Part shown: in pieces, positions 1 through 40,054 of the stretch | Layout of the letters: every line of letters begins with the position of its first letter | Numbering within the stretch: position 1 is the stretch's first letter | NCBI GenBank assembly: GCA_015489765.1 | Contig: WFZC01000337.1 | Location: forward strand, 1-40,054 | DNA from: Desulfobulbaceae bacterium | GTDB taxonomy: Bacteria; Desulfobacterota; Desulfobulbia; Desulfobulbales; Desulfobulbaceae | Direction: 5' to 3' | DNA: 40,054 nt | The notes under the pieces: model-generated | What the model was told of the DNA's origin: nothing | Database searches by the model: none | What the model saw: only the letters and a program-made list of their open reading frames with translations | Translations under genes and position numbers: made by a program

Positions 1-133
1 CAACGATAACAGTTGAAATATGATGATTCATTTCGTTTGGTGAAATGATAAGGCATGGTCTGGTTTTTTGTATTTCATGTCCAACTGTTGGATCAAGGTT
101 GATGAGAAATACTTCGAAACGATTTATTTCCAT
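1..133 (-). CDS. mazF: MazF-like endoribonuclease toxin, partial (3' end beyond the window)
   Basis: Reverse complement of 1-133 reads MEINRFEVFLINLDPTVGHEIQKTRPCLIISPNEMNHHISTVIV..., a typical MazF/PemK N-terminus; ATG overlaps the end of mazE. Not in the ORF track because it is open at the edge. Confidence 0.9.
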   Translation of the reverse strand, partial: MEINRFEVFLINLDPTVGHEIQKTRPCLIISPNEMNHHISTVIV

Positions 134-381
134 TCCCATTCTTCCTTTTCCCACCGACTTTCTGGAAACTCTATCAACCTGTCATCTTCATTCTTTGCCA
201 TTGCCTTGAAAGCTTTTTCCCAGTTTTTTCTGGACTGCGTAGTTGGCCTAATGACAAGTTCATTGTCGTGTACCTCAAGGTCGACTTCTCCACTGAGGCC
301 GCACTGTTTTAGAATGGGTTTTGGGATTCTGAGTCCTTGGGAATTACCAATTTGAATTATAGAAACCTTCATAATTGCCAC
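124..381 (-). CDS. mazE: MazE/AbrB-family antitoxin
   Basis: MKVSIIQIGNSQGLRIPKPILKQCGLSGEVDLEVHDNELVIRP is a SpoVT-AbrB/MazE fold signature; directly followed by mazF. Start may be the internal MKVS Met. Confidence 0.9.
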   Translation of the reverse strand: MAIMKVSIIQIGNSQGLRIPKPILKQCGLSGEVDLEVHDNELVIRPTTQSRKNWEKAFKAMAKNEDDRLIEFPESRWEKEEWEWK

Positions 382-456
382 CTGTTGGTTAGTTTTATAG
401 ATACATTGTAATTACATTGGTGGCCAATGTCAATTTTGTTTTTCAAACGCACAACT

Positions 457-511
457 GTCTTTTTACTTAGCCATCTTTAAGCATTGTCTGGATTTTTTAC
501 GAGTTCATCTT
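457..511 (+). repeat. 5'-truncated fragment of the dispersed repeat family
   Basis: tctttttacttagccatctttaagcattgtctggattttttacgagttcatctt matches the 3' third of the copies at 1153, 17139 and 24769. Confidence 0.7.
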
Positions 512-896
512 CCATGACATAGTTTGGATATTTTTTCTTGGACAGTCCGTCCGGTCAAAGCCACATAGTAGTATTTGGAAATAATATATTTTTTTTGTAT
601 TTTGCAGCATAACGTTCATGAGTTAGGGAATTTTTTTTATCGCAGGCTTTGCTCACAAGTGGTATTTATATAAATTTCAGGTTTTGTTTATCCGAAAATA
701 GCATTTAACACGTTGTATTTTCGTACTTTTGACAAGCGGGAAAACATTATGCGACATTCATAGTTCTAACTTGCTGAAAATGCGTATTTTTATTGTTTGT
801 TGTGCCGCCGGGGCATGCCAGTTTATTCGAAAATAAGGTTACGCATGTTTTTGTAACTACTCAATAACTGATGGTAAGTTGTTGCTAATTATATGG

Positions 897-975
897 ATTC
901 CGGCCAACAACCTGCCGGAATGACCCAGTTGCAGGCAATTCAGAGCGTCATCCCCGCAGTCTGTTGGGCGGGGAT
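897..975. repeat. REP/BIME-like pair of palindromes
   Basis: attccggc-caacaacct-gccggaat (897-921) and atccccgc-agtctgttgg-gcggggat (950-975), two hairpins separated by about 28 nt in non-coding DNA. Confidence 0.65.
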
Positions 976-1152
976 CCAGACATATATCACCACTTATTGA
1001 GAATTCACTGTTTTTTTAGCGTAACCTGTTGATTTTCATTGTTTGTTGTGGTTGGCCAATTTGGCACAGCCATGCTGGTTTGTCGGTTGGCGGCATTGGG
1101 GGCAGTGCAAAAACATGTCCACCCGAGAGGCGATGCCTTTCTGATTGGTTGA

Positions 1153-1335
1153 TGGCGTCGTAAAAACTTCGATCTACTGCGTCGGGTGTCCCGGGGCGAT
1201 TCGCGGGCATACTACCTGTATAGTTGAGACCCGCCCCGGAACACTACTCCTCGGAGTCTCCGCTCCGCTTATCTGTATGTCTATGTTTTTACTTAGCCAT
1301 CTTTAAAAATTATTTAGACTTTTTACGGGATCACC
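1153..1335 (+). mobile_element. MITE-like repeat copy 1
   Basis: Shares gatggcgtcgtaaaaacttcgatctactgcgtc...cctgtatagttgagacccgccccggaac...acttagccatcttt...gactttttacg with the other copies; imperfect TIRs; flanked by TTGGTTGA at 1145-1152 and 1336-1343. Confidence 0.75.
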
Positions 1336-1398
1336 TTGGTTGAATTTATTGATTTTTTTAAAGGAAACCCTTTTGGGGCTGCAGGGGAACAATAAAAG

Positions 1399-2451
1399 AT
1401 GGAGCAGAGTGACGTCCACAACGGTCAATTAGGCGAGGAGCGAAAGGCCGTTTTTCATCCCATTGAACTGGCGTTGAAACATCAGCGCTTGACGGAAAAA
1501 CGCACGGATTTTCTGGAGGAGTTATTCCCCGCTCGTAAGATATATGCCGAGGAACTGAAGCGTGATCTCGATGAAATAATGCAGGCCATTATTGAGGAGG
1601 AATCTCTGGACAAGGCCTTGTCTCTGCTCGGCACCAAGTATGCCATTGAACGGACACTGCTGGCCGAAGAGCGCAATATCATGGCCGAGGAGCGGAACCT
1701 GCTTGGTGAAAAGCGTACCCGCCGTTCCCGGATCCGGACCGAACTGGCTGAAAAGCGAAGCGGACTTGCCCGGATCCGGACGCTGCTGGCAAGAAATCGT
1801 TCTTTTCTGGCGGAAAAACGCACCTCCATGGCCCAGCAGCGGACCACCCTGGCCAAGGCACGCACCCATCTCGCCTTCATCAGGACCGGTGTCGCCCTGG
1901 TCGCGCTGGGCAGTGCCCTGACCCGGTATTTTGCCCTTGGCTGGTGGACGATCATGGATGTCAGTATCCTGATTCTCGGTGTTGTCATGGTCGGCATGGG
2001 AATCTACTTTTATTTGCCGACCAGAAAGGAAGAGGGGCGTCTGATTGATATCATGCGCCAGAAGGAAGAGGAACTGATGCGGCGTAAGCCCCGTATTCTT
2101 GTTCTGGATGACGAGCTGGCTGTCTGTAAGATGGTAAAGCTCTATCTTGAGAAGGCAGGCTATGAAGTTGAGGCCTTTACCAATCCACATGTTGCCAAGC
2201 AGCGGCTTGAAGCCAGCCAGTTTGACGTGGTCATTACCGATCTGATGATGGAGGGAATGACCGGTAAGGAAATCCTGCAGCTTGTCAAGCGGATCTCGCC
2301 CCAGACCCAGGTCATCATGATTACCCACATGGAAGAACACTTTATTGAAGAGTTCAAGGGAGAGCTTTTCGCCTATTTTTCCAAACCGGTTGACATCAAG
2401 AAATTGCTGGCCTGTGTCAAGCGTGCGGTTGAAGAACGGATGCTGGTGTAG
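1399..2451 (+). CDS. DUF202-like membrane protein with N-terminal Arg-ladder heptad repeat and C-terminal response-regulator receiver domain
   Basis: ARTHLAFIRTGVALVALGSALTRYF is a DUF202-like signature; two TM helices; receiver features ILVLDDE, FDVVITDLMM, FSKPVD. Arg occurs every 7 residues 12 times (R85-R162). Confidence 0.85.
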   Translation: MEQSDVHNGQLGEERKAVFHPIELALKHQRLTEKRTDFLEELFPARKIYAEELKRDLDEIMQAIIEEESLDKALSLLGTKYAIERTLLAEERNIMAEERNLLGEKRTRRSRIRTELAEKRSGLARIRTLLARNRSFLAEKRTSMAQQRTTLAKARTHLAFIRTGVALVALGSALTRYFALGWWTIMDVSILILGVVMVGMGIYFYLPTRKEEGRLIDIMRQKEEELMRRKPRILVLDDELAVCKMVKLYLEKAGYEVEAFTNPHVAKQRLEASQFDVVITDLMMEGMTGKEILQLVKRISPQTQVIMITHMEEHFIEEFKGELFAYFSKPVDIKKLLACVKRAVEERMLV

Positions 2452-2463
2452 AGGGAGCAGACA

Positions 2464-5031
2464 ATGATCAGACTATGGAAATCACTGCACGACGATAAGA
2501 AGGTAAAGGCTACCAATGCCGAAAGACTTGTTCGTAAAAAATATGAGGCATTTTTAACCGTATTGGCAGAAAATTCCCATGCCCTTGAACTGATGACGGA
2601 GCTGGAAAAAAATCTTCTTGAGAATCGTCTTATCAGTATTCCCTATTTGAAAAATATGGTGAAAAACCTGTCCAAAAGCGTTTTCAGTGTTATTGACAAT
2701 CTGGAACGTCTGTCTGGAAACAGATATACCATCCTGACCGATGCCTATGATACCATCGAGCGTGAAATCAGGACCATACTAACCGGCTCCAAGATTCCTG
2801 TCTACACGCCTGCGGTCATACCCATGGATGATATTCACTGCGGCCATATCGACAAGGTCGGCAGTAAAATGGCCAACCTTGGTGAGCTGCGTAATCATTT
2901 TAATATCAACGTTCCCGATGGCTTTGCCCTGACTGCCTGTGCCTACACCCATTTTGCCGAATACAATGATCTTTCCAGGAAGATCAATAGAATTCTGGCA
3001 CGACTCGATATTGAGAACAGCCAGCAGCTCCTGGAGACGGAAAAGGAGATCAAGGCGATCATTGCGGAGGCGGTGATCCCGCCGGAGATAGAAGAAGCCG
3101 TGCAGACGATAAGTCGGGAACTGGAAGAAAAACACGGCCGTAAGATGTATTGGGCCGTGCGTAGCAGCGCCATCGGCGAGGACCTGGAAAATTCCTTTGC
3201 CGGCCAGTTTTCCAGCATATTGAATGTGCCCACCGATCGGTTGTTGGAAAAATACAAAGAGGTGGTTGCCAGCAAGTATAACGCCCGCAACATGCTCTAC
3301 CAGCGCATGAAGGGTATCCGACCCGATGATGTCAACATGAGTGTTGGTATCATCGAGATGGTGCGGCCCATGACCTCGGGTGTTCTCTATACGGTTGAGC
3401 CCATGCGACCGGACTCGGGAGAACTTGTCGTTTCCGCCATCTGGGGCTTGGGGCAGTTGCTGGTGGAGGGCGTGACCTCGGCCGATATGTTTGTCATCAG
3501 GAGAGAGCCGGGTTTTCCGCTGGTCAAGGAAGAGATTGCCCGCAAGGAGATGTGCTTGATATCACTGGATGCGGGTGGGGTTGAGCATGACATGACCTGT
3601 GAAGATGATTGCCGTATCCCCTGTTTGACCCACGAGCAGCTGCAGATCCTCGGCGAAACCGGACTCAAGATAGAAAAACACTTCAAGTCGCCCCAGGACA
3701 TTGAATGGTGCTTTGACCAGGATGGGAAGTTGGTTGTGGTCCAGACCCGGCCGCTTCATGTGCTTGACCATAGCAGCAGGCGGAAGCTGAAGGCGCCCAT
3801 CACCGCACCGGTTATTGCCAGAAACGCACGGGCGGTTGCCGGTGGCGTCGGGGCGGGTGTGGTTTGCAAGGTAACAGATATTCATGAAATATTTACCTTT
3901 CCCGAGGGCGGCATCATGGTGTTGAAAAATTCGTCACCGCGCTTTATCGGCGCCCTGACAAAGGCCGCCGCCGTTGTTGTTGAAAAGGGGAACCGTACCG
4001 ATCACATGTCTTCTGTGGTCCGGGAACTTAATGTCCCCTGTCTTGTGAAAATACCGGAAATTTTTTCCACCCTGCAAAACGGCCAGGAGATTACCGTTGA
4101 TGCCACTGAAGGGACCATTTATGAGGGGAAGGTCACCGAATTGCTGGAAGCGGATGATACTGCGGTCAAGGATCCGTCCGTCGATGTTTCGCAAACCGAG
4201 TCTCACTGGCTGCTCTCGAGAATGGCGGAATATATTTTTCCACTGCATCTGACGGAACCGCAGGTAAGCGATTTTCAGGAAAGTAGCTGTACGACCTGGC
4301 ATGATATTCTTCGTTTCTGTCATGAGACTGCCCTCAATGAAATTTTTCTCCTTAAGGAGAAAGGCAAGGTTAGTTCCATAAAAAATGTCTATCGGATCAG
4401 CACGGATCTTCCTTTTACCCTGTTTGTCTTTGATCTCTTCGGCACCACCATCCAGGGTGGCGGTCAGGGCGGAACAATTGAACCCGGGCAGATCAATGCC
4501 CGGCCCTTTCGCGAGCTCTGGAAAGGTATGACGGCACCGGATGTCAGCTGGAATGGACCAGCGCAGCAGATGGGAGCCAGGGACCTGATGTCGGCGATGA
4601 CACGAACAACCGCTTTCGAAGCAGGATCGGAGGACAGCAGAAGTTACGCCGTTGTTACCCCGGAATACCTTAATCTGAGCCTGAGCCTGGGGTATCATTA
4701 TGTGACCCTGGACTGTTACATAGCCGAAGATCCCTATAATAATTACATCACCCTCTCCTTTAAGGGAGGCGCTGCCGATATACAAAAAAGAAAGTTGCGG
4801 GTTCTGCTTCTTGCCGAAATACTCAAAACGCTCGGATTTGATGTAACGGTGAACAATGATTTTCTCAAGGCCAGGATCAAGGCCGAGGGCAGTGAAGAAC
4901 TGTTACGGATAGTCTATGAACTGGGCCGGATGCTCGGTGTGACCAGACTGTTGGATGTGGCTCTGAAAGACGAAACCATGATCAAGGAATGTGCCCGGAG
5001 GTTTCAGGATCGCAAACCACTGTTGGAGTAG
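2464..5031 (+). CDS. PEP/pyruvate-binding (PPDK_N) and PEP-utilising mobile-domain protein; no recognisable C-terminal PEP-binding barrel
   Basis: GSKMANLGELR...VPDGFALTACAY, YWAVRSSAIGEDLENSFAGQF, QDIEWCFDQDGKLVVVQTRPL, and phospho-His-like motif VVEKGNRTDHMSSVVRELNVPCLV. Confidence 0.85.
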   Translation: MIRLWKSLHDDKKVKATNAERLVRKKYEAFLTVLAENSHALELMTELEKNLLENRLISIPYLKNMVKNLSKSVFSVIDNLERLSGNRYTILTDAYDTIEREIRTILTGSKIPVYTPAVIPMDDIHCGHIDKVGSKMANLGELRNHFNINVPDGFALTACAYTHFAEYNDLSRKINRILARLDIENSQQLLETEKEIKAIIAEAVIPPEIEEAVQTISRELEEKHGRKMYWAVRSSAIGEDLENSFAGQFSSILNVPTDRLLEKYKEVVASKYNARNMLYQRMKGIRPDDVNMSVGIIEMVRPMTSGVLYTVEPMRPDSGELVVSAIWGLGQLLVEGVTSADMFVIRREPGFPLVKEEIARKEMCLISLDAGGVEHDMTCEDDCRIPCLTHEQLQILGETGLKIEKHFKSPQDIEWCFDQDGKLVVVQTRPLHVLDHSSRRKLKAPITAPVIARNARAVAGGVGAGVVCKVTDIHEIFTFPEGGIMVLKNSSPRFIGALTKAAAVVVEKGNRTDHMSSVVRELNVPCLVKIPEIFSTLQNGQEITVDATEGTIYEGKVTELLEADDTAVKDPSVDVSQTESHWLLSRMAEYIFPLHLTEPQVSDFQESSCTTWHDILRFCHETALNEIFLLKEKGKVSSIKNVYRISTDLPFTLFVFDLFGTTIQGGGQGGTIEPGQINARPFRELWKGMTAPDVSWNGPAQQMGARDLMSAMTRTTAFEAGSEDSRSYAVVTPEYLNLSLSLGYHYVTLDCYIAEDPYNNYITLSFKGGAADIQKRKLRVLLLAEILKTLGFDVTVNNDFLKARIKAEGSEELLRIVYELGRMLGVTRLLDVALKDETMIKECARRFQDRKPLLE

Positions 5032-5104
5032 CGGACACCAGGGACAATCCGTCAAGGAGCCGGGTAGAATCAATGAAAAATAAAGGGGTGCAAAGCAGCC
5101 GGCT

Positions 5105-7057
5105 GTGAAATTCAAGGAATTGAAACTGCCCACCAAGTTCATGCTTGGCCTGGGACTGATCCTTCTTGGAACCAACTGTATTATTTCCATTTTTTTTTAC
5201 AGCTATGTGAAAAACCTCTATCTCGAGGAACTTTATCAGAAAACAGAATTTACCCTGGGTTATATTGACGCGACCATGGAGTTTGTCCGTGACGATCTCC
5301 GGCCCAGAATGCTGCACTTTCTCCCCAGAGATGAGTTTATCAGCGAGGCCATGTCCACATCGGTGGTCAACAAGAAGATCATGGCCCGCTTCATCAAGAG
5401 ATTTCCCCGCAATGTCTACCGCCGGGTTGCCCTCAACCCCATGAATCCGGCAAACAGGGCCAATGCGTTTGAGCGCGCCCACATTGCCCGCTTTAATGAG
5501 GAACCTGATCAGACACCTGGTTGGCAGGGACTGGTTTCAAGGGATGGTCTCCAGTATTTTGTCCGCATGCAGGCGGTTCGAATGGAAAAGTCATGTCTCC
5601 TCTGTCATGGCGATCCCTCCATGGCTCCCCGTTCACTTGTGCGGCGTTATGGAGCGGAAAACGGCCATAACTGGAAGATCGGGCAGGTCATTGGCCTGGA
5701 ATCCATTGCCATTCCCGTGGCGCAAACCTTCTATCAGATACGTCAGGCCGCCCTGGTGATTTTTATTGTCGGCCTGATCGCCCTCTCCGTTGTTCTTGTC
5801 TTGATCAACTATTTTCATTTTGTAGTGGCGGTGCGTCCTCTGCGCCGGGCCAGCGCCTTTTTCAAGTCCGTGGTCAGCGGCGAAAAGGGATTGGATAGCC
5901 GTTTCGAGGTCCACGGCAGTGATGAGATCGCGGAGCTTGGAGATTCGTTCAATCGGATGATCGGCCATCTGAAACAGTCCCAGGAGGAGGTTCGTTCATC
6001 CGAGGCCAAGTACCGGCAGATTTTCGAGGGCTCCAAGGATGGCATCATCGTCACCGATTGCGAGGGGTTGGTCGTGGATGTCAACAATGCCGGTATCGAG
6101 CTGTTCGGCTGCAAGAACAGGCGGGAATTCATGCGCAATGTGACGATTCATGACTTTTTTGTTCATCGGCAAGAGCGCAATAATTTTCTGGTCCGCATGG
6201 AGGAGCAGGGATATGTCAAGGATTTTGAAGCCCTGTTCCGCAAACGGGACAACTCGGAGTTTGAGGTGCTTATCACCGCCACCCTCCAACGTAAGGAGAA
6301 AGAACCGGGGTGCCTGTATGAGTGTATTGTCCGGGATGTCAGCGAACGCAAGAGCATGGAGATGCAGATCCGCCAGGCCGAAAAACTGGCCTCCATCGGT
6401 CAGCTTGCCGCCGGGGTAGCCCATGAAATCAACAATCCGCTTTCCATCATCCTTGGCTATACCGGCCTGCTTTTGAAAGAAAACCGGGATGACAGGCAGG
6501 CAGGGGACCTTGAGATAATCCGTAACAATGCCGGCATGTGCAAAAAAATCGTTGAAGACCTGCTCAACTTTTCCCGGCAGACCGACACCCGGTTTGTGCG
6601 GGCGGATATTGGTGAAACCGTGGCATCGGTTATTGACGTTCTTGAGGGTGAATTTTCCGGCAAGGGAATTGCAATCATAACCGATTTTGCCGACGATATT
6701 CCTGCGGTTCCCATGTCTGTGGACAAGATCAGGCAGGTCTGCCTAAATCTCATGATCAACGCGGCCCAGGCCATTGAGGGAGAGGGCACCATCCAGGTGG
6801 TTGGCCGCTACGAGGCACGGGACAACATGGTGCGGATTTCCTTTATCGACACCGGCTGTGGTATTCCCTGCAAGATTCAGCACAAGATATTCGAACCGTT
6901 TTTTACCACCAAGGAACCGGGCCAGGGCACCGGGCTGGGCACTTCGGTCAGTTACGGGATTATCGAGGAGCATGGCGGGGAGATAGCCTTTACCAGTGAA
7001 GAGGGCAAGGGCACGACCTTCTGGATACGATTGCCCCTGAAGGAGCAGCCTCAATGA
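5105..7057 (+). CDS. Sensor histidine kinase with Tll0287-like (DUF3365) periplasmic heme-binding domain, HAMP, PAS, HisKA and HATPase
   Basis: GTG start; MEKSCLLCHGDPSMAP (CxxCH), GVAHEINNPLSIILGYTGLL H-box, NLMINAAQAI N-box, DTGCGIP and GQGTGLGTSVSYGI. Confidence 0.9.
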   Translation: MKFKELKLPTKFMLGLGLILLGTNCIISIFFYSYVKNLYLEELYQKTEFTLGYIDATMEFVRDDLRPRMLHFLPRDEFISEAMSTSVVNKKIMARFIKRFPRNVYRRVALNPMNPANRANAFERAHIARFNEEPDQTPGWQGLVSRDGLQYFVRMQAVRMEKSCLLCHGDPSMAPRSLVRRYGAENGHNWKIGQVIGLESIAIPVAQTFYQIRQAALVIFIVGLIALSVVLVLINYFHFVVAVRPLRRASAFFKSVVSGEKGLDSRFEVHGSDEIAELGDSFNRMIGHLKQSQEEVRSSEAKYRQIFEGSKDGIIVTDCEGLVVDVNNAGIELFGCKNRREFMRNVTIHDFFVHRQERNNFLVRMEEQGYVKDFEALFRKRDNSEFEVLITATLQRKEKEPGCLYECIVRDVSERKSMEMQIRQAEKLASIGQLAAGVAHEINNPLSIILGYTGLLLKENRDDRQAGDLEIIRNNAGMCKKIVEDLLNFSRQTDTRFVRADIGETVASVIDVLEGEFSGKGIAIITDFADDIPAVPMSVDKIRQVCLNLMINAAQAIEGEGTIQVVGRYEARDNMVRISFIDTGCGIPCKIQHKIFEPFFTTKEPGQGTGLGTSVSYGIIEEHGGEIAFTSEEGKGTTFWIRLPLKEQPQ

Positions 7058-8454
7058 GCAGACAGGCGGTATTATTGGTTGATGACAAGAAAGATATGCT
7101 CACCATGTTGACCAGGCTTTTGCATACGGAGCTGGACGTGGATATTCACTGCGCCGGCGGCGGTGAAGAGGCCTTTGCCTTTCTTGAGAATAATCCCTGC
7201 GATGTGGTGGTGACCGACATCCGCATGCCGGGAATGGATGGTATGGAGCTCCTGCGCCGTATCAGGAAGGGGGGCTCCAGGATCATGGTTATCATGATGA
7301 CGGCCTATGGAAGTATTGACAACGCGGTGGAATCCCTGAAACTCGGGGCCTATGATTTCATCACCAAGCCCTTTGACGAGGAGCGTCTGGTGCATGTTAT
7401 CCGCAAGGGCCTGGAGCATGGGGTCCTGCAGCAACAAACCAGAAAGCTGGAACAGCGCATCCGGGAGCAGAAGGTCAACGAGCGCTTCATCGGCCAGTCT
7501 ACCGCGTTGCGCAAACTGACCGAAATGATCAACCTCGTTGCCAGGACCGATGTGCCGGTGCTGATTACCGGCGAAACCGGCACCGGCAAGGAACTGGCCG
7601 CTTCGATGATTCATGATTTAAGTGACCGGGCAGACGGCCCCCTGGTGACAGTCAACTGCGCGGCCATACCCGAGGACATCCTGGAAAGCGAGTTGTTCGG
7701 ACACCGCAAGGGTGCCTTTACCGGTGCTGCTGCCGACAGGGCTGGTCTCTTTGCCGCTGCCGAGGGCGGCAGTATTGTTCTGGATGAAATCGGCGATATG
7801 CCCATTCTCCTGCAGTCCAAGCTGTTGCGGGTCCTGCAGGAGAAAAAAGTCCGGCCGCTGGGCGCTGACCGGAGCCGCACCATTGATGTGCGTATCATTG
7901 CCTCGACCAACCAGAATCTGCCGGAAAAGATCATGGCCGGGAAATTTCGGGAAGACCTGTACCACCGGCTGGCCTGTGTCGCCCTAAACACCCCGCCTCT
8001 GCGTGATATCCCCGATGATATCCCGCTGATCGCCAACCATTTTCTCAGCCGCTATACCGAGGAATTCGGGTTGGAGAAGACGATGTCCGAACAGGCCCGG
8101 CGTTATCTGATAACCAGAAAATGGACAGGTAATGTTCGGGAACTGCAGAACGCCATTAAACGGGCACTGATATTTTCCAAGGGGGATGAGCTGTTGTCCG
8201 AGGATTTTGACTGTGCCCTCGGTATGCTGCCGCGTGGTGATGGCGGGTCAGAAGAGTTGTGTGACCTGACCTATCGGGAGGCCAAGGAAAAAATCCTGGA
8301 AAAGTTTACAACCCGGTACATGACCAGTCTGCTGGAACAGACCGGCGGCAATGTTTCCCGGGCCGCCAAAAAGGCTGGGATCGAGCGCCAGTCCATGCAA
8401 CAGCTTTTGAAAAAATATGGTATTTCAGCGGCCCGCTTCCGGGAGAAGGCATGA
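7054..8454 (+). CDS. Sigma-54-dependent NtrC-type response regulator
   Basis: Receiver domain (VVVTDIRMPGMDG), GETGTGKE Walker A, ESELFGHRKGAFTGA (GAFTGA loop), C-terminal Fis-type HTH; ATGA overlap with the kinase gene. Confidence 0.95.
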   Translation: MSRQAVLLVDDKKDMLTMLTRLLHTELDVDIHCAGGGEEAFAFLENNPCDVVVTDIRMPGMDGMELLRRIRKGGSRIMVIMMTAYGSIDNAVESLKLGAYDFITKPFDEERLVHVIRKGLEHGVLQQQTRKLEQRIREQKVNERFIGQSTALRKLTEMINLVARTDVPVLITGETGTGKELAASMIHDLSDRADGPLVTVNCAAIPEDILESELFGHRKGAFTGAAADRAGLFAAAEGGSIVLDEIGDMPILLQSKLLRVLQEKKVRPLGADRSRTIDVRIIASTNQNLPEKIMAGKFREDLYHRLACVALNTPPLRDIPDDIPLIANHFLSRYTEEFGLEKTMSEQARRYLITRKWTGNVRELQNAIKRALIFSKGDELLSEDFDCALGMLPRGDGGSEELCDLTYREAKEKILEKFTTRYMTSLLEQTGGNVSRAAKKAGIERQSMQQLLKKYGISAARFREKA

Positions 8455-8537
8455 TTATGGGCAAGAGGTTGCCGGCAGCGACTACTGCATAAGACCGGAT
8501 TGAAGGCCTGTTGCCGTTTTTGCGAATTTGCGGCCAG

Positions 8538-8612
8538 GCGGGAGGGAGCGGCCCCGCCAGCGCCCCCAAAAAAGTCAGGGGCGGGACCGTTCCATCCCGC
8601 TTGCTTTTTTCT
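8538..8612 (+). terminator. Strong hairpin between convergent genes, likely terminator for the 1399-8454 cluster
   Basis: gcgggagggagcggccccgcc (8538-8558) pairs with ggcgggaccgttccatcccgc (8580-8600), 18 of 21 positions complementary, followed by ttgctttttt. Confidence 0.7.
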
Positions 8613-9991
8613 TATCCATGCATCCCCAGGACATAATATCTGAGCCAGACATAAATCATGGCGATGAAGACCGTGATCAGCATGATCGGAAGACTGTAGG
8701 CCATGAATTTGAGAAAGCTGATTTTATGACCTGCCTTTTCCGACATACCAACAACAATAACATTGGCCGAGGCGCCGATGGCCGTGCCGTTGCCGCCGAG
8801 ACAGGCCCCCAGTGCCAGGGACCACCAGATGGGCATCAGGTCCGGATGCTGAAGCAGGGCCAGGCCGGTCTGATGGGGCCAGAGTTCCCGGGCCATGTCC
8901 ACGATAAGCGGATTCATGGTGGCCACATAGGGGATATTGTCGACCACGGCCGAGGCAATAGCGGAAAACCACATGATGACCATGGAGGTGGAGAACAGGT
9001 TGCCGTGGGTCAGGGCAAGCATTTTTTCGGACATCAGCTTGATGGCCCCGACTTTGACCAGGCCGCCGACCATGATAAACAGACCGATAAAAAAGAAGAT
9101 AACCGGCCACTCGACCTCGGCCAGGATGTGGTGGGGCTCATCGGTCCCGGAGAGGAGCAGGAGCAGGGCGGCGCCGAACAGGGCAATCGTTGCCGGTTCA
9201 TAATGGAAAAATCCGTGCAGGATAAAGCCGATCAGGACAATACCGAGCACCACCAGGGATTTTGTCAGCATGACCGGGTCCTTGATCGCCTCGTTTTCAT
9301 CCATTTGCATGATACGGTTTTTGAGTTCATCCCTGGTCTTGAGTTTCCTGCCGAATATGAGTTTCAGGATCAGGATGAGGACCCCCATGATAAAGATAAC
9401 GGCAGGGGTCAGGTGAATGATAAAGTCCATGAAATCGAGTTTTGCCTTGGAGGCGATCATGATATTGGGTGGATCACCGATCAGGGTCGCGGTGCCACCG
9501 ATATTCGAGGCAATTGCTTCGACAATCAGATAGGGAACAGGATCGACTTCCAGGGCGTCGGCAATGAGCAGGGTGACCGGTGCCAGCAGAAGAACAGTGG
9601 TGACGTTGTCAAGAAATGCCGACAACACGGCAGTAATGACGGCAAAAATGATCATTATCCGCATCGGCTCACCGCGCCCCGCCTTGGCCGAGCGGATGGC
9701 GATATATTCAAACAGGCCGGTTGGCCGGATGAGGTTGATGATGATCATCATGCCGATCAGCAGAAAGATGACATTCCAGTCAACGCCGAATTCTTCAAGA
9801 TGAAAGGCATCGTGCTGCTCAAGAATCTTCAAGACAAGGATGAGGGAGGCGCCGAACAGGGAGATAATGGTCTTGTGGATTTTTTCCGACATGATGATGG
9901 CAAGGGCCAGGAAAAAAATACCGCAGGCAAGGTAAAACTGGGTGTTCATCACCACGGTATGCACGGCCTGTGCCGTCTCAACAGGTTCCAT
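8612..9991 (-). CDS. NhaD/ArsB-type (SLC13, IT superfamily) sodium:proton antiporter
   Basis: Polytopic; FLDNVTTVLLLAPVTLLI, NIGGTATLIGDPPNIMIASKA and LGACLGGNGTAIGASANVIVVG are hallmark NhaD/ArsB motifs. Confidence 0.9.
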   Translation of the reverse strand: MEPVETAQAVHTVVMNTQFYLACGIFFLALAIIMSEKIHKTIISLFGASLILVLKILEQHDAFHLEEFGVDWNVIFLLIGMMIIINLIRPTGLFEYIAIRSAKAGRGEPMRIMIIFAVITAVLSAFLDNVTTVLLLAPVTLLIADALEVDPVPYLIVEAIASNIGGTATLIGDPPNIMIASKAKLDFMDFIIHLTPAVIFIMGVLILILKLIFGRKLKTRDELKNRIMQMDENEAIKDPVMLTKSLVVLGIVLIGFILHGFFHYEPATIALFGAALLLLLSGTDEPHHILAEVEWPVIFFFIGLFIMVGGLVKVGAIKLMSEKMLALTHGNLFSTSMVIMWFSAIASAVVDNIPYVATMNPLIVDMARELWPHQTGLALLQHPDLMPIWWSLALGACLGGNGTAIGASANVIVVGMSEKAGHKISFLKFMAYSLPIMLITVFIAMIYVWLRYYVLGMHG

Positions 9992-10463
9992 CTTTCTGCC
10001 CTCCCTTGCTCAGATAGTCTGCAACGATATCGAATATATCTCGGATATACACAATGCCGATAATGTTACCATCTCCATCGGTAACCGGTAATCGTTGCAC
10101 CCCTTTTTTGATCATCAGGTCGGCGCATTCCATAAGCGGCGCATCGGCGTCAATGGTGAATACTTTTTTTACCATGATGTCGGCGACCTGCTTGTCCGCT
10201 GCCCGGGCGGTCATCTCTTCGAGCATATTTTCCCAGGAAAAGATGGAGATATCCGGAGACAGATAACTGGGGATGACTGCTGCCAGGATATCTTTAATGG
10301 ACAGGATTCCCACCACGGTACCCCGTTCATTTTTTACAAGCATACCCTTGATAGGGAGACCGTGGGAACGTTTTATTTCCCGCATGGTGGTCACCGCTTC
10401 GCACAGTGTCATCTCAGGGGTGAGATATTGGGTGACGGGTGACATTAAATCTTTTGCTTTCAT
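9978..10463 (-). CDS. CBS domain-containing protein
   Basis: Tandem CBS repeats (MKAKDLMSPVTQYLTPEMTL..., VADIMVKKVFTIDADAPLMECADLMIKKGVQRLPVTDGDGNIIGIV); overlaps the antiporter start. Confidence 0.9.
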   Translation of the reverse strand: MKAKDLMSPVTQYLTPEMTLCEAVTTMREIKRSHGLPIKGMLVKNERGTVVGILSIKDILAAVIPSYLSPDISIFSWENMLEEMTARAADKQVADIMVKKVFTIDADAPLMECADLMIKKGVQRLPVTDGDGNIIGIVYIRDIFDIVADYLSKGGQKDGTC

Positions 10464-10503
10464 GTGTTACCTCAACGATTTGAAAAAGTCATGCTGCCAT
10501 GGA

Positions 10504-12285
10504 CTATGATGCCGAACAGAGCATGCGGATGGTTTCGGCTTTTTCGCTTATGCCCCGTTTCAGCAACTCATGATTGTAGGCGGTAATGACGTCCGATCGC
10601 TTCAGCATTCCGAGAATCCATGGTTCCTTGGTGCTCTCTACAACGGGAATTTCTTCAATGCCTTTAATATCGAACAGGATCATGGCGTCATAGAGATTAT
10701 CGTCAGGGGTCAGGGTGATGACATCACGGGTGCAGATAGCGCCGACCAGATAGCAGACTCGTTGTTCTTCATCGTGGAGGATATTCTTGATATCCTGCAT
10801 GGACACCACCCCAACCATCAGGCCCTTGTAATTGACAACCGGGAAATAAAAGGTGTCCCTGGAATAGCGGAAGAGTTCAAGGAGTTGGTTGATATTGGCG
10901 TTTTCACTTATGAAATCAACATCCTCGGTCATGGCGCTTCCCACCTTGATTGATTTCATGATCGCCACTTCCCGACCCTCGTGCAGGTTAATGCCCTGGC
11001 GGGTGAAGTCAACCGTATCAATGGAGTCGTGATACAGCCGTGTGGCGGTTATGGTGCTGAGAATGGAGACCAGCATAACCGGGATGATAATGACATAGTT
11101 GCCGGTCATTTCAAAGAGTAGAAAGATGGCGGTCATCGGGGCATGGGTGGAGGCAGCGAGAAAGGCGCCGATGCCGATGGTGGCGTAGGCGCCGGGTGAG
11201 GCGGTATAGGCGGGCCACAGGGCATGGACAATAGCGCCGTAGGCCCCGCCGCATACCGCGCCTATAAAAAGCGCCGGTGCAAATACACCGCCGGAACCAC
11301 CCGAGCCGAGAGTAATGGCGGTGGCAATGGATTTAAGAAAGATAAGCGCCAGCATGACCGTGGCCACGGTATGGCCGGTAAGAGCTTTTTCAATATAGTC
11401 ATAGCCGTCCCCCATTACCTGAGGAAAGGCGATACCTATTGATCCGACCAGTATGGCGCCGAGGATAGGTTTGAGCTGCGGATGCAGGGGCAGTTTTTGG
11501 AAGGAATCACGGCAATAATAGAAAAAACGGATATGGAGAACAGCCAGAAACCCGACAATCAAGGCCATAATCGCATAAAGCGGCACTTCAACAAAGGGAT
11601 TGACCATGTGATAGGCCGGAATGGGAAAGGTCGGCGAATGACCGAACCAGGAACGGGTGACTACGGTTGCGAGGGCAGAGGCGATGACCAAGGCGGAGAA
11701 AGATGAAATTTCATAGGTGCCCAGGAGGACAATCTCGGCCGCGAAGAAGAGCCCGGCCAGCGGCGCGTTGAAAATTCCCGCGATGCCACCGGCGCAGCCG
11801 GCCGCGATATAGACCTTCATTCGTCGGCCGGACACCTTCCTCTTCTGGCCGATGAGCGATCCAAGACTGCCGCCGATCACGGCAATGGGACCCTCCACAC
11901 CGGCGGAATTGCCTGTTCCTATGGTCAGGGCCGTGGAAATGATTTTCAGGATAATGTTTCTGGCCCGGATCACACCATTTTCCAGATTGACCCGCTGGAG
12001 AAATTTTGGGAATCCATACCCGTTGACCAGCCCGGGGAAGGCCAGTGAAAAGGGAATAAGGAGAATCATACCGGTCACGGGCAGCAGGGGAAGCAACAAT
12101 TTATGCCAGCCGCCCTCGCCGATCCTAAAAAATTCATACAAACGGTCAAAAATCTGTGCATGGACCAGTTCGACCGCTTCACGAAAAACTATAATCGCAC
12201 AACCGGACAAAAGCCCGATCAGGGCGGCAATAAGGATCATTCTGGTATTTTTGCCGGGGAGAAAAAATTTTATAGATTTATTCAT
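10504..12285 (-). CDS. ClC-family chloride channel/transporter with C-terminal CBS pair
   Basis: GTGNSAGVEGPIAVIGGSLGSLIGQ (gating Glu region), GSGGSGGVFAPALFIGAVCGGAYG, then two CBS domains. Confidence 0.93.
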   Translation of the reverse strand: MNKSIKFFLPGKNTRMILIAALIGLLSGCAIIVFREAVELVHAQIFDRLYEFFRIGEGGWHKLLLPLLPVTGMILLIPFSLAFPGLVNGYGFPKFLQRVNLENGVIRARNIILKIISTALTIGTGNSAGVEGPIAVIGGSLGSLIGQKRKVSGRRMKVYIAAGCAGGIAGIFNAPLAGLFFAAEIVLLGTYEISSFSALVIASALATVVTRSWFGHSPTFPIPAYHMVNPFVEVPLYAIMALIVGFLAVLHIRFFYYCRDSFQKLPLHPQLKPILGAILVGSIGIAFPQVMGDGYDYIEKALTGHTVATVMLALIFLKSIATAITLGSGGSGGVFAPALFIGAVCGGAYGAIVHALWPAYTASPGAYATIGIGAFLAASTHAPMTAIFLLFEMTGNYVIIIPVMLVSILSTITATRLYHDSIDTVDFTRQGINLHEGREVAIMKSIKVGSAMTEDVDFISENANINQLLELFRYSRDTFYFPVVNYKGLMVGVVSMQDIKNILHDEEQRVCYLVGAICTRDVITLTPDDNLYDAMILFDIKGIEEIPVVESTKEPWILGMLKRSDVITAYNHELLKRGISEKAETIRMLCSAS

Positions 12286-12602
12286 TTGTTTTACTTGTGC
12301 GATGCAAAATTTTTACCGCAGGCTTAATGCAACGTGCATCCAGGAGGAACGTATTCCCGTCCGCTCCGCCGAGGACGCCTTCGCCGGACAGAATGTTCGG
12401 CGAATCGGACAGGGCTGCCCCCTGATTTTGGTCTACCTGAAGAATCGTCAGTTCATGGACCGCAGCCGGTACATATTGAACCAGGAAACAGCATCGGACG
12501 ATCCCTGCTGGCTGCGTTGTCTGGTGAACGCTGAGATAAGGGTAATTCGGGGGCAGCATGGCCAAATATCGAGTTTTAGTCCATCAGGATTATTGGAGAG
12601 GG

Positions 12603-13029
12603 TCAGGACGGCATGGGAATTATTCCAAGAATTGCAATAAAAACCACAATTCCTCCGATAAGAGCCAATGTTCCATACACCATATCTTTTTCCTTGTAAA
12701 GGGCCAGCGCCGACAGGAGAAGAGCGGGCAGAACCGCAAAGACACCAAAGGAAATCCCAAAGGAACATAATCCGTCCCCGGTCGTCAAATGGGAGAGATA
12801 CCAGTGTCCGTGCGGCAGGGCGCCGGTAGCTCCTTTCCAGATTTCATGAATTGATTCCCCCTTCCAGATGGTCGACAGCCAATAGGAAGTGGCAACATAA
12901 TTATCACGGGATATAAAGGCGATAATGGATCCTATCATGACTATGACGGAGCCGAGTAAAACTCCCCAGTAAACGATTTCTCCATAAACGAGGGCGGCAA
13001 GCGGCGCTTTAGGTTTTTGTTCTTCCATG
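12603..13029 (-). CDS. Small membrane protein (4 TM; possibly DUF1634-like) next to a TauE-family gene
   Basis: MEEQKPKAPLAALVYGEIVYWGVLLGSVIVMIGSIIAF...; start assigned to MEEQ with upstream ggagaaaag RBS. Family is a tentative guess. Confidence 0.65.
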
Positions 13030-13041
13030 TCTTTTCTCCTT

Positions 13042-14079
13042 CTAAAAATGCAGTGAAATTCCAAATGCCCCTTCAACTCCACGCATGATGAGTTTTATGG
13101 AGGAAACCAGCAGAATAATAATCAGAATTTTTCGGACAAAACCGGCATTGATGCTGATCAAAAGGTAGGCACCGAGAATGCCGCCAACGACCTGGCCAAG
13201 CATCCAGGGGGCGGCAAAAACAGCGATCAAGGCCCCATAGGAAATATATGTCCAGATTGCGGTGGCATTGCTGATGGCAAGTAAAACACCGCTGCATGCG
13301 GCGGCAATTTTTACCGGGGCCATCATGACGAGGTTGAGTGTCGCCGTCAGGAAAGCGCCGCCGCCGAGGCCGAAGAAACCGGCGATAAAGCCGAGGAAGA
13401 TGAACATGATCGCGCCGGGGATGGCCCTGGTCAGGTCATAATGGACAACCGTGCCAAGGGATTCTTCCCAGTAGTAATTGCTCAGGCCCAGTTTTTTGGC
13501 AATGGGGTCAATCCGTTTGGGTTTGGGGGATTCCGTGGCACCGCCTCCGGAAATAAGAAAATAGGCCACAATGAGCATGAGGATACCAAGGGAAAGCCGG
13601 ACATATCCGTCTCCCACCGGGCCCATATATTTATGCAGGTAGATGGCGGCCACACTGCCGGCAAGAGCGCCGACGGTAATGGGAACTCCACAGAAAAAAA
13701 CGAGTTTTAAATCGGCAAGTTTTGTGCGCATGAAAGGGCCTGATGAAATCAGGCCGCTGAACATGGCGACCACAAGGCCGGTCGAGCGGACAACCAGGCT
13801 GTCAATGTGGGTGAAACCCAGCATAATCGGGGTGAAAATCACACCGCCGCCGATTCCGCCGATGACGGCAAGGACGGCTATTAAGGTGCTGATTACAAAT
13901 GACGCCACTATGATCAGCCACATATCTCCCGGACTGAGCACCGCAGTGGGCTGGACCTTGGAGAAAATTCCCATAACCGTGTAGCCCGCAACAATAAGCA
14001 GGATAAGAAGGGTAAGCTCGGGAACCTTGGTCAGCAGACCCCATAACTTGCCCTTCTCCTTTTTCATCACCTGTTCCAT
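13042..14079 (-). CDS. TauE/SafE-family sulfite/anion exporter
   Basis: Polytopic with GGIGGGVIFTPIML and GFIAGFFGLGGGAFLTATLNLVM typical of TauE/SafE; start set to MEQVMKKE with strong gaggaggagg RBS. Confidence 0.88.
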   Translation of the reverse strand: MEQVMKKEKGKLWGLLTKVPELTLLILLIVAGYTVMGIFSKVQPTAVLSPGDMWLIIVASFVISTLIAVLAVIGGIGGGVIFTPIMLGFTHIDSLVVRSTGLVVAMFSGLISSGPFMRTKLADLKLVFFCGVPITVGALAGSVAAIYLHKYMGPVGDGYVRLSLGILMLIVAYFLISGGGATESPKPKRIDPIAKKLGLSNYYWEESLGTVVHYDLTRAIPGAIMFIFLGFIAGFFGLGGGAFLTATLNLVMMAPVKIAAACSGVLLAISNATAIWTYISYGALIAVFAAPWMLGQVVGGILGAYLLISINAGFVRKILIIILLVSSIKLIMRGVEGAFGISLHF

Positions 14080-14810
14080 ATCCTCCTCCTCTGAAAAATA
14101 AATAAAAAGTACAAGACGTTCAAATCCGGTAGTCAAGTTGTACCAGGACACCGGCAATTCAAACGGAATGGATCAGGTTTTGTCGGGATCCTGGGGTCGT
14201 GCCGTCTGAGAAATGGGTGAATGTCCGGTAAGGACTATTGATATTTATGACTGTGATCGGAGTGTCCGCAGGGCATCAGCGATGAACAGATTTTCAGGCG
14301 GCAGTGGTGGTGGGGGGTGATTCAACCGCCGGGAGGGCTTCCTCGTTCGACAATGCAGGCCTTCTGCACTATGGGCCGCATTAATTGCAAAAGATGTATT
14401 TTGAACAGCGGAATCGTGTCCATAATATCAAGGGGTGTCGTTGCATACGGATTGTCGTTTTTTTCAATCTTTTTGTTTTCTGAGCGATTTCAAAAAATAT
14501 TGAAGCCAACAATCAGCTCAGCTGATTTGGGGGTATCTTGTATCACTCTTTTGTGATTTTGTCTACGATAAGATGACGGGAAATGAAATTTTTTTTGCAC
14601 TGGATAACAGAGTGCTACGTTGTCGAAAGGAGGGTAGGGGTCGGGACGGAAAATGGGTCGCCAAATGTCCGTGGCCCGATTTTCCATAATGATGATAAGA
14701 GTGATTATTTTAACTGCCGATTGTATGAGGGGATAGCGACAATTATTTAAGTTTTCCGGCATGATTGCAACGGTTCGGGCCGTACCCGCCACAGCGAGGT
14801 ATCTTGTCGG

Positions 14811-15032
14811 TCATTCCACTGTCCGTCCGGCCTGGAACTGGTCACAAAAGTCCTGGGCGCCAAGGTATTCTTCATGCCGGCAACAGATGCCGTCATCCTT
14901 GCGCACCGAGCCATAGGCCGAGCCCAGGGTGATCCAGCCCTCGAATTCCTTCTCCAGGTACTTGGGATCATTACGAAAGAACATGCAATTCAGGCAGATT
15001 TTCTTCTTTTTCTTTGTTTGTACGGATAGCAT
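14811..15032 (-). CDS. Small Cys-rich conserved-looking protein
   Basis: MLSVQTKKKKKICLNCMFFRNDPKYLEKEFEGWITLGSAYGSVRKDDGICCRHEEYLGAQDFCDQF; CxxC, CC and C; gagg RBS upstream. Confidence 0.6.
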   Translation of the reverse strand: MLSVQTKKKKKICLNCMFFRNDPKYLEKEFEGWITLGSAYGSVRKDDGICCRHEEYLGAQDFCDQFQAGRTVE

Positions 15033-15111
15033 GTTTTTACCCTCGAGGAAATGGATATCCACAGCCCGGGCTTCGGGCCGCGGATATCCATGTGATTGAG
15101 ATTATCTTCCG

Positions 15112-16545
15112 TTAATGGGACAGGTTCTGCCAGTAATGGGCAAAAACAATGGAAGAGAGAATAAAACCCAGAATGACATTGACGACAACGCCGCTGGTAA
15201 AGGCCCAGAACGGTTTGGTTCCGGCCGAGGCCAGTTCGCGGAAACGGGTGGTCAGGCCGATGGAGAAAAAGCAGAAGATAAAGGCCCAGGTACGCAGCGC
15301 CTTGATCGGGCCGACCAGCATGGGTTTGAGTACATGGTTATAAGTATCCAGGGTGTAATGACTGGAGATCAGCGTCATGATGATTGAGGCCACGAAAAAG
15401 CCGAGGACGAATTTGGGAAAGCGCCACCAGATCTCTGCAGGATTTGGTTTTGTCCCACTTTTACGTTCCCAGAGCGTGGTGGAGATAATGGCCATGACAA
15501 AGGCCCAGATGCCGATCCAGATATCACGGCCGACAACCTTCATCAGGGTGAATCCCCAGACCGCATCATCGGGACTGCCCGGAATACCGGGAACATGGGC
15601 GGCCATGTCGCCATAGGCCTGGGCAGCGGCAAATCCCGCGGCATCGGCAAACTCCGAAGTGCCGACCCAGGCGCCGACCACGCCGGTGTGCAGATGCATC
15701 AACCGCGAGACCAGAGGCAGGAAAAAGATCATGACAATGGCCCAGAGGATGACCATGGTGATGGCGATGGGCGCGTGTTCTTTTTTGGCGCCAACGGCGC
15801 CGGCAATGGCAATGGAGCCGGAAACGCCGCAGACCGCTCCGCCTGCTCCGAGGGTTGCGCACAGCCTGCGGTCAAGCCCCATCTTACGGCCGACAAAAAA
15901 GATAACCAGAAAGGTGGAGACCGCAACGATGGAGGCCTGGCCGATGGCCACCGGTCCGGCCCAGATTATCAGGGTGAGCGGCAGGGTGGCGCCGAGCAGG
16001 ATGATGCCCACCTTGATATAGTACTCTACCCGGAAACCCGCATCCATCCAGCGGGGCAGGCCAACCAGGTTGGCAATAAGCATACCCAGCGCCAGGGCAA
16101 TCAGCGGTGGTTCAAGGTTGTAGTGATGGGCATGTTCCCAGGCGCCGACGATGAAGATAAGAATGGAACAGATATAGACAAAGACAAACGACGGGATAAA
16201 CTCTTTTGGTTTGATGCCCATCACCTTCAGACTGCCGGTAAAGACGATCAGCCACATGATGAACTGGGCAATATACTGGATTGCGTGTTTGCCAAGATCA
16301 GCGCCTACCTGGGAGAGATTGCTCCAGCGGGCAGGGTGCACGGCGATCCACTTGATAGAGCCTCCGGCCAGGAAAAAGGCGTAGGCCACAAAGATGAGAC
16401 CAAGGGAGAGCCAGATGGCCCACCAGTCCTCCTTGAGATAGAGTTCCTTCCAGCCAACAGACTTGACCTTCAGGTCATCGGCCTCTTCATCCCATGCCTT
16501 TTCGGTTTCGGTCAATTCAATATCATCCTTTTGCTTTTCCGACAT
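15112..16545 (-). CDS. YeiH-family putative sulfate exporter
   Basis: LGMLIANLVGLPRWMDAGFRVEYYIKVGIILLGATLPL...FFVGRKMGLDRRLCATLGAGGAVCGVSGSIAIAGAV matches the YeiH/Cons_hypoth698 pattern; start at MSEKQ with aggagga RBS. Confidence 0.9.
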   Translation of the reverse strand: MSEKQKDDIELTETEKAWDEEADDLKVKSVGWKELYLKEDWWAIWLSLGLIFVAYAFFLAGGSIKWIAVHPARWSNLSQVGADLGKHAIQYIAQFIMWLIVFTGSLKVMGIKPKEFIPSFVFVYICSILIFIVGAWEHAHHYNLEPPLIALALGMLIANLVGLPRWMDAGFRVEYYIKVGIILLGATLPLTLIIWAGPVAIGQASIVAVSTFLVIFFVGRKMGLDRRLCATLGAGGAVCGVSGSIAIAGAVGAKKEHAPIAITMVILWAIVMIFFLPLVSRLMHLHTGVVGAWVGTSEFADAAGFAAAQAYGDMAAHVPGIPGSPDDAVWGFTLMKVVGRDIWIGIWAFVMAIISTTLWERKSGTKPNPAEIWWRFPKFVLGFFVASIIMTLISSHYTLDTYNHVLKPMLVGPIKALRTWAFIFCFFSIGLTTRFRELASAGTKPFWAFTSGVVVNVILGFILSSIVFAHYWQNLSH

Positions 16546-16810
16546 ATGTATCCTCCTTGTTTTGTAGTTTACGGCGATTGCACAACCTTTGTTGTTGCAC
16601 AGGGCAGTTTTTTTCTGCCGTTGCCGGATAAAATGCAAGCGGTGTTCCTTAATTGTTTCTGTTTGTAATGTATTGAAAACAGAGCGATAATTACATCCGG
16701 AGTTACCGGAGGAGGCAAGGTGTAGACCGGATATGTGCAGGAATCATCTTGCAGTGGAAGGAAAATACTGCACCGGATGGAATGGTGGGAACTCGATGAA
16801 AACCATGTAA

Positions 16811-16984
16811 ATGGAGGTTGAATGGATAGATAAATTTTTACCCATCTCTATGGCCATTTTTATGGCAGGTTATTATATTCCTATAATTTTAATACGTTAC
16901 TGGTTGGTTAAGAAAGACTTTTTGTCCTGCCAGCTATGGGGAACAAAAGTATTCGTTTTGGGATGCAAAGAATTTGCAATTTGA
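16811..16984 (+). CDS. Possible 57-aa single-TM small protein
   Basis: MEVEWIDKFLPISMAIFMAGYYIPIILIRYWLVKKDFLSCQLWGTKVFVLGCKEFAI; no clear RBS. Confidence 0.25.
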   Translation: MEVEWIDKFLPISMAIFMAGYYIPIILIRYWLVKKDFLSCQLWGTKVFVLGCKEFAI

Positions 16985-17138
16985 CAACTGTGCTAAAATA
17001 CGATAAATTATCAAGTTCGGTATAAGAAAAAAATGGGTCTGGACTGATGGAATCAACCATTTTTTTCGATATCAGGTTGGTTTTCAGGGGCTTTTTCGTT
17101 GCCGGTTGTACGGACGGGCCGCTTGAAGGGTTATATGA

Positions 17139-17299
17139 TGGCGTCGTAAAAACTTCGATCTACTGCGTCGTGTGTCCCGGGGCGATTCACAACATACATA
17201 CCTGTATAGTTGAGACCCACCCTGGAACGCAACTCCTTGTATATCTGTGTTTTTGATTGGCCATCTTTAAGAATTGTTTGGACTTTTTATGAGATCATC
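17139..17299 (+). mobile_element. MITE-like repeat copy 2
   Basis: Same core as copies 1 and 3; flanked by TTATATGA at 17131-17138 and 17300-17307; right end gactttttatgagatcatc. Confidence 0.78.
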
Positions 17300-17332
17300 T
17301 TATATGACAAGATTACAGGAAAGGAGAGCACA

Positions 17333-18229
17333 ATGGCATTAACGGTTAAGGCTATCGCCGAGAGTATAAATATCATGGGAACCCGCAGTGGTAACGCCAT
17401 GAAGGAACGAAATCCGGAACCGATCCAGGAGATGGCCAAGGAAGAGACGGCCGCCGGGGCCGCCTATCTTGATTTGAACATTGGACCAGCCCGCAAGGAC
17501 GGCACCGAACTTATGCCCTGGGTTGTTGAGACCGTGCAGGCAGCGGTGGACACTCCCCTGTGTCTGGATTCCACCAACACCGATGCCATGGCCGCCGGAT
17601 TCAAGGTGGTCGCCAATAAGAGCCAGGCAATTATGAACTCCATTTCCGCCCAGCCGGAACGCATGGAGGCCCTGATTCCCGTTGCCGCCGAAGCGGGTTG
17701 CGATGTCATTGCCCTGCTTTGGGGACCGGACGGTATGCCGCGTGATTCCAACGAGCGGGCCGCTATGGCGGTTGACCTGATGATGGCCTTAAACGAGGCC
17801 GGGATACCCAATGAGAAGATTTTGTTTGATCCCATCGGAACGCCAATTACCCTTGGCGCCGACCAGATCGCCTCCGGCCTTGAGTTTATGATGATGCTTG
17901 GTGATATCGCCCCCGGTTCCGGTTCCACGGTTGGTCTGTCAAACGTCTCCAACGGCGTTGCCGATCACCTGCGCAAGTACCTGGATCGTACCTATCTCAT
18001 CATGTTGATGAAATATGGTATTTCCACCGCCATCGTCAACTCCTATGATAAGGAACTGATGGCCATTTGCAGGGGTGAGCGTCAGGATCTGGTTGATCTG
18101 GTCCATGGCATGATGGACGGCAATGAACCTGATCCCGCCTCGCTCGAGGGAGCGGCGCTTGAGCATTACAAGACCTACAAGGCCCTGTCCGGCCAGACCG
18201 TTTTTTCCGAGTCCTGGCTTGAGCTGTAA
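17333..18229 (+). CDS. Methyltetrahydrofolate:corrinoid (iron-sulfur) protein methyltransferase / pterin-binding (DHPS-like) enzyme
   Basis: MALTVKAIAESINIMGTRSGNAMKERNPEPIQEMAKEETAAGAAYLDLNIGPARKDGTELMPWVV; AcsE/MtrH-like pterin-binding barrel; RBS aaaggagagcaca. The longer ORF start at 17210 lies in the repeat. Confidence 0.88.
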   Translation: MALTVKAIAESINIMGTRSGNAMKERNPEPIQEMAKEETAAGAAYLDLNIGPARKDGTELMPWVVETVQAAVDTPLCLDSTNTDAMAAGFKVVANKSQAIMNSISAQPERMEALIPVAAEAGCDVIALLWGPDGMPRDSNERAAMAVDLMMALNEAGIPNEKILFDPIGTPITLGADQIASGLEFMMMLGDIAPGSGSTVGLSNVSNGVADHLRKYLDRTYLIMLMKYGISTAIVNSYDKELMAICRGERQDLVDLVHGMMDGNEPDPASLEGAALEHYKTYKALSGQTVFSESWLEL

Positions 18230-18253
18230 CGGGTCATAATCCGGACGGAATTT

Positions 18254-18823
18254 ATGGTCAAGCGGACTGTCTCGGGACACCATATTGTCTATGGTGTCCT
18301 GCAGGATTATCTGACCGGTGAAGAGCTGCCTGATACCGATGATGAACGGACCCGGCAATGGCTGGCCAGGATGCTGGTTGAGGAAAAAGGGTACTCCAGG
18401 GATGAGCTTGAGCCGCGCTTGTGCATTGAAACGACCTTTAATCATATTTTTGTCCGGTCCATTATCGATCTGACCGTACGCATAGAGGGGAGGCACCTGT
18501 TTATTCTTCGATACGGTCCGGGATCCCTGGTCACCCGGGAGAAGTCTGTTATTGCCGCAGCCCGGGTCCTTGATCCCGACTATCGCATTCCCTACGGGGT
18601 GATTACTAATGGCCGGGATGCGGAACTGCTGGAAACAGCCCGGGGCAAGGTGCTGGCCAGAGGCATGGAGGCCATTCCCGACCGGCGGCAGGCGGAAAAA
18701 CTGTTGCAAGAGGCCCGGTTTGAGCCCTATGACGATCCCGGACAACGGGAAAAAGCTCTCAGGGTGTTAAACACCTTTGATCTTGAAATTTGTTGTCGGG
18801 GTGACAGTTGTAAGCTTCCGTAA
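18254..18823 (+). CDS. Type I restriction enzyme R N-terminal (HSDR_N)-like domain protein
   Basis: HHIVYGVLQDYLTGEELPDTDDERTRQWLARMLVEEKGYSRDELEPR...FILRYGPGSLVTREKSVIAAARVL...YGVITNGRDAELLE resembles stand-alone HSDR_N proteins. Confidence 0.7.
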   Translation: MVKRTVSGHHIVYGVLQDYLTGEELPDTDDERTRQWLARMLVEEKGYSRDELEPRLCIETTFNHIFVRSIIDLTVRIEGRHLFILRYGPGSLVTREKSVIAAARVLDPDYRIPYGVITNGRDAELLETARGKVLARGMEAIPDRRQAEKLLQEARFEPYDDPGQREKALRVLNTFDLEICCRGDSCKLP

Positions 18824-18868
18824 TTGATTTTTTGTAAAATGAGGTTGTATTTTCAGCTAAGACAGGTT

Positions 18869-18938
18869 TTGCCCGCAACCAGAGCCTGCAGGAGCGGGGT
18901 TAGCCGCGAATGCAGCGTTTAATTTGGATTGCGGGCAA
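18869..18938. repeat. REP-like/structured element upstream of DAHP synthase
   Basis: Perfect 10-bp inverted repeat ttgcccgcaa (18869-18878) / ttgcgggcaa (18929-18938) enclosing ggagcggggttagccgcgaatg. Confidence 0.55.
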
Positions 18939-19015
18939 TGCTCGTGTTAGTTGCTTGTGGCTGTCGTCGGGAAAGTGGCGTTGGCCATGTTGGTTAATCA
19001 AGGATGTAGAATATC

Positions 19016-20362
19016 ATGACTGAAACAAGTACGTGGACAAAAACAGGATGGCGGAGTCGTCCTATTTTACAACAGCCGAATTGGCCGGACAAGGAAAGGC
19101 TGGAGGAAATTTTAGCGACCATCGCCACCCTGCCGCCGCTGGTGTTTGCCGGTGAAATCAGGGACCTGAAGGAGCAGCTAGCCCAGGCGTCACGCGGGGA
19201 GGCCTTTCTGTTGCAGGGCGGGGATTGTTCCGAGGAATTTGCCCGTTGTACGGCGCCCAATATCCGGGAGACCTTGAAGGTCCTTCTGCAGATGGCGGTT
19301 ACCCTGACCTATGCCGGCGGCAAGCCGGTGGTCAAGGTTGGCCGCATAGCCGGTCAGTATGCCAAACCGCGTTCTTCCGACACCGAAATAGTAAACGGAG
19401 TCGAGCTGCCGAGTTACCGGGGAGACATGGCCAATTCTATTGAGCCGACCCTGGAAGCGCGAACTCCTGATCCGGCCCGCCTGCTGCAGGGATATAATAT
19501 GTCGGCTGCTACTCTGAACCTGTTGCGGGCCTTTACCAAAGGGGGATTCGGCGCCCTGCACCGGGTCCAGGCCTGGAACCAGGAATTTGTCAAGCAGTCT
19601 CCCATGGGCAGGTCCTATGAGAGACTGGCCAAGCAGATCAGTCAGGCCCTGGCCTTCATGGAAACTATTGGTATAGACACTGACACACCCCAGCTTAAAC
19701 AGGCGCAGTTTTATACCTCCCATGAGGCCCTGTTCCTTGGCTACGAAGAGGCGTTGACCCGTGAGGATTCAACCCGGGGCGGCTGGTATGACTGTTCCGG
19801 CCATATGCTGTGGATTGGTGACCGTACCCGCCAGATTGACGGCGCTCATGTCGAGTTTCTGCGGGGAGTGCTTAATCCCATTGGCATGAAGGTGGGGCCC
19901 AAGCATGATATTGATGATATCCTGGCCATCATCGAGCGATTGAATCCCACCAATGAACCGGGCCGAATGACCCTGATTGCCCGGTTTGGGGCCCGTGATA
20001 TTGAAAAATACCTGCCGCCGCTTATTCGGGCGGTGAAAAAAGAGGGGTTGAATGTGTTGTGGAGCTGCGATCCCATGCATGCCAATATCCGCAAGGCAAA
20101 AAGCGGGCATAAGACCAGGAGTTTTGATGATATTTTATCGGAATTGCGATGTTTTTTTGAATTGCACTGGTCCGAGGGGACCATACCAGGCGGCGTTCAT
20201 TTTGAGTTGACCGGCGACAATGTTACCGAATGCACCGGCGGGGCCCGGCAACTGGCCGATGCCCAGCTGGGAGAAAATTATCTGACCACCTGTGATCCGC
20301 GTCTCAACGCAGAACAATCCCTGGAAATGGCCTTTCAGATAGCTGAAATGATACGCAGTTGA
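19016..20362 (+). CDS. Class II (plant-type) 3-deoxy-7-phosphoheptulonate synthase
   Basis: PLVFAGEIRDLKEQLAQASRGEAFLLQGGDCSEEF, GRIAGQYAKPRS, WSCDPMHANIRKAKSGHKTRSFDDIL, GGVHFELTGDNVTECTGG. Confidence 0.96.
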   Translation: MTETSTWTKTGWRSRPILQQPNWPDKERLEEILATIATLPPLVFAGEIRDLKEQLAQASRGEAFLLQGGDCSEEFARCTAPNIRETLKVLLQMAVTLTYAGGKPVVKVGRIAGQYAKPRSSDTEIVNGVELPSYRGDMANSIEPTLEARTPDPARLLQGYNMSAATLNLLRAFTKGGFGALHRVQAWNQEFVKQSPMGRSYERLAKQISQALAFMETIGIDTDTPQLKQAQFYTSHEALFLGYEEALTREDSTRGGWYDCSGHMLWIGDRTRQIDGAHVEFLRGVLNPIGMKVGPKHDIDDILAIIERLNPTNEPGRMTLIARFGARDIEKYLPPLIRAVKKEGLNVLWSCDPMHANIRKAKSGHKTRSFDDILSELRCFFELHWSEGTIPGGVHFELTGDNVTECTGGARQLADAQLGENYLTTCDPRLNAEQSLEMAFQIAEMIRS

Positions 20363-20390
20363 TTCTTTTTTCTGTCCTGCCTGTCATCCG

Positions 20391-20424
20391 GCCCGTCGAA
20401 ATATTTCGGCGGGCTGTTTTTTTT
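20391..20424 (+). terminator. Rho-independent terminator after DAHP synthase
   Basis: gcccgtcgaaatatttcggcgggc near-perfect palindrome followed by tgtttttttt. Confidence 0.85.
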
Positions 20425-20435
20425 GGGGGAGGATG

Positions 20436-20882
20436 TCACAGCTGGTCGCTGTTGAAAAGATCGAGGATCTGCTGTTTGTCCGTGGCCTGCATCAGGATCC
20501 TGCGATTGGCCTCATGTTTCAACAGCTGGCTGACCCTGGCCAGAGAGCGCAGATATTCATCGGCCCTGCCCGTGGGTGAGAGGATCTGCACAAAGAGATG
20601 AACAGGCCTGTTGTCAATGGCCTCAAAGCTGATGCCGGCGCTTGAGCGTCCGAAGCAGAGAACCGGACGGTTCAGGCCGGGTACCTTGGCATGGGGTATG
20701 GCAACCCCGTTACCAACGCCGGTGGATCCCACCTGTTCCCTTTCCTGCAGAACATTCACCAACATGTCCGGATCAATATCCCCGCAGCAGGTCTGTACGG
20801 CGGAGGCAAGTTCCCGCAGGGCCTCGTCCTTGCCGGTTGATTGCATCTCCAGGATAATGCATTGGTGGCCGAGTGTAAGCAT
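20436..20882 (-). CDS. ptsN: PTS IIA-Ntr-like protein
   Basis: LQEREQVGSTGVGNGVAIPHAKVPGLNRPVLCFGRSSAGISFEAIDNRPVHLFVQILSP with active-site His context; adjacent to rpoN. Confidence 0.9.
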   Translation of the reverse strand: MLTLGHQCIILEMQSTGKDEALRELASAVQTCCGDIDPDMLVNVLQEREQVGSTGVGNGVAIPHAKVPGLNRPVLCFGRSSAGISFEAIDNRPVHLFVQILSPTGRADEYLRSLARVSQLLKHEANRRILMQATDKQQILDLFNSDQL

Positions 20883-20888
20883 GTTGTT

Positions 20889-22340
20889 CTAAGTCCTTGC
20901 CTGACGCCGATGTTTGACCGGCAGAATTTTCATCTGATCTCTGTACTTGGCCACGGTACGCCTGGCGACCTTGATCTTTTCTTCGGCCAGCATTTGCGAG
21001 ATTTTATTGTCGCTGAGTGGTTTGGTCGGGTCTTCAGCGGCAATATAACGGCGGATTTTTGTCTTGATGGCCTCGGCGGCAACAACGTCACCATCGGTGG
21101 TGGCCACGGCTGTTGAGAAAAAATATTTCAACTCATAGATACCCTGGGGGGTATGGGCATACTTATGGGAGGTGACCCGACTGACCGTTGATTCGTGCAT
21201 GCCAATATCATCGGCGACATCGCGCAGGATGAGGGGCTTGAGGTAGCCCGGGCCCCGTTCAAAGAAGTCCCGTTGAAATTTGAGTAAACTCTCCATAACC
21301 TTGTAAATGGTACGTTGCCGCTGGTGGATGGACTTGATGAACCATTCGGCATTGCGTTTTGATTCACGCAGATAACTCTTTGATTCGCTGGACATGGAGT
21401 TTTTTTGCTTAAGCAGGGCCTTGTACTCTTCCGAGATCTGGAGCTTGGGCAGACCGTCGTCGTTGAGCTGGATGACAAAATCATCGTCAACTTTATATAC
21501 ATAGACGTCGGGAATTACGTAGTTTGTCTGTTCGTTGCTATACTCGTTTCCGGGGTAGGGCTGGAGCTGCTCGATGATTTTGACCGCCTCCTTGACCAGC
21601 CGGACCGAGGAACCGGTTTCCCGGGCGATCTGGGCATAATTTTTTGTCTGCAGCAGGTTAATATGGGTATCGATAATTGAGTAAGCAAGGGTCTCCTCCA
21701 GTCCCTTGCGCTCAAGTTGCAAAAGCAGTGATTCACGGATATCGCGGCCGGCGATTCCGGGTGGATCAAGACTCTGGACAAGGCGAATGGCGCCTTTGGC
21801 CTCTTTTTCCGAACAGTTGCCATAGGCGGCAATGTCTTCAACGGTTGCCTCCAGAAAACCATGACCGTCGAGATTGCCGACGATAAAATGGGTTAATCTG
21901 GTGTCAAGTTCGTCAAGGTCCATATGGGTCAGCTGCCAGAGCAGGAAGGAATCAAGCCCCGGTGCCTTGGAAATAAAATCGAACTGGGAAGGGGCATCGG
22001 CCGGGGGGGTTTCCCGGGCAAAAGAAAAATCGGTGTCAAAGGTGTTGGCATAGTCATCCCAGTTGACCTCCGCCACTTTGGCCGGGTCTTCTCCCTCTAC
22101 CTGGCTGGTAACGGGCTCTTCCACCCTTTCCCTGTTCTCGGCGGCACTCAGTTCATCCGGATTGGTTTTTTCTTCCCGGGTGGGCACCACTTCTTCCAGC
22201 ATGGGATTCTGCTCAATTTCGGCCTGCAGGGCATCGGTGAGCTCCAGGCGATTGAGCTGCAAAAGCTTGATGGCCTGCCGCAGCTGCGGCGTCATAACCA
22301 GCTTTTGGGCAAGTTTGAGGTTTTGGCGAAGATCAAGCAT
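20889..22340 (-). CDS. rpoN: RNA polymerase sigma-54 factor
   Basis: MLDLRQNLKLAQKLVMTPQLRQAIKLLQLNRLEL region I; LKPLILRDVADDIGMHESTVSRVTSHKYAHTPQGIYELKYFFS; C-terminal RpoN-box-like ARRTVAKYRDQMKI. Confidence 0.98.
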   Translation of the reverse strand: MLDLRQNLKLAQKLVMTPQLRQAIKLLQLNRLELTDALQAEIEQNPMLEEVVPTREEKTNPDELSAAENRERVEEPVTSQVEGEDPAKVAEVNWDDYANTFDTDFSFARETPPADAPSQFDFISKAPGLDSFLLWQLTHMDLDELDTRLTHFIVGNLDGHGFLEATVEDIAAYGNCSEKEAKGAIRLVQSLDPPGIAGRDIRESLLLQLERKGLEETLAYSIIDTHINLLQTKNYAQIARETGSSVRLVKEAVKIIEQLQPYPGNEYSNEQTNYVIPDVYVYKVDDDFVIQLNDDGLPKLQISEEYKALLKQKNSMSSESKSYLRESKRNAEWFIKSIHQRQRTIYKVMESLLKFQRDFFERGPGYLKPLILRDVADDIGMHESTVSRVTSHKYAHTPQGIYELKYFFSTAVATTDGDVVAAEAIKTKIRRYIAAEDPTKPLSDNKISQMLAEEKIKVARRTVAKYRDQMKILPVKHRRQART

Positions 22341-22384
22341 TGTTCGTGTTGGTACGCATGGTTCCGAGAGTCAAAGGTATCCGC

Positions 22385-23119
22385 CTACATGCTGAAATTT
22401 TCACCAAGATACATTTTTCGGGCCAGGGCGCTCTGGGTGATATCAACGGCAGCGCCGCTGGTCAGGATCTGCCCGTCATTCATGATATAGGCAAAGTCAC
22501 AGACCTGGAGTGTTTCGCGAACATTATGGTCGGAAATCAGGACCCCTAAGTTTTTCTCTTTCAAACTACGGATGATCTGCTGCAGGTCAGCCACCGACAG
22601 TGGATCAACCCCGGCAAAGGGTTCATCGAGCAGGATAAATCTGGGCCGGGTGGCCAGGGCACGCATGATCTCCACTCGCCGCCGTTCCCCTCCGGACAGG
22701 GCGTGCCCCTTGTTGTCCGCCAGGTAGCCAATTTTGAGCTCATCCATCAACTCCTCAATGCGGTTGTTGATTTCGTTTTTCGGCAGTCCCAAAGGTTCCA
22801 GGACGATGCGGACATTTTCAACCACGGTCAGTTTCTTGAATACCGATGGCTCCTGGGCCAGGTAGGTAATGCCGCGTGAGGCCCTTTTGTGGATGGGCAG
22901 GGCTGTAATATCCTCACCGTCCAGCAATATAGAACCGGATGTCGGCCGGATAAAGCCGACCATGGAGTAGAAGGTTGTGGTCTTACCGGCGCCGTTGGGG
23001 CCCAACAGGCCGACAACCGAGGCTGCGGTAACCTGCAGGTTGACCTGGTCCACCACCCGCCGGTTGCGGTACTCCTTGACCAGGTTTCTGGTTTCAAGCA
23101 GAGAGCAGTCAGCGGTCAT
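22385..23119 (-). CDS. lptB: LPS export ABC transporter ATP-binding protein
   Basis: GLLGPNGAGKTTTFYSMVGF Walker A, ALSGGERRRVEIMRAL signature, PRFILLDEPFAGVDPLSV. Confidence 0.97.
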   Translation of the reverse strand: MTADCSLLETRNLVKEYRNRRVVDQVNLQVTAASVVGLLGPNGAGKTTTFYSMVGFIRPTSGSILLDGEDITALPIHKRASRGITYLAQEPSVFKKLTVVENVRIVLEPLGLPKNEINNRIEELMDELKIGYLADNKGHALSGGERRRVEIMRALATRPRFILLDEPFAGVDPLSVADLQQIIRSLKEKNLGVLISDHNVRETLQVCDFAYIMNDGQILTSGAAVDITQSALARKMYLGENFSM

Positions 23120-23646
23120 TTTTTTGTGTCCGATTCCGGATGAATGACCGCCGTGACCCGACCGGATTTTTTCCTGTCCTGCTCGACAATGGAGCGCTTT
23201 TCATCGAGATAGTAGGTGATTGTCTTGCCCGATACCATGTTGGGACCCTGCCATGCCTTGGCATTGCCGCTGAGGATTACCTTGCGGTCCCTGGCAAAAT
23301 AATCCATGCGATTGCCGGTGCCGAGCCAGTCACCCTGGGTGATTTCCACATTTTTTCTGCAGATGAGTTTTTTGACCTCGCTGGAACTGTTCCGGCCCTT
23401 TTTTTTGCCCTTGTCCTGGGTGTAGTAGACGGTCATCTCCTGGCAACGAATGGTCAGGTTACCCTGGCTGGCATCAACGTTGCCGAGAAATATGACCGAA
23501 TTTTTCTGTTCCTGGGAGATCATCCGGTCCGCTTCGATGTGGATGGGTGCCGATGCCTTGTCGGCTCCAAAGGCGGTGACCGAAAGTAACAGAAGAATCG
23601 CCGGTAGAATGAGCAGCGGAATATTTTTTATCGTTAGTGTTTTCAT
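23116..23646 (-). CDS. lptA: LptA/OstA-like LPS transport periplasmic protein
   Basis: Signal peptide then APIHIEADRMISQEQKNSVIFLGNVDASQGNLTIRCQEMTVYY; overlaps lptB start. Confidence 0.9.
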   Translation of the reverse strand: MKTLTIKNIPLLILPAILLLLSVTAFGADKASAPIHIEADRMISQEQKNSVIFLGNVDASQGNLTIRCQEMTVYYTQDKGKKKGRNSSSEVKKLICRKNVEITQGDWLGTGNRMDYFARDRKVILSGNAKAWQGPNMVSGKTITYYLDEKRSIVEQDRKKSGRVTAVIHPESDTKK

Positions 23647-23883
23647 AACCTATTATATGTATGTTTTTTCTAAAAAAAGCAGGGAGTATATGTATCCGGT
23701 TTGTTTTTTGCAAAGGCAATTGTACAAGGTCATCGAATAAAAGTAAAGAGGTTCCGGCGCGGTTTTCCTCTGCGTAATCCTGCAATACAACTGTTTACAG
23801 CCGTTTGCGGGACGGGTAATATAGCTTGTTTCTACCCGTGTCGGAAAAACCGGCCCATTGTGATCATTTGATGTGGAGATGGT

Positions 23884-24768
23884 ATGGAAAAAAGCATAGC
23901 CAAGGCCAAGGTCCTGATAGAGTCGTTGCCATATATACGTGAATTTAACGAAAAAACTGTGGTGATCAAGTATGGCGGCCACGCCATGGTGGATGAGGAG
24001 CTCAAGAAGAATTTCGCCCTTGATATCATTTTGATGAAGTACATCGGTTTGAATCCGGTTATTGTCCATGGCGGCGGGCCGCAGATCAACCGTTTCCTTG
24101 AAAAGATGCAGATCACGCCCAGCTATATCCAGGGAATGCGGGTGACCGACGGCGAAACCATGGACGTGGTCGAAATGGTACTGGTGGGCAAGGTCAACAA
24201 GGAAATCGTCGGCCTGATCAACCACTGCGGCGGCAAGGCGGTTGGCCTGTCCGGCCGGGACGGCGATCTTGTCCAGGCGAGGAAGATGCGCATCCACAGT
24301 AAATCCGACGATGCCAACCGACCGCCTGAACTCATTGATCTGGGCCGGGTCGGCGAGGTGACCAGGATCAATCCGGATATTCTGCAAACCCTGGACAGTC
24401 AGGATTTTATTCCGGTCATTGCGCCGGTGGGCGTGGGTGAGGACGGGCAGGCGTTTAATATCAACGCTGATCTGGTGGCAGGTGCCATTGCCGCCGAGCT
24501 CGGCGCCGTCAAGCTGATCCTGCTCACCGATGTGGAAGGGGTGAAGAATTCCGAGGGTGATCTCCTGTCCACCATCCACCGGGATGAAATAGAGACCCTG
24601 ATTGACCAAGGTGTTATCGGCGGCGGCATGATCCCCAAGGTTCGTTGCTGTCAGGCGGCCCTGGATGGCGGCGTAACCAAGACCCATATTATCGATGGGC
24701 GCCGGGAGCATGCCGTGCTGTTGGAAATTTTTACCCCGGAAGGTATCGGGACGGAGATTATATCATGA
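23884..24768 (+). CDS. argB: Acetylglutamate kinase
   Basis: [92 protein letters not shown]. Confidence 0.98.
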
Positions 24769-24943
24769 TGGCGTTGTAAAAACTTCGATCTACTGCGTCG
24801 TGTGTCCCGGGGCGATTTACAACATACTACCTGTATAGTTGAGACCCGCCCCGGAACACTACTCTTCGGAGTCTACGCTTCGCTCCGCTTACCTGTATAT
24901 CTGTGTTTTTACTTAGCCATCTAAAAAATTGGACTTTTAGGGT
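24769..24943 (+). mobile_element. MITE-like repeat copy 3, between argB and argD
   Basis: Same family as copies 1 and 2; flanked by a 12-bp direct repeat ATTATATCATGA at 24757-24768 and 24944-24955; right end shortened (ggacttttagggt). Confidence 0.82.
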
Positions 24944-24951
24944 ATTATATC

Positions 24952-26148
24952 ATGAGTAATGCGGATTGGGCGGCACGGGGAGAGCAGGTGTTTATAGGGA
25001 CCTACAGCCGGTTTCCGGCGGCAATGGTAAAGGGCAGGGGGTGCAGGCTCTGGGATGATGACGGCAGGGAATATCTTGATTTTCTGGCAGGGATTGCCGT
25101 CTGTTCACTGGGCCACTGCCATCCGGCCGTCACCCGGGCGGTCTGTGAGCAGGCGCAGGAACTGATGCATGTCTCCAATCTCTTTCATACCAAACCGCAG
25201 ATTCGGCTGGCGGAGCTGCTCTTGGCCAATACCTTTGCCGACAAGGTGTTTATGGCCAATTCAGGGGCCGAGGCCAATGAGGCGGCCATCAAACTGGCCA
25301 GGATTCACAGCGGTGCCGGACGCTATGAGATTATTTCGCTGTCCGGTTCTTTTCATGGCCGTACCCTGGCCACGGTTGCCGCCACCGGTCAGCCCAAGTT
25401 TCACCAGGGGTTTGAACCGCTGCCCGAGGGATTTGTCCATGCCCGTTTTGGTGATCCGGCGGAGGTGGAACGGCTGATCAATGAAAAGACCTGCGCCATC
25501 CTCTGTGAGCCGGTACAGGGTGAATCAGGGGTCCGGCCCCTGGACAGGGAATATCTACAGGCCATTCGCGCCATGTGCGATGAATGGGGACTGCTGCTCA
25601 TCTTTGACGAGGTACAAACCGGCATGGGACGGACCGGAACCCTGTTTGCCTATGAGCAGCTCGATGTTGTTCCTGACATAATGACGGCGGCCAAGGCCCT
25701 GGGCAATGGTCTGCCCATCGGCGCCATGCTGACCACCGACAAGATTGCCGCGTCTCTTGGGGTGGGAACCCACGCCTCCACATTCGGCGGCAATCCGGTG
25801 GCGGCGGCAGCAGCGGTTGCGGTAATGGAAACCATGCTGGCACCGGGATTTTTTGAGGGGGTTGCCGAGCGGAGCCGTTATTTTATCCATCGTCTCGAAG
25901 AGCTGGCGGTGAAATTTCCGCAGCTGGCAACCGGCGTTCGCGGTCGGGGCATGCTGATAGGATTGGTGCTGACGGAAAAAGGCAGGGAGCTGGGGGCTGA
26001 AATCGTGGGCAGGCTTTTTGAACGGGGTGTGCTGATCAACTTTGCCGGAATGCGGGTGCTCAGGTTTATTCCACCGTTGACCGTCAGCCGGGACGAGATT
26101 GACCAGCTCATTGAGCAGTTGACCAGAGTGCTGGCCGAATTTTCCTGA
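24952..26148 (+). CDS. argD: Acetylornithine aminotransferase
   Basis: LDFLAGIAVCSLGHCHPAV, SGAEANEAAIKLAR, LLIFDEVQTGMGRTGTLFAYE, MTAAKALGNGLPIGAML; follows argB. Confidence 0.95.
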   Translation: MSNADWAARGEQVFIGTYSRFPAAMVKGRGCRLWDDDGREYLDFLAGIAVCSLGHCHPAVTRAVCEQAQELMHVSNLFHTKPQIRLAELLLANTFADKVFMANSGAEANEAAIKLARIHSGAGRYEIISLSGSFHGRTLATVAATGQPKFHQGFEPLPEGFVHARFGDPAEVERLINEKTCAILCEPVQGESGVRPLDREYLQAIRAMCDEWGLLLIFDEVQTGMGRTGTLFAYEQLDVVPDIMTAAKALGNGLPIGAMLTTDKIAASLGVGTHASTFGGNPVAAAAAVAVMETMLAPGFFEGVAERSRYFIHRLEELAVKFPQLATGVRGRGMLIGLVLTEKGRELGAEIVGRLFERGVLINFAGMRVLRFIPPLTVSRDEIDQLIEQLTRVLAEFS

Positions 26149-26159
26149 ATCCTCTGTAA

Positions 26160-26726
26160 GTGGACCTGACCTCTCTGCTTGCCATTGCCGTGGCCCTGGC
26201 CATGGATGCCTTTGCCGTTTCCCTTGCCGCAGGGGCCGTGCTCTGCCCGGTGACCTGGCGCCACTGCTTTCGTCTGGGATTTCATTTCGGCCTTTTTCAG
26301 GGGTTGATGCCGATCATCGGCTGGCTGGCCGGCAGGAATGTTCAGCAATACATTCTTTCCTGGAATTCCTGGATAGCCTTCAGCCTGCTCTTGTTCCTGG
26401 GCCTTCGCATGATTCATGAAGCAGTATCCGATGAGCGGCCGGACAAACCTGCCACTGATCCCAGCCGCGGCCTTACTCTGGTTGCCCTTTCCATCGCCAC
26501 CTCAATTGACGCCCTGGCCGTAGGCCTGACCCTTGCCATGATCGGGGTTACCATCTGGATGCCTGCGCTTGTCATCGGTCTGGTCGCCCTTGTCTTTTCC
26601 GTGGCCGGGGTGCTGCTCGGCAATCGCATCGGTTCCATATGGGGCAGCCGGGTCGAGGTCCTTGGAGGCCTGATCCTTATCGGTATCGGCGGTAAAATTT
26701 TATTGCAGCATCTTGCCGCCGGATAA
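26160..26726 (+). CDS. mntP: Manganese efflux pump MntP family protein
   Basis: GTG start; AIAVALAMDAFAVSLAAG and LSIATSIDALAVGLTLAMIG duplicated motifs typical of MntP. Confidence 0.93.
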   Translation: MDLTSLLAIAVALAMDAFAVSLAAGAVLCPVTWRHCFRLGFHFGLFQGLMPIIGWLAGRNVQQYILSWNSWIAFSLLLFLGLRMIHEAVSDERPDKPATDPSRGLTLVALSIATSIDALAVGLTLAMIGVTIWMPALVIGLVALVFSVAGVLLGNRIGSIWGSRVEVLGGLILIGIGGKILLQHLAAG

Positions 26727-26747
26727 TTGCGTCTGGAGAGAGGGATT

Positions 26748-27938
26748 TTATAACAACAGGGCCGAGACAACGGCGCCGATCAGCACCACATAGAGGATAT
26801 TGACCTTTTTAAGAAGGGCGATCAGGGCGCAGGCTGCGATCAGGGCCGAGAGCGGTGTCCAGTGGACAGCGAGTCCGAAGCGGATGGTGACGGCCAGCAG
26901 CAGGCCGACAAAGGAGACCAGAACTCCACGCAGGGCACGTTGCAGGGATGCGTTGTGCTGCATGCGGTCAAAGTAGGGGACAACAAGCAGGAGCAAAAAG
27001 AGAGACGGGGTAAAGATGGAAATGGTGCCGACAAGAGCGCCGGGGACATTTGCCAGCAGGTAACCGGCAAAGGTGGCGGTGATAACGATGGGGCCGGGTG
27101 TGACCTGACCCAGGGCAATACCGTCCATCAGGGCCTGGTTGCTCATCCAGTGATGCACCTCGACGATTTCGTGGAAGAGAAGCGGCACCGAGGCATAGCC
27201 GCCGCCAAAGGCAAAGAAATCAATCTTCATCATCAGGACCGAAAGGGAAAAGAGATCACGGCGGATGAAAAAGAGCAGCCCGAGACAGGTTACGGCGGCA
27301 AGCCCCAGCAAGAGGGCCGGCTGCAGCGCTTTCCAGGTTGTTGTTGGGAGTTCAACGGCCTGCAGTTGAGAGGTGTCTTCCTTGACATGTGATCTGTAGA
27401 GGAGAAGGCCGATGAGTCCCGATGTCAGGATAGCGATGATCGGGCTGCCGCCAGCGGCGAGAAAGAGCGAGGCTCCCGCAACGAGCAGGACATCCTGTTT
27501 GGCTGTAAGATAGCGGCGGCCAAAGCTGATGGCAGCCGCCGCAACCAGGGCGACCACAATGACCTGCAGGCCTGAGAACAGGGCGATGACCCGGGGCAGG
27601 TCATGGGTTCTGGTGTACATGGCCGAAAGGGTGAGCATGAGGAAAAATGCCGGCAGGCCAAAGGCGGTGTAGGCGGCAACCGCACCCCATGGTCCGCCTG
27701 CGCGCAGGCCCGCATAGGCGGCCGCCTGCATGGCGGTGGCGCCTGGAATTGTCTGGCAGAGGGCAATACCTTTTTTAAAGGAGTCCTCTTTGACCCATTT
27801 CCTGTCCTTGACCGCCATCCTTCTGATGTAGGCGACCATTGCCGGGCCACCGAAAGCCGTAAGGCCCAATCGCAAAAAGGCGAGAAAAATAGCAGAGATT
27901 GTGGCCGGGTATTTTTTTTCAGTTATTATTGGTTCCAT
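26748..27938 (-). CDS. chrA: Chromate transporter (ChrA/CHR family, two-domain)
   Basis: FLRLGLTAFGGPAMVAYIRRMAV...CQTIPGATAMQAAAYAGLRAGGPWGAV; second-half FFAFGGGYASVPLLFHEIV...GQVTPGPIVITATFAGYL. Confidence 0.93.
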   Translation of the reverse strand: MEPIITEKKYPATISAIFLAFLRLGLTAFGGPAMVAYIRRMAVKDRKWVKEDSFKKGIALCQTIPGATAMQAAAYAGLRAGGPWGAVAAYTAFGLPAFFLMLTLSAMYTRTHDLPRVIALFSGLQVIVVALVAAAAISFGRRYLTAKQDVLLVAGASLFLAAGGSPIIAILTSGLIGLLLYRSHVKEDTSQLQAVELPTTTWKALQPALLLGLAAVTCLGLLFFIRRDLFSLSVLMMKIDFFAFGGGYASVPLLFHEIVEVHHWMSNQALMDGIALGQVTPGPIVITATFAGYLLANVPGALVGTISIFTPSLFLLLLVVPYFDRMQHNASLQRALRGVLVSFVGLLLAVTIRFGLAVHWTPLSALIAACALIALLKKVNILYVVLIGAVVSALLL

Positions 27939-28465
27939 TTTTTTCGCCGTGATGATTGTTGTTCGGTATCAGCCCATATGCCTCGGTGACGAGTGCGGGC
28001 AAACCGTTCATACCGCAGCCACTGCTGACAGGCGGAAGAGCGACATTGTTCCCTGTTGACAAAGGCGTAGCCTGATCGAAGAAGAAACTCGTTGAAATTT
28101 TGACCATTTCTGAAAACCATGGCAATGATATGGCCTTGGGAATCCGTTGTTATCGGATTGATTTTGATCTTGTTGCCGGTGATTGAGGCAGCGGCAAATT
28201 TTCTGGCCTTTTCTCCCGGCATCGTCTGTGGATCGGGTGATTTGATGCCATACAGGGTGATGGCGCGGTGTGTATCCTGCCAGGAGACAATCAGGGTGTC
28301 CCCGGCCAAAACTTTTAGTACCCGGCCGTTCCAGGCAAGGGCAGGGGCAGCGGAAAAGAGGATCAGGGCGCATAACATGCCGACCGACCAGCTCGGTTGC
28401 ACCAATCGTTGAGGGTGGCGAAGATAGACCACAGGTTTATCCCCTGGATTTATAAAAACGGCCAA
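27926..28465 (-). CDS. Thermonuclease (SNase-like) family protein
   Basis: WNGRVLKVLAGDTLIVSWQDTHRAITLYGIKSPD...QGHIIAMVFRNGQNFNEFLLRSGYAFVNRE; likely secreted from internal Met 28378 (MLCALILFSAAPALA). Confidence 0.85.
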   Translation of the reverse strand: MAVFINPGDKPVVYLRHPQRLVQPSWSVGMLCALILFSAAPALAWNGRVLKVLAGDTLIVSWQDTHRAITLYGIKSPDPQTMPGEKARKFAAASITGNKIKINPITTDSQGHIIAMVFRNGQNFNEFLLRSGYAFVNREQCRSSACQQWLRYERFARTRHRGIWADTEQQSSRRKKWNQ

Positions 28466-28835
28466 ATTGTTGGTCCATGCCGGTCACATGATCGCGTATC
28501 CAGCCGCTCAGTTCCTGCTGCAGCAGATTGGTGAGGTCTGCGCTTAGGCCATCGGTGGCAAGTTGTTGGTGCAGCGAGTCAAAACAATCGACAAATTCGG
28601 CATGGGCCTGCTGTTGTTCCCCAAGGCCCTCATAGTTCAACTCCGCCATATGTCTTTCTTCCAGGGTAAAATGCATGGCCGCATATTGTTTGAGCCGTTT
28701 GAGAAGGGCGTCCAGATCTTGCGGCCCGATACCGCCTGCCAGGGCAGCATCAAGATCATCACTTAACCGGAAGAGCTGTTTGTGCTGCGCATCGATGGCA
28801 CCAATACCCAAGGCATATTTTTTATTCCATTTCAT
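28437..28835 (-). CDS. Bacteriohemerythrin
   Basis: MKWNKKYALGIGAIDAQHKQLFRLSDDLDAAL...YAAMHFTLEERHMAELNYEG...HAEFVDCFD...WIRDHVTGMDQQFG carries the hemerythrin His/Glu/Asp pattern. Confidence 0.92.
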   Translation of the reverse strand: MKWNKKYALGIGAIDAQHKQLFRLSDDLDAALAGGIGPQDLDALLKRLKQYAAMHFTLEERHMAELNYEGLGEQQQAHAEFVDCFDSLHQQLATDGLSADLTNLLQQELSGWIRDHVTGMDQQFGRFYKSRG

Positions 28836-29064
28836 CGTAATCTTCGATAGAGTTTCGCGTGTGGGCGGAAAACGCCTTTGCATATTCCTCATCGGGTATT
28901 GTGCCACCTTTATTCGGGTAAAGCAATCAGGGAAAATACATTGCTTCACTGTAAGTGGACAGAGGCACAGGTGTTGTATGTCCCATGGGAATGAGTTTTT
29001 ACTATTGTAAAAAAGGAAATGATGCCGGATAGATGCTGTCCTGCGGCATAAATGAGGTACATCC

Positions 29065-29907
29065 ATGACAACTCTTCTTGACCTGGGATCCATGGAGGTC
29101 TCCTGGCTTGGCGGCGGTGAATTTGAACTGGACGGCGGCACCATGTTTGGTGCGGTGCCGAAAATACTCTGGCGGAAAAAATACCCGCCCGATGAGGAGA
29201 ATTATATCAAACTGCTCAACGCCCCCCTGCTGGTAACGGTAGAAGGTCACAATATTCTGATCGATACCGGCCTGGGGAATAAACTTACCGTCAAACAGAA
29301 GCAGATCTTCCGGGTATACCGAGACTGGTCACTGGTGGAGGACCTGGCGGCAAAGGGTCTGGCAAGGGAGGATATTGATATCGTCATCCTGACCCATTGT
29401 GATTTTGATCATGCCGGCGGCGTGGTCATGCGCAAAGGTAACGGCCAGTTGGAGCTGACCTTTCCCCGTGCCCGGCATATCATACAGAAACGGGAATGGG
29501 AGGATGTCTGTGTACCCAATATTCGTTCGGCCCATACATACTGGCCGGATAACTTTTCCGGGCTTGCCGACAGCGGCCAGCTGGAACTTGTGGATGGTGA
29601 TGCGCAAATTGTGCCGGGCATCACTGTGAGTCTTACCGGGGGCCACACACGGGGGCATCAACTGGTGGCCATGGAGGGCGAGAAAGAATGCGCCGTCCAC
29701 CTCGGTGATCTTTTCCCCACCCATACCCATGCCAATCCCCTGTGGATCATGGCCTATGACAACTTTCCCCTGGATGTGGTGCGGATAAAAGAGAGTCTGC
29801 TGCCGGAGTACATTCGCAACCAATGCTGGTTTACCTTTTATCACGATATCTATATGAAGGCCTGCCGGCTTGACGGAGAGGGACGGGTGGCCACATCCCT
29901 GGTATAA
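29065..29907 (+). CDS. MBL-fold metallo-hydrolase (HxDxDH variant)
   Basis: HNILIDTGLGNKL, VILTHCDFDHAGGVV, SLTGGHTRGHQLVAM, AVHLGDLFPTHTH. Confidence 0.9.
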   Translation: MTTLLDLGSMEVSWLGGGEFELDGGTMFGAVPKILWRKKYPPDEENYIKLLNAPLLVTVEGHNILIDTGLGNKLTVKQKQIFRVYRDWSLVEDLAAKGLAREDIDIVILTHCDFDHAGGVVMRKGNGQLELTFPRARHIIQKREWEDVCVPNIRSAHTYWPDNFSGLADSGQLELVDGDAQIVPGITVSLTGGHTRGHQLVAMEGEKECAVHLGDLFPTHTHANPLWIMAYDNFPLDVVRIKESLLPEYIRNQCWFTFYHDIYMKACRLDGEGRVATSLV

Positions 29908-29954
29908 TCAGCATGGGGCCAGAAAATCGATGCCAATCCCGCTATTTTTCTTCC

Positions 29955-29998
29955 TTGACAGAAAATCAGTTTTTCAATATAAGACCAAATCAATCTTA
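29955..29998 (+). promoter_or_regulatory. Sigma-70-type promoter with overlapping palindrome upstream of cydB
   Basis: TTGACA (29955-29960) - 17 nt - TATAAG (29978-29983); ATATAAGA-N9-TCTTAAAT dyad overlaps the -10. Confidence 0.6.
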
Positions 29999-30045
29999 AA
30001 TGTCTTTGTTCGATATTTTTTCAGCTACTTCAAAGGAGTAAACTC

Positions 30046-31191
30046 ATGATTGCCTTATGGATTCAAAATGCAAGCCATGCCCAGTTACAGGAACTCTGGT
30101 GGTTGCTCTGTTCCGTGGTTGGTTCCCTGTTTCTCTTTCTGACCTTTGTTCAGGGCGGGCAGACACTGCTCTGGCAGGTGGCGGAGACAGATACTGACAA
30201 GGACCTGATCATCAACTCACTGGGAAGAAAATGGGAGTTGACCTTCACAACCCTGGTCCTGTTCGGCGGCGCCCTGTTTGCTGCCTTTCCCAAATTTTAC
30301 GCGACTTCATTCGGCGGTGCCTACTGGGTATGGATTCTCATTTTGTTTACCTTTATTATTCAGGCGGTCAGCTACGAGTATCGCAAAAAGCCCGGTAACA
30401 TCCTGGGCGCAAGGGTTTACGAGGGATTTCTCCTGGTAAACGGCGTTGTCGGTATCCTGCTTATCGGGGCAGCCGTCGGCACCTTTTTCACCGGTTCCAA
30501 TTTTGTTTTGAGCCAATACAACCTGGTGACCTGGACCAGCTCCCTGCGCGGGCTCGAGGCCGCCTTTTCCCTGTTCAACCTTTCCGTTGGCCTGTTTCTG
30601 GTCTTTAATGCCCGCGCTTTAGGCGCCATGTACCTGCTGAATAATATTGATTTCACCGACAACGACGGCCTGGAGGAGCGGTTACGGGCCGCAGCCTATA
30701 AAAATTTTCTCTACAGCCTGCCCTTTCTCGGCTGGTTTGTTCTCCAGATTATCCCAATGGACGGCTATGGTATTGGCCAGAACGGGGAGATTGTTCGTGT
30801 CACCTTTAAGTATTTTCTCAATCTCATCGAGGTGCCGGCCCTGTTTATCTCGTTGGTATTCGGGCTGCTGCTGGTCGTGACCGGGGTCATGCTGACGGCC
30901 AAAACATCTGCCAGGTGCGGTATCTGGTCATCCGGGCTGGGCACGGTGTTGCTGGGCCTGGCCATCTTTGGAATGGCCGGGTTTAACAATACGGCCTTTT
31001 ATCCCTCAAAGGTTGATCTCCAGTCCAGTCTGACCATCTATAATGCCTCATCCAGTCTCTATACCCTGCAGGTGATGACCTGGGTGGCCCTGCTCATTCC
31101 TGTTGTCCTTGCCTACGTGATCTATGTCTGGAAATCCATGGACAGCAAGAAGATGAGCCTGGTGGACCTAGGTGGTCGCGGTTCCTATTGA
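30046..31191 (+). CDS. cydB: Cytochrome bd ubiquinol oxidase subunit II
   Basis: LQELWWLLCSVVGSLFLFLTFVQGGQTLLWQ, ELTFTTLVLFGGALFAAFPKFYATSFGGAYWVW, GFNNTAFYPSKVDLQSSLTIYNASSSLYTLQVM. Confidence 0.93.
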   Translation: MIALWIQNASHAQLQELWWLLCSVVGSLFLFLTFVQGGQTLLWQVAETDTDKDLIINSLGRKWELTFTTLVLFGGALFAAFPKFYATSFGGAYWVWILILFTFIIQAVSYEYRKKPGNILGARVYEGFLLVNGVVGILLIGAAVGTFFTGSNFVLSQYNLVTWTSSLRGLEAAFSLFNLSVGLFLVFNARALGAMYLLNNIDFTDNDGLEERLRAAAYKNFLYSLPFLGWFVLQIIPMDGYGIGQNGEIVRVTFKYFLNLIEVPALFISLVFGLLLVVTGVMLTAKTSARCGIWSSGLGTVLLGLAIFGMAGFNNTAFYPSKVDLQSSLTIYNASSSLYTLQVMTWVALLIPVVLAYVIYVWKSMDSKKMSLVDLGGRGSY

Positions 31192-31244
31192 TTCTGGATG
31201 GCATCGTTTATAACCATCCCCTATCAGATAAACCGTTTCTTGGT

Positions 31245-31736
31245 ATGCGACTGACACGCGCCGCCGAATATGCCATCCGCTGTATGGTGTATTTGGCTAA
31301 ACAGGGCAGGGGAGTGCTGACCAGCAGGCAGGAGATTGCCGAGCGGGCCGATATTCCCACCCATTTTCTGGCAAAAATCGCCCAGGACCTTGCCCGGGCC
31401 GGATTTATCGAGATCAGGCAGGGGGCTCGCGGCGGCTTTGTTTTGCTGAAAAAGGCCGCCGACATTTCGCTGCTTGAGGTGGTGGAAACCATGATCGGTG
31501 AAATTTCCCTCAATGACTGTGTCGCCCGGCCGGCATCGTGCAAGATCACCTATGTCTGTGCCGTCCACCGGGTATGGGCAGACGCCCGCGACCAGTTGCG
31601 CGCCACCCTTGCCCAGGTCACCTTTGCCCAACTGGTCAACGAGGAATCCTGTATTTCTTCGTTTCCGTCCGACAAAATGATAGCGTCGGATTCCCTGGAA
31701 CAGGCCATGGTGAATGATTCGGGTAAACTGCAATAA
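31245..31736 (+). CDS. Rrf2 family transcriptional regulator
   Basis: MRLTRAAEYAIRCMVYLAKQGRGVLTSRQEIAERADIPTHFLAKIAQDLARAGFIEIRQGARGGFVL is a classic Rrf2 wHTH. Confidence 0.93.
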   Translation: MRLTRAAEYAIRCMVYLAKQGRGVLTSRQEIAERADIPTHFLAKIAQDLARAGFIEIRQGARGGFVLLKKAADISLLEVVETMIGEISLNDCVARPASCKITYVCAVHRVWADARDQLRATLAQVTFAQLVNEESCISSFPSDKMIASDSLEQAMVNDSGKLQ

Positions 31737-31806
31737 ACACGGCAGGGTCGCTACCGATTTATGTCCGGAAAGAGTAACCGGAAGTAACTTCATAATAAAA
31801 ATCGTC

Positions 31807-32088
31807 ATGATAACAGAGGCTATGGGAAAACAGCCGTCCCGGACACTGGCCGTCAAGGTCCTGGAGTTTTATATTGACGGTTTTCGGCGGATGACCGTGG
31901 GCCGTACCCTGTGGAAGGTCATCCTTATAAAACTGTTTATCATGTTTGCTGTTTTGAAATTATTTTTTTTCCAGGATTTCCTGGATGCCCGTTTTACAAC
32001 CGACCAGCAGAAGGCCGATTATGTCCTGGAACAGATTACTGCGCCTGTTCAGGCTCAACCAGCTTTACAACAAGGAGGAGAATTATGA
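31807..32088 (+). CDS. DUF4492 domain small membrane protein, associated with cydA
   Basis: LEFYIDGFRRMTVGRTLWKVILIKLFIMFAVLKLFFFQDFL; 4-nt overlap with cydA. Confidence 0.8.
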   Translation: MITEAMGKQPSRTLAVKVLEFYIDGFRRMTVGRTLWKVILIKLFIMFAVLKLFFFQDFLDARFTTDQQKADYVLEQITAPVQAQPALQQGGEL

Positions 32089-33620
32089 TCGAGAATGTTA
32101 ACCCTGCCATGGTGAACTGGGCCAGGGCGCAATTCGCCCTGACGGCCATGTATCACTGGATATTTGTACCCCTGACCCTGGGGATCACCTGGATTATCGC
32201 ATTTTATCACACTATTTATGTGAAAACGGGCAGTGAGGAGTGGAAGAACCTGACCCGGTTCTGGATGAAGCTGTTTGGAATCAACTTTGCCATTGGTGTT
32301 GCCACCGGCATTATCATGGAATTTGAGTTCGGCACCAACTGGTCCAATTACTCCTGGATGGTGGGGGATATATTCGGCGCCCCGCTTGCCATCGAGGGCA
32401 TTGCCGCCTTTTTCCTCGAGGCGACCTTTTTTGCCGTCATGTTTTTCGGCTGGAATCGCGTTTCCAAACGTTTCCATCTGTTTTCCACCTGGATGGTCGC
32501 CATCGGCTCCAACCTGTCGGCTGTCTGGATCCTGGTGGCCAATGCCTGGATGCAGCATCCGGTCGGCCAGGCCTTTAACCCACAAACGGCCCGCTTTGAA
32601 ATGCATAACTTTGCCGACGTGGTCTTCAATCCGGTGGCTGTTTCCAAGTTTACCCATACCACCAGCGCTTCCATGCTCTTTGCCGCCCTCTTTATCATCT
32701 CGATTTCGTCTTACTATCTGTTGAAGGGGCGCCATGTGAAAATGGCAAAACGGTCCATCGTGGTAGCCGCTGTCATCGGTTTGCTGGCCTCGGGCTTTGT
32801 CGGGTTTACCGGTGATGAAGCAGCCTACGAAGACGCCCAGCATCAACCGATGAAGCTGGCGGCTTTCGAAGGGCTGTACCAGGGCAAGAAAAATGCCGGT
32901 CTGGTGGCTTTTGGCATGATCAATTCCGGTAAAAAGGTCGGTGATGATCAGGATCCCTTCCATTTCGAAATCCGGGTGCCTGGTATCTTGAGCATGCTGG
33001 CAAATCGAAAATTCGGCTCCTTTGTTCCCGGCATCAATGATCTGGTTTACGGTAATGCCGAGCAGGGAATCATGGGCGCTGCCGAAAAGATAGAAAAGGG
33101 CAGGGTGGCCATTGCCCAGCTCGATGCCTATAAAAAGGCCACTAAGGCCGGGGATGCGGCAGCCGCCCAGGCCGCCCTTTCCCTGTTTGACCAGAACAGA
33201 GAGTATCTTGGGTACGGTTTCCTGGAAAAACCTGAAGATGCGGCGCCACCGGTTGGTCTCTCCTTTAACGCCTTTCATGTGATGGTCGTTTTAGGGACCA
33301 TTTTTCCGCTGGTTTTTCTGGCCTTTCTCTACTATTCCTACAGGGGTACCCTGGCGGAGCAGAAATGGTTGCTGGCAGGCGGGACAATCATGTTCTTTCT
33401 GGGCCTTGCCGCCCATGAGGCGGGATGGGTTGTCGCTGAAGTCGGCCGTCAGCCATGGGCCATTCAGGACCTGCTGCCAGTGACCGTGGCCCGCTCCAAC
33501 CTGACCGCCGGAACTGTACAGACGACCTTTTTCATGTTTTTGATTTTGTTTACCATCCTCCTGGTGGCCGAGGTCAGTATTATGTTGAAACAGATCAGCA
33601 TCGGTCCGGAAGAAAATTAA
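32085..33620 (+). CDS. cydA: Cytochrome bd ubiquinol oxidase subunit I
   Basis: ARAQFALTAMYHWIFVPLTLG, FEFGTNWSNYSWMVGDIFGAPLAIEG, GWVVAEVGRQPWAIQDLL; RBS aaggaggag. Confidence 0.97.
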   Translation: MIENVNPAMVNWARAQFALTAMYHWIFVPLTLGITWIIAFYHTIYVKTGSEEWKNLTRFWMKLFGINFAIGVATGIIMEFEFGTNWSNYSWMVGDIFGAPLAIEGIAAFFLEATFFAVMFFGWNRVSKRFHLFSTWMVAIGSNLSAVWILVANAWMQHPVGQAFNPQTARFEMHNFADVVFNPVAVSKFTHTTSASMLFAALFIISISSYYLLKGRHVKMAKRSIVVAAVIGLLASGFVGFTGDEAAYEDAQHQPMKLAAFEGLYQGKKNAGLVAFGMINSGKKVGDDQDPFHFEIRVPGILSMLANRKFGSFVPGINDLVYGNAEQGIMGAAEKIEKGRVAIAQLDAYKKATKAGDAAAAQAALSLFDQNREYLGYGFLEKPEDAAPPVGLSFNAFHVMVVLGTIFPLVFLAFLYYSYRGTLAEQKWLLAGGTIMFFLGLAAHEAGWVVAEVGRQPWAIQDLLPVTVARSNLTAGTVQTTFFMFLILFTILLVAEVSIMLKQISIGPEEN

Positions 33621-33698
33621 CGACAACTCCGTTGCCTGCCCGGTCCGGGATGTTTCAGGAGCGGCCGGCAGGTCGAACAAGCTCCAAGGAGAAAAAAT

Positions 33699-33791
33699 AT
33701 GAATGCTTTTCTACTGTTGTCCTGGCTGGCGGTTATTGTTGTTTCCTACCGCCTGTCCGTCCTTTTGTTGAAGAAGATTGAGCTGTTGTAG
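33699..33791 (+). CDS. 30-aa single-TM small protein, candidate bd-oxidase small subunit
   Basis: MNAFLLLSWLAVIVVSYRLSVLLLKKIELL with aaggag RBS about 8 nt upstream; immediately after cydA; below the ORF-track size cutoff. Confidence 0.6.
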   Translation: MNAFLLLSWLAVIVVSYRLSVLLLKKIELL

Positions 33792-33827
33792 CATTATTAC
33801 TGTTCTGTAACAGGAACCGTCCACGCC

Positions 33828-33864
33828 CGGGCAGTTGGCGCCTCTCCTCCGTGCCAGCTGCCCG
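33828..33864. other. 12-bp stem hairpin between the cyd locus and the AAA+ gene
   Basis: cgggcagttggc - 13 nt - gccagctgcccg (11 of 12 pairs plus one G-T); no T-run. Confidence 0.5.
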
Positions 33865-33899
33865 CTATTCCTCTCCCTCTTCAACCATGGAGAAACCCC

Positions 33900-36158
33900 A
33901 TGCCCAAAGTTCTGCTTCTTGGTTCCAATGTCCAGATCTACAATCTGCCGATCAAGGAGGTAAGTCTGCTTAGAGAGGGAAGCCTGCCTGCCTATGGCTA
34001 TAATCCTGGAGATGATATCGAACTACTTGCCGGTAAGGTGGCCGAGGTTGGAGGACGTCTTGAGGAATGTCTGACCTGGCTGGCTTCGTATCTTACCACC
34101 TCGGAGTTGTCGCCGAGGATCCATTCACTGACCTATGGCCGGGAAAAAAAGGTCTACCAGATATTCAAGAAACGGGTTTTCCGCCAGCGCCGCGCCGAGG
34201 ACCGGGACAGGAGAGAACATGGCTGGTTCATGGTCAAGCAGATCCTGCCCGCCGAGGGGCGCGGTTTTCACAAGGACCATTTTGTATTCACCGATGAAAA
34301 TCGTGCTGCCTTAACTAACAATGACGGCATTGTTCTTATCGATGATTCGGGCGTACCGCCTCAGATCAGTGACGAGATAGCGGCAATGAACCCAGGCCTC
34401 TGGTGTATTGCCATGGGCATTTCCGTGGCACACTGGCAACAATGGGCCAGGCACCTGGGCGATCGATTCACCCTGTTCTGCCGCCTGTCCGATCTTGAGA
34501 CCACCCGGATGGAGATGGACAGCTCAGTCAACTGGGAAAGCATTGTCGCCATGTGTCTGCGGGCCCTGAGGACCCCGGAAGTCGGGCTCTGGGACAAGCG
34601 TCATAATCGCTTTTTCTGTCATATTATCGTTGAGATGTTTCCGCACGGTATCCTCTATGTCGGGCCCGGCGGTTCCTATTTCCGCTATCGAAAAGGATGT
34701 CTGCCCGAGAAGAGTTCCCCGCGTCAGAGAGGGTCGGTTCCCTGCTATGATACCATGGTCACCTCCATGTTGACCATGGATGCGCTCCGGTTTAACGGCT
34801 TTTCCTTTTCTCGCAACTGCTTTTATGACCTCTCCAAACGGGTACTGCTGAATTGGGAAGTCCTCTCGCAAAACGGCTATGCCTTTGATGACGGCCTGGA
34901 GTTCCCGGACCTTGATTTTTCTTCCACCTATCCGGATGGCTCTCCCTGCTCATTTCTGGAGAATTGCCAGGACCCCACCTTTGTCGAGCTTCCGGCATTT
35001 TCGGCTGATTTCGATTCCACCCTTGAACTGGTTGCCGGCCAGGTCTGGAATGAGGAGAAAAAAAAGGCCCTGCGCTCATTTTTTCGTATTCCGTTGCTGC
35101 CCCCGGTTCGCGAGAATGGCGGTCTAGGCTATGACTACCTTGATATCATCGTCTCGGTGTTGCACTATCTCAAGGAAGAGGTGAACCGGGGAACCGGTTT
35201 TAACAATCTGCCGATTTTCCAGTTGGGCCATCTGCGCACCACTGATCCTGCCGAAATTGACCCGGTTATCACCCTCCATAACGTGATGGACTCCTATGTG
35301 TCCAAATCAAGCGTCCTGAGGCCACTCTGTATCGGGGTGTTCGGCCCCCCAGGTTCCGGCAAATCCTTTGCCGTCAAACAGGTGGCCAATGTTATTTCAA
35401 GGAATTTCTCCGGTAATCCCTTTGATTTTTTTGAGTTCAACCTCACCCAGTTTGCCGACCCCGACGAGATTAACTCGGCCATTGATCCCATCCGCGCATC
35501 GGTGGCCCAGGGCAAGGTACCGATAGCCTTCTGGGATGAATTTGACTGCCGCTATGACGGCAACGAGTTCGGCTACCTGCGTTATTTTCTGCCCGCCATG
35601 CAAGACGGTGTTACCTATGTGCATGGTATCCCCTATCATATCGGCCGGGCCGTCTTCGTCTTTGCCGGCGGGGTCAAGGCCAGTTATACGGATATGGAAA
35701 AACTGCTGCATCCCGCTGATCCCAAAGAGCTGGAGATGACCAAGACCTTGAAAATACCTGATTTTATGAGTCGTCTGCGGGTGGTCCTTGATATTGACGG
35801 CATTGAAATCGCGGAACACCTGCTCCGAGATTCGGCCAATGAGGACGAACTTGAAGAGCTGCAACGTATTCTTTTGAAACGTGCCTTTATTATTGCTCAC
35901 CAGATGCAGACCCACTGGAAGACAGCGGCCCGCAAGACCTCGGGCCTTTTGCTTCGTCTGTTACTGGCCGAATACAAATTCGGCGCCCGGTCGATAGAAG
36001 CGGTCATCGAGGCCAGCCGGGCGGCGGACCGTCTTGTTTATGGTCTGCCGGAACTTATCGCGCCGTCGGCGGCCCGCATCCACGCAAGCTGGCGGGTTGA
36101 GCTGGAACGGCGCATCGATCAGGTGCGCAAGAGCAAGGGGTTACGGGCGGTCTGGTAG
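33900..36158 (+). CDS. Large AAA+ ATPase with uncharacterised ~450-aa N-terminal region
   Basis: GVFGPPGSGKSFAVKQV (Walker A), KVPIAFWDEFDC (Walker B-like), sensor-like VFVFAGG; RBS ggagaaacccc. Confidence 0.8.
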   Translation: MPKVLLLGSNVQIYNLPIKEVSLLREGSLPAYGYNPGDDIELLAGKVAEVGGRLEECLTWLASYLTTSELSPRIHSLTYGREKKVYQIFKKRVFRQRRAEDRDRREHGWFMVKQILPAEGRGFHKDHFVFTDENRAALTNNDGIVLIDDSGVPPQISDEIAAMNPGLWCIAMGISVAHWQQWARHLGDRFTLFCRLSDLETTRMEMDSSVNWESIVAMCLRALRTPEVGLWDKRHNRFFCHIIVEMFPHGILYVGPGGSYFRYRKGCLPEKSSPRQRGSVPCYDTMVTSMLTMDALRFNGFSFSRNCFYDLSKRVLLNWEVLSQNGYAFDDGLEFPDLDFSSTYPDGSPCSFLENCQDPTFVELPAFSADFDSTLELVAGQVWNEEKKKALRSFFRIPLLPPVRENGGLGYDYLDIIVSVLHYLKEEVNRGTGFNNLPIFQLGHLRTTDPAEIDPVITLHNVMDSYVSKSSVLRPLCIGVFGPPGSGKSFAVKQVANVISRNFSGNPFDFFEFNLTQFADPDEINSAIDPIRASVAQGKVPIAFWDEFDCRYDGNEFGYLRYFLPAMQDGVTYVHGIPYHIGRAVFVFAGGVKASYTDMEKLLHPADPKELEMTKTLKIPDFMSRLRVVLDIDGIEIAEHLLRDSANEDELEELQRILLKRAFIIAHQMQTHWKTAARKTSGLLLRLLLAEYKFGARSIEAVIEASRAADRLVYGLPELIAPSAARIHASWRVELERRIDQVRKSKGLRAVW

Positions 36159-36185
36159 AGGAGTTGGAACTTGCCGCTCCTGGAA

Positions 36186-38360
36186 TTATGAGGTTTTTTT
36201 CAGGGTTTTCTTAATGTATTCCAGTAGTTTGTTCATGCTGATCGGTTTGCGGAGCATGGCAGCTATATCAAGCCGGACAAAGTCATGGGCTGAAATATTT
36301 TCACTGTACCCGGTGGCCAGGATGGTCGGAAGATCGCCGCGAATTTCCCGTATCTTTGCAATAAGATCCATGCCGGTCATCTTCGGCATATTTTGATCGG
36401 TGACCACCAGGTCCCATTGCTGTGGATTAGCGCTGAAAATTTTCCAGGCCTCCTTACCATTTTTGCAGGTTGTCAGTAGAAAACCGTATTTTTCCAGATA
36501 GGTTTTTACAAGATCACGGATCGCCTGTTCATCATCGGCAAAGAGAATGGAGGCTCTGCGTCCCTCTCCGGCAACGGAAGAATCGGCATCCTTTTTCCCG
36601 GTAGCGGTATGGGCGGGCATGGAAGGTGCGACCGGAAAATAGATAATGAAAATGGTTCCCTTGCCCGGTTTAGAGCGTACCTTGATGCCGGCCCCGTGAC
36701 TTTGAAGAATACCGTGTACCACTGCCAGCCCCAGGCCGGTGCCCTTTCCGTATCCTTTGGTGGTGAAATAAGGATCAAAGATCTTCTTAATGACCTTGGA
36801 CGACATACCGTGTCCCGTGTCCCGGACCACCAAGCGCACATATTTTCCGGGCGGCAACTCAGGACCGCCACCGGTATTCTTTTTCGGGGCATAGGAGATG
36901 TCCTGCAGGCTGACCGTCAATACGCCGCCGTGTTCTTTCATGGCATGCAGGCTGTTGGTGCAGAGATTGACAATAAGCTGATGGATCTGGGTCGGATTTG
37001 CCAGCACAAGAGAGGTTGAGGTGATATCCTGGTAGATTTTGACTGTTTTTGGCGCCGATGAGCGGAGCATCTGTACTGCTTCCTGTATGATCAGGGAGAT
37101 CTGCACCGCCTGCTTTGCCTGGTCTTCCTTGCTGCTGAAAGTCAGTATTTGCCGGACCAGTTCACTGGCGCGTTGTGCTGCTATCTGGACTTGATGTAAT
37201 GAGTCGGCAATGGGCGATGTCTTTTTCACCTTCATCAGGGCCAGGTCGGTATAACCCATGATGGCGGTCAAAATATTATTAAAATCATGGGCAATGCCTC
37301 CGGCCATGGTGCCGATGGCCTCCATTTTCTGGCTCTGGCGCAACTCTTCTTCAAGTTGTTTTTCCGTGGTCATGTCCTTCATCGAGACGTGGAGAATCTT
37401 GCCGCTGGCTGTGGGCACACAATGGACATTGGCTTCGGTCAATCGGACGGTACCCTTGCGCGAGCGGATGTACCACTGACAGGTGACTGTTTCTCCCGCA
37501 AAGGCCTGCTCCTTTATTTCACGTATTTTCTGAAGGGTCGGCGTGCCGTCGGGTTGAATCTCCGGTGCGAACGCATCGGAGGGCAGGCCAATAAGCTCTC
37601 TCTTGTCCTTGCAGTCCAACAATTCCAGGCCTGCTTTGTTGCTGTCGAGATAACGCCAGTTTTTAAAGAGAAAATGGGCGTCGTGTGAGGATTCAAACAG
37701 GGCTTGATAGAGTCGTTCCTTTTCTTCCAGCCTGTTTTCCGCCCTGTTGAGGGCGCTGACATCGATACCGATACAGAGCAGTTCCAGAAAGGAGCCATCT
37801 TCACCGGTGATAACCTTGTTGCACCACTGAATGTGCGCACGGCTGCCGTCCCTGCGCAGATTGTTCAGGGTACAGCTGCGGAATCGGGTGGGATTCCGGA
37901 GGATCCTTTTCATCAGTCTGTTGATGAATTTTTTCGGGTCCGGTCTTGTTGGGAGAATGGTCCCCAGAATGCTGTGATCAACGAGATCATCATGGGTAAA
38001 TCCGAAGAAATCCAGCCCGTATTGGTTGATAAAGAGGATTTTGCCCTGAGGATCAAGTCGGAGAATAATACTGTTGCTGCTCTGGACCAGTTCCTGATAC
38101 AGTCGTTGCTGATGGTGGAGACGGCCTATTTTTTTGCGCAGGCTTTCATTGACCGAAGAGAGGATGTCGGCCAGCATGTTGATGTCGCTTTCCGCAAGAG
38201 CGGTTGTCCCGTCCATTCCGGGAACCGAGATCGGTTCGGGCTGTTTTTCTTTAAACGCGGGCCGGATAAGTGTGAACAACAGCCAGCACAGCAGGGCGAT
38301 GATCAGGATGATCGTCAGCACCAGCAAAATGGCAAGGATGTTGAGAAGGGAGAGTATCAT
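36186..38360 (-). CDS. Hybrid sensor histidine kinase (TM, two PAS, HisKA, HATPase, C-terminal receiver)
   Basis: [54 protein letters not shown], then receiver [14 protein letters not shown]...[13 protein letters not shown]. Confidence 0.93.
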
Positions 38361-38413
38361 GATAAAAAGGGTGGGTTACAGGCATGCGATCCGTAACCTC
38401 CTCCAGTCAGCCG

Positions 38414-38914
38414 TCAATGACAGCGCAGGAAGGCGGCCTGCAGCATTACCGGATAAGGGAAGGAAACATTTCTGTTGCCCCACTGGCCAAGACCTATACC
38501 AACGAATTCACCCTGTCTGTCCCAGACATCAAAGCTGTATTTCCAGCCGCACCACTGATCGTTGCAGCGATATTCCCGGCCGGGTCCAAAATAGGCAAAG
38601 GTAAAACCCGGATTATCTTTCATCCTGCGGGCCTGGCCAATAAGGACCAGGTCAGCCCCGTGTGCCTTTGCCTCCCGGTCAAGTTCTGCGCGCATTGCGG
38701 CGCCATCCGTTCCTGCCGGCATACTGACCAGTAATTCGGCGAAAACCCGGCATGGTGGAGCGGCCTGGTCCGCCTGAAAGATGTATTGTACCTTGTCGGT
38801 CGGTGGATAGACAGGGCCGTGAAACGCATAGGGATTGACCTCTTTTCCGCCGCAGGCGGAGAGAAGGAGTAGCGAACAGAACAGTAAGAGAAATGGAGAG
38901 AGTTGTTTTTTCAT
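38414..38914 (-). CDS. Lipoprotein of unknown function
   Basis: MKKQLSPFLLLFCSLLLLSACGGKE has a lipobox (LLSAC); Cys/Trp-rich C-terminus REYRCNDQWCGWKYSFDVWD. Confidence 0.75.
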   Translation of the reverse strand: MKKQLSPFLLLFCSLLLLSACGGKEVNPYAFHGPVYPPTDKVQYIFQADQAAPPCRVFAELLVSMPAGTDGAAMRAELDREAKAHGADLVLIGQARRMKDNPGFTFAYFGPGREYRCNDQWCGWKYSFDVWDRQGEFVGIGLGQWGNRNVSFPYPVMLQAAFLRCH

Positions 38915-38993
38915 AGGTGTTTTTATGGTTTGTTGAAAAACAGATGGATTCGTTTTACCGGGTTTCGGGTGTGGAGTCAGCCTCTGTGGGTGA

Positions 38994-39947
38994 TTGTTGA
39001 ACAGGTCATGTAAAAAAAACAGAACATTAGTGAGATTGCAAGAAGAAAAACACACGCTTGTGGTTGCCGATTTCCTTTTGCTGGTAACCGCCCTGGTCTG
39101 GGGTTTTGGATTTGTCGCCCAGAGGGCCGGAATGGAGTATGTCGGCCCGTTTACCTTTAACGGTATCCGCTTCCTGCTCGGTGGGATATGCCTGCTGCCG
39201 ATGAGTGTGCGGGCGGATCACACCATGGCAAAGGAAGTTGGCGCGGCCATGCCACCTGGAAAGGCAGGCCTTTTTGCGGGTTGTCTCTTGTTTGTCGGGG
39301 CCAGCCTGCAACAGGTCGGCCTTTTGTATACCAGCGCCGGCAAGGCGGGATTCATTACCGGGCTGTATGTTATTTTTGTTCCCATCTTTGGTCTTGTCCT
39401 CGGCAGGCGGACCAGTTGCGGCACCTGGCTTGGGGCATTGCTGGCAACAATAGGCATGTATTTTCTCAGCGTCCGCGAGGATTTCACCATCGGCGCTGGA
39501 GATCTCCTGGTCCTGGCCGGCGCCGGGGTCTGGGCCCTGCATGTGCTGTTACTTGGCTATCTTTCGCCGCGTACCCATCCCATCCGTCTTGCCATGACCC
39601 AGTTTCTCTACTGCGGCCTGTTCAGCCTGATCGTTGCCCTCTGTTTCGAGACAATTTCGCTGCCTGCTGTTTATGGTGCAGCCATACCCATCCTCTACGG
39701 CGGCCTCTGTTCGGTCGGGATCGGCTACACGCTGCAGACGGTTGCCCAGCGCTGGGCCCATCCCGCCCATGCATCCATTCTTCTCAGCCTTGAAGCCGTA
39801 TTCGCAGCCGTTGGCGGCTGGTGGCTGCTTGGGGAAACACTCACCGGGCGGGGATTATTCGGTTGCGCCCTGATGCTCGTCGGGATGCTGTTTTCCCAGG
39901 TATATCCGCTTCTGCGCAGGAAAAGAGTTCCTTTGGTTTATAACTGA
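38994..39947 (+). CDS. DMT-superfamily EamA-type transporter
   Basis: LVTALVWGFGFVAQRAGMEYVGPFTFNGIRFLLGG...LYTSAGKAGFITGLYVIFVPIFGLVLGRR. Start uncertain (TTG 38994 or GTG near 39030). Confidence 0.88.
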   Translation: MLNRSCKKNRTLVRLQEEKHTLVVADFLLLVTALVWGFGFVAQRAGMEYVGPFTFNGIRFLLGGICLLPMSVRADHTMAKEVGAAMPPGKAGLFAGCLLFVGASLQQVGLLYTSAGKAGFITGLYVIFVPIFGLVLGRRTSCGTWLGALLATIGMYFLSVREDFTIGAGDLLVLAGAGVWALHVLLLGYLSPRTHPIRLAMTQFLYCGLFSLIVALCFETISLPAVYGAAIPILYGGLCSVGIGYTLQTVAQRWAHPAHASILLSLEAVFAAVGGWWLLGETLTGRGLFGCALMLVGMLFSQVYPLLRRKRVPLVYN

Positions 39948-40054
39948 GGCAGTTTTGCATGACAGGTCCTTCTGTCCGGCTCCTGGGTAATTGTTCTGTA
40001 AATATTTCCTTCCCTTCTTTTGAATCATCTTCTTGTCTGGTATACTGTAAAAAC

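Follow-up and report, generated by a model that had tools for sequence, protein, structure and literature searches.

The window analysed here is a 40,054-nucleotide stretch of contig WFZC01000337.1 from a Desulfobulbaceae bacterium (assembly GCA_015489765.1), and near one end it encodes a protein in which a long run of arginine heptads, a DUF202 membrane domain and a response-regulator receiver are joined (Table 1). The next gene encodes a PEP-synthase-like protein with ATP-grasp and phosphohistidine domains. Proteins of the PEP-synthase type are expected to carry a PEP/pyruvate barrel in their C-terminal region; no such barrel was recognised here, and the C-terminal domain had no Pfam match. 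A model of this domain, made in search of its substrate, reached a pLDDT of 63, and no PDB entry matched it at an E-value below 0.03. A sensor histidine kinase follows, whose translated sensor region includes CLLCH, a CxxCH motif that hints at sensing through c-type haem; array-linked kinases in other genomes have sensor regions unlike this one and similar among themselves. Beyond the NtrC-type regulator lies a gene that we take to encode an NhaD-like antiporter, and genes similar to it were found by phmmer near two clusters of multi-DUF202 genes (L049 and L093). On the other side of the fusion gene, a small minus-strand ORF (124-381) gives the impression, from its sequence, of an AbrB/MazE-type antitoxin.

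Table 1 Features at the DUF202-receiver locus (window coordinates).
Feature	Position	Strand	Basis
DUF202-receiver fusion protein, 350 aa	1399..2451	+	ORF; Pfam DUF202 and Response_reg; eight orthologues aligned
N-terminal region, residues 1-81	1399..1641	+	Alignment; AlphaFold2 helices 20-29, 35-66 and start of 70-177
Twelve RTxLAxx heptads, residues 82-165, Arg at 85 + 7n	1642..1893	+	Translation, alignment, periodicity count
Nine added heptads, residues 82-144 (R85-R141), N-terminal to DUF202	1642..1830	+	PF02656 start; Arg counts of ordinary DUF202 proteins
DUF202 domain, residues 148-206: three final Arg heptads, two predicted TM helices	1840..2016	+	Pfam; TM2 hydropathy; Vtc1 alignment
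Receiver domain, residues 233-340	2095..2418	+	Pfam (77 bits); phosphorylation residues
PEP-synthase-like protein, 855 aa: PPDK_N and mobile phosphohistidine domain	2464..5031	+	Pfam
Sensor histidine kinase: Tll0287-like sensor, HAMP, PAS, HisKA, HATPase	5105..7057	+	Pfam
NtrC-type response regulator	7054..8454	+	Pfam
NhaD-like antiporter (presumed)	8612..9991	-	phmmer similarity of L049 and L093 genes

The array is free of gaps, and translation reproduced every arginine that the initial annotation had placed at a spacing of seven residues (85, 92, 99, 106, 113, 120, 127, 134, 141, 148, 155 and 162). The twelve exact heptads described there are likewise as quoted, though the DNA end given for them, 1890, falls one codon short of the true end. 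The longest chain of arginines at a step of seven has 12 members, while other steps from 2 to 13 yield three at most and step 14, a multiple of seven, yields seven; when residues 1-229 were shuffled 20,000 times, no step-7 chain exceeded seven members, a length reached once. The net charge of the array is +13. An Arg-rich ORF on the minus strand (1482-1997) is a mere shadow of the heptad repeat. Residues 1-229 had no match in 50,697 phage records.

Pfam places DUF202 (PF02656) in the protein at 25.4 bits against a gathering cut-off of 23.4, and position 1 of the profile falls on R148. Three of the twelve heptads therefore belong to DUF202, in keeping with the earlier recognition of a DUF202-type motif in the last units, and nine are additions in front of it. 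This was the only DUF202 protein found in the genome. Its receiver (PF00072), also anticipated from the sequence, retains the phosphorylation residues D237/D238, the phospho-acceptor D281, T309 and K329. The two TM helices expected after the array fared unequally: they are placed at about 163-181 (TM1) and 184-206 (TM2), but only TM2 is clear by hydropathy, whereas TM1 contains R176 and lies outside the top hydropathy windows, so its assignment rests on homology to DUF202.

The helical stalk proposed from the sequence is also what AlphaFold2 predicts. With eight orthologues in a shallow input alignment and moderate confidence overall, the model has residues 70-177 as one unbroken helix (pLDDT about 70-81), followed by a second helix (184-228) that passes through TM2 to the receiver; TM1 and TM2 are both helical, at low confidence. 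Residues 1-81 are mostly helical in the same model and include a strongly conserved FPARKxYxEELKRDLDEIM segment in the orthologue alignment. A heptad hydrophobic face, one of the features by which coiled coils are judged alongside oligomerisation, is present in the array. Searching the PDB by profile with the N-terminal part yielded weak, unconvincing matches only (ribosomal protein uL6, E about 0.005), the matches listed by Foldseek for the model were receiver domains, and Pfam coiled-coil matches (MscS_porin, FBF1, ATG14) were compositional and at or below their cut-offs.

The same receiver-fused protein occurs at seven further loci in MAGs of Desulfobulbaceae and other 'Deltaproteobacteria' (76-93% identity over residues 1-229). 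Across the eight aligned orthologues, full-length identity is 77-95%, all contain twelve heptads, and all 12 arginine columns are invariant. A more distant orthologue (L057, from genome G149 in another family of the order) also keeps 12 heptads, in one of which Asn stands in for Arg. As far as seen in this sample, repeat number is thus fixed at 12 and does not vary between strains of the receiver-fused form. Three of these loci (L046-L048, genomes G596, G614 and G522) come from outside the order, from another order or a higher-level group within the phylum, and still show 76-86% identity over residues 1-229, which may reflect very slow evolution or horizontal transfer. The L046 protein (5001-6050) carries Asn in place of the phospho-acceptor Asp (ITNFMMEG versus ITDLMMEG) and DN in place of DD, making it a possible pseudo-receiver.

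An N-terminal profile search over 263 genomes of the order recovered related DUF202 proteins in 52, most of them encoded by gene pairs with five DUF202 copies in all and about 5-7 Arg heptads before each copy; some of these multi-DUF202 proteins also include an MshEN domain. We extended the search to 396 genomes of the phylum with a DNA pattern for RTxLAxx, and then to selected genomes with a stricter form, which was adopted because the first pattern (MGNA x8) returned much noise (AGAAGACAG satellites and Glu-rich coils) along with real arrays and had many matches in its reversed-pattern control; the control of the stricter pattern gave 0 in all but two genomes. These searches, which carry out the proposed hunt for RTxLA arrays adjoining DUF202, revealed single-DUF202 proteins with far longer arrays. 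Arginine occupies 38 of 38 heptads in L162 (net charge +24), 30/30 in L161, 29/29 in L165 and 22/22 in L164; elsewhere it occupies 20/22 (L159), 18/22 (L160), 20/24 (L163), 17/21 (L166), 14/16 (L170 and L171), 13/15 (L092) and 9/11 (L085). All seven long-array proteins scanned with Pfam matched DUF202, L165 falling one bit short of the cut-off. Repeat counts within the phylum are thus 5-7 per copy in multi-DUF202 proteins, 9-24 in others, or 22, 26, 29, 30, 38 and 39, and the window protein belongs to a family with about 5-39 repeats. In a sample of 128 genomes of the phylum, DUF202 exceeded the cut-off in 26, and arrays of at least 12 heptads occurred in five, the window's own among them; ordinary DUF202 proteins had 2-4 in-register arginines.

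Beyond this phylum, the searches covered a plasmid collection, where a Leptolyngbya plasmid encodes ten heptads before a DUF202 domain that continues into an SBF transporter. On a Neorhizobium megaplasmid, ten heptads of the RTxLSxx type were counted by eye in one protein; long arrays thus recur in three phyla. The cyanobacterial plasmid protein (L242, 4980-6422), which unites its ten heptads with DUF202 and the SBF-type transporter in one chain, lies among four clustered DUF202 genes.

Tandem expansion of the RTxLAxxRT motif, as suggested in the initial annotation, is supported, and extends beyond what was proposed there: the register is unbroken into PF02656, ordinary DUF202 proteins carry the same Arg heptad 2-4 times, and relatives differ by whole heptads. 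In one genus we found 26 (G650), 38 (G530) and 39 (G649) heptads, and no fewer than 24 in G647, whose array is cut off by the end of the contig; in another, arrays of 22 (G334) and 29 (G366) heptads have flanks that align and gaps of whole heptads. Such differences between species of a genus could in principle arise if a 21-base unit, itself without function, had multiplied by slippage. Conservation already contradicts this neutral explanation, which we consider barely credible: third codon positions at identical residues agree in only 26-46% of cases in most arrays (L159 and L160 are higher) while R, T, L and A are kept, the 12 Arg columns are invariant in the eight orthologues, and long arrays recur across phyla. 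The divergence of third codon positions indicates that most repeats are old and have been maintained by selection on the protein.

In the 355 heptads compared, drawn from 16 proteins, Arg occupies position 0 in 332, with Gln, Ser and Asn next in frequency and Lys never present; position 1 is mostly Thr, position 3 mostly Leu and position 4 Ala or Ser, whereas positions 2, 5 and 6 are variable and mostly polar. On a helical wheel (our own geometry, 100 degrees per residue), L3, R0, A4 and T1 share one face, with Arg and Ala at its centre. Residues at ±3/±4 from the heptad Arg are 0% acidic; Leu-type residues at -4 and +3 and small ones (Ala/Ser) at -3 and +4 occur almost exclusively. The arginine thus sits on a packing face with no intrahelical salt-bridge partner, and we infer that it points towards other helices, a ligand or a lumen. 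This composition makes it very unlikely that the array is a single alpha-helix (SAH) domain, in which intrahelical salt bridges would stabilise an isolated charged rod that does not oligomerise. A long unbroken helix is indeed predicted and the variable positions carry both acidic and basic residues, yet SAH domains are recognised by dense acid-base pairs at i,i+4 and by the lack of a hydrophobic face, whereas the array has no acidic residue at ±3/±4 from the heptad Arg and a continuous Leu/Ala face.

The net charges of the arrays would also suit an outward basic face that binds a polyanion or lipid (nucleic acid, polyphosphate or acidic lipids), and VTC homologues do move polyP (PMC9911596). 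We nevertheless judge this reading improbable, since Arg is flanked by Leu and Ala rather than by other basic residues, Lys would serve equally well for charge and is absent, and neither PPK1 nor VTC, the two systems searched for, is present in the genomes with the longest arrays.

The gene neighbourhood ties these proteins to signalling. The order DUF202, histidine kinase, receiver is found in six long-array loci (L161, L162, L164, L165, L240 and L241), in eleven multi-DUF202 loci and at the multi-DUF202 pair of L170, and most free receivers resemble the window's fused receiver more than they do its NtrC regulator. In the window's own family the receiver is fused behind TM2, which suggests that array protein and receiver work together. 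The link between array proteins and two-component signalling is therefore well supported, though five arrays (L160, L163, L166, L171 and L085) have neither kinase, receiver nor PEP-synthase-like gene next door. Wherever an orthologous locus offers enough sequence, the gene immediately after the receiver-fused one encodes the PEP-synthase-like protein, G149 being the exception, and most multi-DUF202 clusters also have such a gene nearby; since its family is present in 213 of the 263 genomes of the order, far more commonly than arrays, adjacency alone is informative and presence or absence says little. Among other neighbours, a Cytidylate_kin2-family gene (2329-2850) adjoins the L092 array (1577-2305), genes that look alike by eye sit next to the arrays of L159 and L171, and a USP-like gene lies close to array or PEP-synthase-like genes in L043, L045 and L161 (the L161 annotation being by eye).

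These conserved neighbours count in favour of the main rival to our preferred interpretation, in which the array is a spacer or scaffold that sets the distance of a partner from the membrane or offers repeated docking sites. Its arginines would bind acidic helices of partners such as the kinase, the receiver or the PEP-synthase-like enzyme, and no lumen ligand would be involved. Repeat numbers that differ between species of one genus are what a spacer or multivalent docking platform would show, but a plain spacer needs no Arg at nearly every heptad with Lys never used, and length is fixed within the receiver-fused family. We regard this explanation as a serious one, though on balance doubtful.

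The relatives of bacterial DUF202 proteins that are well understood are the VTC channel subunits. Yeast Vtc1 (sequence identical to PDB 8i6v) matches PF02656 with K24 at profile position 1, and its alignment to the window protein pairs K24 with R148, R31 with R155 and N38 with R162. The VTC channel is formed by five TM1 helices whose K24 and R31 line a polyphosphate pore (PMC9911596). Because R148 and R155 align with these pore-lining residues, the array continues the pore-lining register outward from the membrane, an analogy that supports inward-facing arginines. The same homology had first suggested a polyphosphate conduit. However, the VTC polymerase domain (PF09359) was absent from all 22 array genomes tested (the window's and 21 others), and PPK1, the one polyphosphate kinase searched for, was found in only six, the window's among them. 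We therefore lowered our estimate of that idea: the analogy supplies no ligand, does not make the window protein a VTC, and leaves polyphosphate disfavoured as the ligand.

We propose that the array proteins form a membrane-anchored helical bundle, packed on the arginine face, and that phosphorylation of the receiver determines the state of this bundle, and assign this reading a probability of roughly 0.4. TM1 of DUF202 would be extended into the cytoplasm by the nine extra RTxLAxx heptads as one continuous helix, the twelve heptads spanning about 12.6 nm. The conserved Leu-Arg-Ala-Thr face would hold several copies together, much as TM1 helices associate in the VTC channel, with arginines facing the core of a rod or tube that rises from a small bundle of DUF202 membrane domains. 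The receiver would be phosphorylated by a histidine kinase; it is fused behind TM2 here and a separate neighbouring protein in many relatives. Phosphorylation would change the packing and thereby the state of the membrane part and the rod. The bundle is favoured by a register continuous with PF02656 and Vtc1 K24/R31, by the near-constant Arg and exclusion of Lys, and by length changes in whole heptads. Against it, one Arg per heptad in a core would be repulsive without counter-ions; the proposal includes an anionic ligand or partner that would occupy the Arg face. Receiver control is likewise challenged by the five arrays that have no adjacent kinase or receiver and by the Asn at the L046 phospho-acceptor position. 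A bolder version, in which Arg-lined tubes prolong a membrane pore into the cytoplasm, to a length of about 40 nm at most, open or assemble when the receiver is phosphorylated and conduct an anionic substrate other than polyphosphate, seems to us rather unlikely.

The arrays point to a signal-controlled helical rod or tube that has not been described. The initial remark that no such architecture was known is consistent with the open-licence literature, in which we found no description of DUF202 arrays, no paper that brings together DUF202, heptad and arginine, and no established function for bacterial DUF202 proteins. We see the array as an elaboration within an established domain family, not as something new in kind, although there is a real possibility that the structure it forms is new. 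Where other members have two or three arginines in the pore register, the arrays have as many as 39, almost all of them conserved, and tie them to two-component signalling. They thereby make testable both the purpose of the DUF202 arginine register and whether a membrane bundle can continue as an ordered cytoplasmic rod, and the repeat offers a natural length series for the study of charged-core helical bundles.

Among known systems, the small YidH-type DUF202 membrane proteins share the DUF202 domain, for which two TM helices are expected, and an Arg heptad leading into TM1, but have only 2-4 in-register arginines and no receiver, where the window protein has 12 and a fused receiver. YidH itself was a first-round candidate D-alanine exporter in one screen and had no effect in a transport assay (PMC10299036). 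The yeast VTC complex (Vtc1/Vtc3/Vtc4), a polyphosphate polymerase and channel, resembles the window protein in that Vtc1 is a PF02656 protein with basic residues at the K24 and R31 positions; it differs in having neither a cytoplasmic heptad array nor a receiver, and array genomes lack its polymerase domain. Closer at hand, the multi-DUF202 proteins of the same order share the heptad and the kinase-receiver operon, but carry two or three DUF202 copies, short arrays (5-7 heptads) and a separate receiver. The Leptolyngbya BL0902 protein WP_225907736.1 likewise has ten consecutive Arg heptads before DUF202, with a sodium/bile-acid-symporter-type transporter (PF01758) instead of a receiver. The long single-DUF202 arrays followed by kinase and receiver (L161, L162, L164, L165, L240 and L241) have the same architecture as the window protein, from which they differ in their 22-39 heptads and unfused receiver.
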